The translations under genes were made by a program, and so were the position numbers. From contig JAHCBC010000001.1 of assembly GCA_019634595.1 (NCBI GenBank), positions 1,271,174 through 1,335,173 on the forward strand: a stretch of 64,000 nucleotides of DNA. Direction: 5' to 3'. This DNA comes from Akkermansiaceae bacterium. GTDB taxonomy: Bacteria > Verrucomicrobiota > Verrucomicrobiia > Verrucomicrobiales > Akkermansiaceae. How positions within the stretch are numbered: the stretch's first letter is position 1; every line of letters begins with the position of its first letter. The notes under the pieces were generated by a model. The model did not search any database, was not told where the DNA came from, and was given only the letters and a program-made list of their open reading frames with translations. This document shows positions 1 through 64,000 of the stretch, one piece after another.

Positions 1-1866
1 CCGGGCGGCGATCTTGCTGAAGGCGGGTGCGGACACATTGCCGCCGGCCACGCTGGAAATCTCCCCGTGGGGCTGGGGTTCATCAATGATCACGGCACAG
101 ACGAAGGCGGGATCATCCGCCGGCATCATTCCGATGAAGGAGGTGATCTTGCGCGTCAGATCATAGCCGCCACCCGGCTTGTGCTTTCTCGCGGTGCCGG
201 TCTTGCCCGCCACCTTGAATCCCACGACGGCGGCGCGGGTCGCAGTCCCGCCTTTTTCCGTCACCTTGGTGAGGGCGGCGCGCATTTTCTTCGCGGTCGC
301 CGGTTTGATGACTTCGTTGACCACCTCGGCGCCGAACTCCTGGATGGGAGTGCCGTCATTGGCCACCAGCGCCTTCACGATCTTCGGTTTGCGCAGCTTC
401 CCGTCACCGGCGATGACCGAGTAGGCGGCGGTCATCTGCAGCGGAGTGACCGCCGTGGCATAGCCATAGCAGGCGCGGGAAAAGTCCGTCGGGTTGCCGG
501 TGTTGCGGACGTAGCCCCTGCTCTCGTCACTCAGCAGGATGCCCGTTTTCTTTGCGAAACCCCAACGGTCCATGTAGTCATAGAAACGCTTCATACCCAC
601 CTGGCGGGCCAGCTTGTAGGTTCCGATGTTGTTGGACTTGAGAAGGATCCCCTCGAAGGTGAGCTGGCCCGCCGGATGTTCATCCGTCACTTTCACGGAG
701 CCGTCGATGAAAACGCCGTTGTGGCAGAAAATGGACGTCTGCGGCGTGACCAGACCTTCGTTCAGCGCGGCGGATGCGGCGATGATCTTGATCGTGGAAC
801 CCGGCTCGTAGGTCGTCTGGATGGCGTAGTTCCAGCTCGCCTCGGCGATGTTCTGCTTGTGGTTGAGATCGAAATGCGGGCGGTTCGCCATCGCGAGCAC
901 CTCACCGGTCTTCGGGTCCATCATGATGATGGTGCCGGTCTTGGTCTTGAACTCGGTGAGGCAGGCATCCAGTTCCTCCTCGACGATGGCCTGCAGGCCC
1001 ATGTCCAGGGTGAGCTGCGCGTTCCACCCCGACTTCGGCGGATTGATGCTGCCGGAGTTCCCCGGGACCACCAGGCCCCGCGCGTCCCGCTTGTGCTTGC
1101 GCCAACCATCGCGGCCCGCGAGGTATTCCTCGAGCGCTTTCTCGATGCCGAAACGCCCGACCACGCTGGTCTTTGTCTTGCCATCGTCGTCCGTCTTCTC
1201 CACCTCACCGGTGTAGCCGATCAGGTGGGTGGCCATGTTCGGCGTGGTGTACCAACGCTTGATCGAGCTTTCGAACTCGAAGCCCTGGAGCCAGTTCTGC
1301 TCCACCGCCTCACGCAGCTGATCCGCCACATCCTCCGGCAGGTCTTTGGCGATGGGCAGCCACTTGCCTTTCGACTTCTCGATCTTTTCCCGCATCTCAT
1401 CCCGGCGCATGCCGAGCGGCCGGGCGAGGATGCCGACGGCGGCGGAAAGGTGCTGCTGCACGATGACCTCCGGGGTTTCCCGGTAACGGGAGAGGATCTC
1501 CCCGCGGATGCCGTTGATCAGCTTCCGGCGGTCGCTCTCCGGCAGTTTGTCCCAGCCGGGGGTTGTCGAGCAGGCTTCCTGATAGGCCAGGCCGTAGGCC
1601 GCCAGCTTCGGGTCGTTGAGGTGGTTCTTGTCCACGAAGACGGTGGCGACCGGGATACTTTTCGCCAGGGGTTCCTCATGGCGGTCCACGATCATGCCGC
1701 GCGTGCCGGGCAGGCGCTCCGTCCGCTGGAACGCCTTCGCGGAGCTTTCCGCGTAGCGCTGGCGGTTCACCAACTGGATCTGGACCAACCTCGCGGACAG
1801 GGCGCTGAGTCCGGTCACAAGGACCAGGCACAGGACGATGCTGCGGTTCTGGAAACTACGGTTCAC
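1..1866 (-). CDS. ftsI: Division-specific penicillin-binding protein (FtsI/PBP2-like transpeptidase), partial
   Basis: Septal peptidoglycan transpeptidase, anchored in the inner membrane with its catalytic domain in the periplasm. The reading frame is open from a GTG at 1866 to the left edge (622 codons), so the C-terminus is missing. A single N-terminal membrane segment (about residues 8-25) is followed by a dimerisation region. All three catalytic motifs are visible: STIK with nucleophile Ser357, SNN at 411-413, and KTGT starting at Lys555. The GTG start lies 3 bases after the ftsL stop, as expected in a division cluster, and the order mraZ-rsmH-ftsL-ftsI supports the call. The large forward ORF over the same bases is an antisense shadow. 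Confidence 0.95.
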   Translation of the reverse strand, partial: MNRSFQNRSIVLCLVLVTGLSALSARLVQIQLVNRQRYAESSAKAFQRTERLPGTRGMIVDRHEEPLAKSIPVATVFVDKNHLNDPKLAAYGLAYQEACSTTPGWDKLPESDRRKLINGIRGEILSRYRETPEVIVQQHLSAAVGILARPLGMRRDEMREKIEKSKGKWLPIAKDLPEDVADQLREAVEQNWLQGFEFESSIKRWYTTPNMATHLIGYTGEVEKTDDDGKTKTSVVGRFGIEKALEEYLAGRDGWRKHKRDARGLVVPGNSGSINPPKSGWNAQLTLDMGLQAIVEEELDACLTEFKTKTGTIIMMDPKTGEVLAMANRPHFDLNHKQNIAEASWNYAIQTTYEPGSTIKIIAASAALNEGLVTPQTSIFCHNGVFIDGSVKVTDEHPAGQLTFEGILLKSNNIGTYKLARQVGMKRFYDYMDRWGFAKKTGILLSDESRGYVRNTGNPTDFSRACYGYATAVTPLQMTAAYSVIAGDGKLRKPKIVKALVANDGTPIQEFGAEVVNEVIKPATAKKMRAALTKVTEKGGTATRAAVVGFKVAGKTGTARKHKPGGGYDLTRKITSFIGMMPADDPAFVCAVIIDEPQPHGEISSVAGGNVSAPAFSKIAAR

Positions 1867-1869
1867 GGA

Positions 1870-2217
1870 TCAGGGAACGGCTGCGGTGGCGGAGACGCTG
1901 TGGCGTGGCGGAGGCACCGGGTCAACTTCTTCCACAACGAGAAGCGGGATCTGGCGCAGGGTGGAGGAGTTCTCCTTCAGGCGTTCGGAAATCGCATAAC
2001 GGTGGAGCAGCAGGTCGGAGCGGCAGGTGATGATCTGCATGTCCACTTGGTACTGGCCGATGCGGCGCTCGATCGCATCAATCTCCCGGGCGATCTGGAC
2101 CTGCCGGTTCTTGTAGTAGGCATGCAGCACTCCTCCGGCCGCGGCGATGGCGAGGCCGAGGATGATGGCGAAAAAGACCGATCCGTGGTGGCGGGGTGCG
2201 GATTTGCGGCGGTTCAT
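1870..2217 (-). CDS. ftsL: FtsL-like cell division membrane protein
   Basis: A 115-residue bitopic membrane protein: a basic cytoplasmic N-terminus, one hydrophobic segment (about residues 14-34), then a helical stretch rich in Arg, Glu, Ile and Leu (about 36-85) likely to form a coiled coil, and a Pro-rich tail. FtsL of the divisome has this layout and size. The start ATG overlaps the rsmH stop (ATGA) and ftsI begins 3 bases after its stop, so the three are probably translated together. Sequence is poorly conserved in this family; the call rests on topology and position. Confidence 0.8.
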   Translation of the reverse strand: MNRRKSAPRHHGSVFFAIILGLAIAAAGGVLHAYYKNRQVQIAREIDAIERRIGQYQVDMQIITCRSDLLLHRYAISERLKENSSTLRQIPLLVVEEVDPVPPPRHSVSATAAVP

Positions 2218-3167
2218 GGGTTGGGGGCCAAAAGCTGTGCAACCCGCAGCTTGGCGCTGCGGGCTCGCGGGTTCAGGGAGATTTCAGCAGCGGTGGGGGC
2301 GATCGCTTTTCTGGAGAGGAGCCGGAACTGGTAATCCGGATTCGGCCTCGGCTCCGGCCACCCCGGCTCATCCAGGAATGCCGTGGAGCGGTGTTTCAGG
2401 AACCGCTTCACCATCCTGTCCTCGAGGCTGTGGAAAGTGATGATACAAAGCCTGCCCCCCGGTTTGAGAACGGAAGGAGCGGCTTCGAGGGCGGCGGCGA
2501 GGGATTCCAACTCCTCGTTCACCGCCATCCGGATGGCTTGGAAAGCGCGGGTCGCCGGATGGGTGCGGCCGTGGCGGCCGATGGTCTGTTCGATGTAACC
2601 TGCCAGATCCAGCGTGGTGGTGAACGGACGGACCGCACGGCGTTTCACGATCGCGGAAGCGATGCGGCGCGCCTTCGGTTCCTCGCCGAACTCGAAGAAG
2701 ATCTTCACCAGGTCCGCTTCCGGCCAGGCGTTCACCACATCCGCCGCCGTACGCGGGCTGGACGGCCCCATCCGCATGTCCAGCGGGCCGTCCTTCTGGA
2801 AGGAGAAACCGCGCTCGGCGGAATCCAGTTGGCGGGAGGAAACGCCCAGATCCATCAACAGCACATCCGCCAGATCCCCGGACTGGATGGCGGGGGAATC
2901 GATGACCTTGGAGAAGTTCCCTTCCCACCAGGTGAAGCGGGCGCCGAACGCCGCAAGGCGGGCACGCGCATGGGCGAGCGCCTCCGGATCCCGGTCAACA
3001 CCCATCACACGGGCGCCGGCCTTCAGGAACAGCTCGCTGTGGCCGCCTCCCCCGAGGGTGCCGTCGATGACGAAGGTGTCCGGACCCGCGCCGGACCACT
3101 CCACCACCTCATCCGGCAGAACCGGGAGATGGTATCCGCCGTCTGAGCGGGCTTCCGCCGCGCTCAT
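2214..3167 (-). CDS. rsmH: 16S rRNA (cytosine1402-N4)-methyltransferase RsmH
   Basis: SAM-dependent enzyme (formerly MraW) that methylates C1402 of 16S rRNA. From the ATG at 3167 the product is 317 residues, near the usual length of about 310. It begins with the typical YHxPVL motif, then shows the SAM-binding loop DGTLGGGGHS, the MDLGVSSRQLD motif, an RAFQAIRMAVNEEL segment and the ITFHSLEDRMVK motif. The frame stays open upstream to 3677, but that part is an intergenic tandem repeat and not RsmH sequence, so the downstream ATG is preferred. It overlaps ftsL by four bases. Confidence 0.95.
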   Translation of the reverse strand: MSAAEARSDGGYHLPVLPDEVVEWSGAGPDTFVIDGTLGGGGHSELFLKAGARVMGVDRDPEALAHARARLAAFGARFTWWEGNFSKVIDSPAIQSGDLADVLLMDLGVSSRQLDSAERGFSFQKDGPLDMRMGPSSPRTAADVVNAWPEADLVKIFFEFGEEPKARRIASAIVKRRAVRPFTTTLDLAGYIEQTIGRHGRTHPATRAFQAIRMAVNEELESLAAALEAAPSVLKPGGRLCIITFHSLEDRMVKRFLKHRSTAFLDEPGWPEPRPNPDYQFRLLSRKAIAPTAAEISLNPRARSAKLRVAQLLAPNP

Positions 3168-3545
3168 GGAAATTTCCGATGGCCGCGCCGACAACCAGCC
3201 AGAAGCGGCGCGGACCATCGTTTTGAAAAGCGCTGGAAACTCTGTCCCGAGAGATTTCCGACGCCCAGCCTGGAAAGATTCCGGACGCCGCGCCGACAAC
3301 CAGCCAGGAGCGGTGCGGACATCCGATGAATTGGCAACCCGTCCCGCTGTCCCAAGCGGCGCGGCCTGCCGTGCGATGAAAATTTCCGATGGCCGCGCCA
3401 ACAACCAGCCAGAAGCGGCGCGGACCATCGTTTTGAAAAGCGTTGGAAACTCTGTCCCGAGAGATTTCCGACGCCCAGCCAGGAAAAGTTCCGGACGCCG
3501 CGCCGACAACCAGCCAGGAGCGGTGCGGACGTCCGTATGGGTCGC
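3165..3545. repeat. 105-bp periodic repeat array in the mraZ-rsmH gap
   Basis: The element ACAACCAGCCAG plus flanks occurs at 3191, 3296, 3401 and 3506, spaced exactly 105 bases each time. Units 1 and 3 match closely, as do 2 and 4, so the array is two copies of a 210-bp dimer, each made of two related 105-bp monomers. A weaker fifth match lies near 3611. Since 105 is divisible by 3, several frames stay open through it, producing artefact ORFs on both strands. The array sits in the roughly 540-bp gap between mraZ and rsmH, where many bacteria have almost no gap. Confidence 0.9.
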
Positions 3546-3706
3546 CACGGTGGCTCCTGTCCCGAGGAGGCCGCCGCAGCGCATTGAAAATGTTCCCAAC
3601 TCCGGCGCCCGCGCGCCAGGGGCGGTGGCCACATGGTGGACCGCGTCGAACGCCGGAGTTGGTGGGGTGAACAGCATTGCTGCCGTGGGTGTGGTGTGGG
3701 TGAGAT

Positions 3707-4159
3707 TCAGTCGAGGATACCGAGATCGTCGTCGTCCTGCCCTTTCTCGATCTTGCGCAGGCTGACGTAGTTCTTCTCGCTCCAGATTTCGAAATAGCTT
3801 TGGCGGCCGACGAGCCAGATGGTGCCTTCCGGCTCGATCTTGATCTCATCGACGAGATCCCGGTTGATCAGGAGCTTGCCCTGGTCGTTGATGGAGGCCT
3901 CGTGGCAGAGGGACGCGAATTTGCCGAGGATGCGGGTCTTGTCCTTCTCCGACTTTTCGCTGTTGCGGACGATCGCCACACGGCGGTCATACTCGGCGGT
4001 GTTGAGAACCCGCAGGACCGGCATGTCATAGGTCTCCGCGCTCAGAAGAAACACCTTCTCCCCCGGAGTCGGCCGGAAATCCGGGTGGATGGAAACCCGA
4101 TTCTTCGGATCCATCTTGTAGGAGTGTGACCCCCGGAATATTTGACCTGCTTGACTCAC
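3707..4159 (-). CDS. mraZ: Transcriptional regulator MraZ
   Basis: A 150-residue DNA-binding protein with two SpoVT/AbrB-like halves (about residues 8-60 and 85-135), the standard size for MraZ. The family binds repeated sites in its own promoter and represses the division cluster. N-terminal G-x-H-S-Y-K-M-D-x-K-x-R and internal N-D-Q-G-K-L-L-I patterns fit the family. The start is a GTG at 4159. Repeats resembling an MraZ box lie 35-55 bases upstream. It heads the cluster mraZ-rsmH-ftsL-ftsI but is separated from rsmH by the long repeat array. Confidence 0.95.
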   Translation of the reverse strand: MSQAGQIFRGSHSYKMDPKNRVSIHPDFRPTPGEKVFLLSAETYDMPVLRVLNTAEYDRRVAIVRNSEKSEKDKTRILGKFASLCHEASINDQGKLLINRDLVDEIKIEPEGTIWLVGRQSYFEIWSEKNYVSLRKIEKGQDDDDLGILD

Positions 4160-4193
4160 GGAATTGACTCGGCGTTTGCTTCAGTGTCGCGAA

Positions 4194-4213
4194 AGTACAC
4201 TGAGATACACTTT
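4194..4213 (-). promoter_or_regulatory. Candidate MraZ box upstream of mraZ
   Basis: Read on the minus strand, two 10-base units AAAGTGTATC and TCAGTGTACT lie in tandem, followed by weaker units at the same spacing. MraZ proteins bind direct repeats with a 10-base period; in mollicutes the unit is AAAGTG-type. Position just upstream of the mraZ start supports autoregulation. Binding itself is inferred. Confidence 0.5.
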
Positions 4214-4367
4214 AGGGTCAATTCCAAACTAACCGATATTTAATAAAAATTTATTTTACTTAAAATAAATGAGTTAGAGATCAATCGAGCAATTTTCATC
4301 CACTTCTTCAGGAAAATTTATTGAGAACTTACTGATGGATTATCCGGAATTTGAACGCTCTGGAAGC
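4214..4367. other. AT-rich intergenic region upstream of mraZ
   Basis: No gene is seen. The stretch is markedly AT-rich compared with its surroundings (around 4240-4330 it is dominated by A and T runs) and probably carries the mraZ promoter, but no clear -35/-10 pair could be fixed by eye. Confidence 0.4.
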
Positions 4368-4426
4368 AAAAAGGGATCCGAGTGTACTCCTCGCCCGGAT
4401 TCTGAAGCGAAGTGTACTCGGATCCC
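4368..4426 (-). terminator. Rho-independent terminator after the 4450-5283 gene
   Basis: Perfect 11-bp inverted arms (GGGATCCGAGT, 4373-4383 and 4416-4426) are extended by a few pairs after two mismatches. On the minus strand the hairpin is followed by TTTTT (complement of 4368-4372). It lies just beyond the stop at 4450. Confidence 0.8.
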
Positions 4427-4449
4427 CTGAAAGGGAGGCTCGCGGGAAG

Positions 4450-5283
4450 TTATTTCACCCCGATGGCCAGCCGGGCCTTGCTGGCATCACCGGCAGGGTC
4501 AGCCTCCCAGGTGAAATTCAGGCCGTTGTAGAAAGGACTCCCCGCCTTGTTGGCAGCGGTGATCTTCGATCCGGGCGAAGCGGTGAGGGTGAATTCACGG
4601 GCACCGATCTCATCGATCAGGAACTCGATCTGGGACAGCCCGGCACCGGTGAACTCCGCCGAGGTGATGTCGAAATCCTCGTCGCCCTTCACCTTGGCCC
4701 TCTTGCCGTCCAGCAGCTTCACCTGGAGGAAATCGTCCGCGATCCGCTTCTTGAACGCCTTTTCGTCGTCCGGGGTCTTTTCATAAACCTTCGGCATCAC
4801 GATGGTGATGGCGAATTTAGGGTTCGCAAGGGCACCCTTCTCCACGATGCGGCCACCCACCAGGACGTTGCCGCGGGAGACTTCATAGTAGAGTTCGAAG
4901 GTCGTATCCCCTTCCTCCGTCTTGCCCTTGACCAGGATCTTGTCCGGCTTCGCGGTGGGCTTGGACTCGCTGGTGAGGGAGTCCACGTCGATCTTCTTCA
5001 CGGTGACCTTTCCGTCCGCCGCCACGTCCCGGATCTCGTACTTGAGCGGGATGAAATAGTTGGTGGCCATCCGCTCGCGGTTCTTGCCGATCGGGATGAT
5101 GTCCACCTTGCCGTCCGTATCGAAGCCGACATCCGCGCCCTTCATCTTGTAGCCCGCGAAATAGAAGGAATTCCACCCGGACTTCGCCTCCTCGATGCCC
5201 TCAAGCTGGGCGTTGGCGGCGGTCACGAAGGAAAGACCCACCAATCCGGCCATCACACTGGCTTTCAGCGTTTTGCTTTTCAT
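4450..5283 (-). CDS. Secreted protein of unknown function
   Basis: 277 residues with a clear signal peptide (basic start, hydrophobic core, cleavage near ANA-Q at about residue 25). The mature part is mixed beta-type sequence with many Lys and Asp and no catalytic motif that can be recognised. It is likely periplasmic or exported. It stands alone, with its own terminator on the downstream side and a divergent small gene upstream. No family name can be assigned from the sequence; it may be restricted to Verrucomicrobiota. Confidence 0.75.
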   Translation of the reverse strand: MKSKTLKASVMAGLVGLSFVTAANAQLEGIEEAKSGWNSFYFAGYKMKGADVGFDTDGKVDIIPIGKNRERMATNYFIPLKYEIRDVAADGKVTVKKIDVDSLTSESKPTAKPDKILVKGKTEEGDTTFELYYEVSRGNVLVGGRIVEKGALANPKFAITIVMPKVYEKTPDDEKAFKKRIADDFLQVKLLDGKRAKVKGDEDFDITSAEFTGAGLSQIEFLIDEIGAREFTLTASPGSKITAANKAGSPFYNGLNFTWEADPAGDASKARLAIGVK

Positions 5284-5343
5284 ATTCCATCACCCAAGCC
5301 AAAATCCCCCCGGACCGCCAGTGAAAACCTGCGGTGATTTTCC

Positions 5344-5643
5344 ATGAACGCAGCCGATCTCGCCCGCTCCGCCAACACCGATCCCAACCCGCCCGCCGGG
5401 CTTTCCACCGGTCTCCGCGCCCTTTGGTACGCGAAGGCCGGCCGCTGGCATGAAGCCCACGACCTCTGCCAGGAGATCCCCGGCACGGACGGATCATGGA
5501 TCCACGCCTGGCTCCACCGCGAGGAGGGTGACCAGAGCAACGCGGAATACTGGTACGCCCGCGCCCGCAAGCCCGTGCCCCCGCGTTCCCAATCCCTGGT
5601 GGACGAGTGGACGGAAATCGCCACCGAGCTGTCAGGCCGGTAG
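5344..5643 (+). CDS. Small conserved-looking protein, TPR-like
   Basis: 99 residues rich in Trp and Ala, with alternating helical segments (AKAGRWHEAHDLCQEI, then AEYWYARA) that resemble one and a half tetratricopeptide-type hairpins. No signal peptide. Function unknown. It is divergent from the secreted-protein gene at 4450-5283 and is followed by the toxin-antitoxin pair. Codon use is like the neighbours, supporting a real gene. Confidence 0.7.
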   Translation: MNAADLARSANTDPNPPAGLSTGLRALWYAKAGRWHEAHDLCQEIPGTDGSWIHAWLHREEGDQSNAEYWYARARKPVPPRSQSLVDEWTEIATELSGR

Positions 5644-5691
5644 CTCTCCTGGAGACTTGTGGGGAGGCAGGAAAGGTGGCAGGATGACGGC

Positions 5692-5913
5692 ATGAGCACG
5701 ATCACCGCGATCCTGGAACCGGATGCCGATGGCACCCTGCACCTGCCCGTGCCCGACGAACTGAAGTCCAAAAGGGTGAAAGTGGTGGCTACGCTGGAGG
5801 AAGCGGATGCTACAGAACCAAAGGCAAAATTCAAAGCCGGCTGTCTCAAGGGTTTTTGGATCGCACCCGATTTCGATGCGCCTCTTGAGGACTTCAAGGA
5901 ATACATGGAATGA
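5692..5913 (+). CDS. Antitoxin of a VapBC-type pair (DUF2281-like)
   Basis: A 73-residue protein whose N-terminal half reads like a short AbrB/DUF2281 antitoxin (an ILEPDADGTLHLPVPDEL-type strand pattern), with an acidic C-terminus that would bind the toxin. The ATG at 5692 is chosen because it begins the recognisable domain; an in-frame start at 5659 adds unrelated residues. Its stop overlaps the ATG of the PIN-domain gene by four bases, typical of type II modules. Such antitoxins usually repress their own operon. Confidence 0.8.
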   Translation: MSTITAILEPDADGTLHLPVPDELKSKRVKVVATLEEADATEPKAKFKAGCLKGFWIAPDFDAPLEDFKEYME

Positions 5914-6296
5914 AGCTGCTGGTGGATACCCAAGCGCTGATCTGGGCTCTGGAAGGGGACAAGCGGCTTTCAAGGGTCGCGCGCGAAGCGCTGGAGGATC
6001 CCACCAACCGGCGTATCGTTAGCATCGCGACTGGCTGGGAAATGGCCATCAAGACAGGACTGGGAAAACTGAATCCACCCATGCCGCTCCCACATCTCTT
6101 TCCGGCGGAGTTGGAGCGCCTCGGATTTGAAATCTTGCCGATCAAATCGGAGCATGTTCACCGGCTCCTTGATCTGCCTCTCCATCACCGTGATCCCTTT
6201 GACCGGATGCTGATTGCCCAGGCTCTGAGCGAAAACCTGACGATGGTCGGTTGCGATGTGGCCTTCGACGCCTATGGAGCGGCAAGGATCTGGTGA
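5910..6296 (+). CDS. vapC: PIN-domain ribonuclease toxin, VapC family
   Basis: 128 residues, usual length for VapC. The acidic residues of the PIN active site are present: Asp6 in the opening LLVDTQALIW, Glu44 in WEMAIK, Asp95 and Asp98 in the DPFDRM motif and Asp116 in the last conserved strand. This subgroup cleaves RNA in a magnesium-dependent way and is held inactive by its partner. It is translationally coupled to the antitoxin gene. All key residues are intact, so it is probably functional. Confidence 0.9.
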   Translation: MKLLVDTQALIWALEGDKRLSRVAREALEDPTNRRIVSIATGWEMAIKTGLGKLNPPMPLPHLFPAELERLGFEILPIKSEHVHRLLDLPLHHRDPFDRMLIAQALSENLTMVGCDVAFDAYGAARIW

Positions 6297-6375
6297 ATAT
6301 CTCGGGAACGCCCGGGTTCACCATACCCAACTCCGCGCTTGGCAATTTCCGGACCCGGGCGAGACTGGCGGCGAC

Positions 6376-7659
6376 ATGGGATTGACGCTTGCCGAGCTGC
6401 GCGAAGGACTGCCCGAGGGAGGATTGTTTGGTGGGGGTAGCTGGAAATGGTCCCCGGAGCCGCTGAAGCTCACGAAGGCGGAGGCCCGCAAGCTGATGTC
6501 GCTGGGTCATCCGCTCGCCCAGTTCCAGCGGGCGAGCGACGCCCTCTACCGCCGCAGCGCCTCCGGAAAGCTGGACGGCTGGCTGGCGGAACTGCTGGAT
6601 GAGGGAAAGCCGTCATGGATGGCAGCCCTCCAGCGTGAGCCGGGCCTCGCGGAGCAGTTCCCCCGCGTCATCCGCCCGGACCTCATCCTCACGGAATCCG
6701 GCTTTGCCATGAGCGAACTGGACAGCGTGCCCGGAGGAATCGGTGTGACGGCATGGCTTTCCAAGGTGTATTCGGACGCGGGATTCGACATCCTCGGCGG
6801 GGAAACGGGCATGATCGACGGTTTCCGCTCCCTGCTGCCGGATGGGGGCACAGTGCTGGTTTCCGAGGAAGCCGGAGATTACCTCCCGGAAATGGATTGG
6901 CTGGTTTCCCAGCTCGGCACGGCATGGAAAACCTCCGCTGCGGAGGAGTATGAGCCGACCGACGGTGACACGCTCTACCGTTTCTTCGAGCTTTTCGACT
7001 GGGAGTCCATCCCCGCCGCCCGCCGCCTGGCGGACCTGTCCGCAAAGGGCGCGCTCTCCATCACCTCCCCGTTCAAGCCGCATCTGGAGGACAAGCTCTG
7101 GCTCGCCCTCCTCTGGTCCCCCGCCCTGAAAAAGGTCTGGGAGCAAACGCTCCGTTCCTCCCACCTCCAGCGGTTGCGGGAGATCGTTCCGTTCGGCTGG
7201 GTGCTGGATCCTTCCCCACTCCCACCCCACGCGGCGCTGCCGAGGCTGGACGCCCATTCCTGGGAGGAAGTCGCCTCCTTCAGCCAGAAGGAACGCCAGC
7301 TCGTCCTGAAAATCAGCGGATTCCACGAAACCGCCTGGGGTTCCCGCGGGGTCTTCATCGGCCATGACCTTTCCTCCGCGGAGTGGTCGGAACGGCTGCA
7401 CCACGCCCTGGAGCAATCTTCCGAACAACCGTGGGTGCTGCAGGAGTTCCGTGAAGGCCGCCGGATCGAACACCCCGTGTTCCGGGACGACGGCTTCATC
7501 GAGATGATGCAGGGCCGCGTCCGCCTCTGCCCCTACTTCTTCACCGACAACGCCGGCCAGACCACCTTCGGCGGCTGCCTCGCCACCATCGTCCCGGCGG
7601 ACAAGAAGAAGATCCACGGCATGAGCGACGGAGTGCTGGTGCCGTGTGTGGTGGAGTGA
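6376..7659 (+). CDS. Uncharacterised protein, possibly ATP-grasp-like
   Basis: 427 residues from the ATG at 6376; the frame extends to 6256, but that would overlap vapC. No signal peptide. The segments SELDSVPGGIG (about residues 114-124) and, later, WGSRGVFIG and PWVLQEF resemble strands and loops in glutathionylspermidine-synthase-like ATP-grasp proteins, where the C-terminal part binds ATP. The match is by eye only and no full set of ATP ligands was confirmed. A soluble cytoplasmic protein of unknown substrate is the safest description. Confidence 0.7.
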   Translation: MGLTLAELREGLPEGGLFGGGSWKWSPEPLKLTKAEARKLMSLGHPLAQFQRASDALYRRSASGKLDGWLAELLDEGKPSWMAALQREPGLAEQFPRVIRPDLILTESGFAMSELDSVPGGIGVTAWLSKVYSDAGFDILGGETGMIDGFRSLLPDGGTVLVSEEAGDYLPEMDWLVSQLGTAWKTSAAEEYEPTDGDTLYRFFELFDWESIPAARRLADLSAKGALSITSPFKPHLEDKLWLALLWSPALKKVWEQTLRSSHLQRLREIVPFGWVLDPSPLPPHAALPRLDAHSWEEVASFSQKERQLVLKISGFHETAWGSRGVFIGHDLSSAEWSERLHHALEQSSEQPWVLQEFREGRRIEHPVFRDDGFIEMMQGRVRLCPYFFTDNAGQTTFGGCLATIVPADKKKIHGMSDGVLVPCVVE

Positions 7660-7672
7660 CACGGAACCGCTT

Positions 7673-8347
7673 TCAGTTCTTCTCCGTCACGAGCCGATAG
7701 TAGGTGGTCCCGGCGTGGGCGTTCCCCACCGTGCCGGAGATCTCGAGGAAATAGCCACCGGGGATCTCCACCTCATGCACGTACGGCTTTTCCCGGGTGT
7801 GCTTGATATTCTTGGTGATCGTCGTGCGCTCCCCGGAGATCGCCACGTGCATGAGCTTGATGTTGCACTGCGGCGTGTCTGTCACGTCGGGGTTCACCAT
7901 GGGTGAGGTGGGATAAACATTCCAGGTGCCGCAGATGTATTGCAGGCTGATCTTCGCCCCCTTCGGCAGGCTGCCGACCTTCGTGAGGCCCGCGCAGAAA
8001 ACATCCTGAACCTTACCGCCCATCAGCACCTCGCCGATGTCGGTTTCGAACACCTTCTCCAGCGTGAGCTTCAGCGCCGCCTCCTTCGCATCGTCTCCGG
8101 CTTTCTGCGCCGCACCGATTTCATCGAACATCACGGGCAGGTACTTGACCTCCAGCTTCTCGATCTCCTCCCGGTAGACCTTTTTCACCTTGTCCTTGTC
8201 ACCGGCTTTCTTGGCCATGGCGGCGTCATACACCACGGTCAGCTTGTCCTTGGCCGTCTTGAAATCCGCCGCCGCCCGGTCCGCCGCAGGCGTCTGGGAA
8301 AACGCGGGACACACGAGCAGGAGGAGGAGAAATGGGATTTTCATCAT
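7673..8347 (-). CDS. Secreted protein of unknown function
   Basis: 224 residues from the double ATG at 8344-8347, which begins a short but strong signal peptide (cleavage near AFS-Q). An upstream extension to 8440 is open but precedes the signal peptide, so it is rejected. The first half of the mature protein is Lys/Glu/Ala-rich and helical; the second half is beta-rich with Cys residues and a GGYFLEISG segment. It is convergent with the 6376-7659 gene. Function unknown. Confidence 0.7.
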   Translation of the reverse strand: MMKIPFLLLLLVCPAFSQTPAADRAAADFKTAKDKLTVVYDAAMAKKAGDKDKVKKVYREEIEKLEVKYLPVMFDEIGAAQKAGDDAKEAALKLTLEKVFETDIGEVLMGGKVQDVFCAGLTKVGSLPKGAKISLQYICGTWNVYPTSPMVNPDVTDTPQCNIKLMHVAISGERTTITKNIKHTREKPYVHEVEIPGGYFLEISGTVGNAHAGTTYYRLVTEKN

Positions 8348-8474
8348 GGGGATCTGGGTTCGGGGAGGGAAAAACCGAAAACCCCCATAGACACATCGGC
8401 CACCCACCGCAAGTTCTTCCGTCGCCCTTCCCAGAGCCACCTTATTTCAGGCGTTGCTGGAGGAAGCAGGTGGA

Positions 8475-8579
8475 TCACAACTGATTTCACTGATTTACTG
8501 ATTCAGAATCCGGCAATATGGCGGAAGAACGTCCATTCCTCCTCTTCAAATCAGTAAATCAGTGCAATCAGTGGTAATT
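8475..8579. repeat. Palindromic interspersed repeat, copy 1
   Basis: Two arms built from ACTGATT-type units (8475-8510 and 8545-8579) are reverse complements of each other around a short unique centre. A second copy with the same arms lies at 37615-37726. The layout suits a REP- or MITE-like element. Confidence 0.8.
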
Positions 8580-8634
8580 CTTTTCAAATCCCGGGTGGAG
8601 CCTCCGAAATGAGATGGCCCTGTCACCGGGGCAC

Positions 8635-8660
8635 AAAAAAAGACCCGGTGAAACACCGGG
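8635..8660 (-). terminator. Terminator of rpmB
   Basis: Hairpin with perfect 7-bp arms CCCGGTG (8644-8650) and CACCGGG (8654-8660), followed on the minus strand by a run of seven T after one C. It lies about 30 bases past the rpmB stop. Confidence 0.85.
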
Positions 8661-8692
8661 CCTTCTTTGGAAAAATGTTCTCTCGGAACGGA

Positions 8693-8959
8693 TCAGCCGA
8701 TCAGACCAGCCTTCTTGAGGGTGGCGAAAGCACCATTCTTGTTCATGGTCTTCAGGGCGCGGCAGCTGATCTTCAGCTTCACGTGCTGGCCGAGTTCCTC
8801 AACCCAGATGCGCTTGTTCTGGAGGTTCGGGGAAACGGTGCGCTTCACGACCTTGGTGACGTGGCGGCCGATACCGCCCTTTTTCTTGGCCAGACCGGAA
8901 CGGTGGATTTTACCGCCTGAGCGGACACGGGTTCCTCGGATATCACAAATACGGGCCAT
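8693..8959 (-). CDS. rpmB: Large ribosomal subunit protein bL28
   Basis: 88 residues, strongly basic, beginning MARICDIRG and containing the characteristic H-x-x-x-x-V-x-K-R-T-V-S-P-N-L-Q segment, a typical bL28. A structural protein of the 50S subunit. No zinc-binding Cys pairs are present, so it is the zinc-free type. It stands alone with its own terminator. Confidence 0.97.
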   Translation of the reverse strand: MARICDIRGTRVRSGGKIHRSGLAKKKGGIGRHVTKVVKRTVSPNLQNKRIWVEELGQHVKLKISCRALKTMNKNGAFATLKKAGLIG

Positions 8960-9051
8960 AAGATTCGAAAAGGTTCGGTGTTGCGGGGCGCGCAGGATGC
9001 CCTCGGAGAGCGTCCGGTCAAGACGAAACCTGTCTTTTGCCGGAAAAAAGT

Positions 9052-10059
9052 TCAGAGCCGGTTGCGCCGCAATTTGGACAGCCAGCTCTCCACATCACCG
9101 AAAACTTTCTCCTTTTTCGCGTCATACATCAGCAGGTGGTAGGCACCGCGGTAGTTTTTGTAGGTCTTCGGGGTGCCGGCCGGGATGTGGGCGACGAATC
9201 CGCGCATGTCGGAGTCCGTGTTGAAATAATCATGCTCCCCGTGGAGCACCAGCACCGGCACCTGGAAGGTGGCGGCGCAGTCGTTCATCGAGTCGATGTG
9301 GCGGCCCAGCGCCCCCAGCAGACGGAGGGTGTGCTTCTCGATGTGGTAGGAATTCGTCTCCGACTGCTGGCCGTGGGTGGAGGTCTGGGTCATCTGGACG
9401 GACTCCCCGCCCGCCAGGGTTTCCAGCGAGATCCTCGCCAGCGGGGCGGTGGCCGCCGCCGCTTGGACCAGGGCGGGCTGCCAGAAAGGCACGTCATCCT
9501 TGAAGCGGACGATGGGAGAGGAAAGCACCAGCGCGTCACACGGAGGATCTTCCCGCGGAGACTCCCGCAGTGCGTGGGAGGCGATCATCGCCCCCATGCT
9601 CTCCCCATACCAGACGATCTTCGCGTCCGGATGGCGTTCCTCCACCAACTGGGTGAAGGCGAAAAGGTCGCGGTACCAGTCCTTCGGATCACCGATGTCG
9701 CCGCGGCGGGTGCTCATGGGGTCGTTCCCCTGCCCACGGACCTCATAGGCGTAGAGCGCGGTCTTCGGCTGGTTTTTCAACAGGTGGTTGCCAAGATTCT
9801 CATAGTCGATCGACGCGCCGCAGAAGCCGTGGATGCCGATGACGACGATGTCCTGCTCCACGCCCTTCGCCACCCAGCTCCGGTAGCCGAAGGTTTCGTT
9901 CTTCTTCTGGATCTCCACGGGGGATTTCCGATGGCTCACGAGTGTGTAATCCGGAGCGCACGAACCTATCAGAAGGGCCGCGGCGAATGCCGAAATCCAC
10001 CCCGCGGACGGGGCCAGGCGCTGGATGCCGGGAGGTTTCACTACATCGCAAAATGACAC
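9052..10059 (-). CDS. Alpha/beta-hydrolase lipoprotein (serine aminopeptidase S33 / monoacylglycerol lipase-like)
   Basis: 335 residues. A membrane segment ends in the lipobox-like IGSC at Cys34, suggesting a lipid-anchored envelope protein. The hydrolase fold is clear: oxyanion region GIHGFCG, nucleophile elbow GESMG with Ser154, acid Asp in HGEHDYF and catalytic His in GAYHLLMYD. This layout fits the Hydrolase_4 family, which cleaves monoacylglycerols and other esters. Substrate unknown. It is divergent from the alpha-2-macroglobulin gene. Confidence 0.85.
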   Translation of the reverse strand: MSFCDVVKPPGIQRLAPSAGWISAFAAALLIGSCAPDYTLVSHRKSPVEIQKKNETFGYRSWVAKGVEQDIVVIGIHGFCGASIDYENLGNHLLKNQPKTALYAYEVRGQGNDPMSTRRGDIGDPKDWYRDLFAFTQLVEERHPDAKIVWYGESMGAMIASHALRESPREDPPCDALVLSSPIVRFKDDVPFWQPALVQAAAATAPLARISLETLAGGESVQMTQTSTHGQQSETNSYHIEKHTLRLLGALGRHIDSMNDCAATFQVPVLVLHGEHDYFNTDSDMRGFVAHIPAGTPKTYKNYRGAYHLLMYDAKKEKVFGDVESWLSKLRRNRL

Positions 10060-10175
10060 GGACCACGCGGGATGGCAATCCTCCTCTGCTTTGTGAAATT
10101 TCGGTGAATCTAAGAAAATGGAGTGTGATTCGTTGGCCTTATATCGTAAGAAATTCCGGTTCAGCGTACACGCCC

Positions 10176-13100
10176 ATGAAAACTTCGTTTGCCACGTTTG
10201 TGGCGCTCATGGCACTCCCTTGTGCCTCCCATGCCGCGCCGCGGCTTGTGGTCTCCACTCCGTCCCTCGCACCTGAAAGCGCGATCGACCTCATCCTCGA
10301 CCGCCCTGTGACCGCCGCCGCGGATCTGGGGAAGGAGGTCGGGAACACCTGGCTTGAAATCACACCGGCGCTCCCGGGCAAGCTGGTCTGGAAAGCCCAG
10401 AACATCGCCAGCTTCATGCCGGACCAGGCACCCGCCATCGGCACCAGCTACACTTTCGCGATTCCGAAAGGGAAAGCACATCTGGACAAGACGGAGATCC
10501 CCGCAGGGATCTTCGCCACGGTGGCCAGCGAGCCGTTCACCGTCCGTTCCGCGAATTCGGAAAACCGCTACTCCTCCACCTACTCCGCCTCCACCGCAGA
10601 GTGGCTGTTGATCTTCAATGACGACGTGGATCCCGCGAAGGCCGGGCCTTTCATCACCTTCACCTCCAAGACGGGCCAGCAGGTCGCCGCAAAGCTCCAC
10701 CGCCCGGACCGCGCGCGCACCGGACCGCAGGCGAACTATTACAAATCCTGGGCCGCACGCTCGAAGGGCGTGACGGAAGATCCGAACCCGCCGCTGGAAA
10801 CTCCCGTGGCCAATGCCTTGGTCGTCGCTCCGCTGTCCCCCCTTCCGGTCGGGGAGAACTGGCGGCTTTCCATCCTGAAAGGCCTGCCGAATGCCGCCGG
10901 GAAAGCGGCCACCGTCCAGGATGCGCCCTATGAGATCGGGACGATCCATCCTTTCACCGTGAGCGGCTTCGAAGCCCGCGCCAATCCGGACGAAGCCCGG
11001 CGGCTGGTGATCACCTTCAACGCGCCGCTGCCGTCCGAACTGCCCGCGGACTTCCTCACCCAATCGCTCGTCCTGGAACCCCGTCCGGAAAATCTCACCG
11101 CGGAAATCGACGGCCGCGAAATCCATCTGCTGGGGGACTTTTCGGAGAGGGAAACCTGGAACGTGACGGTCAGGCCGCCCTTTGCCTCCGGCGCGGGCAT
11201 CCCGCTCGCCGCGGCGGTCACCAAGGAGGTGGAATTTCCCGTCATCGAGCCGGAGCTTCTCCTGCCCAGCGAAAACCAGGCACAGCTCTCCACCGGCAGG
11301 CGCACCTACCCCATCCAGACGGTGAACCTGGAAAAGCTGCACATCCGCATCAAGCGGCTCTCCCCGGAAGATCTCGTCCGCGCCTACCAGGGATACCGCC
11401 ACTACACCGGCATCGGGCACAACTTCGACAACATCGAACCGACCGCCCCCCTGCCCTACTCCCTCATCACCGGACAGACCGTGTATGACAAGGAGATCGA
11501 ACTGGACAACGCGCCCGACACCTCGAAGGAGATCGAACTGAAGTGGGATGAGATCCTGCCGAAGGATCTGAAAAGCGGTGCGATCTTCCTCGATGTCGTA
11601 GGCACCCCGAAAGCGGACCTGAACACCGAAGGCCGCCGGAATGTGCAGGCGATCATCCAACTGACCGACATCGGCCTCGCCTGGAAGCTGACACCGAAAG
11701 AAGCGTTCGTGTATGCCTTTTCCTGCGCCACCGGCCAGCCGCTCAAGGATGTCACCATCGACCTCTTCGGTGAGGATTCCGCGAACCTGAATTCCCTGAA
11801 AACCGACGCCAACGGCCTGGTCACCGTCGCGCGTCCGGCGGAGGCCCGCCACCTGCGCGCGGTCCTGGGGAATGACTCGTTCGTCACCGCGTTCGACTCC
11901 TCCCTCAACACGGTGGGCCTGTGGCATTTCCCCATCCGCTATTCATGGAACACGCCGGCGGAGTCCGTGCGGCGCGCCTTCCTGTTCACCGACCGCTCGC
12001 TTTATCGCCCCGGTGAAACGGTCCGCCTGAAGGGCATCGTCCGCACCCAGGCGGGGAATGTCATCCAGCCCGCCGCACCGGCCAACGCCCGCATCGTGGT
12101 CATCGACCCGACGGACAAGGAAATCTTCACCCAGCCCGTCACCCTTTCCGACACCGGATCGTTCGATGTCACCTACAAGCTGCCGGAAAGCAACACCGGC
12201 ACCCACCTGATCCGCCTGGAATTTCCCGATGAACTCGCGGAAGCGGAAGCCCTGGAGGATGACTGGTCGAAGCAACAGCAGATCCGTGAGAGCGCCACCT
12301 TTGAAATGGAGCTGGCCGTGGAGGAGTTCCGCCGCAACGCGTTCGAGATCGAACAAGGCATCACCCGGCCCGCGACCGGAGCCACCAGCGTCAGTTCCGA
12401 TGTGGCGGCCAGTTACTATCAGGGCCAGGCGGTGGCCGGCGGAACGCTGAAGCACTACACGCGCATCACCCCGCTCAATCCGTATCCTGAGCGTTTCCGG
12501 GATTTCCTCTTCGGCAACCACCGGTCCCAGGACTGGGGATATTGGTATCACTACTTCGGCTACCGGTCCCGTTATGACGATGACGACGGAAACAGCGGCG
12601 CGGACTCCGGCCCATCCACCATCCAGGGTGAAGTGACGCTTTCCCCGGAGGGCAAGGCGACCATCACGGTGGACATCCCCCAGGCGGAATTTCCCACCAG
12701 CCGCGAAGTGAAAATCTCCACGGAGGTGACGGACGCGAACAACCAGACCCTGAACGCATCCGCCACCACCACCGTCCACCCTGCCTCCGTCTATGTCGGC
12801 ATATCCCGCAACGACCGCCTGATCCGGGCGAACGAGAACGTCGCGTTCAGGCTCGTCGCCATCGACCCCGAGGGCAATCCGTTCCCTGAGCCGGTGAAAG
12901 TCACCGCGACTCTCAGCCGCGAGGTCAACAGCGCCGTGCGCTCCCAGAACGCCAACGGCGACACCGTCACCCGCAACGACGTCCGCGAGGAGAACGTGCT
13001 GGTTTCCGAAGTCACCATCGACCCCGCCGCCTCCGCGAAGGAAGGCCAGGAGTTCGCAGTCACTCCGAAGGATAACGGGAAGTATTTCCTGACCCTGCGC

Positions 13101-15965
13101 GGCAAGGACAAGGACGGCCGCGACTTTGCCACCGTCTCCAGTTTCCATGTCTATGGCTCGAACGACTATCCGTGGCTCTACGAGGACGGCATGCGCGTGA
13201 AGCTCATCGCGGAGAAGAAATCCTACAAGGCGGGCGAAACCGCGCGGGTGCTGGTCCTGTCCCCCATCGAGGGAACCGCGCTGGTGACCGTGGAACGGGA
13301 GAAGGTGCTGCGTTCCTTCCTCACCCCGCTGAAGGCGGACAACCCGGTGATCGAAATCCCCATCGGCGAGGACGACGCACCGAACGCCTATATCTCCGTC
13401 CTGATCGTGAAGGGTGCGGGTGAATCCGCCCGTGAGTACAAGACGCCGCAGCTCCGCCTCGGCTACTGCGAGCTGACCATCGAGAACCAAAGGGACCACC
13501 TGTCGGTGGACCTCACCGCCGCCGGACCGGAAAGCGACCGCTTCACCGTGGCCACCGGACCGCAGAAGGGCACGCAACTCCCCGCCGCCCGCCCCGGTGA
13601 CACCGTCACCCTCAGCGGCACCGTCACCACCGCGGATGGAAAGCCCGCCGCAGGTGCGGAACTCACGCTCTACGCGGAGGATGAGGGAACGCTCGCCGTG
13701 ATGGGCTACGTGACTCCGGACCCGATGGGCTTCTTCTATGATGCCCGGGTGCTCGGCATCGATGCTGGTGTTTCCTTCAACCACTTCATGACCGAGGAGC
13801 CGGAATACAGGCAGTTCTTCAACAAGGGCTTCTTCATCGGTGGTGGCGCGGACCTCGGTGATCTGGCCGACCTCTACCGGAAGAACTTCGACCCGTGCGC
13901 GACCTGGGCTCCTGTCGTGACGGCAGGTCCGGACGGAAAGTTCACCCACACCTTCAAGGTGCCGGACACGCTGACCCGCTACCGCGTCATCGCCGTGGCC
14001 CACTCCGCGGAGAAATTCGGCCACGCGGAAACCGGTCTGGTGGTGAACAAGCCGCTGATGCTGGAACCGAAGACGGCCCGCTTTGCGAACCAAGGTGACA
14101 GCTTCAGCCCGCAGGTGCTGGTCCAGAACGCCTCCCCACACGACGGCACCTGGGAGGTCACCTTTTCCACCGGCAGGGATGGCACCACCCCGGTCTGCCG
14201 CGCGCTGGGCGAGGCCACGCAGACGGTGACTCTCAATGCCGGTGCCTCCGCGACGCTGAGCTTTCCCGTGACGGCGGAATCCACCGGCACCAGCACCTTC
14301 TCCTGGAAGGCCGTTCCGGTCTCGCTTGGCAACGGCCAGCTCACCCCGGGACTCACCCGCAGCCTGTCGGACGCGGTCGAGGAAACCTTCGAGGTCCACT
14401 ACCCGATGCCAATCATCCGGCAGGTGAAGTTCGTCAAACTGGACAAGGCGCAGAGCCTGCTGGAACACATCGACCCCGCCCTGCTTTCCGGCACAGGTGA
14501 CGTCACGCTGGAGTTCTCCCGCTCCCCGCTCACGGAGATCTCCGGATCCGTGGACTACCTGCTCCAATATCCGTATGGCTGCGTCGAGCAGACGACCTCC
14601 TCGCTGATGCCATGGTTCGCCGTGGAGCCGCTGAGGAATGTGATCCCCGCGTTCGCCAAAGTGTCGGACGAAAAGCGGAAGGCCGCCATCCAGAAAGGCG
14701 CGGACCGCCTGGTTTCCATGCAGCTCCCCGATGGCTCCTTCACCTACTGGCCGGGCCGTAGTGACCGTGTGGACTGGGCCAGTGCCTACGCCGGACTGGG
14801 CCTCCTCCTTGCAAAGGAGAACGGCGCGCACGTCCCGCAGTCAGCGATCGACCAACTGGCGAAGTATCTGACGGAATCCCTGCGCGGCATCGCGGATGTG
14901 AAATCACCATCGTTCCTGGAGGACCAGGCGCGCGCGCTGTGGGTGCTGGCGCTGGCTGGCAGTCCGCAGGCTTCCTATCAGAGCGTGCTGCTCGACCGCA
15001 TCGCCGACCTTTCCCCGACAGGCCGCGCGTTCCTCGCGCTGGCCTACAATGCGGGCGGCTCGAATCCCGCCACGGCCAAATCCATCCTCACCTCCAAGGT
15101 GCCCTTCCGCCTGAAACACGACGGCTGGATGCGCTGGAACGCGGACGATTCCATCCGCCTGCTCGCGTGGTCCACCATCGACCCGCAGTCGAAGGAAACC
15201 ACCACCACGCTGGACCGCATGATCCACGAGCGGAACCCCTACGGCCACTGGAACACCACGTGGGCCAACGGCTGGGGCCTGCTCGCCATGTCCACCTATG
15301 CGAAGAACGACAAGGCCGCCCTCAGCGGGGACTGGACCGCGGAAATGAACCCTCCGCTTTCCTCCGGCACCGTGACCCTCAACCCGGAAAACCCTACGGC
15401 ATCCGCCACGGTCGCCATCACCCCGGACCTGAAGCTGGACATCAACCCGAAGGGCACCGGCTACGTCCGGATCAAGGTCGCCTCGAAGCCCCGTATCGAG
15501 CCGCTGCAGCCGGTCGCGACCAACGGCCTCTCCGTGGACCGCATCTATGAGCGGATCAAGGCGGACGGCTCCGCCGAAATCCTGACCGAGCCGAAGGTCG
15601 GCGACCTGATCCGGGTGTCCCTCCGCGTGACCCTGCCCAACGATGACACCAAGTATCTGGTGGTGGAGGACATGCTCCCATCCCTCTTCGAGACGGTGAA
15701 CACCGACTTCAAGACCCAGGGCACCGGTACCGGGGCGGGCGCGGACGTCAGCACCAACAAGTGGGAGGTCAGCCACTCCGAGCTGCGGACCGACCGCGCC
15801 GTGTTCTTCCTCGACCGTGTCTGGAAGAAAGGCACCTACACGCTGACCTACCTGGCCCGCTGCACCGTCCCCGGCGTGGCGACGGCACCACCCGCCAAGG
15901 CCGAGGGCATGTATGATCCGGAGTTCTATGCGCTCTCCGCTTCACGGGTATTCACGACGAAGTGA
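10176..15965 (+). CDS. Bacterial alpha-2-macroglobulin family protein
   Basis: 1929 residues with a signal peptide (cleavage near SHA-A, about residue 21). It carries the family's MG-type beta domains, an alpha-2-macroglobulin core near residues 1200-1330, and the thioester domain with the motif GCVEQ (Cys1469, Gln1472). Bacterial homologues trap attacking proteases in the periplasm. The start at 10176 begins the signal peptide; the frame runs further upstream but without sense. Unlike many bacterial homologues it has no convincing lipobox (the only early Cys follows Pro), so it may be soluble, and no penicillin-binding partner gene (pbpC) is adjacent. Confidence 0.93.
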   Translation: MKTSFATFVALMALPCASHAAPRLVVSTPSLAPESAIDLILDRPVTAAADLGKEVGNTWLEITPALPGKLVWKAQNIASFMPDQAPAIGTSYTFAIPKGKAHLDKTEIPAGIFATVASEPFTVRSANSENRYSSTYSASTAEWLLIFNDDVDPAKAGPFITFTSKTGQQVAAKLHRPDRARTGPQANYYKSWAARSKGVTEDPNPPLETPVANALVVAPLSPLPVGENWRLSILKGLPNAAGKAATVQDAPYEIGTIHPFTVSGFEARANPDEARRLVITFNAPLPSELPADFLTQSLVLEPRPENLTAEIDGREIHLLGDFSERETWNVTVRPPFASGAGIPLAAAVTKEVEFPVIEPELLLPSENQAQLSTGRRTYPIQTVNLEKLHIRIKRLSPEDLVRAYQGYRHYTGIGHNFDNIEPTAPLPYSLITGQTVYDKEIELDNAPDTSKEIELKWDEILPKDLKSGAIFLDVVGTPKADLNTEGRRNVQAIIQLTDIGLAWKLTPKEAFVYAFSCATGQPLKDVTIDLFGEDSANLNSLKTDANGLVTVARPAEARHLRAVLGNDSFVTAFDSSLNTVGLWHFPIRYSWNTPAESVRRAFLFTDRSLYRPGETVRLKGIVRTQAGNVIQPAAPANARIVVIDPTDKEIFTQPVTLSDTGSFDVTYKLPESNTGTHLIRLEFPDELAEAEALEDDWSKQQQIRESATFEMELAVEEFRRNAFEIEQGITRPATGATSVSSDVAASYYQGQAVAGGTLKHYTRITPLNPYPERFRDFLFGNHRSQDWGYWYHYFGYRSRYDDDDGNSGADSGPSTIQGEVTLSPEGKATITVDIPQAEFPTSREVKISTEVTDANNQTLNASATTTVHPASVYVGISRNDRLIRANENVAFRLVAIDPEGNPFPEPVKVTATLSREVNSAVRSQNANGDTVTRNDVREENVLVSEVTIDPAASAKEGQEFAVTPKDNGKYFLTLRGKDKDGRDFATVSSFHVYGSNDYPWLYEDGMRVKLIAEKKSYKAGETARVLVLSPIEGTALVTVEREKVLRSFLTPLKADNPVIEIPIGEDDAPNAYISVLIVKGAGESAREYKTPQLRLGYCELTIENQRDHLSVDLTAAGPESDRFTVATGPQKGTQLPAARPGDTVTLSGTVTTADGKPAAGAELTLYAEDEGTLAVMGYVTPDPMGFFYDARVLGIDAGVSFNHFMTEEPEYRQFFNKGFFIGGGADLGDLADLYRKNFDPCATWAPVVTAGPDGKFTHTFKVPDTLTRYRVIAVAHSAEKFGHAETGLVVNKPLMLEPKTARFANQGDSFSPQVLVQNASPHDGTWEVTFSTGRDGTTPVCRALGEATQTVTLNAGASATLSFPVTAESTGTSTFSWKAVPVSLGNGQLTPGLTRSLSDAVEETFEVHYPMPIIRQVKFVKLDKAQSLLEHIDPALLSGTGDVTLEFSRSPLTEISGSVDYLLQYPYGCVEQTTSSLMPWFAVEPLRNVIPAFAKVSDEKRKAAIQKGADRLVSMQLPDGSFTYWPGRSDRVDWASAYAGLGLLLAKENGAHVPQSAIDQLAKYLTESLRGIADVKSPSFLEDQARALWVLALAGSPQASYQSVLLDRIADLSPTGRAFLALAYNAGGSNPATAKSILTSKVPFRLKHDGWMRWNADDSIRLLAWSTIDPQSKETTTTLDRMIHERNPYGHWNTTWANGWGLLAMSTYAKNDKAALSGDWTAEMNPPLSSGTVTLNPENPTASATVAITPDLKLDINPKGTGYVRIKVASKPRIEPLQPVATNGLSVDRIYERIKADGSAEILTEPKVGDLIRVSLRVTLPNDDTKYLVVEDMLPSLFETVNTDFKTQGTGTGAGADVSTNKWEVSHSELRTDRAVFFLDRVWKKGTYTLTYLARCTVPGVATAPPAKAEGMYDPEFYALSASRVFTTK

Positions 15966-15977
15966 GGTATCCGGAAT

Positions 15978-16129
15978 GTGGCTGGGGCATCCTGCCCCAG
16001 GCCGTTGCAGGGGCGTCCCGCCCCTGTCTTGTTCATTCATTTCGGCTACCCTTACACCGCGCCAATACCATCGCGGAAGAGCGGGGCAGGATGCCCCGGC
16101 AACGGCCTGGGGCGGGACGCCCCAGCCAC
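15978..16129. repeat. Large inverted repeat with nested hairpins
   Basis: Two 49-base arms (15978-16026 and 16081-16129) are near-perfect reverse complements. Each contains two smaller palindromes, GGGGCATCCTGCCCC and GGGGCGTCCCGCCCC types, so the unit can fold into a cruciform. It lies between two converging genes and may also stop transcription from both sides. Confidence 0.85.
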
Positions 16130-16143
16130 TCTCCCCTAAATAA

Positions 16144-17595
16144 TCACAGCAGCCGCGCCCGCAGCAGCTCGGTCACCTGCTTCGGGTTCGGCTTGGTGGC
16201 GGAGGCCTTCATCACCTGGCCTGTGAGGAAGTTGAGCAGCTTCTCGTTGCCCGCTTTCACGGCCTCCACTTCGGATGGGTTGTTGGCGATGACCTGATCG
16301 ACCAGACCTTCCAGTTCACCCGCTTCCGCGGGCTTGAAGCCGAGTTCATCCGCGATGGCCTTCGGATCTTTCTCCGGGGCCTTGTAGAGGACTTCGAAAA
16401 CTTCCTTCGCCTGGTTGGCGGCGAGTGTACCGTTCTCCACCAGCAGGAGCAGCCCCCGCAGCTTGTCCGGTGCCACCGGGCAGTCGGAGATGCCGATGCC
16501 CTGCTCATTGAGCGTGCCGAGCAGGTTGTTGATGATGAAGTTCGCCACCTTCTTGCCCGGGATGGCGGCATCGGTCGCGGCCTCGAAATACAGTGCGAGA
16601 TATTTGTCCGAGGACAGCACGGACGCATCGTAGGCGGTCACGCCGAAGTCTTTCTCGAACCGCTCCGCAAGCTGGTGCGGCAGTTCCGGCACCAGTGGCC
16701 GGACCTTTGCCAGCAATGGCGCGGTCTCGATGGGCAGGAGGTCAGGGCAGGTGAAGTAGCGGTAGTCATGCGCGTCCTCCTTCGTGCGCATGAGCTGGGT
16801 TTCGCCGCGCTCGTCATCCCAGCGGCGGGTGGACTGGATCTGCGCCTGGCCGCGGTTGAGTTCCTCCGTCTGGCGGTCGATCTCGAAATGGATCGCGCGG
16901 CGGATGGCAGAGATGGAGTTGAGGTTTTTCAGCTCCACCTTCTGGCCCAGCGGATCGGATTCGTTCTTCCGCAGGGAAATGTTCACGTCACAGCGGAGAT
17001 TTCCCTTCTCCATGTCCGCGTCCGAGACCTCCCCCTGCTGGAGGATCATCTGGAGCGAGCGGAGGTAGGCGAAGGCTTCTTCCGCGGACTCCAGGTCCGG
17101 CTCGGAAACGATCTCCATCAGCGGCGTTCCGGCGCGGTTGAAGTCGATGAGCGACGAGTTGCCCAGGTGGGTGGACTTCGCCACATCCTCCTCGAGGTGG
17201 ATGCGGTTCATCTTCACCACCTTGCCGGGGCTCTTGATGTTCTTGCGGTGGTCCGTCGGGTAGCAGTGCTCGTAAAGGGGGACGCCGCCGCCGATGCAGA
17301 GTGGCAGATCCATCTGCGTGGTCTGGTAGTTCTTCGGCATGTCCGGGTAGAAGTAGTTCTTCCGGTCCCACTTCGAAATGTCCGGCGAGCCGCAGTCCAG
17401 CATCAGCCCGGTCAGCAGGGTCTTCTCGATGGCCTCGCGGTTCAGGACCGGCAGCGCTCCCGGCAGGCCCAGGCAGACGGGGCAGGTGTGCGTGTTCGGT
17501 TCATCGCCGAAGGAGGTGCGGCAGGCACAGAACATCTTGGTCGCGGTTTTCACCTGCGCGTGGACTTCGAGGCCGATGGTGACGAGATAGGACAT
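16144..17595 (-). CDS. gatB: Asp-tRNA(Asn)/Glu-tRNA(Gln) amidotransferase subunit B
   Basis: 483 residues, full length for GatB. It opens with the classic IGLEVHAQ motif and has the zinc-binding Cys set CACR...CPVCLGLPG, then HLEEDxAKS, and ends with the tRNA-binding YqeY-like domain. With GatA and GatC it converts mischarged Glu-tRNA(Gln) or Asp-tRNA(Asn). gatA and gatC are not in the window. It lies downstream of the CvpA-like and aroC genes on the same strand. Confidence 0.97.
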   Translation of the reverse strand: MSYLVTIGLEVHAQVKTATKMFCACRTSFGDEPNTHTCPVCLGLPGALPVLNREAIEKTLLTGLMLDCGSPDISKWDRKNYFYPDMPKNYQTTQMDLPLCIGGGVPLYEHCYPTDHRKNIKSPGKVVKMNRIHLEEDVAKSTHLGNSSLIDFNRAGTPLMEIVSEPDLESAEEAFAYLRSLQMILQQGEVSDADMEKGNLRCDVNISLRKNESDPLGQKVELKNLNSISAIRRAIHFEIDRQTEELNRGQAQIQSTRRWDDERGETQLMRTKEDAHDYRYFTCPDLLPIETAPLLAKVRPLVPELPHQLAERFEKDFGVTAYDASVLSSDKYLALYFEAATDAAIPGKKVANFIINNLLGTLNEQGIGISDCPVAPDKLRGLLLLVENGTLAANQAKEVFEVLYKAPEKDPKAIADELGFKPAEAGELEGLVDQVIANNPSEVEAVKAGNEKLLNFLTGQVMKASATKPNPKQVTELLRARLL

Positions 17596-17610
17596 TTGCT
17601 GGGGAAATTT

Positions 17611-17640
17611 TGAACATCGAACGCCGGACGTCCAACCCCG
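17611..17640. repeat. Fragment of the GAACATCGAAC repeat family
   Basis: A short degenerate copy of the repeat seen at 36767-36804 and 36941-36978, in the gap just upstream of gatB. Recognised by the TTGAACATCGAAC and GGACGTCCAAC pieces. Confidence 0.5.
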
Positions 17641-17682
17641 AACTCCGGAATCGGTGAATTTGGAAAGCCGGGCCGTTCCCGA

Positions 17683-18474
17683 TCAGTTCCTGACGGCCTG
17701 GGCGCGCAGTGCCTCGCGCACTTTCGGGTCGTTCAGCGCCTTCTGGAAAAGCGGATGGCGTATGAGCGTGCTGATGCGACCGTCACTGGCCAGGTCCTGG
17801 AGTTCCGGCTCATCCACGATGATCGCGCGCGGGTAAGGCTTTCCGGTCTCCGGGTCGATCACCGGAGCGCGGCGGGAGTCCGGCTGCGCGGCGATGAGCT
17901 TCGCCAGGGAAAGATGGCTGGGGTCCGCGAGCGGGTCCAGCTTCTGGAGCCAATCCGCCGGCACGATGGCGGCGATGGCTTCCTTCAGCTCGCTGAAACG
18001 ATCGAGCAGCCCCGGTTCCGCCTTCGTCTTCTTGTCGGTCGATTGCTCGATCTCCGCGATGGAACCGAAGTGATGAACGAGCGTGGCGCCGATCAACCAC
18101 AGGAAGCCCGTGGGGATGATCGTCAGGATCAGGCGGAAAAGGATTCCGCCCGCAGTCCGGGAACCGCCATCCGCCGAAGGTTTGAACGGTTTCAGGAAAA
18201 AATTGATGACCACGCGGGCGATGACGAACGTGCCGACGAAAGCCACGGCGGGCAGCGCGATGGAAATCCAGTCCACCGGCTTGCCCATCAAGGAGATGGT
18301 CCGCTCCGGCGTCTTCTGCCACACCAGGAAGCCCACCCACAGACTGCCGCCGAGGATCGCCACGCCGAACAGCATCCGCACGATGCCACGCAGGAAGACG
18401 AAGCCGAAGCAGAGCAGGAAGATGACCAGCGCTGCGGTGCCGAGGCTGATCTGGGGGAGGGACTCCGGAGGCAT
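17683..18474 (-). CDS. CvpA-like integral membrane protein
   Basis: 263 residues. At least four hydrophobic segments fill the first 135 residues (about 10-30, 33-52, 70-92, 110-130), and the C-terminal half is soluble. The membrane half resembles the CvpA/colicin V production family, whose exact role is unclear. The soluble tail contains a D-P-E-T-G-K-P-Y-P segment that looks like a linker. Located 24 bases downstream of aroC and 87 bases upstream of gatB, so probably transcribed with them. Confidence 0.65.
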   Translation of the reverse strand: MPPESLPQISLGTAALVIFLLCFGFVFLRGIVRMLFGVAILGGSLWVGFLVWQKTPERTISLMGKPVDWISIALPAVAFVGTFVIARVVINFFLKPFKPSADGGSRTAGGILFRLILTIIPTGFLWLIGATLVHHFGSIAEIEQSTDKKTKAEPGLLDRFSELKEAIAAIVPADWLQKLDPLADPSHLSLAKLIAAQPDSRRAPVIDPETGKPYPRAIIVDEPELQDLASDGRISTLIRHPLFQKALNDPKVREALRAQAVRN

Positions 18475-18498
18475 GGGAGGGGAAATTTCTGATTTCCG

Positions 18499-19584
18499 TT
18501 ACCTGGCACCACCCGCACGCTGCCGCAGCAGGTGGTCCGTGATCACCAGCGTGGCCATCGCTTCCACGATGGGCACCGCGCGGGGCAGCACACAGGCATC
18601 ATGGCGGCCCTTGCCGGAAAGCTCGGTGTTCTCACCTTCGCTGGTGACGGTTTCCTGGGAGGTCATGATGGTGGCCGTCGGCTTGAAGGCGACGCGGAAG
18701 ACGATGTTCTCGCCGTTGGAAATGCCGCCCTGAACCCCGCCGGAGCGGTTGGTGGTGGTGCGGATCTTTCCGTCGATGTTCCGGAACGCATCGTTGTGCT
18801 CGCGGCCGGTGAGCAGGGTGCCCGAGAAACCGGAGCCGATCTCAAAGCCCTTGGTCGCGGGCAGGGACAGCATCGCCTTCGCCAGATCCGCCTCCAGCTT
18901 GTCAAAAATCGGCTCGCCCAGGCCTGGTGGGACCCCACGGATGACACACTCCACGATGCCGCCGACGGAGTTCCCTTCCCCGCGCACCTCCTTGATGTGG
19001 TCGATCATCGGCTGGACCATTTCAGGATCCCCGGTGCGGACGATGTTGCCCTCAATGGTTTCCGCGGTCACGGTTTCCGGGTCCACCTTTGCCTCCAGGT
19101 GCTGGACGGTCTTCACCCACGCCAGCACCTCAATGCCCGGGTGGAATTCGTTGAGAACCTGCTTCGCCACTGCGGCGCCGGCCACTCGACCGATGGTCTC
19201 CCGTGCGGAGGCACGTCCACCGCCGGACGGCGCGCGGATGCCATACTTCGCGTCATAGGTGTAGTCCGCGTGGCTGGGCCGGTATTTCACCGCCATCTCA
19301 TCGTAGGCACCCGGCCTCTGGTCCGTGTTCCGCACCACGATGGAAATCGGTGTCCCGAGGGTCACCCCGTCGTGCAATCCGGACAAAATCTCCGCCGCGT
19401 CCGCCTCCTTCCGGGGCGTCACGATCTCCGACTGTCCCGGCCTGCGGCGGTCCAGTTCCTTCTGGATGTCTTCCACCGCCACCGGAATGCGCGCCGGGCA
19501 ACCATCGATCACCACCCCCACGCCTCCTCCATGGGATTCACCGAAGGTATGAATCCTGAAAACCTTTCCGAAAGTCGATGACAT
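18499..19584 (-). CDS. aroC: Chorismate synthase
   Basis: 361 residues, full length. Last step of the shikimate pathway: conversion of EPSP to chorismate with reduced FMN as cofactor. Family signatures are present: the G-E-S-H-G-x-x-x-G motif near the N-terminus, [15 protein letters not shown] in the middle and the [13 protein letters not shown] flavin-binding region. First gene of the aroC/CvpA-like/gatB run. Confidence 0.97.
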
Positions 19585-19817
19585 GCCCGCAGCCTAGGCA
19601 CCTTGGGTTTGCCCGCAAGTAGAACCCGCAACCAAGAGAGGGGGCACTGATCCGATGCTTCCCTCCTTACCGTCTTAACGCTGGAAATTGTCAGTCATCA
19701 TAAATAATTGATAATAAGTTATTTGAATAAACTCAAACTAAATATCACACCAACTAATAGAGATTAATTGGTAGTATTGGTTTGATTATTCCACTAAGGA
19801 TAGTAAGGATTTCGCCG
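19585..19817. other. AT-rich intergenic region upstream of a PEP-CTERM gene
   Basis: No gene seen. The 19690-19800 part is strongly AT-rich (TAATAAGTTATTTGAATAA and similar) and probably contains the promoter of the forward PEP-CTERM gene and perhaps that of aroC on the other strand. No specific operator recognised. Confidence 0.4.
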
Positions 19818-20576
19818 ATGAAAATTTTGGGCCGATTCCTCTCCGCACTCTCACTGGCAGTCTTGTTCAAGGGAACCCTCGCGATGGCTGCGGTATCGGT
19901 CCCGTTTTCCACGAACTTTCCCAACGAAACCTCCATCGCTGATTTCACATCCACCGGCGGAACCTGGAGCATCCAGAATGGGAAATACCGCAACGCCTTG
20001 GGGGGATCCACGCCTTCCTCCTCCACGGTCCGCGTGACATCCGGGCTGGAACAGGGATTCCAGCTCTCCACCACCTATACTCTGGTCTCCAGAGGAGGGG
20101 CCATCAGCAACACGTTCGTCGGCTTCGCGGCGCTGGCTCCCAACGCGGATGCCACCACCGCGACCTCCAGCACGCCCTTCATCCTCGCGGACGTCATCTC
20201 CGATGGAAATCTGCGGATTGTTCTGGTGAACGGTACCAACAACCCCACCCCGCTGGCCACCGCCGCGCTTCCGGCCAACACCATCGCCACCGGCGGGACT
20301 TACACCCTCACCCTCACCGGCATCTACGCCACGGGCGGTCTGGATCTCACCTTCAGCCTGACCAGCAACGGTGTCACCACCTCCGCCAGCGGACGCCTGG
20401 AAGGGAGCAACGTCCCGACGGGCGAATACTTCGGCTTCCGCAACCGCTCCGGCGGAGGCGGCACCTCCATCACCGCGGATTTCCACGACATTTCGCTCAA
20501 TGCCATCCCCGAGCCGGGAGCCACCGCCCTGCTCCTCCTCGGCGGTGCCGCCGCCCTGGTCCGGCGCAGGCGCTGA
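19818..20576 (+). CDS. PEP-CTERM sorting-signal protein
   Basis: 252 residues: signal peptide (cleavage near MAA-V), a beta-rich Thr/Ser/Gly-rich body, and a C-terminal PEP-CTERM tripartite signal (IPEPGATALL, hydrophobic helix, Arg cluster at the very end). Proteins with this tail are processed by exosortase and placed on the cell surface or released. No exosortase lies in the window. The start at 19818 begins the signal peptide; the frame is open to 19782. Confidence 0.85.
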   Translation: MKILGRFLSALSLAVLFKGTLAMAAVSVPFSTNFPNETSIADFTSTGGTWSIQNGKYRNALGGSTPSSSTVRVTSGLEQGFQLSTTYTLVSRGGAISNTFVGFAALAPNADATTATSSTPFILADVISDGNLRIVLVNGTNNPTPLATAALPANTIATGGTYTLTLTGIYATGGLDLTFSLTSNGVTTSASGRLEGSNVPTGEYFGFRNRSGGGGTSITADFHDISLNAIPEPGATALLLLGGAAALVRRRR

Positions 20577-20689
20577 TCTTCCACAGCGATCATGGGTTGC
20601 TGCGGGGGCGGCCGGAAATTTCCGGCCGCTCCCTTTTTGTCCACCCTTTCCCTTCGACGCGCCCGTTCCACCCGTCCATCCTCCGCGCC

Positions 20690-21553
20690 ATGAACTGGCG
20701 ACTGCCCGCCCGCACCATCACCTTCCCGCGCCGCCCGCTCGTCATGGGCATCGTCAATATCAACGACGATTCCTTTTCCGGGGACGGCACGCTCGATTTC
20801 CCCAAAGCGGCGGAGATCGCCATCGAACAGATCCGGGCCGGAGCGGACATCATCGACATCGGTGCCGAAAGCGCCCGCACCAACCGCGCCGCCATCCCCG
20901 TCGAAGAGGAAGTCCGCCGCTTCCGCAGCTTTCTCCGTCACTGGCCCGACATCCTGGCCGCCGCCGCCCCGCGGGACTCCGACCAGATCAGCCCGCCCAT
21001 CCTTTCCGCAAACACCTGGCGGCCGGAGGTCATCGGGGCCATCCTCCCCATCGGCCACATCGAGCTGGTGAATGACATGAGCGGCCTGCCGGACGACCGC
21101 AACGCCCGCCTCTGCGCCGCCGCCGGGGCGTCCCTCCTCATCATGCACAGCGTGGGCGAACCAAAAATACCCCACCTCACCCAGCAATGGCCCGACATCG
21201 CCGCGGAACTCGACCGCTTCTTCACGGAAAAACTCCACCTCGCGCAGTCCGCCGGGCTTCACCCCGATTCCATCATCCTCGATCCCGGCATCGACTTCGC
21301 GAAGCAGCGCGATGACAACCTCACCATCTACCGGGAACTGGCCGGGCTGCGGAAATCCGGCCGCCCCGTCCTCGTTCCCGTTTCGCGGAAAACCGTGATC
21401 GGCGAGGTACTGGACCTGCCGAAACCGACCGACCGGGACGCGGGTACCGTGGCCTGCATCACCGCCTCCATGCTCCGCGGAGCGGAGATCTTCCGCGTCC
21501 ACAACGTGCCCGCCGCCTGGCAGACGGTGAAGACTCTGGCGGCACTCCGCTGA
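20690..21553 (+). CDS. folP: Dihydropteroate synthase, divergent
   Basis: 287 residues from the ATG at 20690. Joins p-aminobenzoate to the pterin in folate synthesis. Recognisable elements: MGIVN near the start, IDIGAES, VNDMSG, DPGIDFAK, SRKTVIGE and RVHNV. Several loops differ from the textbook forms: the first loop reads NINDDSFSGDG where TPDSFSDGG is usual, and RVHNV replaces RVHDV. The main binding residues (Asn of the first strand, Lys of FAK, the SRK Lys, the Arg and His of RVH) are kept, so activity is likely. Confidence 0.85.
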   Translation: MNWRLPARTITFPRRPLVMGIVNINDDSFSGDGTLDFPKAAEIAIEQIRAGADIIDIGAESARTNRAAIPVEEEVRRFRSFLRHWPDILAAAAPRDSDQISPPILSANTWRPEVIGAILPIGHIELVNDMSGLPDDRNARLCAAAGASLLIMHSVGEPKIPHLTQQWPDIAAELDRFFTEKLHLAQSAGLHPDSIILDPGIDFAKQRDDNLTIYRELAGLRKSGRPVLVPVSRKTVIGEVLDLPKPTDRDAGTVACITASMLRGAEIFRVHNVPAAWQTVKTLAALR

Positions 21554-21572
21554 CCGCTGCCTCCCCAAAAGG

Positions 21573-21608
21573 AAAACGGAGCGCCGCGGGATGGTCCGCG
21601 GCGCTCCG
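21573..21608 (-). terminator. Strong terminator after rlpA
   Basis: Perfect 13-bp arms CGGAGCGCCGCGG (21577-21589) and their complement (21596-21608), followed on the minus strand by TTTTCCTTTT. It lies between the converging folP and rlpA genes and could stop both. Confidence 0.85.
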
Positions 21609-21629
21609 TCCAGGTTAAGGTTTGTCCGA

Positions 21630-22076
21630 TCAGCGGTTCTCCGGACGTGAAAGCACTTCCACTTTCACCGGAACCACGCCGCGCTTCACGAAACCGATGC
21701 GCTCGGCGACGCCGATCGTCACATCGATCACCCGTCCGCGGGTATAGGGACCGCGGTCGTTGATCGTCACTACTTCGGACTTGCCGTTGGCTTCGTTGGT
21801 CACACGGACCTTCGTCCCCATCGGCAGGGTCTTGTGGGCCGCGGTGGCACCATGGTCCGTCAGACGCTGGCCGCTCGCAGTGCGGGTGCCACGGTTCGTA
21901 CGGATGGAATACCACGAGGCTTTGCCACGCTGGACGGACGCCACCTCCCATTTCTCCGGCGCTTCCGCGGTGGAGTTCTTGGAGGTCGCACTGGTGGATG
22001 CGCAGCTTGGAATCAGGAGGACGCCGGCTACTGCCAGGGCCACGGATTTGAACTTCCGGGTCAGGTTCATAGTCAT
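21630..22076 (-). CDS. rlpA: RlpA-like septal ring lipoprotein
   Basis: 148 residues. Signal peptide ending in a lipobox-like IPSC (Cys about residue 25), then the double-psi beta-barrel domain of RlpA: GKASWYS, TASGQRL, AHKTLPMGT, NDRGPYTRGRVIDV. In some bacteria RlpA cleaves denuded glycan strands at the septum. No SPOR domain is present, so it lacks the usual septum-targeting module. Two ATGs (22076 and 22070) are possible starts. Confidence 0.9.
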   Translation of the reverse strand: MTMNLTRKFKSVALAVAGVLLIPSCASTSATSKNSTAEAPEKWEVASVQRGKASWYSIRTNRGTRTASGQRLTDHGATAAHKTLPMGTKVRVTNEANGKSEVVTINDRGPYTRGRVIDVTIGVAERIGFVKRGVVPVKVEVLSRPENR

Positions 22077-22250
22077 TGTTTCTGGTTGCCCCCCTTGCGG
22101 GCGGCGGGGTCAGATAGTCCGGCTGGAAGGCCCGGACAAGGAAAAACTGCACCTCCACTTTTCGGCTGAAAACCTGCAAAACAGGGCACTCAAACGGAAC
22201 TTATTCACATATCTTAACTATTTTCTCGTCATTCTGGCCCCGCTTTTGCT

Positions 22251-22937
22251 ATGTTGGGTGACATGATTGGTCACTGGATGCCATCGAGCCGTGATCGCTT
22301 CACCCGCTCCGATTTTGACTTCATGACGGCCATACTCGCCCCCGGCGACAAACGGCCTTTCCTGGCGAAACTCTGGGACGATCCGGAGGCCCTCCGCGAG
22401 ATCCTCGACCTGAAGGAAGTCCTCCGCGGACTGCTGGATTCCCCCTCCGCCCTCCAGGTTTCCCCCTCGTTCTATTTCTACGTCCTCGTCCGCCACGCCT
22501 TCCTCGGCGCCAACCTCACCGATCCGGATGTGGCGGACTACGTGGCCGGCCTGCTGGCCAAACGCATCTGCACCAATGCCGGGGATCCGCTCCAGGACAT
22601 CGCCCACGGTTTCACCCACGCCGCGGACTTCATCGCCATCATCTCCTCCGCCCACGGCCGCATGCGGTTCCACCTCCAGGTCGCCGCGGGGAACCACTTC
22701 CTGGTCCTGACCGGCCTCTACCCCGGCTTCCTCCAGGGCCGCTGCGACCGCCGCGGCTCGCCCGACCTGGCCTTCTACGAATCTTTCGCCCGCCAGGCAT
22801 TCCGCGGCGCAGCCGACAATCCGGAAGCACCCACCAGCGCCCCGCGCCACCTCCTTGGCTGCCTTTCCGAAGCCCTGCCTGAAGCCCGTCGTTCCCTCAA
22901 CCGCATGGCGGAGGAGTTCGTGTTCCTGGGGGACTGA
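22251..22937 (+). CDS. Uncharacterised soluble protein
   Basis: 228 residues, no signal peptide or membrane segment. Helical throughout; notable stretches are DLKEVLRGLLDSPSALQVSP and a HGFTHAADFIAI segment with two His. No family recognised. It is divergent from rlpA, with an AT-rich 170-bp gap between them that probably holds both promoters. The start could also be the second Met, four codons downstream. Confidence 0.7.
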   Translation: MLGDMIGHWMPSSRDRFTRSDFDFMTAILAPGDKRPFLAKLWDDPEALREILDLKEVLRGLLDSPSALQVSPSFYFYVLVRHAFLGANLTDPDVADYVAGLLAKRICTNAGDPLQDIAHGFTHAADFIAIISSAHGRMRFHLQVAAGNHFLVLTGLYPGFLQGRCDRRGSPDLAFYESFARQAFRGAADNPEAPTSAPRHLLGCLSEALPEARRSLNRMAEEFVFLGD

Positions 22938-23078
22938 GCGAACACCAGCCAACATCGGACGCCGACTTCATCACGCATCAACAGCCATCAGGAAAGAGGC
23001 CGCGTGAGGGCGCTGGTCGTCAGACCGGCATCTTCCGGAACAGGTAAAGCTGAAATCATGGAATGATGGGGCAGCCGG

Positions 23079-23962
23079 TCAGACGACTCCACCTTTCATC
23101 CTGAAATACGCCACCAGCGCGGCGATGAGCGCGCCCCCGGCGGCGAGCCATGGCCACAGAGGGGAGTGGTCGGAGTCTCCTTTGCCATCGTCATTGGTGC
23201 CGGGAGCTTCCTTGGATGATGCGTTGGTTCCTCCGGTTGAGTTGACCTGTTTCTGTGCTGCGGCTTTCCGGAGACGCTCCACGGAGCGTTCGATGTCGCT
23301 GGCAATGTCATCCCGCCCAACTTCATGGAGCCTCACCGCGAATTTCGCGGCTTCGTCAATATGGCGGGCATCTCCGTATTCCTGGAGGGCATTGGCGATA
23401 TGACGGGGTCCATAATCTTTGATCTTCCCCATTTTCCTCTCATCGTCGCTGTTGAAGTAAATGAGGATCTCTTGCAACAGATCAGGGTTTTAAGTGTCCT
23501 CAGTGACATGGCGATATAACCGCCAAATCTAGTTGTCGCCAAATGGCTGACAGGTTCGCCACGGGACAGGGACTCATCAATCTGTTGGAGCGCGCTGTTT
23601 TTTTCAAAGTGAAACACCTTGATGGCCCCTTGGACCATGCCGGGGGATTTCAGGAAGGTTCCTCTGTGGTGCGCGAGGCTCAGGGCTTGCCGCGAAGCAT
23701 CAACCCCGAATTGTTCCGGATGGTTCGCGATCTTCTCCAGGATGGATTCCCAATCCCGCGTGTCTTCCTTCACGAGTTGATCTCGTTTTCCGGAGTAGTT
23801 GCCGATGATCGGCGACTCTTCGTCGATAGATTGGAGAATCATAGCCTCCACCTGAGCCGAAAACTCCTTGGGGTCCTGCGAATCCGGATATTTCAGCCCA
23901 CGCGCTGGCGGAGAGAAAACGAGGAGTGCGGCGGCCGCCATCAGCTTGAGGACTTCTTTCAT
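23079..23962 (-). pseudogene. Secreted, C-terminally anchored protein gene broken by a frameshift
   Basis: Two adjacent frames join into one sensible protein. Frame 1 starts at 23962 with a signal peptide and runs to about 23490; frame 2 carries on from there to 23079 and ends in a Lys/Ser/Asp linker, a membrane helix (WPWLAAGGALIAALVAY) and a short basic tail. The switch is at a TTTT/AAAA run (23488-23491), where one extra base would restore the frame to a LKNPDLLQEILIYF-like junction. It may be a true mutation or a sequencing error. It follows the metalloprotease-like gene by one base, suggesting an operon. Function unknown. Confidence 0.65.
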
Positions 23963-23963
23963 C

Positions 23964-24875
23964 TTAAGGATCCACCATGAGTTCATTGACGAGCATCTTC
24001 TGCTGCAAGTTATAGAGCCGTTTGCTTGAATCCAATGCATTTGTGCCGGAAGTACCGCCCGACCGCATTAGATTGTGGTCAAAGAGATGACCTATGCCCT
24101 CTCCGTAATAATCGGTGTCTGATTCTTCGGGATCTGCTATTCCATAGTGTCCGGCATCCGTGATGATATGCCCCACTTCATGCACGAGCGTGAAGTCATG
24201 ACCGTTGACGGTTTTCTGCTCGGAGATCACCGCGACATCACCATACACCATTTCACTCGGATGCCTCCAGCCTCTCCTCATGGCAAATCCGCGATCTGGG
24301 CTCATGATATTACGCACGACGAACACCGTGATGATTCCCCTCTTTCCATCCGTGATCGCCTTGTCCACCAGCTTCTTCACATCGGGATGCACATAATGAC
24401 CAGTATAGCCGTTGATCGAAAATCCTCCCATCCCATCATAGCGAACTTCCTCATCATCGAGTCCGTCCGGCACATCCATCGAGGTGATGGTGAGATCGAA
24501 ATCCACCCCGACTTGGGCTAGCCGCTCTTTGGCTACCTTTTTGAACCGATCCACCGCTGCAAAGCTCATGTTCGTATCACCCACCATGATGATCTTCCCT
24601 TCAATTCTTTTCCTCACCTTCACCAGCACCTTCATCCCGAGCGGATAGGTGACCGCACCGATCTGGATGGTGGAGATCTCCACATCCCCTCCCAACTGGA
24701 TCCGGTGCGTCCGGTCGCCTGGACCTTCGTCGGGACCGTCCGCACTGTCGTCCACCGCGTCCGATACCAGCAACTGCGATTGCGATTCCTGCTGGAACGG
24801 ATTCGCCGTCAGCGGGATCTCTGTCGCCGGATCGTTATAGGCTCCATCCGGATTCCTGAACGCTCGGATGTCCAA
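23964..24875 (-). CDS. Putative zinc metalloprotease, start uncertain
   Basis: 303 residues from a TTG at 24875. The core has HEVGH followed by ITDAGH (about residues 233-244), an HExxH zinc site with a possible third ligand His, one residue further away than in classical metzincins. The first 60 residues are Asp-rich and low in complexity, and there is no signal peptide. In frame upstream there is no ATG or GTG before a stop 48 bases away, so the gene may begin at TTG or be 5'-truncated. The next gene on the strand encodes a secreted protein with a frameshift. Confidence 0.6.
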   Translation of the reverse strand: MDIRAFRNPDGAYNDPATEIPLTANPFQQESQSQLLVSDAVDDSADGPDEGPGDRTHRIQLGGDVEISTIQIGAVTYPLGMKVLVKVRKRIEGKIIMVGDTNMSFAAVDRFKKVAKERLAQVGVDFDLTITSMDVPDGLDDEEVRYDGMGGFSINGYTGHYVHPDVKKLVDKAITDGKRGIITVFVVRNIMSPDRGFAMRRGWRHPSEMVYGDVAVISEQKTVNGHDFTLVHEVGHIITDAGHYGIADPEESDTDYYGEGIGHLFDHNLMRSGGTSGTNALDSSKRLYNLQQKMLVNELMVDP

Positions 24876-24994
24876 CCCACATTGCTGGTAATCAAGCGTT
24901 GGACCACCGGCCTTGGTCTGTCACTGGGAGATGTGATCCGAAGGATCGAATCATAGCTCTTCAACCGTGGCTGGTAGCCCCACCGTGTTTTCCC

Positions 24995-25486
24995 TCACCT
25001 TGTCTCCTGCCACTTCGCACGGGCGAGCCGCCAGACGCCGTCCTTCTCTTTCTTCCAGTCCAGTTCCACCTCATACAGGCCGTCCGCCGGACGGTAGGAA
25101 GGAAGCGCGACGACGGCCTCGATGGTGGCGCTCACCCGCGCATCGTCCCCGAGGATGGTGATGGCATGGTATTCCACCAACTCGAACTTGGTGAAGTTCG
25201 CGATGCGGGTCAGCCCGCCGAAGCCGCTCTCGATGTCGGTCCTCTGGTGGACGCCGTTCGCTTCCTCGATGGTGGGCGTTTCGAGCGCCAGCTCATCCGC
25301 GATGAGGGTACCCAGCCCCAGCGCGCTCAACTGGCGGGAGTTGGCCCCACCGCCGGTTTCCTCCATGGTGAGGATGGACATCAGCTTTCCGGTGCGGCGC
25401 TTCACCACCTGCTCCGGGGAAAAGAACCAGAGAAGGACGGCGACCACGGCCACCAGGGCGACCACGGGGATGAGGAGTTTTTTCAT
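24995..25486 (-). CDS. Membrane-anchored protein of unknown function
   Basis: 163 residues with one N-terminal membrane helix (about 4-24) and a soluble part of alpha+beta type ending in strands like YEVELDWKKEKDGVWRLARA, which resembles the end of NTF2-like folds. It starts 16 bases after the SulP transporter's start-side neighbour gene ends at 25502, so the two are probably cotranscribed. Function unknown. Confidence 0.7.
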   Translation of the reverse strand: MKKLLIPVVALVAVVAVLLWFFSPEQVVKRRTGKLMSILTMEETGGGANSRQLSALGLGTLIADELALETPTIEEANGVHQRTDIESGFGGLTRIANFTKFELVEYHAITILGDDARVSATIEAVVALPSYRPADGLYEVELDWKKEKDGVWRLARAKWQETR

Positions 25487-25501
25487 GGATGTGCCGCGCG
25501 G

Positions 25502-27376
25502 TTACTTCTTCTTGCTGGGATCGTAGAAGATCCGGATGTCCGCCTTGTCCGTGCCGAGGACTTCCTGCGCGCGCTTGAGCGCGTCCCGGGTGGAGAGGTT
25601 GGGGTTGCTGGGTGAGTTCAGGAAAAGGTTGGTCTCCCCTTCCTCCCGCTTGCAGCCTTCCTGGAGCGCGGCGAGGACACCGGAGTTTTTCAGCAGAAGA
25701 TACACCTCCCTGGACGCTCCGGAAATGAGAAGATGCAGGCCCCGCGCGCGCATGAAGCGGATGAGGTCCTCCAGCGCCATCACGCTGGTGGCATCCAGGT
25801 GCCGGGCATTCCGCAGGCGCAGGATGATGACCTGGATCGCCGGGTCCGAGACGATCCGCTGGATCTGCGTGCGGAAAAGGTCCGCCGCGCCGAAGAACAG
25901 GTCACCCTCCACGTGGACGATTGAGATCGCCGGGATGGGCCGGCCTTTCTTTTCCGCGATGGCCCTCAGCTCGCCTTCGTCGTTGAACTCATACTCAATG
26001 AGGAAAGGCCGGCTCGCCTTCCGGAGGAAAAGCATGATCGACACCGCGACCCCCACGAAGATGGCCACGTGCAGCGGGGCGAGCAGCGTGGCGAGGAAGG
26101 TGACCACCAGCACCAGCGCGTCATCCGGAGTGGAGCGCAGGCAGATGCGGATGTTCTTCCTGTTATAAAGTCCGACGGAAAGGGCGATGACCAGCCCGGC
26201 CAGCGCCGCCTTTGGCACGAAGTTGATGAGCGGCGCCCCCCAGCCGACGGATGCGGCGATGAGGAGGGCGGCGCCCAGCGTGTAGAGTCCCGTGAAAAGA
26301 GAGGCGAACCGGGTCCGTGCCCCGGCCTCCAGATTCAGGGTGGAGCGGGTGAGGGAACCGGATGCGGGCATACCGCCGGCGACCGCGCTGGCCAGGTTCG
26401 CCATGCCCACGGAGAGCATGTCCTGGTTCACATCCGCGCGGTCCCCGGTGCTGGAGGCCAGCGTTTTCGCCATCAGCGTGTTTTCGAGCGAAGCGAGGAA
26501 GGAAATGGCGAGCGCCACGCCGAGCAGCGAGGAAACATCACGGAAAAATCCGTCCCGCCCGAAATCGGGCACCCGTGGCATGAGTTCGGAAAACGTGAAT
26601 GTCTCGAACACCGCCGCCTCTCCGAATGGTCCGACGGAAAAATGGATCAGCACGCCGAAGGTGGCGGAAGCCAGTCCCAGTGCGATGGCAAACGCCGGGA
26701 AACGCGGGAACCATTTCCGGATCGCCAGATAGATCACCACCGTGGACAGGCCGATGAGGAGAGAGATCCAGTCCGTGTGCGGCAGGGCCAGCACCAGACC
26801 GTAGAGCATGCCCGCGAAAGTCGCGGACGATTGCGAACCCATTTCCCCGGACACGCCCAGCAACGTGACCATCTGGTTCGCCATGATGAGGGTGGCCGCC
26901 CCGGTCATATAGCCCACCAGCACGCTGCGGGAGATGTATTGCAGGAGGTCCGCGACGCGGAAGGTCGCCCCCAGCACGGCGAACACCCCCACCATGCAGA
27001 CCAGCAGCGGCATGAGTTCATGCCAGCGCCAGCTCAGTTCCGGATTCACCGAGAAGAAGCTGAACAGCATGAACGCCGTGGCATTCGTCGGCCCCAGCAT
27101 CGTGTGCCGGGAGCCCGCAAAAAACGGCGCGATGATGGCCGCCACCGCCGCGCAGACGATGCCATAGACCACCGGCAGACCGGCGATGGCCGCGAAGGCG
27201 ATGGCCTGCGCCACGGACAGCATCGTCACGCTCAGCGCCGCACGCGCATCCCACTTCGCCTTGTCCAGGTCGTAGGTCTTCGCCGCCGTGATGAAGGGCG
27301 TGAGGCTGATATGGTCCGAATCAAGGAAAGCGCGGACGTTGCCGCTGAGTTTCTTGACCAGTTTCCGTGTGTTCAT
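25502..27376 (-). CDS. SulP-family anion transporter with STAS domain
   Basis: 624 residues: about 12 hydrophobic segments between residues 45 and 430, then a cytoplasmic STAS domain (about 450-590) with the LRNARHLDATSVMALEDL switch region. SulP proteins import sulfate, bicarbonate or other anions, usually coupled to sodium or protons. The substrate cannot be told from the sequence. No carbonic anhydrase or sulfate-assimilation gene is adjacent. It lies 15 bases downstream of the LptF/G-type permease. Confidence 0.9.
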   Translation of the reverse strand: MNTRKLVKKLSGNVRAFLDSDHISLTPFITAAKTYDLDKAKWDARAALSVTMLSVAQAIAFAAIAGLPVVYGIVCAAVAAIIAPFFAGSRHTMLGPTNATAFMLFSFFSVNPELSWRWHELMPLLVCMVGVFAVLGATFRVADLLQYISRSVLVGYMTGAATLIMANQMVTLLGVSGEMGSQSSATFAGMLYGLVLALPHTDWISLLIGLSTVVIYLAIRKWFPRFPAFAIALGLASATFGVLIHFSVGPFGEAAVFETFTFSELMPRVPDFGRDGFFRDVSSLLGVALAISFLASLENTLMAKTLASSTGDRADVNQDMLSVGMANLASAVAGGMPASGSLTRSTLNLEAGARTRFASLFTGLYTLGAALLIAASVGWGAPLINFVPKAALAGLVIALSVGLYNRKNIRICLRSTPDDALVLVVTFLATLLAPLHVAIFVGVAVSIMLFLRKASRPFLIEYEFNDEGELRAIAEKKGRPIPAISIVHVEGDLFFGAADLFRTQIQRIVSDPAIQVIILRLRNARHLDATSVMALEDLIRFMRARGLHLLISGASREVYLLLKNSGVLAALQEGCKREEGETNLFLNSPSNPNLSTRDALKRAQEVLGTDKADIRIFYDPSKKK

Positions 27377-27391
27377 CCCGCAGTGGCCACG

Positions 27392-28516
27392 TTACTTGAA
27401 CTTCGCTCTCCGGAACAGGAATAACCCGACCAAGACACAAAGAACGTTCGGCAACCAGAGCGTGACCGTCGCACCGAGATCCGTTTCGAACTCAGCGGAA
27501 AAAACGGAAAAAAGGAAGTATCCCGCGCCCAGCAGCAGGCTGAGCACCAGTCCGGTGGAGGTGTCCTTGCGGCGGCTCTTCAACCCCAGAGGCACCGCCA
27601 CGAAGGCAAACGCGAAGCAGGCCATCGAGAAGGAAAAGCGCTTGGTGATCTCCGAGCGGAAGTCAACCTGCTTCCGGAGTTCCAGTTCCGGTTTCGACCG
27701 GAGGTATTGGCGGATCTCCCCGTTGGTCATGGAGTTCGCTTTCGTCCTTGGCGCCTTCCAGTCATAGGGAAGCACCAGCGGCTCCGCCGCACCACTCAGA
27801 CCGATGTTCGGCGGGCCATCCGCCTGCTTCGCCTCGAAAAAGGCGTTGAGCAACCGGAGGCTGAACTGGCGTTTTTCGTTGTCCACCTTGATGGAGGCCC
27901 CTTCCGCATGGATGTAGGTCCTTTCAGATCTCTCCTCTTCGCCCTCCTCCCCGTCCTCCAGTTTCCTGTTCCAGTACAAGTGGAAGCCGACAAGTTGCTC
28001 ACCCTCTTTATCCTCAACGAACAGCATGTTCGAACCGTTCTTCGATTCTTTCAGGAATGCCTGCACCTTGCCGGGGTCCAGCAATGCCCGAGGATCCTTT
28101 TTCACCTGTTCCATCGCCAGATCCTGGACGGATGCCTTGGCCAGCGGCACGACGTTCACATTCAGATACAGACAGATGCCGGACAACGCCGCACCAATGA
28201 CGAACACCGGCAGCGCCAAACGCGTCAGGCTCAAACCCGCCACCCGGAACGCCGTGACCTCATGGTCCGTGGACAGCCTGCCGAAGACCAGCAGCACCGC
28301 CGTGAGAAAGCCCCAGGGAATGGTGAACATCAGCGAAAACGGCAGCATGCTGATGATGAAGCGGACCAGCAGCATCGGCGGTGCCTTCTGCTCCACCAGC
28401 AAACCGCGGATCTCCTTGAAAAGACTCCCGAGCACCAGAACCACGCTCAGGACGAGCACGGCGTAGATCGTGCCGAAGAGCACTTGTTTTCCGAGATATC
28501 GGTCAGAAATCCGCAT
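27392..28516 (-). CDS. LptF/LptG-family lipopolysaccharide export permease
   Basis: 374 residues with the YjgP/YjgQ layout: three N-terminal membrane helices (about 15-35, 55-80, 95-120), a periplasmic beta-jellyroll region (about 130-270), and three C-terminal helices. LptF and LptG carry lipopolysaccharide from the inner membrane to the Lpt bridge. Which of the two this is cannot be decided. The ATG at 28516 starts the family N-terminus (ISDRYLGKQV); the frame is open to 28639 without meaningful sequence. Confidence 0.85.
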   Translation of the reverse strand: MRISDRYLGKQVLFGTIYAVLVLSVVLVLGSLFKEIRGLLVEQKAPPMLLVRFIISMLPFSLMFTIPWGFLTAVLLVFGRLSTDHEVTAFRVAGLSLTRLALPVFVIGAALSGICLYLNVNVVPLAKASVQDLAMEQVKKDPRALLDPGKVQAFLKESKNGSNMLFVEDKEGEQLVGFHLYWNRKLEDGEEGEEERSERTYIHAEGASIKVDNEKRQFSLRLLNAFFEAKQADGPPNIGLSGAAEPLVLPYDWKAPRTKANSMTNGEIRQYLRSKPELELRKQVDFRSEITKRFSFSMACFAFAFVAVPLGLKSRRKDTSTGLVLSLLLGAGYFLFSVFSAEFETDLGATVTLWLPNVLCVLVGLFLFRRAKFK

Positions 28517-28740
28517 GGGGTGCGCCGACTCTGGCCGTTGGCAATGGAGGTGTCCAGAAAGAGAACGCGCGAAGGCAGAAGCTCTTCCGAACAGACCGGG
28601 GGGAAGCCGTCCATCCTTTCCATGGTTTCGCAAAGGCAACGGTGGACAAAGAAAACCCGGGACAGGGCCTCAGGCGCCCGAAAGAGACCAAGCCGGCTGA
28701 AGCCAACACTTCTCATTCCCGGCTGCTCCCACCTGAAAAC

Positions 28741-28794
28741 AAAAAAGCCAAAGGGCGCGGATCCGGGATAGCATTTCGGATTCGCGCCCCTTGG
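28741..28794 (-). terminator. Strong hairpin with T-tract between the PH-domain gene and the LptF/G gene
   Basis: Arms 28748-28765 and 28777-28794 pair over 18 bases with two G-U-compatible differences. On the minus strand a T-rich run follows (complement of 28739-28746). It lies about 200 bases past the stop at 29000, so it may instead end a separate small RNA. Confidence 0.75.
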
Positions 28795-28925
28795 GAGATT
28801 TTCCGCAGTCACTCGCTCCAGCTCCACCACAATGGATTCCCCCCGGTCTCCGATTGCAGTTTATGAGCTTAACAAGGCTGCGGGCGCGGCTGTCGGCTGT
28901 CTTGGGAACGGCCAGCAACTCGCGG
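28795..28925 (-). ncRNA. Candidate small RNA ahead of the terminator (possibly 6S-like)
   Basis: No credible gene is present between 28795 and 28999. The minus strand shows a possible TACTAAT -10 element near 28930-28940 with a TTTGAT-like element about 17 bases upstream, and the terminator at 28741-28794 would give a transcript near 185 bases, the size of 6S RNA. The middle contains a CCTTGTT...AAACTGC segment that faintly recalls 6S RNA. This is weak evidence. Confidence 0.25.
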
Positions 28926-28999
28926 TTGATTAGTAACTAATCCAAACTTTCATTTAGATCAAAGGTTTTATGGCAAATCCGAGGTAATGCGGAATTTTT

Positions 29000-29536
29000 T
29001 CAGAGAATATCGACTCCATCCCCCATTGGGGAATCCTGGAAATCCATTTCCCTCACCCTTTTCCGATCCCTTTGCATTTCAACCTGTTTGCGAAGCTGTT
29101 CGCGCAGTTGCAGGCCTCCACGCACGGCCGGGATTTCGAGGGTCGGCTGGGAGCGGTCGGAAGTTTCAAGAATGACGGACGCCAGGCCGGTCAGGCGCAT
29201 CCACCACGGGCGCACCATCAGCATGTCCTTCACCCGGTAAAGCTCCACCTCGTCCAGTTTCTGGTTGATCACGCCTTGGGTGATCTTGATCCGCTCAGTG
29301 GTCAGCTCGAACCCTTGGCAACGCACGGTGAGGTATTTCCAGATGAGCCACGCCAACGGGATGACCAGGGCAACCAAGACCAGCGGCATGAAGATGCCGC
29401 CCACGATGATGCCCGCCGCCAGCACGATGGCTCCGGTGAAATTCCAGAGATTGAGCCACTGGGACGGACTGCCTTTCCAGAGAGAGGATTCTTCGCTCAC
29501 GGAAGCATCCTGCCTCCGCGGCCCGCCTTTCAGCAA
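29000..29536 (-). CDS. Bacterial PH-domain membrane protein (bPH2 type)
   Basis: 178 residues: two hydrophobic segments (about 33-50 and 51-68), then a bacterial pleckstrin-homology-like domain with the usual pattern (ERIKITQGVINQKLDEVEL, RVKDMLMVRPWW, LETSDRSQPTLEIPAV). This family is membrane-associated and of unclear function. The true start may be inside the first 20 residues; the region coding the N-terminus is partly duplicated at 30280-30350. Confidence 0.75.
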   Translation of the reverse strand: MLKGGPRRQDASVSEESSLWKGSPSQWLNLWNFTGAIVLAAGIIVGGIFMPLVLVALVIPLAWLIWKYLTVRCQGFELTTERIKITQGVINQKLDEVELYRVKDMLMVRPWWMRLTGLASVILETSDRSQPTLEIPAVRGGLQLREQLRKQVEMQRDRKRVREMDFQDSPMGDGVDIL

Positions 29537-29813
29537 GTGGATTCAAAACCGCGGATGAGAGCGGATGAAATGTCCACCGGCCCGCTGTCGGGGTAGCGGA
29601 ATGGCTGCGCCATTCCGGCTGGGAAAGCTCACGCAGTTCCCACGATTCCGCTTGGTGAAAGATGGCATCCACGGCGCGTCGGGATCGAAACATCGCAGCC
29701 ATCCACCCAGCCGTGATGGCGCAGCCATCACGCTACATAAATCTCCCGAAATCGCGTTCAACCCAGAGAACCGATTCACATAAATACCATCAATAATTCA
29801 TTGAGAATATATT
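29537..29813. repeat. Gene-free region with two REP-like hairpins
   Basis: No gene. Two short palindromes share a GATGGC-G-C-GCCATC-type core: GGAATGGCTGCGCCATTCC near 29599-29618 and GTGATGGCGCAGCCATCAC near 29723-29741. This looks like a REP pair. Confidence 0.6.
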
Positions 29814-30020
29814 TCATATGACAGCCGCAGGATTAGAATTGTCTTCATATTGAAGACCGGCCTGTTGAAGCAATTTTACAAGATCGCTCAATTCCTCCTC
29901 AGTTATGCAGAATGAGTAATCTTGGGTGATAAACGTGTCCCTCCAGAATAAATACAACCATTTATGCCCATTTTTCTCCACAAGGGTCATCATTTTCAAT
30001 AACTTTACTAAAACTGTCAA
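29814..30020 (-). CDS. Small AT-rich ORF of unknown function
   Basis: 68 residues. The first half is Trp/Leu/Phe-rich (KWLYLFWRDTFITQDY), the second a helix (ELSDLVKLLQQAG). The base composition is far more AT-rich than the flanks, suggesting a recent arrival. No ribosome-binding site could be confirmed. It may be a real small gene or a chance frame in foreign DNA. Confidence 0.35.
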   Translation of the reverse strand: MTVLVKLLKMMTLVEKNGHKWLYLFWRDTFITQDYSFCITEEELSDLVKLLQQAGLQYEDNSNPAAVI

Positions 30021-30279
30021 CGAAATCGGAGACCAAGATATCGAACCGTGCCAGCTACCCAGGATAAATGGAAGCTATGAGCGATTGGGAGCCGGAGCTG
30101 ACGTCCTCCCGGAAAGTGGAGTCCGCGCACAGTCATCCCATGGCATGAGCGTGAGGAGCTGGGGGAGCTGTGATCCTTGATGTCCCAAGACTTCTCCGGT
30201 CATTTTCCGCGGGAGGGGGGGGTATGAACAAAACATGCCACCCCGATCCAACACTACCGCCCTCCAGCAATCGCCCAAA

Positions 30280-30350
30280 AGATTGAGCCACTGGGACGGA
30301 CTTCCTCCGGGGGGCCGCCTTTCAGCAAGTGGATTCAAAAACCGCGGATG
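30280..30350 (-). pseudogene. Decayed partial duplicate of the 5' end of the PH-domain gene
   Basis: Two segments match the 5' region of the gene at 29000-29536: 30280-30302 equals 29448-29470 (encoding the PSQWLNL stretch), and 30315-30350 matches 29524-29557, with about 40 intervening bases missing. The rest of the gene is absent. The flanking 30021-30446 stretch holds no other recognisable gene. Confidence 0.7.
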
Positions 30351-30446
30351 GGAGCGCAACGGATTCAGCGGAGAGCGGCGAAATCAGGACACTCCCATTC
30401 CTTCATTCGCGTCCATTGGCGTTCATTCGCGGTTGAAACCACCACC

Positions 30447-31259
30447 TCACTCCCCGAGCGACTTCCGGATGAGCTCCGGCTTGTCCGTGGTGATGGCATC
30501 CGCTCCGGCCTTGACCCATCTCGCCGCAACCTCGGCGTCATTCACCGTCCACACGGCGAGCAGCAGGCCGTTCTTTTTGATGGCAGCGGTGTCCTCCGCA
30601 GCCATCGGAAAGCCGTGGTTCAGATCCAGTCCGTCCATCCCGGCGGCCTTCGCCTGCGCGGCCAGTTCCTTCACGTCCGGATACGTTTTTTCCTTCGTCT
30701 CCTTGTCCGTCTTCGCGCCCACGATCCAGAGTTTCCGGATGTCCGGGAACAGGGGCTTCGATGCGATCAGGTTCTCCAGCTTGAAGTCGATGAGGAATAT
30801 CTCGTCCTTCGGCTTGCCGCTGGCGTCGATAACCTTGCGGAGTTCCGGCAGCACCTCCGCTCCGCCTTTGATTTCGATGTAGATGGTCTTTCCGGCGGGG
30901 TAGGCGGCGAGCGATTCGCCGAGCGTGGGGATGCGCTCGCCCTTCCATTTCGCGTCCTTCCATGACCCGGCGTCCAGGGCGGACAACTGCTCCAGCGTGC
31001 TTTCCCTCACGTCCAGCTCCTCCCCGGTGGTCCGCTTGGTCGTCTTGTCGTGGATGGTGACCAGCTTGCCGTCCTTCGTCAGATAGATGTCCACCTCCGT
31101 TCCGTCCGCACCTTCCTTCCAAGCCTCCTTGATGGAAGCGACGGTGTTCTCCGGCGCCACGGCGGAGGCACCGCGGTGACCGATGATGAGCGGCGCGGCG
31201 GAGGAAAGGGAGGTCGCGGTGAAAAGAGCCGCCATGAGATGATGGATGGTGTGTTTCAT
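30447..31259 (-). CDS. Secreted glycerophosphodiester phosphodiesterase
   Basis: 270 residues from the ATG at 31259, which starts a signal peptide (cleavage near SSA-A). GDPD-family active-site pattern is complete: GHRGASAVAPENT (His28, Arg29, Glu37), then TEVDIYLTKDGKLVTIHD (Glu, Asp, His). The enzyme splits glycerophosphodiesters from lipid breakdown into glycerol-3-phosphate and an alcohol. The gene follows a GlpT-type transporter by 26 bases, so periplasmic hydrolysis and uptake of glycerol-3-phosphate are probably linked. Confidence 0.92.
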   Translation of the reverse strand: MKHTIHHLMAALFTATSLSSAAPLIIGHRGASAVAPENTVASIKEAWKEGADGTEVDIYLTKDGKLVTIHDKTTKRTTGEELDVRESTLEQLSALDAGSWKDAKWKGERIPTLGESLAAYPAGKTIYIEIKGGAEVLPELRKVIDASGKPKDEIFLIDFKLENLIASKPLFPDIRKLWIVGAKTDKETKEKTYPDVKELAAQAKAAGMDGLDLNHGFPMAAEDTAAIKKNGLLLAVWTVNDAEVAARWVKAGADAITTDKPELIRKSLGE

Positions 31260-31285
31260 AACAGGATGATGGATGGAGGGGACGT

Positions 31286-32623
31286 TTATTTTTTCCGGAT
31301 GAGGGTGAGCGCGCTGAAGACCATGGTCAGCACGCAGCAGACGGTCATGGTGGCGAACACGCCGCCCCAGCCCCAGTGGTCGGAGATCCAGCCGACGCCG
31401 GTCCCCGCGATGGCCGCGCCGAAGACGTAGCCGAAAAAGCCGGTGAAGCCCGCCGCGGTGCCGGCCGCATTCTTCGGCACCAGTTCCAGCGCGTGCAGGC
31501 CGATGATCATGACCGGCCCATAGACGAAGAAACCGACCGTCCCCAGCGCGACGTAGTCGATCCACAGCGGCCCCTTCAGGTTCGCCCAATACAGCAAGAT
31601 CCCCACCAGCGTGAGCGCCATGAACAGGATCGTCGCCGGGGCGCGCCTGCCACGGAACAGCGTGTCGGACACCCAGCCGCAGAGGATGGTGCCGGGGATG
31701 GCCGCATACTCGAACAATGCCCATGCCGTGCTGGACTGGCCGAAAGAAAATCCCTTCGCCGTCTGCAGGTAGGTGGGGATCCAGTCCACCACCCCATACC
31801 TCACGAAATAGACGAACGCGTTCGCCACCGCGATGGCCCACAGCAGCCCGTTGTTCAGCACGTGGCCGAAAAAGATCTCCCGGAAGCCCAGCGTGCGCTC
31901 CTGCTCCTCGGAATAGCTCTCCCCGTCCTCACCCTTGTAGCGCTCGATCGGTGGCAGCCCGCAACTCTGAGGCGTGTCCCGCATCAGGAAGAAAACCACC
32001 ACCGCCACCACGGCCGCGATGACCGCGTTGAAGTAGAATTTCGCACCCCAGTCATGGAAAAGGATCACACCCAGCAGCGCGAACTTCGCCACCAGCGCGC
32101 CTCCCACATTGTGCGCCACGTTCCATACCGACACCACCCGGCCGCGTTCCTTTTTCCCGAACCAGTGGACCATCGTCTTTCCGCAAGGCGGCCACCCCAT
32201 CCCGTTCACCCAGCCGTTCAGCGTCTGCAGCGCCACGATCAGCACCAAAGACGAATAGATCCCCTTTATCCAACCGAAGGAGGCGATCACCATCGCGGAA
32301 AGGATCAGCCCCAGGGGGAAAAACCACTTCGGGTTGCTGCGGTCTGAAACGGAACCCATCACGAACTTCGACAGACCGTAGGCGATGGACAGCCCGGTGA
32401 TGGCGGTGCCGAGCTGCGCCTTCGTGTATTCCGGATAGGCCTTCAGGATGTCCGGCATCGCCAGCGCGAAATTCTTCCGCACCAGATAGTAGGCCGCGTA
32501 TCCGACGAAGATCCCGGTGAACACCTGAAGCCGCAGCTTCCTGTATGCCGGGTCGATTTCCTGCTGCGGGAGGGGCTCAGCCGCAGGCGCGGGTTTCAGG
32601 AACGGAAGCAGGCGGGAACTCAT
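31286..32623 (-). CDS. glpT: MFS organophosphate:phosphate antiporter, GlpT-like
   Basis: 445 residues, 12 predicted membrane helices. It begins with the family's KLRLQVFTGIFVGYAAYYLVRKN-type first helix (basic residue kept), then SDRSNPK after helix 2-3 and NGWVNGMGWPPCGKTMVHWF, all typical of GlpT/UhpT proteins, which exchange glycerol-3-phosphate or hexose-6-phosphate for phosphate. The paired phosphodiesterase gene favours glycerol-3-phosphate. The ATG at 32623 is preferred over one 11 codons earlier. Confidence 0.88.
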   Translation of the reverse strand: MSSRLLPFLKPAPAAEPLPQQEIDPAYRKLRLQVFTGIFVGYAAYYLVRKNFALAMPDILKAYPEYTKAQLGTAITGLSIAYGLSKFVMGSVSDRSNPKWFFPLGLILSAMVIASFGWIKGIYSSLVLIVALQTLNGWVNGMGWPPCGKTMVHWFGKKERGRVVSVWNVAHNVGGALVAKFALLGVILFHDWGAKFYFNAVIAAVVAVVVFFLMRDTPQSCGLPPIERYKGEDGESYSEEQERTLGFREIFFGHVLNNGLLWAIAVANAFVYFVRYGVVDWIPTYLQTAKGFSFGQSSTAWALFEYAAIPGTILCGWVSDTLFRGRRAPATILFMALTLVGILLYWANLKGPLWIDYVALGTVGFFVYGPVMIIGLHALELVPKNAAGTAAGFTGFFGYVFGAAIAGTGVGWISDHWGWGGVFATMTVCCVLTMVFSALTLIRKK

Positions 32624-32656
32624 GACGACGGAAGAGGCGTCCGAGACTCGGAACAC

Positions 32657-33020
32657 CGCCCTTCATCGGCAATCAGGAAATTTCCGGCGATTCCTTCCTT
32701 TCCCAACCCATATCCAAAAATCCATCCCATGATCCGCCGTTCATCGAAAAACCCAAGAATACCCAACCCATAATCCCATTTTTCCCAAGACTATCCATTG
32801 GATTTCATTGTGAAATTATTTCTTTCCCGTGAGTCACTGATTCCCAACAATGATAGGCCGGATATATGAAACCGGTGAACCCTTGGCATACCGCCCGATA
32901 TGCCGGAACCCAAGCAATCATCCTCTCAATCCCATTCTTTGCAACGATTCCGCCACCTGAATTCCCTTATCTTCCTCCCGTTCCCCCAACCGATCATCCG
33001 GCGTCCAACCCCACCAACCC
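32657..33020. other. Intergenic region
   Basis: No gene seen. The stretch has several CCCAACCCATA-type tracts (near 32705, 32760) and an AT-rich patch at 32800-32870 that may hold the promoters of the glpT-like gene (leftward) and the PEP-CTERM gene (rightward). Confidence 0.4.
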
Positions 33021-33833
33021 ATGATGAGAACGATCCGCTTTTCCGCAATCCTCCCCGCCACCTGCGCTCTCCTGGCCTGCGCGCCACCATCCCAAGCGGC
33101 GATCACCACGCTGATCGAGGACACCTTCACCGGCTTTTCCGGAGCCATCGGCGGCCGCACTCCGGACACCAGCTTCAACGACCTGAAGTGGACGACCAGC
33201 GCCGGCACACTGGTCTTCAACGGCAATGGCAATGGCGGACTGGACGTCTCCCACGCCTATTCCCGGACCACTTCGTTCGATCTCGGGGCGGGGTATTTCG
33301 CGGCCAATCCCGGAATCTACGAACTCTCCGTCTCCATCACGAACGCCTCGGGAATCAACAAGGAGCATTGGATCGGCCTGGCATTGGGCACCGGGGATTC
33401 CTCGGGAAACGCTGCGGGCGGCGCTTCGGCGGCAAGCTATGGAGCGGGCCCTTTCCTCGTCTATCGCCTCAACAGCCAGGTCGAGATTTTCGCGGGGCCG
33501 AACAACACCAACTCCCTCACAACCCTCAATGCCACCACAGGCCAGGCCCACACGTTCACCATCCGGCTGGATACGGTGACCGATGCGAGCAAGTGGAGCT
33601 TCCAGGTCCTGATCGATGGCAGCGCCGTCGATCTGGGGGGAAGCAGCACTTTCACCTATAACTCCAGCAACCCCGACAACCTCCGCTACCTCATGCTATC
33701 CACCGGGGGGAATGGAACGGATGCGGCCTTCGCCCGGATCGACAACTTCAGCTTCGTTTCGGTGCCCGAGCCGGGCGTCACCTTCCTCGCCGGGCTCTCC
33801 GCCCTCACCCTCCTTTTCCGCCGCCGCGTGTGA
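33021..33833 (+). CDS. PEP-CTERM sorting-signal protein
   Basis: 270 residues: signal peptide (cleavage near SQA-A), a beta-rich body resembling a concanavalin-like or laminin-G-like fold (DTFTGFSGAIGGR, HWIGLALGTG, KWSFQVLIDG), and a C-terminal VPEPG motif, hydrophobic helix and Arg cluster. Such proteins are exosortase substrates at the cell surface. The FAD oxidoreductase gene follows 19 bases later, so the two may be cotranscribed. Confidence 0.85.
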   Translation: MMRTIRFSAILPATCALLACAPPSQAAITTLIEDTFTGFSGAIGGRTPDTSFNDLKWTTSAGTLVFNGNGNGGLDVSHAYSRTTSFDLGAGYFAANPGIYELSVSITNASGINKEHWIGLALGTGDSSGNAAGGASAASYGAGPFLVYRLNSQVEIFAGPNNTNSLTTLNATTGQAHTFTIRLDTVTDASKWSFQVLIDGSAVDLGGSSTFTYNSSNPDNLRYLMLSTGGNGTDAAFARIDNFSFVSVPEPGVTFLAGLSALTLLFRRRV

Positions 33834-33852
33834 AATCCACGAAAACCTCGCC

Positions 33853-35694
<1,842 letters not shown>

Positions 35695-35937
35695 TGCCGG
35701 ACCCTGGCAGGGACGCCATTCCATGGCGTCCGGCTGGGGGCAGCGGATGAATCCCGCGATGCCGGGGTGGATGGATCGATCCACCACCCGATTCCAGTGC
35801 GTGATGGATGGCATCCTTTCCATATGGACTTATGGGAAGAAGGGCGGATTTTTACCAGCCGTCGTGACGAAGTTACGACGCCACCGATCGGGGCGACAGG
35901 AGGGCAAACCTCCGGATTGCCTCCAACGCGGCCCGGC
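35695..35937. other. Convergent intergenic region with a hairpin
   Basis: No gene. GGACGCCA (35711-35718) and TGGCGTCC (35724-35731) form a perfect hairpin just after the oxidoreductase stop, a possible terminator without a clear T-run. A weaker GGAGG/CCTCC pair lies near 35900. Confidence 0.5.
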
Positions 35938-36717
35938 TCACCCCAAAAACCCCGTCAACGGACTCGTCGCGCTGGCGTGGTCGCTGGCTTCCGGCAGGCC
36001 CATTTCATAGGCATCCCGACCGGCCTCGACGGCCTTTTTGAAAGCGATGGCCATCCTTGACGGGTCCGCCGCGATGGCGATGGCGGTGTTCACCAGCACG
36101 GCATCCGCGCCGAGTTCCATCGCCTCCGCCGCGTGGCTGGGCGCGCCGATGCCCGCGTCCACCACGACGGGCACGGTCGCCTGCTCGATGATGATGCGGA
36201 TCTGGTCCCGCGTGGCGATCCCCCGGTTCGAGCCGATGGGCGCGCCGAGCGGCATGACGGTGGCGGTGCCCGCTTCCTGGAGGCGCTTCGCCAGCACCGG
36301 GTCCGCATTGATGTAGGGCAGCACGGTGAAGCCCTCGTTCACCAGGATTTCCGCTGCCTTCAGGGTCTCGATGGGGTCCGGCAGCAGGTAGGTGGGGTCC
36401 GGGTGGATCTCCAGCTTCACCCACTTCGGCAGGCCGGCGGCCTCCGCCAGCCTGGCCAGGCGCACGGCCTCCGCCGCGTTCATCGCGCCGCTGGTGTTCG
36501 GCAGCAGCAGGTATTTCTCCGCATCCACGTATTCCAGGATGTTCGCATAGGGATCTTTCGTGCCGGTCAGGTCCGCACGCCGCAGCGCCACCGTGACGAT
36601 CTGCGTGCCGCTCGCCGCCAGGGCATCCCTCATGGATTCATTCGAGGGAAACTTTCCCGTCCCCAGGAAGAGGCGGGAGGAAAACTCGCGGCCGGCGATG
36701 ATCAGTGGCGAAGACAT
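35938..36717 (-). CDS. thiG: Thiazole synthase
   Basis: 259 residues, usual length. ThiG forms the thiazole ring of thiamine from deoxyxylulose phosphate, dehydroglycine and ThiS-thiocarboxylate. Seen: FLGTGKFPS at the N-terminus, the catalytic Lys101 in [16 protein letters not shown], and the phosphate-binding [29 protein letters not shown] region. The ATG at 36717 starts the family N-terminus; the frame extends upstream over repeat sequence. No other thiamine gene is in the window. Confidence 0.96.
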
Positions 36718-36766
36718 TTCGCGGGGATGCTGGGACCACCGCGGAGAACTTTCAAGCCCCCCTTGA

Positions 36767-36978
36767 ACATCGAACATTGAACGTCCAACATCGAACATCG
36801 AAATAAAGAAGGGGCGGAAGGGCACGCTGAATGGCCAATCCACCCGGATATGGCCTGACGTTTTTCCCGCGAAGCGAAAAAACCCACCGAGCCTTGAAGA
36901 TGGAACTCCTCCGCAGGCCCCGGAGTCTTCCTCTCTTCACTTCAACGTTCGATGTTGGACGTTCGGTGTTCGATGTTC
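36767..36978. repeat. Pair of GAACATCGAAC-type repeats in inverted orientation
   Basis: 36767-36804 and 36941-36978 carry the same sequence in opposite orientation, built from short units of the GAACATCGAAC and GGACGTCCAAC type. The second copy overlaps the last codons of the HAD gene. A fragment occurs at 17611-17640. When translated it gives [14 protein letters not shown] artefact peptides. Confidence 0.75.
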
Positions 36979-37577
36979 CCTACCTCCTCCATCTGTCTTT
37001 CCAGCCACGCTTCGAAGGCGGCGTGGTCATGGAGGTCATATTGCCATGACCGGAATCCCATCGCCTTTCCGGTGGCGATGTTGTCCGGCAGGTCGTCGAT
37101 GTAGAGGGTCTGTTCCGGGACCAGCCCGTAGGCGGCGATGGCGTGTTCGTAGATGGCCCGGTCCGGCTTGATGAAGCCTGTCTCGAAGGACATGACCGCG
37201 CCATGGAAAACGGAGAATCCGGGAAACGCCTCGAAGATCCACGGGCTGTGGATGGGGTTGATGTTGGAGAAAAGGACCAGCCGGTGGCCGTCCTCCGCCA
37301 GTTTCCGCGCGCACTCCCACATGGGTCCGTTGGGCGTGAAAATGTTCCGCCAGGCATGGAGGAACTCGTCATGGGTGGCGGTGCTCTCCATCACGCCCAG
37401 CGCCCAGGTGATGTAGGTTTCCGTATCGAGCTTGCCCGCCTCGAACTCGTCTTTCCGCTCGATCAGCCTTGCGAGCCGTTCCTTGGAATCGACGGTGCCT
37501 TCCGGAAGCAGGGTGGCGAGCGAGGTCTCGAAGTCGAAGTCCAGCAGCACGCGGCCGATGTCGAAGAGAAAGGTCAT
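36942..37577 (-). CDS. HAD-superfamily phosphatase
   Basis: 211 residues. HAD motif I is FDIGRVLLDFD (nucleophile Asp6; the usual second Asp is replaced by Gly, as in the FDIGGVL subgroup), motif II FSNIN, motif III Lys in GFIKPD, motif IV YIDDLPDN. The family hydrolyses small phosphoesters; the substrate is unknown. The last residues (about 200-211) are encoded by an interspersed repeat, so the C-terminus may have been extended by repeat insertion. Confidence 0.85.
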   Translation of the reverse strand: MTFLFDIGRVLLDFDFETSLATLLPEGTVDSKERLARLIERKDEFEAGKLDTETYITWALGVMESTATHDEFLHAWRNIFTPNGPMWECARKLAEDGHRLVLFSNINPIHSPWIFEAFPGFSVFHGAVMSFETGFIKPDRAIYEHAIAAYGLVPEQTLYIDDLPDNIATGKAMGFRSWQYDLHDHAAFEAWLERQMEEVGNIEHRTSNIER

Positions 37578-37614
37578 CGATCCGTGGTCATCCTGTTTTT
37601 TGATCCGGGTGAAA

Positions 37615-37726
37615 TTACCACTGATTCCACTGATTTACTGATTAAGAAAATAAGTGCTTCACCAAGAAAAACGCCAAGGAATCTCTTCTTCAAAACAATC
37701 TGTAAATCAGTGGAATCAGTGGTAAT
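37615..37726. repeat. Palindromic interspersed repeat, copy 2
   Basis: Arms 37615-37646 and 37697-37726 are reverse complements made of ACTGATT units, matching the element at 8475-8579. The centre differs between the copies. Confidence 0.8.
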
Positions 37727-37762
37727 CATCGTCACAATAGCCCTTTAGCCCGCCATCCGTGG

Positions 37763-38887
37763 TCAACGATCAGGGCATGATCTTGAGATCCTGCCGAGGA
37801 TGAACTTCGCGGCGGTGATGGAGCCGGAGTTCCGGTCATGGCGGGTGACGCTGCGTTTCATGGTCCGCCAGCCGGCGGCGTCCCGCTCCAGCATGCAGGC
37901 CACGGCGGCGGTGAGGTGCTCCGGCGTTTCCGCCAGCTTGCCGCAACCGATGGACTCCAGCAGCCGCAGGTTCCCTTCCTCCTGCCCGGGGACGAGATGG
38001 TGGATGAGCATCGGGCAGTGTGCGGCGATGGCCTCGTGGACGGTGGCCCCACCCGCCTTTCCGACCACCAGGTGGTGGCGGTTCAGCAGCTTGGTCACGC
38101 GCCGCGTCCAGCCGACGAGCTTCACCCGGCCCGGATACTCCTGCCGGATCTGGAGTGCCCGCGGCAGCAGCAGGGAAACGTATTTCCCCATCACGATGGT
38201 CAGGTGCACGGACGGATGCGCGTCCAGCAGCGCGCGGCTGTGGCGACGGATGAACGGCTTTTTCCCGGTCGGGAAATAGAGGATCTTGAACGGATCACAG
38301 CAGTCGGAGTTCCCGACCGGCGGGATCTCCGCGAAGTCCGGATGCACCGGAAAACCCGTGACCTCGATCTTCTCCGGAGGGAGGCCGGTGGCCGCCATCA
38401 CCTCCTTCGTCGCCGGATCGGTGACGATCCAGTGGTCCGTCGGCGCGCGCAGCCAGGTGGCGTTCACTTCCAGCGAGTCCGTCACCACGGTGAAGACCGG
38501 CACCTGCCCGCCGTATTGGCGGAACGTGCGCGCGATGAAATAGGGATACACCGGATAGGTGCTGACGATGGCGTCCGGCTTGAAGTCCTCGATCAGGTTG
38601 GTGAGGTAGCGTTCCGGTTTCCGCATCAACGGCAGCGACTGCTTGTTGAAGTCGGACTTGTCCGTGGAGCGGTAGATGCGCTCCCAGACCTTCGGGAAAT
38701 GGGTGGTGATGTAGCGGTAGATCCGCTCGATGAGGCGGGTGGAGTGGGGCGCGGCCAGCATGCACGGGTCGCACACCTTCACCTCCGCCCCGGCCTGGGT
38801 GAGCGCCAGCCCCAGATTCCGCGCGGCGCTGTTATGCCCCTCCCCGAAGGCGGCGGTGACGATGAGCAGGCGCGGGGATGCTGGCAT
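37763..38887 (-). CDS. MurG/MGDG synthase-like glycosyltransferase
   Basis: 374 residues with two Rossmann-like halves. The N-terminus has the GEGHNSAARN motif typical of MGDG synthase and diacylglycerol glucosyltransferases; the C-terminal half has VVGKAGGATVHEAIAA and the PGQEEGN segment, the nucleotide-sugar binding region of GT28 enzymes. It probably transfers a sugar to a membrane lipid. The ATG at 38887 is preferred; the frame extends far upstream without sense. It is divergent from a PEP-CTERM gene. Confidence 0.85.
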   Translation of the reverse strand: MPASPRLLIVTAAFGEGHNSAARNLGLALTQAGAEVKVCDPCMLAAPHSTRLIERIYRYITTHFPKVWERIYRSTDKSDFNKQSLPLMRKPERYLTNLIEDFKPDAIVSTYPVYPYFIARTFRQYGGQVPVFTVVTDSLEVNATWLRAPTDHWIVTDPATKEVMAATGLPPEKIEVTGFPVHPDFAEIPPVGNSDCCDPFKILYFPTGKKPFIRRHSRALLDAHPSVHLTIVMGKYVSLLLPRALQIRQEYPGRVKLVGWTRRVTKLLNRHHLVVGKAGGATVHEAIAAHCPMLIHHLVPGQEEGNLRLLESIGCGKLAETPEHLTAAVACMLERDAAGWRTMKRSVTRHDRNSGSITAAKFILGRISRSCPDR

Positions 38888-39047
38888 AATGGAAGTCCGG
38901 CAATGTTTTAAGGCCCCCGACCGCCACCCGTCGATGGCAAACCGGCAGGAAAAACGGTGGCACCCGGACCCGCGCAGCCCGGCCCGATCCCGAAAATTCC
39001 CACACTTTTTCGGCGCACTCGGGCCACCCGCCACATCCGTAGTCTGT

Positions 39048-39758
39048 ATGAATCCACTCCCGCCTCTCCTGGCACTCGCCGTCTCGGCTTCTTCCGCCCA
39101 TTCGGCCATCATCATCGGCAACCTCGCCGCTCCGACCACCATCAACGTCACCGGATCGAGCAACGTCACCAGCATCAACTACACCCCATACTCCGCAGGA
39201 CCTCCCGTGGTGAACGCCGCCTACAATGCGAAGGCGGTGGGCTTCACCATGGGGGCCAGCGATTATTCGGTGGATTCCATCACGCTCCGCCTCAGCGGGG
39301 TGGGCAACACCGGCACGGACGCTCCCCTGGTCAGCATCTACACCGCCAATGCAGGGAAAACCGCGCCGTCCACCTTGGTGGGCACTTTCACGAATCCGGA
39401 TTTCACCACCACCGCGATCACCAACTGGGTGTTCACCCCGGCTTCCGGCATCACCCTGACGGCAGGGGCCTCTTATTTCATCACGGTCCAGCAGACGAAC
39501 ACCACCGGCTCCGACCTCAACTTCGTGTGGGAGAACGGCGGCACGTTGACGGATAACACCAACACCGTTCCTACGGGGGTGGGTGCGACGCATGACACCG
39601 CCAGATTCGGCGGAGGCCCCCTTGCATCCGCGATCAACTCCGTGTCCTCCCGCCATAACTGGTACCAGTTGGAAGGGACGGCCATTCCGGAGCCTGCATC
39701 CGCGCTCATCGCGGGGCTGGGTGCCGTCCTCCTTGGGGGCCGCCGTCGCAGGGACTGA
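39048..39758 (+). CDS. PEP-CTERM protein with a choice-of-anchor-type body
   Basis: 236 residues: signal peptide (cleavage near SAHS-A), a beta-rich body of the kind annotated as choice-of-anchor R (KAVGFTMGASDYSVDSITLRL, WVFTPASGITLTAGASYFITV) and a C-terminal PEP-CTERM signal (IPEPASAL, hydrophobic helix, RRRR). Likely surface-exposed after exosortase processing. Start at 39048 begins the signal peptide. Confidence 0.85.
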   Translation: MNPLPPLLALAVSASSAHSAIIIGNLAAPTTINVTGSSNVTSINYTPYSAGPPVVNAAYNAKAVGFTMGASDYSVDSITLRLSGVGNTGTDAPLVSIYTANAGKTAPSTLVGTFTNPDFTTTAITNWVFTPASGITLTAGASYFITVQQTNTTGSDLNFVWENGGTLTDNTNTVPTGVGATHDTARFGGGPLASAINSVSSRHNWYQLEGTAIPEPASALIAGLGAVLLGGRRRRD

Positions 39759-39897
39759 TCACAGCTCCCCGGCCCTCCCGGCATGGCAGGTGGTTCCTGG
39801 CCATGCCGACTCCTCCGGAGGCGGAGGACACCCGGACTGAACCACCGGAATCCACTCTTCCGCAGTGGATGCGGAAAATTCCGGCCCTTGATGCCGT

Positions 39898-42120
39898 ATG
39901 GCGTTGCTGCCAACCTCCCGCGTCTTGAGCCAGCCCACCTCCACCACCCATCCGGAAAAACGGAACCATCCGGCAGCCCGCTTCCTGCCCGTCCTGGGCG
40001 GGATTTCCATTTTCCTCGCCTACCAATTCTGCAGGTCGGTGGAACGCCTCACGAACCGGGCGGGCGCCATGGACACGAAGTTCAGCGCCATCGCGAAGGA
40101 AGATTTCATGGGCTTCCTCATCGGGCAGAACGCGCTCATGCTCATCGCCTACGTCATCCTGGCGGTTGTGGGCACGTTGCTGCTGCAGCCGTTCCTTTCC
40201 TGGGTGTGCGGAAAGCTGCGCATCCGCCGGTGGTGGGCCGTCGCCATCCTGGCCTGGGGCCTGACCGTGCTGCTGCATGACCACTATTTCACCGTCCGGA
40301 TGGTGGAATCGAAGCCCTACTTCCTACCGGACGCCGGGGGGAACTGGTACAGCGGCTCCATCGGACTGCTGCCCGCCGCCGTCCGCCGTGTGTTCGACAT
40401 CGGCTTTTTCACCATCCTGCCGCTGCTGGGGGCCGCCGTGGCCCTGTTCTGGCAGATCCACCGCTGGGGCCGCCGTGGGTGGCTCATCGCCGGTCCGGTG
40501 ATGGCGGTGGTGCTGGGCATCTTCGGCGTGAAGGCCGCCATCGCCTCCACCACGCGGAAAACCGCCGGTTCACAAAAAGCGCCGAACATCCTCATCATCG
40601 GCTCGGACTCCCTCCGCGGGGACCGCCTGGGCGTGGCCGGCTACCGCCCGCGCCGCACGGACGGCCCCGCCGCAGCCGGTGTCTCCCCCACCATCGACGC
40701 GCTCGCGGCCCGCTCGGTGAATTTCACCACCTGCTACGCCCCCATCGGCTCCACGCTGGAGTCCGGCACCTCTTTCATGGCCTCCCAGTATCCGCACACC
40801 CACGGGTTGCGGCATATGTTCCCGAACCGGCAGGCGATCATGGACGCGCGGTCCCGCACGGTCCCCATGGCCTCCCTGCTGCGGGAAAAGGGCTACGACA
40901 CCGCCGCCATCGGCGACTGGTGCGCCGGATACTATGAGCTGATGCCGCTGGGCTTCGAGCACATCTCCGTTTCCAGCTTCGACAGCTTCAAGGTGTATAT
41001 GAGCCAGGCGGTGGTCATGGCCCACCCCATCATCGCCATCTACTTCGACAACGCGCTGGGCTACCGCCTCTATCCGCAGATCAACTCGTTCGCCAGCTTC
41101 GTCACGCCGGAGGTGGTCACCAACCGGGTGAGGAAACGCCTGGGAGAAGCAGCCTCGGACGGCAGGCCGTTCTTCTGGCACGTCTTCTACTCCTGCACCC
41201 ACCTCCCCTATCAGAGCAAGGAGCCCTACGCGAGCATGTTCATCGACCCGGACTATGACGGTCCGAACAAGAAGGCGTTTCCGTTCAATGTCGATGACTT
41301 CGCCAGCAAACCGAACCTGGAGGAAATCTTCGCCGCCGCACCCGCGAGGGACATCGCCCACATCAACGCGGTCTATGATGGCTGCGTGCGCCAGTTCGAC
41401 GACTGCGTGAAGGACATCCTGGAGTCGCTGGAGAAAAACGGTTTGGCGGAAAACACCATCGTCATCGTCACCGGCGACCACGGCGATGACCTCTACGATC
41501 CCGGGACCACGCTGCTGCACGGCCAGGGTTTCAACGGCGGCCTCCAGGCCAGCCATGTGCCGATGATCGTCCATGTGCCCGGCGTGGCCGCGAAATCCAT
41601 CGAAGAAACCGTGCGCCTCATCGACGTGATGCCCACGCTCGCGGACCTGACCGGAGTGGAGAAGCCCGCCGCCTGGGAGGGCCGCAGTTTCGCGGACTGG
41701 ATCACCGGCAGGTCCGCTCCGGAATGGAGGCCCTTTTATGGCGAAACCGGCTTCCCTTTCATGCAGCCGAAGGTGGCGGACATCGAGCGCCCCCCGCTCC
41801 ATCCGCTCGACCAGATGACGACCTATGATCCGTCCTTCAACTACCAGTTCGTCCTGAAGCCGGAGTATGAGGAATCCCTCGTCACCGCGAAGCAGCGCTG
41901 CCTCCGCACCCGTTATTGGAAGATGGTCTGCACCCCCGCTGCGGACGGCAGCCGCCACTTCGGCCTCTTCCACCTGCCGACGGATCCCCACGGCAGGACG
42001 GATCTCGCCACAGCCCGCCCCGAGGTGGCAGCCCCCCTACAGGCCGCCCTCGCCCGCTGGACCGACCAGCACCACGAGTCCTCCATCACCGAAATCTTCC
42101 CCTCCGGGGAGCCTGAATAA
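39898..42120 (+). CDS. Membrane-bound sulfatase-fold protein lacking the sulfatase signature
   Basis: 740 residues. Four or so membrane helices in the first 225 residues, then an alkaline phosphatase/sulfatase-fold domain with metal ligands in IIGSDSLRGDR and VTGDHGDDL. The site where sulfatases have Cys/Ser-x-Pro-x-Arg reads GSTLESGTSF, so no formylglycine can form; a Thr or Ser nucleophile, as in phosphoethanolamine transferases or LtaS-like enzymes, is more likely. It may therefore transfer a phospho-head group to an envelope glycan or lipid. It stands first in a forward run of envelope genes. Confidence 0.8.
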   Translation: MALLPTSRVLSQPTSTTHPEKRNHPAARFLPVLGGISIFLAYQFCRSVERLTNRAGAMDTKFSAIAKEDFMGFLIGQNALMLIAYVILAVVGTLLLQPFLSWVCGKLRIRRWWAVAILAWGLTVLLHDHYFTVRMVESKPYFLPDAGGNWYSGSIGLLPAAVRRVFDIGFFTILPLLGAAVALFWQIHRWGRRGWLIAGPVMAVVLGIFGVKAAIASTTRKTAGSQKAPNILIIGSDSLRGDRLGVAGYRPRRTDGPAAAGVSPTIDALAARSVNFTTCYAPIGSTLESGTSFMASQYPHTHGLRHMFPNRQAIMDARSRTVPMASLLREKGYDTAAIGDWCAGYYELMPLGFEHISVSSFDSFKVYMSQAVVMAHPIIAIYFDNALGYRLYPQINSFASFVTPEVVTNRVRKRLGEAASDGRPFFWHVFYSCTHLPYQSKEPYASMFIDPDYDGPNKKAFPFNVDDFASKPNLEEIFAAAPARDIAHINAVYDGCVRQFDDCVKDILESLEKNGLAENTIVIVTGDHGDDLYDPGTTLLHGQGFNGGLQASHVPMIVHVPGVAAKSIEETVRLIDVMPTLADLTGVEKPAAWEGRSFADWITGRSAPEWRPFYGETGFPFMQPKVADIERPPLHPLDQMTTYDPSFNYQFVLKPEYEESLVTAKQRCLRTRYWKMVCTPAADGSRHFGLFHLPTDPHGRTDLATARPEVAAPLQAALARWTDQHHESSITEIFPSGEPE

Positions 42121-42184
42121 TCCGGAGCGGAGACGGATTGCCGCTTGAGTTCCGCTTTCGATCATACGACTCTCGCGCCGCTTC

Positions 42185-42952
42185 ATGAAACTCTCCGTCC
42201 TGCTGCCCGCCGCCCTGCTTGTCGCCGCCACCGCCCATGCGGAGGTGCCGAAGCCCTTCGCCGGCCTGTTCGAAAAGGATGTCCCCGTCCGCGGCCAGAT
42301 CGGCGTGCCGATGCCGCCGCCGGAGATCAACCAATACATCGCGAAGGTGGAAGCCGCCGCGGAAAAGGACATGAAGTGGTTCAAGGAGTACAGCTCGCAG
42401 CAGAAGGCGAACGCGCCGCTCCCCTACAATGAGAAGCTCGGCCTGACGAAGGAGGAGTATGACGACTACCTGAAGCTCTGGTCCCAGCGGGAGTTCAAAC
42501 CCATCGCGGACGATGTGATGCTCCTGCTCCGCCAGAAAGGACCGGACACCTGGTCCCTCACCGCCACCGGTGCCGCCGCCCCGATTTCCATCCTCAACTA
42601 CTCCGCCAAGGACGACACCTTCCAGTCCGCCAACGGCAAGCTCGCCCGCGGCGAGGACATCCATGCGGGCGAAGAAAGCATCCTCGGCAAATGGGACGGC
42701 TCCGAGTGGAAATTCGAAGAAGAAAGCTCCTTTGGCAAAACCCGCGAGAACATCGCCTACGGCCGCTATGCCGATGGCAAGTTCGGCTTGATCGTCTATC
42801 GCTTCGTGGAAGTGTCCAGCGAGGGCACCAAGCTGGCGGACAAGAGCATCGCCATCCGTTTCCCGCTGGGCAAGGCCGCCGCCCCGGCCACCACACCGAC
42901 CCCCACACCAGCTCCGAAAACGACCCCGAAAGCGGCCCCGAAGAAGAAGTGA
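42185..42952 (+). CDS. Secreted protein with Pro/Thr/Lys tail
   Basis: 255 residues: signal peptide (cleavage near AHA-E), a helical segment, a beta-rich region, and a disordered C-terminus of Pro, Thr, Ala and Lys (about 230-255). No domain recognised. The next gene starts three bases after its stop, so the two are in one operon. Function unknown. Confidence 0.7.
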   Translation: MKLSVLLPAALLVAATAHAEVPKPFAGLFEKDVPVRGQIGVPMPPPEINQYIAKVEAAAEKDMKWFKEYSSQQKANAPLPYNEKLGLTKEEYDDYLKLWSQREFKPIADDVMLLLRQKGPDTWSLTATGAAAPISILNYSAKDDTFQSANGKLARGEDIHAGEESILGKWDGSEWKFEEESSFGKTRENIAYGRYADGKFGLIVYRFVEVSSEGTKLADKSIAIRFPLGKAAAPATTPTPTPAPKTTPKAAPKKK

Positions 42953-42955
42953 TCC

Positions 42956-44542
42956 ATGGATGAGGAAGCCCCAACAGGCGTCCGTCGCCGGGGCCCGCGC
43001 CGCTGGTTGCGGCGGCTTTTGATCCTTGCGGTGGCACTTCCTCCGGCGGCATTCGGTTTCAGCAACCTCGCGCTGGGCAGCCCGTGGGCACGCGCGTGGC
43101 TCTCCCGCAAGATCGAGTCGAAGACGACTCTGGAAACATCCATCGATGGAGCGTCATGGTCACCGTGGAACGGCGTGACCTTCCGCGGCATCACCATGCT
43201 GCAACCGGAGCCGCTCCGTGAAATGGTCAATGAGCCTCTGGTCAGCATCGGCCAACTCCGCGTGCGACCGGTCTGGAAGACCGTCTTCACCAAGGAGCCG
43301 GATCTCCGTGACATCTCCCTGGAGTCGCCACGGGTCATCCTGCCCATCGAGATCCTTTCCTTTCTGGCAAGTCCCGCCGCTCCGCCTGTGGTGATGGCCC
43401 CACCGGCGGCAGAAACGCATCCTGCCCTTCCGGTGGGAGATCTCCTGGCGGCCCACCCGAAGGTGGAGCCCTCCATGCCTGCCCGGGAAACAGGCGACCC
43501 GCCCAAACAACCGGATGCGCCCGCCGTGGCAGCCACCGCACCCGGCACAGAACCCGCCGTGGCGGCAACACCGCCCGCGACCACCTCCGCCGCCCGGCCG
43601 GAACAGCACTCCCCGCCGTCCGGCGAAGCGCAGCCGCCAGCCACCCCCGCCACCGTCCGGAAGGAAAGCCCTCCCGCCGCCAAGGCCCCTCGATCTCCGG
43701 TCCCCACGGATTTCATCCACCTGGAGAACGCATCCTTCACCCTGCTGATGGCGGGCACGAAGACAAACCTCCTGGAAAGCTCCGGCATCACCGGAAAGAT
43801 CCCCGTCGCGGGAGACCCCGGCACCGCCCACCTCACCATCGGATCCCTGCGGTCGTTCGGCAGCGCGTTGATGGAAAACCGGAAGCTCGACCTCGGCTGG
43901 CATGCCCCGTTGATCACGTTGGCACCGTTCGTTGAACAGGTCGGCGGATTCAACACGAAGTTCACCTGCCAGCTCGCGATGCTGACGGGCATCCCGTTCG
44001 CATTCGAAGCGGCCGCCCCCCACCAGGAGGTGAAATCCTTCGCACTGCCCGGCGGAACCCTGCTCAATGCCCCCGGAGCCTCCGCCGATCTCCGCATCCG
44101 CGGCCGGTTGCTGTTCCCGACCACCTGGGAAGCCAGCTTCACCGCCCATGCGACGAAACCCACCGTCACCTCTGACGGCCAGGAAACGAAGTTCGACGAG
44201 GCAAGGAGCCTGATGGTCCTGCGCGGCGGCACACTTTCCTGCGTGGATGCACGGATCGTCGGTGACCAGCTCTCACTGCTTGGGAACGCCACCATCCTTT
44301 CCACCGGCAGCACCGCCGGGGTTCTCCGCATCGTCGCCCCGCCGGAGACGACCATGGGCATCGTGAACCGGTTTTTCCCCGGCCTCCAGGCTCCACCTGC
44401 CTTCAGTTCCATGTCCACCCCGCAGCGTGCCGCGCTCGACATCGAGGCGTCCGGCAGCCTCGGGGACATCCAGATCCGGCTCGGAAAAAACGGGCCGCTC
44501 GCCGGCCAGCCGAAACCACCCGCCACCGCCACCCCACCATGA
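42956..44542 (+). CDS. AsmA/TamB-like membrane protein
   Basis: 528 residues. A basic N-terminus, a single membrane helix (about 22-45), then repeated beta segments typical of AsmA-like proteins, including an N-terminal LETSIDGASWSPWNGVTFRGI unit. A long low-complexity Pro/Ala/Glu region (about 140-245) interrupts the body. AsmA-like proteins take part in lipid transport to the outer membrane. Its stop overlaps the rsmD start by four bases. Confidence 0.7.
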   Translation: MDEEAPTGVRRRGPRRWLRRLLILAVALPPAAFGFSNLALGSPWARAWLSRKIESKTTLETSIDGASWSPWNGVTFRGITMLQPEPLREMVNEPLVSIGQLRVRPVWKTVFTKEPDLRDISLESPRVILPIEILSFLASPAAPPVVMAPPAAETHPALPVGDLLAAHPKVEPSMPARETGDPPKQPDAPAVAATAPGTEPAVAATPPATTSAARPEQHSPPSGEAQPPATPATVRKESPPAAKAPRSPVPTDFIHLENASFTLLMAGTKTNLLESSGITGKIPVAGDPGTAHLTIGSLRSFGSALMENRKLDLGWHAPLITLAPFVEQVGGFNTKFTCQLAMLTGIPFAFEAAAPHQEVKSFALPGGTLLNAPGASADLRIRGRLLFPTTWEASFTAHATKPTVTSDGQETKFDEARSLMVLRGGTLSCVDARIVGDQLSLLGNATILSTGSTAGVLRIVAPPETTMGIVNRFFPGLQAPPAFSSMSTPQRAALDIEASGSLGDIQIRLGKNGPLAGQPKPPATATPP

Positions 44543-45090
44543 GGATCATCGCCGGAAAAGCAGGCCGCCTGGCCATCAAGGTTCCCTCGGCCGTCGCCCG
44601 CCCCACCACGGACTTCGTCCGCCAGGCGATCTTCTCCATCCTCGGGGAGCGCAACGAGGACGCCCGCGTGCTGGATCTTTTCGCCGGGTCCGGAGCGCTG
44701 GGACTGGAGGCACTGAGCCGTGGCGCCGCCTCCTGCGTTTTTGTCGATGAGCACCGGCAGGCCGCATCTGTCATCACGGAGAACCTCACGAAGTCCCGTC
44801 TGGAGGGAGGCCGCGTGGTCCGTGCGGAGGCCCAGGCTTTCCTGAAGCGGGACACCGCCACCTACGATCTGATCTTCGCGGATCCGCCCTACTTCAAACA
44901 TGCCGGGGACAAGGATCACGTGACCGCGCTGCTCACCAGCGACCATCTACCCCCGCGCCTCGCCCCCGGCGGCTCCTTCATCGCGGAGATCTCCTCAAAC
45001 CAGCGCAGCCCGGAGTCCCCCGCATGGACGCTGGTGGACCGCCGCGAATACGGCAGCAGCGCCATCCTCCGCTACGAAGCCATCTCCTGA
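44539..45090 (+). CDS. rsmD: 16S rRNA (guanine966-N2)-methyltransferase RsmD
   Basis: 183 residues, standard size. Starts with MRIIAGKAGR, has RPTTDFVRQAIFSIL, the SAM-binding loop VLDLFAGSGALGLEALSRG and the catalytic DPPY motif (near residue 115). Methylates G966 of 16S rRNA. Overlaps the AsmA-like gene upstream and precedes waaA by 3 bases, so it is in one operon with them. Confidence 0.95.
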   Translation: MRIIAGKAGRLAIKVPSAVARPTTDFVRQAIFSILGERNEDARVLDLFAGSGALGLEALSRGAASCVFVDEHRQAASVITENLTKSRLEGGRVVRAEAQAFLKRDTATYDLIFADPPYFKHAGDKDHVTALLTSDHLPPRLAPGGSFIAEISSNQRSPESPAWTLVDRREYGSSAILRYEAIS

Positions 45091-45093
45091 TCC

Positions 45094-46365
45094 ATGCGTT
45101 TCCTCATCGCCCTCACGCTCTACCGGCTGCTGCTGCCGCTCCTGTTCATCGCCGCCTTTCCCGGCTGGGTGGTGAAGATGGTCCGCCGCGGCGGGTTCGG
45201 CACGCGGCTGGGTGAACGCGCCGCCATTTACACCACCCGGCTGGATGACGAGCCGTGCGGCGCCGTCCATGTCCACGCCGTGAGCGTGGGGGAAACCATC
45301 ATCGCGCTGAAACTCATCCGCGAATGGCGCAAAGCCACGCCGGAACGGAAGTTCGTGCTGGCCACCGGCACGGCCACCGGCCACGCCGTCGCCACCGTTG
45401 CGGGACTGGACAACCTGCGTGTCACCTATTCCCCTCTCGATTTCCCATGGATGGTGCGCCGCTACCTCAACCGCTTCGAACCGGCGCGGATCGTCCTCAT
45501 CGAGGGTGAGGCATGGCCGAACCTGCTGCGTTTCTGCCGCAAGAGGAATATCCCCGTCCACCTGGTGAACGCCCGCCTCTCCCCGCGCTCCGCCCGCCGC
45601 TACGGCAAGGCCCGTGACTGGGTGCGCCCGCTTTTCTCCATGCTGGATGGAGTGGCCACCCAGGAAAAGGAAGACGCCGCCATCTGGGAAAACCTCGGCG
45701 TCCCGGCGGAAAAGATCCGCCACACCGGCAGCATCAAGTTCGACCCCGGCAGCGGAGTCCATCCGGCACGCCGTCCGGAGTTCCAGACCATGCTGGATGC
45801 CCTTGGCACCAGTCGCCCCACCGTCATGGCAGCCAGCACCCACATCGGTGAGGAAGCATGGATCGCGGAGGCCATCCGCGCGGCGGGGAGCAACGTGCTC
45901 CCCGTCATCGTCCCCCGCCATGCCGAACGCCGGGCGGAGGTGAAGGCGGATCTGGAAAAAGCGGGCTTTGTGGTTTCCCTGCGCTCAGCCTTCCTACCGC
46001 CCGCGGATCCTGCAAGTGCCTGTCTGGTCATCGACTCCACCGGCGAGCTGCGCGACTGGACCGCGCACGCGGACATCGTCATCATCGGCAAGAGCTTCCT
46101 CTCCACCGGTGGTCAGAACCCCGCCGAGGCCATCCTCGCGCGCAAGCCTCTCATCGTTGGACCTCACATGGAGAACTTCGAGCCGCTCATCAGCCACGTC
46201 ATCGCGGCGGGCGGAGCGTTGCAGGTATCCGACCAGACCGGCCTCACCGCTGCCATCCGCACCGCTCTTGATCCTGCATCGCGCGAGCGTCTCACCAGCG
46301 CAGCCGCCGGTGTGCTGGCCGTGCATGAAGGTGCCACCGCACGGGTGGTTTCTTGGTTGGAATGA
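45094..46365 (+). CDS. waaA: Kdo transferase WaaA (KdtA)
   Basis: 423 residues, usual length. Transfers Kdo residues from CMP-Kdo to the lipid A precursor at the inner membrane. One N-terminal hydrophobic anchor, then VHAVSVGE with the conserved Glu, TGTATGHAVA, YSPLDFPW, EGEAWPN, and the nucleotide-binding SFLSTGGQNPAEAILARKP segment. Together with the LptF/G permease it shows that this organism makes lipopolysaccharide. Confidence 0.96.
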   Translation: MRFLIALTLYRLLLPLLFIAAFPGWVVKMVRRGGFGTRLGERAAIYTTRLDDEPCGAVHVHAVSVGETIIALKLIREWRKATPERKFVLATGTATGHAVATVAGLDNLRVTYSPLDFPWMVRRYLNRFEPARIVLIEGEAWPNLLRFCRKRNIPVHLVNARLSPRSARRYGKARDWVRPLFSMLDGVATQEKEDAAIWENLGVPAEKIRHTGSIKFDPGSGVHPARRPEFQTMLDALGTSRPTVMAASTHIGEEAWIAEAIRAAGSNVLPVIVPRHAERRAEVKADLEKAGFVVSLRSAFLPPADPASACLVIDSTGELRDWTAHADIVIIGKSFLSTGGQNPAEAILARKPLIVGPHMENFEPLISHVIAAGGALQVSDQTGLTAAIRTALDPASRERLTSAAAGVLAVHEGATARVVSWLE

Positions 46366-46481
46366 TGATGGCAGGAACCGCCCGCCATGGCCGGAAACCC
46401 GCTTTCCAACCCCGAAACGGTGGCTGGATTTGATGCAAAGCGGAGTTTGTCATTTCAAAACGAGCCGTTAAGCTTGTTGCT

Positions 46482-48203
46482 GTGACCGATCCCGCGCCCG
46501 ATCCACTCCAAGGTTTGCTCTCCAATTTCGCCCTCGGCCCGTCATGGGCGCGCGACGCTGGAAAGCCTGCCCGCGCACCGAAATCCGACGATTCCAAGGA
46601 CGACCGTCCGCCACGGCGAGAAGACCGCCGCGATGACCGTCAGCAAGGATTCCGCGACCGTGACCAGCGCGGCGACGGACGGCGGAATTTCCGTGACGAC
46701 CGTGGTGGCGGCGGCGGAGGTGGCAGACGTCCCTATCAGGACCGCCGCGGTGGTCCTCCGCAGCGCGAGGACATCGCCCCCGCGCCGGGCGTCCGCGTCA
46801 CCCTCATGCCGGACGCGCAAGCCGTCCATCTCATCGGAAAGGAAGTCCATCAGGTCGCACGCGTCTATCCGCTGTTCGATGTCGCGCAGATCCTCCTGGC
46901 CGAACGTACACGTCTCAAAGCTCTCTTCGAAGTCGAGGAATCAAAGCCCGCCTTTTTCGCAGGCAAGCTGGATGAATCCCTTTTCCTCAGCCGTGAGGAA
47001 GCGACGCGCCATCTCTGGCAGTCCGATCTCCGCTCCGAACTGCTGGAAGAGGAAACCATCGAGGTGGATCCTCCCTCCGGCAACTTCCAGTCCGTCGCCC
47101 GTTGCGGACTGAGCGGCGAATGGCTCGGCCCGCCGAACTTCCACTCCTACCAGACGAACCTCCGCCGCCTGCACCGCGAGCGTTTTTCCAACATGCCCTT
47201 CGAGGCCTACTCCGCGAAGGTCCGCACCGAGCGCGGCGAGGAAGCGGTCACCGCATGGCTGGAAACCACCAAGCAAAAAACCCGCTGGCGGCTGAAGGAC
47301 GCCGGTGAGGACACCCCGTGGATCGAGGACCGCGGCGATGCCGAGCGCTCCCTTTCCATGAACGCCTTCGACAAGGCGTTCCGCGAAACCCGCAAGGCGG
47401 AAGTCTCCGCCGCCATCCCCGGCAAGAACCTCTCGCCCGCCCTGCTGGCCTCGCTCCGCATCGCCGGAAGCCACGCACGCAAGCACCCCGCCATCCTCAT
47501 CCCCGCCGTCTGCCGCGCACTGGAGTCTGAGCACCTGCCCGTGTTCAAACGGCAGGGCAAACTCCACACCGGCCCCGCACGTCCGCACGCCCTCGCCGCG
47601 GATGCCGTCCTCGCGGAGCGTCCCGGAAAAATGGTCGCCTGGATCCGTGAGAACAAGCCCGCCAAGCTCGCCGGCCTTTGGCAGTCCGTCCTTCCCGAAG
47701 GCAGCACCGCCCCACCCGCCGAATACGCAGCCGACCTCTTCTGGCTCCTCCAGCAAGGCCACATCCTCCTCTACACCGACGACACCCTCGTCGTGCAGGA
47801 AGTCCGCGAGCCCACCCCGGCCAAGGAACCGAAGAAGAAAAAGGCAAAAGGCCCCAAACCTCCGAAAGCGGAAGGAGAAGCCGGAGCCACCGAAGCCACC
47901 GGAGAGCCAACATCCCCTGATGAGGAAGCCCCCCCTGAAGCCGCAGAACTCCTTCAGGAACCTGTCGCCCTGGAAACACCGGAAGTCACCGATGCGGAAC
48001 AGGCCGCCCTCGATTCCACCGGACCGGAAATCTCAGCCGGAGAATCCAGCGGGGAAGAAAATGAGGAAGGCAAGCTCCCCGACTCCGACTTCGCCGAGCC
48101 TTCCGAAGCACCCCAAAAGCCCGAACCCGAAGGTGACGACAGCCAGAAGCTTCCCGACTCCGACTTCGCCGAACCATCGGAGGAACCGCAGAAGCCTGAA
48201 TAA
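46482..48203 (+). CDS. Large protein with RGG-like N-terminus and acidic repeat tail
   Basis: 573 residues from a GTG. Residues 35-100 are very rich in Arg, Asp and Gly (RGG-type, likely disordered and RNA-binding). A folded middle (about 105-440) has no recognised domain. After a Lys/Pro linker the tail is acidic and contains the unit LPDSDFAEPSE-PQKPE twice. No signal peptide. A role in RNA metabolism is a guess based on composition. The GTG is the only start near the beginning of the sensible region. Confidence 0.7.
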   Translation: MTDPAPDPLQGLLSNFALGPSWARDAGKPARAPKSDDSKDDRPPRREDRRDDRQQGFRDRDQRGDGRRNFRDDRGGGGGGGRRPYQDRRGGPPQREDIAPAPGVRVTLMPDAQAVHLIGKEVHQVARVYPLFDVAQILLAERTRLKALFEVEESKPAFFAGKLDESLFLSREEATRHLWQSDLRSELLEEETIEVDPPSGNFQSVARCGLSGEWLGPPNFHSYQTNLRRLHRERFSNMPFEAYSAKVRTERGEEAVTAWLETTKQKTRWRLKDAGEDTPWIEDRGDAERSLSMNAFDKAFRETRKAEVSAAIPGKNLSPALLASLRIAGSHARKHPAILIPAVCRALESEHLPVFKRQGKLHTGPARPHALAADAVLAERPGKMVAWIRENKPAKLAGLWQSVLPEGSTAPPAEYAADLFWLLQQGHILLYTDDTLVVQEVREPTPAKEPKKKKAKGPKPPKAEGEAGATEATGEPTSPDEEAPPEAAELLQEPVALETPEVTDAEQAALDSTGPEISAGESSGEENEEGKLPDSDFAEPSEAPQKPEPEGDDSQKLPDSDFAEPSEEPQKPE

Positions 48204-48282
48204 GCGGAAGGATTCCCAACTTTTGAAAGCAGGGGTTGACGCAACCTCCACGCTATGGTTCAAACCCCTCGACCCGGTATCA

Positions 48283-48372
48283 GGAACGATGGCTGAGTGG
48301 TCGAAAGCACTCCCTTGCTAAGGGAACGTACGGGTAACCGTACCGAGGGTTCGAATCCCTCTCGTTCCGCCA
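48283..48372 (+). tRNA. tRNA-Ser (GCT anticodon)
   Basis: Ninety bases with a 7-bp acceptor (GGAACGA paired to TCGTTCC), anticodon GCT in the loop CTTGCTAAG, a long variable arm (CGTACGGGTAACCGTACC region) typical of class II tRNAs, T-loop GGTTCGAATCC, discriminator G and an encoded CCA. It marks the left edge of the mobile region. Confidence 0.97.
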
Positions 48373-48581
48373 CTTTTCTAGCATCGAACCTTCCGGTGCT
48401 CTTCTCTCACTGAGATTCCCCACGGTTCCGGGCCATTTCCGCCATCTTCGGCTCTCTCTGTTTGCCGGCGAACTCAGATTTTCGGCCTAAATGCCCAATC
48501 GTCACCCGCGTTCTCTCAAACCGATTCAGGTGCCATGTGCAGTTCGTCGAGATTTGGAATCTTGAGAGGTGCTGAGATTTC

Positions 48582-49622
48582 TCAGGCAACCGCATCGCGG
48601 TCAAATCGCTCAAACCCGAGGATTTCTCTCTGCTTTTCCCAAGCCATCTCTCTCATTTCAAGCACATCCTGAAGCCGCATCATCGTCGGCTGCTCTCCCT
48701 GCATGATCGCTCTTTTGATGCCCGGAGCCAAATACGCGAAGTTCAGCAGCCTCCGCACATACTCCGGCTTCAATCCGTAAGGCTTCACTACCTCCGTCAA
48801 TCCGGCGTCTGGATTCTCCATCAATTTCATCCGCCAAAACTCCCCTTGAGCAAGAGCCTGGATCAAGCTCGCTTTCGGCTCCGTCCTCGCCACTGAAACC
48901 ACCTCCCCGGTTTCCCCGTCGAAAATGCGAGTATGGCCGCGACTCCTTTCCAGACTCACTTTGGAAGAGAGAATCGCGCATCCATCCCTCATCGCCATCT
49001 CAACGGTCAAAGCCGTTGAGACTTCACCGCCCCCGGACAGCGGACTTTGAAGCAGCCTCAGCAGTCCCTCAGGGAAGACATGCACCTGGATCGAATCCTT
49101 GGACACCACCACCTTCGGAGCCAACAATTCAGTAACGCGCCCGAGATCGTGAGCAGACGAAACTTTACCGATCGATTCGGCACCGATCTTCAGTCGCGCC
49201 TGAACCTGATCCTCACTCCACTGCTCCTCGACAACCAGCCTGTTCAATAGCGGAAGCCCACCCACCAGAATCTGTTTCACCGATTCTTCCAGCAGTTCCG
49301 CATTCAACGTCCGGATCGCCAGTCCTTCATATCCACGTCGGATCGCCTGCTGCGAAACATAATATCGATACCGCAGTCTCTCCTTCGTCCCGTTCGCTCG
49401 TTTGCAGCTCTTGTTGGTGTAGGTAGGGGTCAACGCAAATCCTTCGATGCATTGGACGAAGCCCTTTAGTGGATGAATCAGCTTAGTCCTCTTGATCAGC
49501 TGCTCGTTGAGATGCCCCGTCTCACCATTCACCCCCGGCTGGTTCTCTTTGAGCTTCTTCTGCGCCTGCTCCCACAACACCTCGGTAACGATCGCCTCGT
49601 GCTCCCCGGGATAAAGTTCCCC
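48582..49622 (-). pseudogene. Serine recombinase, C-terminal fragment
   Basis: About 347 codons of a large serine recombinase without its catalytic N-terminus. The fragment begins at an ELYPGEHEAIV-type motif, typical of the recombinase domain, has one Cys left from a zinc ribbon, and continues with the helical tail of this family. The frame meets a stop at 49623-49625 exactly where a different, also 5'-truncated frame begins on the other strand. The resolvase domain with its catalytic Ser is missing, so it cannot act. Confidence 0.75.
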
Positions 49623-50122
49623 TCAGTGAATTCCCTAAGGAGCATTGGACGCGCATCAAGGCGCTAGCCAAGCGCCTTGCTCTCGGGTGGAACAGTAATG
49701 AATATGACAACCTGCGCCCCGTCGCTGATCTCGTTGCCCGACTCCAAGAAAGCATCTCTCGTTGGCTCGATCAGCCCGCCGGATGGAACCGCCCACCAGC
49801 CGATGATAAGGAACGCACTTCGGCGCTCGACCCTATCCGCAACGCGGTCTTTCAAGCGCTGCACGATCTCTCGGAACAAAGAGTAGCCGAACTACGCAGA
49901 ACCAACTGGACAACGGCTTACGAATATTCCGGCGGCGGTTCAAGTTACAAAAGAGCGGATGAAATCCTGAGCATCTACGACGAAGCCGCTCCGCAAATCA
50001 GTTCCGCCATGAGTACTCCCGCACGCGATTTTCTCAAGGCTCTTCACAAGGTTGTCCGCGAAGCCGTGGTAGGGAAGGATGGCCGCTTCCAGCTAGGTGA
50101 GGAAATATCGCGGAAACTTTGA
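49622..50122 (+). pseudogene. 5'-truncated gene fragment of unknown family
   Basis: A 166-codon open frame without a usable start near its beginning; coding character is good to the TGA at 50120-50122. The encoded segment is soluble and helical (KEHWTRIKALAKRLALGW, DLVARLQESISRWL, DFLKALHKVVREAVVG). No family recognised. Its left end coincides with the broken end of the recombinase fragment, so both lost their 5' parts in one event. Confidence 0.6.
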
Positions 50123-50203
50123 ATGGCATCCATCGATCTTCGAGATTGCTACGAATTAATACTAGCTGCATTGGCGCAATTTTTCTAACCAGCTGTCGTT
50201 CCT

Positions 50204-53200
50204 TTATCTTGTCGACACAATCGGATTTCCTTCCACCATCCCGATTCTCAATCCCAACCGACCGGCAAGTGGCTCGATCGCTTGTAGCGTGGAAGACCGA
50301 AGCCAACGATCGGCAATTGACGGGTAGAGAACAATCAAGCTGTCCAGAGCCTCCCGATTGCCTCCCCTAGCAATAGCAATGATGGCCGAAGAAGCAGAAT
50401 TGGCCGCCCCTTTCAAAACGACTTTTTCTAGATTGGCAATTGGAAGACGACGTCCACGCGCTATCAGAAGTTCGATTGCTTGCCCTAGGTCCATACTACA
50501 AGGATCATTTTCTGAAACCTGCAAGGGGTCTGACACGATCTCACTCAATAGATCTTCAAGTTCCTCATCCAACCCAGGCATACCCAATTTTATCAAATCC
50601 CGTACGAGGCAAAGTCGTTGGAGGGACGAATAGTCTGACTCGCCGAGCCAATCCTGGAGGAGTGAGAAAGGAGCGGTCCTCCCGGGGTGGCGAGGAATGG
50701 ACTGCACTGCGCCCGAACTAAGACCACACATATCCAACTTCGCTGTAAGTCCGGTTACAAAAGAATTCACCAATTCACAGCGACTCTCGGGAGACCACTG
50801 TTCGCGGGAAATGCGCGCAACTGCTTCCTCTACCGGCTCGCGCTCCACCAGATGTCCAAGCAATGAGAGCGTTCCTTTGATGATAGGTAAATTCTTTTGA
50901 GTGAAGCCGTCAAAGAGTTCATGCAATACCTCTCGATTTCCTCCGTTCAATTGATAGAGCAGCGCGCGCTCACGAATGCCAGGAGGAAGTTCCGATTGAG
51001 CCAGGATTTCCGACAATCTTATGGAGCGGATTGGCGGATCCCATCTCATGACCAGGTATTCAAAAAAACTATGAATACGGTTTTCACTAATACCTTGTGT
51101 CTTTAAAATATCCACAACGGTCACAATATCCGTCTTCGGATCTGACATCGCTTGCGCAGCAAATGATAACCCGTAATAGGCGTGGCTTTTGAGAGCTAAT
51201 TGAATGAGCGGCTTTGCGCGACGATCAAGTGCCCCGTCAAGTCGACCGAATGCCGCCAACCTTACGTAAACTGGCAGATTCTTGTCGAGAGCTACTGCGA
51301 GACAGGCAGACCGAGACAAAGTCCCAGGAGCCATGTGATAAATCAGAGAAGCAATTGTATTGGATTCCTCCAATCGCAGATTCCCTCGGCGGGCTCGCTT
51401 TACAAAGAAATCCAGAGCTTCTTGCCCGAGGCGGTCGATCTCGCCTTGGAACTCTCCAAGGCTCCACAAGTATTCTGCTCTCTCGTCGAGAAATTTTCTA
51501 AGTATTTCCATCGAAAAGGCGCGATCCCGAAGTCCGGCCAGAATTCGGTCGGAGCCACAGTGAATCAAGGAAATGTCCCCAAGTTTCTTTCTAACTGAAT
51601 CGGGCAAAGAATCGACGAAACCATCTGCAAGAATACCACCAACTGACTCGGCAATGTGTCTTGATTTGGAATCCCATACGCTGGCTAACCGATCTGCAAT
51701 TTCTAAACGATCCGCTTCCGAAACTTTCATTCCATTCGCAACGGACCGACCAAGAAGACGCAGTTCCGTATAGAAAACATCGCCTTCCCCATCCAGCAGG
51801 AGTCTCACAATCTGGGCTGGTTCCGGATGTCGCTCCAAAGTGAATTGCAAAGCTTGGGCCCATGGCCGCCGGAAGATCATCGCCAAGCGCTGAGGGATTT
51901 CCCGGATACGATGTTCAAGTAAGTGTCTAGCGGCTAAGTACTCCTGAACAATAGGAAAGGGAAAAACGAATCGCGTGATGGAGGTTCGGCGCAACACGCC
52001 TCTCTTTACCAGTGCTTCCCTGATGCAATCACAGGCGACCTGGGAATCTATCTTCCGTATACATTGATCAAGCAATTCTCCATGGACGCCGATTTCGTCA
52101 CGCTCAAGAGCCTCGAATGCGGCTAGCTCCGCTATCGATCGGATCATCGATGAATCAAGGCCGTCTTTCTCGGTTACTTTGAATCGTCCTGGCCGAAATA
52201 GGATCTCCAGATAGTCTTCAAGGAGCTCCGCTCTGTTGCTCGGAAAGCGCCCGCTTTCGCGTGATGTCACTAGTAGTAGAGCGAGGAAAAGGGGTATACG
52301 TATCAGCCGAGCAATATCCGGATGTGATTGGATGCCATCAAGAATACTTCGACCTGCTTCATCCTCTCGCGGACAATACGCAGTGACAAAGGCACCAATC
52401 TGATCATGATCCAGCATGGCAATCTCAACAAGCTGGGCTCCGTTTGGTGCGGCGAGTGCAGCTGCATCTCGAACGGTCAAGAGCCAACGGACGATTGGGT
52501 AGCGGAATGAAAAGACCTTCAGCCTCTCGACGACGATCAGGCGGCGCTCACTGGAAACTTCATCGAGTCCGTCCAGAAAAAGGACTACTGAGCCAACATC
52601 GGCTGCGCTGCGCCAGTCAATCGAAACGTCGAATTTTCGATTAACGCGTTCCTGCAGGAAATCAACAATACTCAGATCGGAATCAGCTAGATCGGATACA
52701 GCAACGACTGCAGGAAGTAAGCCCGACAGAGCCACTCGTTGCGCGATCGCTTGGATAATGGTACTTTTGCCAAAACCTGGTCCCGCAACTAAGATCGCAT
52801 AGGGAAGATCATCATTGGGGAAATTTCTCAGGTCGATATCGGAGTTAGACATCCAAAAAGACCAACTGGGAAGATCATCATCGAAATCTGATGGGCGATT
52901 GCGGTCATAACGTTGGCAAGATGGCCATATGAAAGCTTCCTCCGCAGGCAATGATACACTGGTTCCGGGTACTTCTATTACGGCGTTACTCGCAACTATG
53001 TGTCTATACCGTGAGGCTCCCCATGATGGTGGATCGTTGACGGTAACCTTCCAGTAAGACCGAAGTCGATCGCAAAGAGAAACAGGATTGAACTCGGCCC
53101 GGATTCCTGCCCCTTCGCCTACAATACCAACCAGGATTTCGAAAAGCTGCTCAGTAGGAACTGAGGCTGCGGGTATCCAATTTGGTGCCGCATCGCGTTC

Positions 53201-53713
53201 GATACCATCAGCGACAATAATGGTGAAGTCGATTCTTTTAAGCAATTGCCAAACGGCGTGGCGGTCGCGATTTATGACCCTTGAGATCGATTCGATCAGT
53301 TTAAGCTGCGTGGATGTCAGTCGGACCTCCCACTCATCAGACCCCGAGCTTCCAGACCGTTCCCCGCAAGCTCTTAAATCGCGAGCTAGCAAAGTAGCTT
53401 CGCCAAGAACGAGCTCAATTCGGTCTCCGGCATCAGACAGTTCAGCCATCTGTGCTTGGAACGAGTTCCAGAGATTCGACCAGGGCTTCCCACGAGAATC
53501 AAGCGACCTTTTGGCTTGGATGTATCGTTTAGATCCGTCTGCGAATGTTACCACGGTGTCGTCGACATGCGTAAGACCTTCGGTTCTTACCATCATCGGT
53601 CGATCTGCCTGTCGGTGCCTACGAGGATCAATCATTCGGCCCAGGTAGAGAGCTGTAATCGAGTTCTGGTATCTGATTCCGGCTTGATTCGCGGGCCCTC
53701 CACTCTCTTTCAT
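50204..53713 (-). CDS. Nuclease-NACHT STAND protein, candidate antiphage defence
   Basis: 1169 residues. The N-terminus (about 1-200) reads like a DUF4297/Cap4-type PD-(D/E)xK nuclease: GGPANQAGIRYQNSITALYL, acidic residues Glu45 and Asp52, and the IQAK motif (Gln66, Lys68). A NACHT-type NTPase follows, with Walker A GPGFGKST (311-318) and Walker B FLDGLDE (381-385). The rest is helical-repeat sequence that could sense an invader. In Avs and bNACHT systems ligand binding causes assembly and DNA cutting. The phage trigger is unknown. All core motifs are intact. It lies in a mobile, repeat-rich region. Confidence 0.8.
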   Translation of the reverse strand: MKESGGPANQAGIRYQNSITALYLGRMIDPRRHRQADRPMMVRTEGLTHVDDTVVTFADGSKRYIQAKRSLDSRGKPWSNLWNSFQAQMAELSDAGDRIELVLGEATLLARDLRACGERSGSSGSDEWEVRLTSTQLKLIESISRVINRDRHAVWQLLKRIDFTIIVADGIERDAAPNWIPAASVPTEQLFEILVGIVGEGAGIRAEFNPVSLCDRLRSYWKVTVNDPPSWGASRYRHIVASNAVIEVPGTSVSLPAEEAFIWPSCQRYDRNRPSDFDDDLPSWSFWMSNSDIDLRNFPNDDLPYAILVAGPGFGKSTIIQAIAQRVALSGLLPAVVAVSDLADSDLSIVDFLQERVNRKFDVSIDWRSAADVGSVVLFLDGLDEVSSERRLIVVERLKVFSFRYPIVRWLLTVRDAAALAAPNGAQLVEIAMLDHDQIGAFVTAYCPREDEAGRSILDGIQSHPDIARLIRIPLFLALLLVTSRESGRFPSNRAELLEDYLEILFRPGRFKVTEKDGLDSSMIRSIAELAAFEALERDEIGVHGELLDQCIRKIDSQVACDCIREALVKRGVLRRTSITRFVFPFPIVQEYLAARHLLEHRIREIPQRLAMIFRRPWAQALQFTLERHPEPAQIVRLLLDGEGDVFYTELRLLGRSVANGMKVSEADRLEIADRLASVWDSKSRHIAESVGGILADGFVDSLPDSVRKKLGDISLIHCGSDRILAGLRDRAFSMEILRKFLDERAEYLWSLGEFQGEIDRLGQEALDFFVKRARRGNLRLEESNTIASLIYHMAPGTLSRSACLAVALDKNLPVYVRLAAFGRLDGALDRRAKPLIQLALKSHAYYGLSFAAQAMSDPKTDIVTVVDILKTQGISENRIHSFFEYLVMRWDPPIRSIRLSEILAQSELPPGIRERALLYQLNGGNREVLHELFDGFTQKNLPIIKGTLSLLGHLVEREPVEEAVARISREQWSPESRCELVNSFVTGLTAKLDMCGLSSGAVQSIPRHPGRTAPFSLLQDWLGESDYSSLQRLCLVRDLIKLGMPGLDEELEDLLSEIVSDPLQVSENDPCSMDLGQAIELLIARGRRLPIANLEKVVLKGAANSASSAIIAIARGGNREALDSLIVLYPSIADRWLRSSTLQAIEPLAGRLGLRIGMVEGNPIVSTR

Positions 53714-53864
53714 AAGTGTAGATTACCGCGTATTGATTATGCACCAATCTCAATTTTGCTGGCCTATTTTGATCGGGCCTTCCGACAAGTGCCTTCTATG
53801 GAGCTTTCGGCCAGCTCCAGTCAATGTTTTCAATGTCCAATATTTGAAGTAAGAACGAGATCTA

Positions 53865-54732
53865 GGCCGTGTTTTGAAACTCAAAGCGAATGGATCCAGT
53901 CGAGTGTTGCAGCCAACAGGATAAAATTCATGAACACCATTGCCAGCTTGTCGTAACGCGTCGCGATCCGCCGCATGCGCTTGATCCGCTGCAAGAAATT
54001 CTCCACCTCGTGCCGGTTCCGATACCAACCTTTGTGGAAGTCGACTTCGCCGTGTTGCCTCTCCGCAGCAGGATGCAGCTCCGGCTTCCCGAGCGCTCCA
54101 CAGCCTCCCGCATGGCACGCCTGTCGTAGGCTTTGTCCGCCACCACCCGGCATCCTTCCAGTCCGTTCACCAACCCCTGGCCGATCTTCGCGTCGCTGAC
54201 CTGTCCCGCCGTCAAGGCCGCCCGGACCAACCGGCCCTTCCCGTCCACGACGGCATGAAGTTTCGTGTTCGCCCGGCCCTTGGTGAATCCGATGAGCTGG
54301 GCCTGTTTGCCGCCCTTTCCGCCGCAAGCGTCCTGATGGACCTTCAAATGGCTGGCATCGACAAACCTCAGCCTGCCGGTCTGATGTCGGGCCAACGAGC
54401 GGACCGCGGAAGCCCAGACACCGTTCTCGCACCACAACCGCCATCTGCCGTAAACCGTTTGCTTTGGACCGAACTGCGGCGGAGCGGCCCGCCAGGGGCA
54501 ACCGGTCCTGAGGATGTAAATCATGGCCGTCATCAACATGCGGTGGTCGGAAGGAGGCCGGCCACCAAACCCCGGAATGTTCACTCTGAGCGAGACCCGG
54601 GACTATGTTAATTTTTTTAGTGCCATCCACAGCGCGTCGGAAATCTGGAAGTAGGAACACGGTCGTTTCATCGACCCGGACTCTAACAGCAACCGGTTCG
54701 CAGCCAATCATTTCCAGTTCTCAAACACGGCC
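53865..54732 (-). mobile_element. IS5-family insertion sequence, complete but with a dead transposase
   Basis: An 868-bp element bounded by imperfect terminal repeats: GGCCGTGTTTTGAAACT at 53865 and its partner GGCCGTGTTTGAGAACT (read on the minus strand) at 54732. Both ends are flanked by TA (53863-53864 and 54733-54734), the likely target duplication. It carries one transposase frame, disrupted. A related copy in the same orientation starts at 63909, and a fragment in the opposite orientation lies at 62040-62302. Confidence 0.85.
53881..54671 (-). pseudogene. IS5-family transposase, inactivated
   Basis: The start (ATG 54671) leads into an ISDALW segment typical of IS5-family transposases. 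A TAG interrupts codon 23 (54603-54605). The frame then goes on through GRPPSDHRMLMTAMIYILRTG and the DDE region (Asp in RFVDASHL, Asp in ADKAYDR). Near 54045 one base is missing compared with the 62040-62302 fragment, which moves the last part (RHEVENFLQRIKRMRR, with the catalytic Glu) into another frame. Confidence 0.85.
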
Positions 54733-54930
54733 TAGCGAAGCGGAACATCTTGCATTCAGCATTATGCCCATTGGAACAAGCATGCATCATATCAGAACGC
54801 ATCGCAAAAAGAACCTCTTAAAGCAGGATTCACTTCATCGGGCACGAAACAAATCGTGTAATGGAATCCATAATGGCAAGTCATAGAATAATTCTCGGAG
54901 TCACCATCGCAAAGCCATAAAAAGAATAAG
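54733..54930. other. Short intergenic region right of the IS
   Basis: No gene seen. AT-rich sequence between the IS end and the methyltransferase stop. It may hold the terminator of the biosynthetic operon but no clear hairpin with a T-run was found. Confidence 0.4.
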
Positions 54931-55926
54931 TTAACCAAGTAATAAAACGTGAATAAATTGACTGGAACGCCGATCCTCGGCCGCGTGAATCAGTCGGCAA
55001 CCGGCCTTTTCATAAACCTCGTTCCAGCCATCCAGATTTGCTGGGGGGATGCCTTGTCCTGAGATTAGCTGCGCGTAGTCGTGGAGCAGAGTTTCTCTTA
55101 TACCCGTCGCTATATCTACACCGAGTCGACCATAGTAATCTGAAACCAACAACAACTTTCCCGGCAACTTCTTGCGGAGTTGCCGCATCCAGTGGATGGC
55201 CTCTTGTTTTCCGCCTCCGAACATCTCGTTCATAACATGGCAGGCACTGATAGCTTTTACCTTTGCAAGCATATTTGGAGTAAAAGACTCAAAGAGACGC
55301 TTCGAATCGCAACAGATTAATTTAATTCTCTTTCCAAGATTTTTATCACGAATCCGCGCACGTGCTAATTTGCACATCCAAGGGTTGGGTTCTAAACCCC
55401 ATCCAGTAAACTTAGCGTCAGCCGCCGCCAAGTGCAGCAATAATGAAGCAGGGCCGCACCCAATATCAATGAGAGCATCAATTTCGAGTTTCTTGATGAA
55501 TTCCGGAACACTCCCGAGTGCTTCGGTGCTAGCAGCCCCAAAGGCACGTGCATGACGGACATCGTCCACCAAGCTCGACGCAAGCGACGGCCGGCGCAGA
55601 ATTTTCTGGACCTCCGAGGCATTTTCCCGATAGGCGCCAGCATAGAGACCAAGCATAAACTCGGCGTGGGCATCATAATTTTTCGCTGTACCGTAGAAAT
55701 CACCCTGCCGGATCAATAGATCTGTCCGCGCATGCAAAAAATTGAGCAATCCCCTCAACATCCCGCAATTCAATTTGAATTTGGCAGCAAGCTCCTCCGC
55801 GGTAGATGGGACTACTGCCAGTTGCACCAACACCCCAAGGTCATGTAAAGCTGCGGCGGCATGACCAAGGTGCATCCCTTCCACCAGATCTAGCGCAGAA
55901 AATTTTCTAGGTTTCGATCTACTCAT
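54931..55926 (-). CDS. Class I SAM-dependent methyltransferase of the RiPP cluster
   Basis: 331 residues. An N-terminal winged-helix region (about 10-85, ALDLVEGMHLGHAAAALHDLG) like that of O-methyltransferases, then a Rossmann methyltransferase domain with the SAM motif DIGCGPASLLLHLA (about 163) and LEPNPWM. The start at 55926 overlaps the stop of the radical SAM gene by eight bases, so it is the last gene of a translationally coupled set. In the known aminopyruvatide pathway the methyltransferase acts on the MNIO-modified C-terminal residue; the same role is inferred. Confidence 0.85.
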   Translation of the reverse strand: MSRSKPRKFSALDLVEGMHLGHAAAALHDLGVLVQLAVVPSTAEELAAKFKLNCGMLRGLLNFLHARTDLLIRQGDFYGTAKNYDAHAEFMLGLYAGAYRENASEVQKILRRPSLASSLVDDVRHARAFGAASTEALGSVPEFIKKLEIDALIDIGCGPASLLLHLAAADAKFTGWGLEPNPWMCKLARARIRDKNLGKRIKLICCDSKRLFESFTPNMLAKVKAISACHVMNEMFGGGKQEAIHWMRQLRKKLPGKLLLVSDYYGRLGVDIATGIRETLLHDYAQLISGQGIPPANLDGWNEVYEKAGCRLIHAAEDRRSSQFIHVLLLG

Positions 55927-57910
55927 GGATAGCAATCGTCGACTTTGTATCAACAGCCCCGGAAAAGCTCACCGGGACTATAATTCTTCGCGAGGCTAAG
56001 TCAGCGAAAAAGTCCATGTCAAGGCTGCTCAGTCCGGCTGATCGAAGGATCATACCCATAACATCGTTACAAGATCTTGGTTGTTCAAACAGCTCAATAA
56101 TTGCAGCTATACCTTCGTTGATCTGGAACATCTGAGAGCTACCGGAAGCGATCTCTAATAAATAGACACCACAATTCGCGATGTAGGAATTATCAAGGAG
56201 CGCTTCACTACCTACTCGTCTGATTTGATCGACTACTTCGTTGCAGTCGTGTAGATCGTAGAGCACATGGATGGCCGCGCTAGCTTGGTAGAGCCTATCT
56301 GGATCAAACGGAGTTCCGGCTTGAAGCGGTTCTCGAACAGGTTCCATGATTGCGTCGCCAGATCTTAACGCGTAGCGGAAAATCGAAGTCAGGTGATGCG
56401 CCACGCCAAACCGCCAGCGCACAAACTCCTCAATCATGCCCGCTTCCGGCTGGGATAATTTTCCGTTTGACTCGCAAAATTCTCGTAGATCGCCAACTAA
56501 ATTGCTTAGGCGCCCCTCGTACGCACGCAACATGTATTTAAGGACGACCGGTCCAGCGCGTCGCAGCAGCTCAACAGCCTCGACCGCGAAGATGATCCGG
56601 TCTCGCGGCATTGTCGCAGGGAAGTAATAATAGGTCTGAAAAATCTCCGGGTTTTCGACAACGAGATCCTCGTCATGCTCAGCGACCAACATAGCGTTGT
56701 AACGACCTGCGTAGCCATCGTATTTGACCGTTTCGCCCAGCTTGTCAAAGAGAGGTGTACCGGGCTCTGGCGCGAGCATGTGGAGTTGCGGCAGGCAAGT
56801 CGGACTGAAGAACTTCCCCAACATATCCAAAGTGTCATTCTGGTCCTCAGGGAGTTCTTCTGGAAAGCCGGTTATAAATGACGCAGTGATGTCGATGCCC
56901 AGGCGATCTGCGTGCTGTAATGTGGGTTCCACCAAGTCGAGATTGAGGCGTTTCTGGCAGACCTGCTGCATCCTGACTGATCCTGTCTCGATACCGAAAT
57001 AAAGACTTACGCATCCAGACTCAGCCATTCTTGTAAGAAGCTCCTTATCTACGCAGTCGATCCTAGCAGAGGCCCGCCAGCGATACCCCCGCCCGTTGAC
57101 AGCCTCGCAAAATTCCATCACCTTGCGCCTGTTCACTGTAAATAAATCGTGATCTAGCTTGAAATCCGAATACCCGTAGCGTTCGTGCAGGATATCAAGC
57201 TCCTGCACCAACCGATCCGCCGATTTTAGTCGGAAGCTACGCTGAAAGAAGCTTGCCGTGGAGCAGAAAGTACAGTGGAATGGACATCCTCGCCCTGCCT
57301 CAATGCGAAGCAAATCAAGGCCGAGATCCTTAACTGGGTAATGATCATACGAGGCAATCGGCAAGCTGTCCAGATCCTGCACGATTGGCTTGCCATCGGT
57401 AAATCGCAATTCGGGCGACTTTTCGAGAGGGCGCCAACTGATTCCGGGAATCTTCTCGAACGCACGGGTTTCCAGATTGTCCAAAACGCGCGCGAAAATC
57501 TCGTCGGCCTCGTGGCGGACGACAATATCAAATTGGGGAAATTTCCCCAAAATCTGCTTGTGTAACATTGTCGCGTGCGGCCCCCCAAGCAAGATCGGTA
57601 GTTCCGGCTGGTGAAACTTAACTATTTGGGCCACGTTCAATGCGAAGAGGAAACTACATCCCAGCGTGGTGAAGCCGAGCGCGTCCGGCCCGTAGGCCAG
57701 AACCTCTGCTGCAGCCCGCTGGTAGAGCGTTGAGTCATACTCCCACTCGCGCCAGCGAATGGCACGTTTAGGATCAATAATCTTGATTGAATGCCCTTGG
57801 GATTCAGCGGCGGCCGCGAGTGCAAGTAAGCCCAAATGCGGGTGGATGTCCATAGTGGCCAGCGAGCCCTCCTCCGGCATTACTAGATTGTCCATGAGCA
57901 GAATTTTCAT
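55919..57910 (-). CDS. B12-binding radical SAM enzyme of the RiPP cluster
   Basis: 663 residues. The N-terminal B12-binding-like domain (about 1-160) contains DIHPHLGLLALAAAAE and LLGGPHAT; the radical SAM domain has the 4Fe-4S motif CPFHCTFC (Cys209, Cys213, Cys216). The C-terminal 80 residues look like a PqqD-type peptide-binding fold (IAAIIELFEQPRSCNDVMGMI). Such enzymes methylate unactivated carbons; in aminopyruvatide biosynthesis the homologue makes beta-methyltyrosine. Starts by overlapping the partner gene (ATGA) and ends overlapping the methyltransferase. Confidence 0.9.
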   Translation of the reverse strand: MKILLMDNLVMPEEGSLATMDIHPHLGLLALAAAAESQGHSIKIIDPKRAIRWREWEYDSTLYQRAAAEVLAYGPDALGFTTLGCSFLFALNVAQIVKFHQPELPILLGGPHATMLHKQILGKFPQFDIVVRHEADEIFARVLDNLETRAFEKIPGISWRPLEKSPELRFTDGKPIVQDLDSLPIASYDHYPVKDLGLDLLRIEAGRGCPFHCTFCSTASFFQRSFRLKSADRLVQELDILHERYGYSDFKLDHDLFTVNRRKVMEFCEAVNGRGYRWRASARIDCVDKELLTRMAESGCVSLYFGIETGSVRMQQVCQKRLNLDLVEPTLQHADRLGIDITASFITGFPEELPEDQNDTLDMLGKFFSPTCLPQLHMLAPEPGTPLFDKLGETVKYDGYAGRYNAMLVAEHDEDLVVENPEIFQTYYYFPATMPRDRIIFAVEAVELLRRAGPVVLKYMLRAYEGRLSNLVGDLREFCESNGKLSQPEAGMIEEFVRWRFGVAHHLTSIFRYALRSGDAIMEPVREPLQAGTPFDPDRLYQASAAIHVLYDLHDCNEVVDQIRRVGSEALLDNSYIANCGVYLLEIASGSSQMFQINEGIAAIIELFEQPRSCNDVMGMILRSAGLSSLDMDFFADLASRRIIVPVSFSGAVDTKSTIAIHE

Positions 57911-58728
57911 CAGCTCACCACCTCGGGGTTAGGTTTTAGAATGAGTATTCCGAGCTCACACAGCTGCCCGATCGATTTGAAAAAATTGTCACCTAGTTCG
58001 CTGCCGCAGCCGAGCTTCTTGCCCAAATCTGCGAGCGAGCACTCGCCGTCGACGAACGAGAGGAGGTAATATCCGAACTCGTCGAGTTCTACTATCTTGA
58101 TAGACTTAGCCTTATCCGGACGCCAGTAGCAGAATTGCCGCACCGCTGCTTTCAGCGCGATGAAACTCGGACGGGCGGATTTAACTACCTCCACGATCTC
58201 CTGTGGATTGTAACGAAACTGGCACAAAATGATATTGCCAAAAACGGATGGCACCGCCGAAACACTAAAAGTGCTTCCAGAACCTGAAAAGTGTTGAACT
58301 TCGGGATCGAATTTTCTTAAGCTGGCCAGTGCGTATTCGTGGCGAATCAGATCCCAAAGCAAACAGTGTTCGACGCTTTCAAAGTCGAGCCATCCCTCCA
58401 TGTAGCCAATCAGATCCCTCTCCCGTTCAAGAGCCGTGTTCGCAAACGATCGGTGGTTCTCGGCGCACCAGGTCGCATACGAAGCGAACAACTCTATTTC
58501 GACCCCTAGGAAGCTCATAAGTCGGTAGGTTGACGGCAGGTCCGGCCTAGTTCCGTTATGTCGCACTTTGATTGTGAGTCCTGAGAACTTCCATAATGCG
58601 TCAAGATCCATCGATTCGGGATCAATCCCTTGTTTCGCCAAGAGCGTCGGATCTTCGCGCCAATGCGAGATTAGCTTGGGATTGTGAACCCCCGCGGCAA
58701 GAACCGCATGCACTAACCGCGCCGTCAT
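57910..58728 (-). CDS. MNIO partner protein with RRE-like C-terminus
   Basis: 272 residues, soluble. The N-terminal 180 residues resemble no common enzyme; the C-terminal 90 (ELDEFGYYLLSFVDGECSLADLGKKLG...LCELGILIL) look like a winged-helix peptide-binding fold of the RRE/PqqD kind. DUF692 enzymes work with such partner proteins (MbnC, TglI), which hold the precursor. The gene overlaps the MNIO gene upstream and the radical SAM gene downstream by four bases each, the tightest linkage in the cluster. Confidence 0.8.
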   Translation of the reverse strand: MTARLVHAVLAAGVHNPKLISHWREDPTLLAKQGIDPESMDLDALWKFSGLTIKVRHNGTRPDLPSTYRLMSFLGVEIELFASYATWCAENHRSFANTALERERDLIGYMEGWLDFESVEHCLLWDLIRHEYALASLRKFDPEVQHFSGSGSTFSVSAVPSVFGNIILCQFRYNPQEIVEVVKSARPSFIALKAAVRQFCYWRPDKAKSIKIVELDEFGYYLLSFVDGECSLADLGKKLGCGSELGDNFFKSIGQLCELGILILKPNPEVVS

Positions 58729-59573
58729 CGGATAGACAGAAGTCTTCGCGACCGTTCGATGTGTGAGTGCAACACGGACTGAGGGAGTTTTTCCCAGTTA
58801 TACTCCAGAGTTAGGGCTTTGGGACGCGCCCGCTTCATCACGCGCTCCAAAAGGTCGAACATCTCGTTTGGAGCCGGAGATGCATGATCATCCCAGACTA
58901 TACCCGACTCGCGTTTCAATCCTGAGATGTGGATCTCAACCACTTTCTCGAGTGGTAAGCGATCGATCTCCTCTAACGGATTAACTCCGGTGTTAAATGA
59001 AGTAATCATGAAGTGACTTAAGTCCAAGAGAAGCTGAACATCACCACGAGAAGCGACCTCGCATATGAAACTGTTCATGTCCATCGTGCTGCCAGGAACA
59101 TCAAAATATTGCGGCGAGTTTTCGAGGATGATCGGGACATTAAAACGCGACCGGTAAGCTGCCAGATTTTTGACCACGCGCGCTACCGTCTCTTCGCTTA
59201 GCTGTGGACAGAGTGTATATGTCAGATTGGTGGGCGTGGTATCTCGGTCCGGTTCCTCGCTAATTCCGTCGGCGGAAACAAAAGCCAAGTGCTCGCCTAT
59301 CCATGGGGTCTGTATACGGGCAGCCTCGTCGCCGATAGCCATCATCGTAAGCTCTGATGGCGGGATAAATCCAGCGATCGACATGCTCGCGCAGTGAAGC
59401 ACGATTGGATATGTCTTTTGGACCGAAATCAATTCCGGCGTGTGCCGCAATTGCTCGAAAGGCATCTCTACGTAATCGATTAACCCGGGGGCGGACGCGA
59501 GAAAATCGAGAACTCCAGGGCCGTATGCAAGGCCCAGCTGCCCCCCCTGCCTGGTTAGGTCAAAAATTTGCAT
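58725..59573 (-). CDS. MNIO family (DUF692) multinuclear iron oxidative enzyme
   Basis: 282 residues, close to the usual length of about 280. A TIM-barrel-type protein with the ligand set of this family: His60 in VLHCAS, Glu94 and His95 in GEHLAF, Glu151 in ENS, Asp184 and His187 in LLLDLSH, His215 in EIHISG, Asp229 and His230 in DDH, and Glu257 in LEYNW. Known members modify Cys (MbnB, TglH) or a C-terminal Asp (ApyH). The nearby peptide ends in Asp and has only one Cys in its leader, which favours the ApyH-type reaction. Second-to-last step order is inferred. Confidence 0.9.
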   Translation of the reverse strand: MQIFDLTRQGGQLGLAYGPGVLDFLASAPGLIDYVEMPFEQLRHTPELISVQKTYPIVLHCASMSIAGFIPPSELTMMAIGDEAARIQTPWIGEHLAFVSADGISEEPDRDTTPTNLTYTLCPQLSEETVARVVKNLAAYRSRFNVPIILENSPQYFDVPGSTMDMNSFICEVASRGDVQLLLDLSHFMITSFNTGVNPLEEIDRLPLEKVVEIHISGLKRESGIVWDDHASPAPNEMFDLLERVMKRARPKALTLEYNWEKLPQSVLHSHIERSRRLLSIR

Positions 59574-59705
59574 AGGCGAACATTGTGAGAGAGCACGTCG
59601 ACAGGAAGAATCACTGCAGCAACGATCTTCGATACCTGCCGCTATTGCCTAATAGGGCAATCTCTTGATTCATCGGACATCTAACTATGCAGTCCTCATT
59701 AACTA

Positions 59706-59927
59706 TTAATCGTAAAGCCAAGAATCGCCAAGCTTCCCGTTGGAAAGGTCCACTTGTTTAACGGTGATCTTAAGTTGACCCTTTTGCAGGCATTGCTGAA
59801 TGGCCGCGATCTTTTTATCGTCGAGTGCCATTTCGAGCGTCAACTCTCCAGTTGGAGACGCAGTCTTCTTCGCTTTCACCGTCTTCTTCACAGCTGCTGC
59901 TTTTTTTGCTGATTTTTTCGCTGCCAT
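59706..59927 (-). CDS. Candidate RiPP precursor peptide ending SWLYD
   Basis: 73 residues. A good ribosome-binding site (AAGGA, about 7 bases before the ATG at 59927). Residues 1-24 are Lys/Ala-rich; 25-62 form the probable leader (ELTLEMALDDKKIAAIQQCL); the end is KLGDSWLYD, with Trp70, Tyr72 and Asp73. It sits between the P450 and MNIO genes on the same strand. The likely core is the last few residues: an aromatic pair separated by one residue, then a C-terminal Asp, the pattern expected for P450 cross-linking and MNIO conversion of Asp to aminopyruvate. Confidence 0.75.
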   Translation of the reverse strand: MAAKKSAKKAAAVKKTVKAKKTASPTGELTLEMALDDKKIAAIQQCLQKGQLKITVKQVDLSNGKLGDSWLYD

Positions 59928-60039
59928 TTTGTTCCTTTTCTTTAGGTTCTAAGATGTTCAACTCCGGCGGATTTCTTCCCCACCGCATACCGACTAAAAT
60001 AGATAGAATACCGTTTGAGTCAAGCCCTCATTACATACT

Positions 60040-61449
60040 TCAACCGAAAGAAAATAATTTTCCAACTGGACCAAGCAGTTTCCCTCCAACTTTCGAAATC
60101 AGCTCATCAGGACAGAGTCGGGAAACTGAAAATTCCAAGCCATCTTTTGGCATGAACATAATGTGCAAACGCCAGTCAATTTCCTGATCTTTAGACAAAA
60201 CCAGATCGAAACGAAAGAGCAAATAGACGAGCGCTGTCGTAATCAAGTGAAGCGCAATCTGCCGACCGATACACACATGGCCGCCAGCTCCAAAGGGAAA
60301 ATATTCGAAGGGTGAAGGTGATTCCACAAGCCAACGTGAGGGAGAAAATGTTTCCGGTTGCGCAAAATGAACGACGTCACGATGAGCCAGGAAAGGACAC
60401 AAGACTATTTCGGTACCTACTGGCAGATCGAAACCACCTAAATTGGTTGGTACCTTTGTGATGCGTACCATGAAAGCGTTCGGTGGAAGCACACGCAACG
60501 TCTCATCAATGACCCTTCGCAGCAGTTTTAGCTTCCCTCGCTGCGTAGCAGAGAGGTATGCATATCCACCAGAATATGTCCTTATCTCATCCCTCAATTC
60601 AGCTCGCAGCTCAGGAAGCTGCGAAAGGATTAGTAGTATCCACGTCATCGAGACCGCCATCGGCTCGCTAATTGAGACGAAAAAAATGTTGCTGTGACCA
60701 ACAGCCTCATCCTCACTGATTAAGTTCCCAGGGGTGACCTCTAGTGTCGCGACTTTCGCCAAAATGCCTCGGCCGGAATTGGCAGGATCAGCCCGACAAT
60801 CTCGCACGAATATTCGCAGCTCCGCATCCAAACTATGTCCGAGAAGGGAGAGTTCTTCATGCAGTGTCGATTGGCCGCGGAGAGCCGATGAGGAAACTTC
60901 CCGGCGGAGCTGAAAGTAAGCTCTCAGCAAATTACTCAATTCCTCGCACCGAACGTGATGATCTCCAAACAACACACGGCAGCCGACTTTGAACATCAGT
61001 TCGCGCATTTGTTGTAACGGGTCGATTATGGAATCCCAAATTTCTGTACATTCGTCCAAAGCGGTGAGGATTAAATCTTCGTATCCCTTGACGTTGACCT
61101 CGCTCAAAACCTTATTTAAAAATCGCTTTTGCAAAGCGTGTTCATCGCCCAACATGCTGTGAAGGCTCCGGTTCAGGTTAATCAGGTTGTCGGGAAGTCC
61201 CAGCTTAAGGGCCGCGGATTGAGGTAATCCGAAGGTATCGATATCGCTGAATACGGCACGTTGAAATTCGGTTCCAAACAAAGCAATCGTGCCCGGGCAC
61301 TCGGTCGCACGAGAGAAAATCGCGTTACCTTCTCTGAGGACGAAAGCATTTCCGTGCTCATCCCGAGCATGTCGCAAAAATGCAAACGGATCGAACTCGA
61401 AATTTTCGAAGTTCGATACTCGCGGAAGCCCAGTCGGCAGTGGATCCAT
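60040..61449 (-). CDS. Cytochrome P450 of the RiPP cluster
   Basis: 469 residues, a soluble P450. ExxR in the K helix is Glu316-x-x-Arg319; the heme loop FGAGGHVCIG gives the thiolate Cys393. The I helix reads FVSISEPMAVS where the usual pattern is A-G-x-D/E-T, so the acid-alcohol pair for oxygen activation is replaced. P450s with this kind of change often catalyse radical coupling; in aminopyruvatide synthesis the P450 forms a biaryl bond between two Tyr. Here the likely substrate is the Trp70-Tyr72 pair of the neighbouring peptide. A redox partner gene is not in the window. Confidence 0.88.
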   Translation of the reverse strand: MDPLPTGLPRVSNFENFEFDPFAFLRHARDEHGNAFVLREGNAIFSRATECPGTIALFGTEFQRAVFSDIDTFGLPQSAALKLGLPDNLINLNRSLHSMLGDEHALQKRFLNKVLSEVNVKGYEDLILTALDECTEIWDSIIDPLQQMRELMFKVGCRVLFGDHHVRCEELSNLLRAYFQLRREVSSSALRGQSTLHEELSLLGHSLDAELRIFVRDCRADPANSGRGILAKVATLEVTPGNLISEDEAVGHSNIFFVSISEPMAVSMTWILLILSQLPELRAELRDEIRTYSGGYAYLSATQRGKLKLLRRVIDETLRVLPPNAFMVRITKVPTNLGGFDLPVGTEIVLCPFLAHRDVVHFAQPETFSPSRWLVESPSPFEYFPFGAGGHVCIGRQIALHLITTALVYLLFRFDLVLSKDQEIDWRLHIMFMPKDGLEFSVSRLCPDELISKVGGKLLGPVGKLFSFG

Positions 61450-61489
61450 CGCTTACTCTTTCTTAATTCCTTACTAAGCCCATAGTCGA

Positions 61490-61855
61490 TGAGCACTTAC
61501 AAAGTAGCCAGCTCGCGCGTAGGGTTGCAAGTCCGGACCGTAATGCTTCTTCATCGCCAGCTTATTGATATCCTCACCCCTCGTTTCAGCACCCGCACCG
61601 AGGTGGAGTACATGAAAAGGTGGCGCACATCGGCGAAGGCGTCCCCTGGAACGACTGACAGAAACGTTCCCAGACCCCGTGCTTTTCCCAGCGGCGGAAG
61701 CGGACGTGGACATGGTTCCAATGGCCGAGCTGGGGCGGCAGATTCCGTCAACGACTGCCGGTGCGCGAGATCCATAGAACCGCTTCGATGAAATCGCGGT
61801 CGGAAAGTGCGGTGTGCGGTCCATCGTTTGATGTCGTCGGGTGATTCACTCATGA
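61490..61855 (-). pseudogene. IS5-family transposase remnant
   Basis: The minus strand encodes an N-terminal transposase segment (DRDFIEAVLWISRTG, then a stop, then LPPQLGHWNHVHVRFRRW, typical of IS5-family proteins) followed by frame-broken sequence. It is unrelated in detail to the element at 53865-54732. The C-terminal half is lost. Confidence 0.75.
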
Positions 61856-62039
61856 GCAGCCTCCTTTTCCTAGGAATGGCGGAAACGAAGCTCGGAACCG
61901 AGCTTATTGCCTGTCCAGCTCTTTAGGGGACGCTCCACTTCTTCATTATGCGAAAGGATAGGATCAAACGAATGTTCGTACAAAATAAGATCATCAACAG
62001 AAACTAGAAGGATGACAGATGCTTATGAATAAAGATTAG
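61856..62039. other. Intergenic stretch between two IS fragments
   Basis: No gene seen; AT-rich sequence with no repeat or promoter that can be called. Confidence 0.4.
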
Positions 62040-62302
62040 AACAGCTGTCCCACGCGGGAGACTGTGGAGCGCTCGCCCCCCCCCCAGTTGCATGCCCGCA
62101 GCGAAGAGGAAACACGCGGAAGGTCGACTTCCACAAAGGTTGGTATCGAAGCCGGCACGAAGTGGAGAATTTCTTCCAACGGATCAAGCGCATGCGACGG
62201 ATCGCGACGCGCTACGACAAGCTCGCGATGGTGTTCATGAACTTCATACTGTTGGCCGTTACCCTCGACTGGATCCAATCGCTTTAGCTTCAAAACTCGG
62301 CC
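62040..62302 (+). mobile_element. Fragment of an IS5-family element (transposase C-terminus and one end)
   Basis: Forward-strand relative of the element at 53865-54732. A homopolymer of C (near 62080) marks damage, then the frame reads KVDFHKGWYRSRHEVENFF to the stop at 62287. The fragment ends in a terminal repeat whose last base is 62302, followed by TA. The 5' two thirds are missing. Confidence 0.8.
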
Positions 62303-62502
62303 TAAGGCCAATCAAAGCGATATTTATAAATATTCCCCTCCCACGCCAGAAGTTCGTCCTGCGCTCCTTTTGTCGATGACTCCGGCTTCGGAAATTCGAA
62401 GGTTACGGACTCAGGCGTCCTTCCAATCACGTCTTGCAGCGATTGCTTCAGTTCGTTGAGCTTCAGGGCTTCAATGATTGCTTGTTCTTGTTCTTTTTTC
62501 AT
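62302..62502 (-). CDS. Candidate second RiPP precursor with aromatic tail
   Basis: 66 residues: an acidic, helical first half (EQEQAIIEALKLNELKQSLQDV) like a leader, and an aromatic tail NIYKYRFDWP. The ATG lies 2 bases after the SPASM gene stop, with an AAGGGA site within that gene's end, so translation is probably coupled. The stop TAG uses two bases of TA and one base from the end of the IS fragment at 62302, so the natural C-terminus may have been longer. Confidence 0.6.
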   Translation of the reverse strand: MKKEQEQAIIEALKLNELKQSLQDVIGRTPESVTFEFPKPESSTKGAQDELLAWEGNIYKYRFDWP

Positions 62503-62504
62503 GT

Positions 62505-63734
62505 CTAATTTCCCTTCTTCATTTGGTTTGTTGCGCCCAGGAGACCTAACCTACTTCGGACCTTATGAGAAATTTCCTTAGATACGATCGGTCTCTCAGG
62601 AGCTGGTTCCCGTGTGTCTACCTTTTTCGGGAGAGCAGCGTCAAATGAGGGGTGTGCCGTGCGCAGCCGGGCCTCAATATGCTCATATATTTTATATAAA
62701 CTTGGGCAGTAATAGTCTCGAGTATTATGTGTTCCAAAATACTTGTAAGCTCTTTGCATACATCCGCCATGACAAACATGTTGCCACTTGCATTTCACAC
62801 AGTGAGGATCAACTTGTCGGTTCTGTGACTCGACAGCCCGCGGAGATGCCAACAATGAGGCGACGGATATTTCGTTAATGTTACCGTAACGCCATTCGGG
62901 CGAACCGCTTAAAGTGGCACATGGATAAACATAGCCGTCGGGATCGGTTGAAAAATGGCTAAATGAACATATTTTTTGAGCAATGCAATCTTGTGGGGTG
63001 CCTGACAAAATTGCCCTCGTCTTAAATACGAAATCCGAGCAGTAAATATAGTCTTTTTTATCAGCATCTATCCAGCGATCAAACAACTTGATCCAAGGCT
63101 CAGCGTAGTCATCGGCCCCTAACCCCAGATCTTCATAGTTGGCGAGGGCATCTCCTGAACGCGTGAGTGGGATTACGTTGAATGGAAGTCGCTCACTCAC
63201 GAGAAAATCCCAAATCTCATCAATGTGCTGAAAAGTTTCCTTGGTAATAACTACACATACCCCTATTTGTAGGCCTTCATCTTTCAGCAGTCGAATCCCT
63301 CGCATTACGGCATCAAACGATCCGCGACTTGGACTGTATTTGCGAGCTGAATCATTGACGTGCTTTGGGCCATCAATGCTCACGGAAACTCTAAATTGAT
63401 TTTCCTTAAAGAATTTCGCCCATTCTGGATTCACGAGGGTCGCGTTCGTCTGAATGGAATTGCTAAAATTCAAGCCGTATGAGTGCGCGGATTGAATCTC
63501 TATCACGTCACGGTAGAAATTCATCTTCGCCAGCATCGGTTCTCCTCCATGCCAAATAAAGTCAACATGCCAAGACGGATTGTTATCTCTAGCATGATCA
63601 AGTGTTTTCCGAATCACGTTCACCAAGGTGCTGCGTTCCATAACGGGAGCCCTCGTGTCTTCGTTGTAACAGTAGGCGCACGACAAGTTGCAAAGGTGCG
63701 TGGGCTTTACGACATTCGTGAAATTTATTGCCAT
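62505..63734 (-). CDS. Radical SAM/SPASM peptide-modifying enzyme
   Basis: 409 residues. Radical SAM motif CNLSCAYC (Cys15, Cys19, Cys22) at the very N-terminus; the middle has IWHGGEPMLAK and SVSIDGPKHVND; the C-terminal SPASM region is Cys-rich (CVKCKWQHVCHGGC and a final CPS), holding two extra clusters. This build is shared by sulfatase maturases and by enzymes that cross-link RiPP precursors. A small peptide gene follows two bases later, which favours the RiPP role. No sulfatase with a Cys/Ser-x-Pro-x-Arg site lies in the window. Confidence 0.88.
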   Translation of the reverse strand: MAINFTNVVKPTHLCNLSCAYCYNEDTRAPVMERSTLVNVIRKTLDHARDNNPSWHVDFIWHGGEPMLAKMNFYRDVIEIQSAHSYGLNFSNSIQTNATLVNPEWAKFFKENQFRVSVSIDGPKHVNDSARKYSPSRGSFDAVMRGIRLLKDEGLQIGVCVVITKETFQHIDEIWDFLVSERLPFNVIPLTRSGDALANYEDLGLGADDYAEPWIKLFDRWIDADKKDYIYCSDFVFKTRAILSGTPQDCIAQKICSFSHFSTDPDGYVYPCATLSGSPEWRYGNINEISVASLLASPRAVESQNRQVDPHCVKCKWQHVCHGGCMQRAYKYFGTHNTRDYYCPSLYKIYEHIEARLRTAHPSFDAALPKKVDTREPAPERPIVSKEISHKVRSRLGLLGATNQMKKGN

Positions 63735-63766
63735 GGCGGTTGCGATATTACTTCATTTCCAAGCAT

Positions 63767-63908
63767 ATGAAAGATCATAAGACCTTGGTTCCGTCAATAA
63801 GTTTTCACGAAGGGACGGAATTAAGATTCCCAGAATTAGGAGGTAACCGTCTACGGTTAGATCGTGTTTGGGAGCCGGAAATGATTGGTCCCGCGCATTT
63901 TACTGCTA
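63767..63908 (+). pseudogene. Short ORF cut off by an IS
   Basis: A 47-codon open frame starting at the ATG at 63767 (divergent from the SPASM gene) reaches the end of the IS copy at 63909, after which it reads into the element. The encoded part (LVPSISFHEGTELRFPEL) is not recognised. It may be the 5' end of a longer gene lost to the insertion. Confidence 0.4.
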
Positions 63909-64000
63909 GGCCGTGTTTTGAAACTCAAAGCGACCGGATCCAGTCGAGGGTTGCGGCCAACAGGATGAAGTTCATGAACACCATCGCGAGCTTGTCGTAG
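63909..64000 (-). mobile_element. IS5-family insertion sequence, partial at window edge
   Basis: Starts with the same GGCCGTGTTTTGAAACT end as the element at 53865, preceded by TA, and in the same orientation. The 92 bases seen differ from that copy at about nine positions. The minus strand encodes the transposase end (KLAMVFMNFILL...DWIRSL, stop at 63925-63927). Confidence 0.85.

Follow-up and report, generated by a model that had tools for sequence, protein, structure and literature searches.

The window analysed here is a 64,000-nucleotide stretch of one contig, and between its positions 54931 and 61449 six intact open reading frames (ORFs), all starting with ATG, lie on the minus strand in the order P450, 73-residue peptide, MNIO, MNIO partner, B12-radical SAM and methyltransferase. 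The first, apyO (60040–61449), encodes a cytochrome P450 (Pfam p450, 2e-39; NCBIfam ApyO, 469.7 bits, cut-off 525). After 112 bases comes apyA (59706–59927), encoding the 73-aa precursor (NCBIfam aminopyruv_ApyA, NF050146, 85.1 bits, cut-off 47), and 132 bases further on apyH (58725–59573), an MNIO of the DUF692 family by NCBIfam (NF050151, 426.8 bits, cut-off 400), Pfam (PF05114) and alignment. The remaining genes are apyI (57910–58728), the MNIO partner (NF050149, 256.2 bits, cut-off 200), apyD (55919–57910), a B12-binding radical SAM enzyme (NF050148, 972.6 bits, cut-off 750), and apyS (54931–55926), a SAM methyltransferase (NCBIfam ApyS, 393 bits, cut-off 400), for which a TTG at 55953, giving a longer ORF, is the second choice of start. 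A first-pass annotation had placed these six genes, and all six ORFs were recovered where it put them. It also had the last four overlapping by 4–8 bases, which holds for the 4 bases shared by apyH and apyI and the 8 shared by apyD and apyS, but not for apyI and apyD, which share 1 base.

The same annotation had called the cluster an aminopyruvatide (apy) type, and the NCBIfam scores bear this out. The Pfam and NCBIfam runs, and several later ones, used query proteins without the initiator Met, and an Apy model was the top NCBIfam match for all six by a wide margin, with best E-values well clear of chance, from 3e-24 (ApyA) to 9e-293 (ApyD). Four of the six proteins (ApyA, ApyH, ApyI, ApyD) exceed the curated Apy cut-offs; ApyS and ApyO lie under their equivalog cut-offs, at 98% and 89% of them respectively. 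Four of nine P450s from other apy loci (L005, L006, L010, L013) are likewise under 525 bits. These belong to a set of 13 named loci obtained by a genome scan with the ApyH alignment, in which two short peptide patterns hit 111 stretches exactly and 13 were retained, a sample from which no count by phylum follows. The order O-A-H-I-D-S, with apyO, is found in 10 of the 13, and a chance gathering of enzymes was rejected on this ground. The apy cluster of B. thailandensis E264 has the same six components by NCBIfam model, and shares with the window the C-terminal Asp, the CBX2-3G motif and the overlapping H-I-D genes (PMC10635010). The window differs in that its P450 and methyltransferase fall below the equivalog cut-offs, its host is of Verrucomicrobia type, and copies of an insertion sequence (IS) lie on both sides. 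No protease or exporter was found among the ORFs identified at the cluster.

The precursor ends in GKLGDSWLYD, with a core WLYD that holds a single Tyr, and has CLQKG at residues 46–50. In alignment it retains CB-X2-G, the aromatics at -4 (Trp70) and -2 (Tyr72), and the C-terminal Asp73. Two features that mark the apy class are thereby present: a precursor with a CBX2-3G motif and a C-terminal Asp, seen as CLQKG and WLYD in a protein scoring 85.1 bits, and a P450 accompanying aromatics at -2 and -4, seen as apyO, W70 and Y72. The core of B. thailandensis E264 is YLYD, and its pocket position is Arg where the window has Lys at the Arg1 position. In Burkholderia, the R1K change left ApyO with roughly 8% conversion, which speaks against a simple transfer of its chemistry to the window, although Lys occurs in 22% of natural precursors (PMC13192836). 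Precursors of the WxY type are already in print, with 53 precursors comprising 25 YxY, 26 WxY and 2 YLW (PMC13192836). Searched against 5.8 billion proteins, ApyA returned only the window's own protein.

An ApyH-type MNIO is class-defining for aminopyruvatide (PMC10635010), and the window's enzyme is of this type at 426.8 bits against 400. NCBIfam scores were 427 bits for ApyH, 114 for BufB, 84 for HvfB, 31 for ChrH and 20 for MbnB, and a Cys-modifying identity was rejected on these scores. The first-pass reading depended on the MNIO standing apart from the Cys-modifying families, and by model scores (427 against 114 for the best Cys-type model) it does; the ApyH tree, of 26 rows, had no Cys-modifying outgroup. 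Homologues were taken as the best 120 of 662 listed, of which 34 were aligned. The tree pairs the window MNIO with the metagenome protein P0002 at 100/100, and the nearest rows are metagenome proteins (P0002, 80–81%); these relatives are unnamed, and therefore no donor can be named. The MNIO profile finds the solved structures 8hci and 3bww, both DUF692 proteins. For an AlphaFold2 model of ApyI (pLDDT 88, 10-row alignment), the two best PDB matches are the A chains in entries of the MNIO complex TglHI (8hi7_A, E 1.9e-6, TM 0.55; 8hci_A, 3.7e-5), and with 256.2 bits against 200 and a predicted fold like the TglHI partner chain ApyI corresponds to the MNIO partner, RRE-bearing in this class. ApyI is predicted to bind the leader. 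The host genome holds a second MNIO gene (contig C2, 166580–167080), whose product is 31% identical to ApyH over residues 81–258.

ApyD keeps the radical SAM CxxxCxxC motif (CPFHCTFC at 209–216), and with 972.6 bits against 750 it supplies the B12-radical SAM enzyme that characterises the class. The runner-up NCBIfam model for ApyS, at 51 bits, is 2-ketoarginine methyltransferase, a keto-acid enzyme. All seven PDB sequence matches of ApyS at E 0.001 are MppJ (E 1e-4 to 8e-4), described as acting on a keto acid (PMC10635010). The likeness of ApyS to both enzymes thus fits methylation of aminopyruvate. In B. thailandensis, ApyD turns the penultimate residue into beta-methyltyrosine, ApyHI converts the C-terminal Asp to aminopyruvic acid, and ApyS methylates the beta-carbon of the latter (PMC10635010).

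The window P450 has the heme motif FPFGAGGHVCIG with the heme Cys kept, and is 31–47% identical to the P450s of nine aligned loci. By the published numbering (PMC13192836), not by alignment with the Burkholderia ApyO sequence, six of the seven published ApyO pocket residues have the same letter (E18, F179, V258 and P263 at offset -2; D425 and I430 at +3), and Asp459 of the Arg pocket is unmatched at a constant offset. ApyO of B. thailandensis joins the two Tyr of YLY, and without it the Asp stays unmodified (PMC10635010). A 2026 preprint describes, by NMR, a bond from Trp N to Tyr C-epsilon2 in ApyO-treated ApyA-Y6W, and regiochemistry that varies by substrate (YLY C–C, WLY N–C, YYY both C–C and C–O) (PMC13192836). 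Since ApyO gives N–C in the Y6W (WLY) variant, the window ApyO likely forms an N–C link between Trp70 and Tyr72. The first-pass annotation had inferred a compound related to that of Burkholderia, where two Tyr are joined, and did not mention the single Tyr of the core here; its family call is supported, and the bond in the window's product probably runs from Trp N to Tyr C and not between two Tyr.

Among the ten apyO loci the precursor ends in WLYD in eight (L005–L011, L017), YLYD in L012 and YKYD in L013, and an aromatic pair precedes the Asp in 10/10 loci with ApyO and 0/3 without it (Fisher p 0.0035). The three loci with no apyO match (L014, L015, L016; L015 covers just 4 kb upstream of its MNIO) have a precursor-like ORF ending in Asp without the aromatic pair. 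These loci (Mesorhizobium, Acidobacteriaceae and Sediminibacterium, respectively) carry ApyH/ApyI-type genes, with apyD also in L014 and L016, and their ApyH proteins are 37–42% identical. Hosts of the P450-bearing loci span Acidobacteriota, Pseudomonadota, Nitrospirota and Actinomycetota, and hosts without a P450 match Pseudomonadota, Acidobacteriota and Bacteroidota; several of all these are metagenome-assembled genomes. The WLYD loci L005–L011 (Bryobacterales, Burkholderiaceae, Nitrospira UBA6909, Dyella, two Lysobacterales and Tahibacter) share gene order and ending with the window, but lie in other phyla, with P450s 39–47% and ApyH 54–63% identical. The Tyr-type loci L012 and L013 group at 97/97 in the tree, in a set of which they were the only Tyr-type members and which was without Burkholderia ApyO. 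In L006 and L009 apyS runs off the contig or locus, and in L012 ApyS was partly matched and left unused; most apy reading frames of L017 (Massilia) are broken, and the ApyH of that locus was excluded from the tree; the L014 ApyH was truncated at the first stop.

The genome's only 16S probe-site match, with one mismatch allowed, is the exact complement of EUB338-III, a probe used for Verrucomicrobia (PMC5673642), and the Verrucomicrobia host proposed at first pass is upheld by this one probe site. That annotation also proposed that the cluster would extend the class to a distant phylum. The Verrucomicrobia-type genome agrees with this, but the class was already known beyond Burkholderia, in other Pseudomonadota and in Actinomycetota (PMC10635010), and the scan found the six-gene set in two metagenome-assembled genomes, one from Acidobacteriota and the other from Nitrospirota. 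Already published are the class itself, the WxY branch and a spread over two phyla; the window is a new member. Verrucomicrobia are absent from the main texts, supplements aside, of PMC12452194, PMC10635010 and PMC13192836, and no text in the literature searched mentions both aminopyruvatide and Verrucomicrobia; the window places the apy gene set in a genome of a phylum not named for the class in those texts. The gene is rare among relatives. Of 387 genomes sampled across the phylum, one gave ApyH at E 1e-60, and of 73 genomes of the genus one gave it at E 1e-40; both times this was the window's genome, and the other 72 of the genus gave none. The 387 are a draw, with at most six first-look candidates scored per genome for ApyH and four for the DynA-type enzyme described below; 311 of the 387 phylum genomes and 48 of the 73 genus genomes are >90% complete and <5% contaminated.

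The cluster sits in DNA of distinct composition. GC content stands at 0.623 as far as the end of a tRNA-Ser gene (48283–48372) and at 0.511 beyond it, with 0.505 against 0.623 as a second figure for the drop, and third-position GC is 0.49–0.60 in the apy genes compared with 0.73–0.81 in three ORFs that precede the tRNA. A complete IS of 874 bp (53862–54735) carries CTAG at each end, has terminal inverted repeats, encodes an IS4/5-type transposase (Pfam DUF4096, DDE_Tnp_1), and occurs at its own site and three other places in the genome. A second copy in the same orientation (63906–64000; 91% over 94 bp) is cut by the contig end at window base 64000, and an inverted relic of the same IS (62003–62304) was aligned at 82% over 300 bp. 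The rarity of ApyH (1/73, 1/387), the low GC and the IS copies make horizontal transfer the probable origin of the apy cluster, on an IS-rich island next to tRNA-Ser. A composite transposon may account for the bracketed 9.2 kb, but its far IS copy is cut and the relic lies inside. Plasmid-borne spread was rejected, with no match in the plasmid collection for ApyH (E 1e-40) or the DynA-type enzyme (1e-60).

Between the cluster and the second IS copy lies a further gene pair, which the first-pass annotation did not mention. A dynobactin-type radical SAM/SPASM peptide cyclase (62505–63734, minus strand) scores 587.3 bits with rSAM_mat_DynA (NF041298) against a cut-off of 450, the enzyme type expected of a dynobactin locus, and was found in one of 387 phylum genomes at 1e-90 and one of 73 genus genomes at 1e-60, each time the window's own. 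Two bases downstream begins a 66-aa precursor (62302–62502, minus strand) with C-terminus WEGNIYKYRFDWP, in which a core WEGNIYKYRF is followed by DWP. Dynobactin A is WNSNVHSYRF with links Trp1-Asn4 and His6-Tyr8 (PMC13067283, PMC11002830); the neighbour shares W1, N4, Y8, R9 and F10 and a radical SAM enzyme above the DynA cut-off, but has Tyr for His6, which carries the C–N cross-link, and the extra DWP tail. The precursor is dynobactin-like, and is not filed as dynobactin because it missed the NF041295 cut-off (14.8 bits against 40, E 0.026, the match confined to the core) and because His6 is replaced by Tyr. As the stop codon overlaps the end of the IS relic in alignment, the DWP tail may have arisen incidentally through IS insertion. 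A search with this precursor against 5.8 billion proteins returned only the window's own protein. The adjacency of these genes to the apy cluster suggests that islands of this type can harbour two or more peptide weapons.

We consider it likely that the six-gene set, in which every gene has its counterpart in the apy pathway and whose genome carries the Verrucomicrobia probe site, would make a small cyclic peptide derived from WLYD, and that it was horizontally acquired on the IS-rich island. The steps are inferred from the enzymes characterised in Burkholderia, by homology. ApyO would join the indole nitrogen of Trp70 to the Tyr72 ring and ApyD would methylate the beta-carbon of Tyr72; ApyH and ApyI, aided by CLQKG, would oxidise and decarboxylate Asp73 to aminopyruvic acid, which ApyS would methylate to 3-amino-2-oxobutanoic acid. 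A protease from outside the cluster's identified ORFs would then free the peptide, whose keto-acid end would likely trap cysteine proteases. The product is a likely cysteine protease inhibitor, by analogy with desmethylaminopyruvatide A, for which inhibition of cathepsins B and L and of papain is reported at 0.3–0.6 nM (PMC13192836). The sub-nanomolar inhibition was measured on the YLY keto-acid, and none is reported for the Y6W cross-linked peptide without the keto acid (PMC13192836). Natural variants are relevant to inhibitor design, as desmethylaminopyruvatide A blocks papain-type proteases at <1 nM (PMC13192836).

Several points count against the reading preferred here. The N–C precedent is a Burkholderia P450 acting on a mutated substrate and not a native WLY pair; ApyO and ApyS fall short of their equivalog cut-offs; Lys takes the place of Arg1 and Asp459 has no match; the protease inhibition belongs to the YLY keto-acid; the identified ORFs include neither protease nor exporter; and a single probe site carries the 16S evidence. 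An otherwise identical pathway in which the P450 forms a C–C (or C–O) bond between Trp70 and Tyr72 would fit the shift of regiochemistry with substrate in the family (PMC13192836) and the mere 31–47% identity of the window P450 to those of the nine loci. It is nevertheless somewhat unlikely, given that the sole WLY product solved in PMC13192836 is N–C and that the Leu pocket letters F179, V258, P263 and I430 are retained. The native WLY substrate-enzyme pair of the window offers a test of whether the Trp-Tyr N–C bond of the mutated Burkholderia peptide occurs in nature. Far less probable is an MNIO that acts on Cys46 to yield a metal-binding peptide like the bufferins or methanobactins. Membership of the MNIO superfamily and the one conserved Cys of the precursor (Cys46) would suit it, but the single Cys also speaks against it, as do the gap between the ApyH model and the best Cys-modifying one and the fact that in Burkholderia the Cys of CBX2-3G is unmodified yet essential for Asp oxidation (PMC10635010).

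The history of the island admits two further readings. The 9.2 kb between the two directly repeated IS copies (54736–63905) would, on one, be a mobile two-compound cassette acquired as one unit by a Verrucomicrobia-type bacterium, encoding a WLY aminopyruvatide that blocks cysteine proteases and a dynobactin-like peptide with a new second ring based on Tyr6. This is quite unlikely; if it were true, Tyr6 for His6 would mean that the radical SAM enzyme forms a new kind of second ring. The other, which we regard as distinctly improbable, sees a decaying island with a silent cluster, whose genes were acquired but are no longer used and lie among IS relics. The IS copies and relics on both sides, the failure to find ApyH in the genus's other 72 genomes and the lack of a recognised exporter or protease gene alongside would agree with decay; six intact ORFs with ATG starts and overlapping genes, and precursor motifs, radical SAM CxxxCxxC and heme Cys that are all kept, argue against it.

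At the GC drop beside tRNA-Ser, a recombinase-like protein (48582–49580) has one match to PHROG 14161 'recombinase' (E 1e-13) and no Pfam match at E up to 1, and possibly marks the island edge. The same low-GC stretch encodes a 1169-aa protein (50204–53713) with a P-loop-like AGPGFGKST, weak AAA-type Pfam matches and one weak PADLOC candidate (PDC-M54A, 18 bits), which we take to resemble a NACHT/STAND-type NTPase, perhaps a defence gene.
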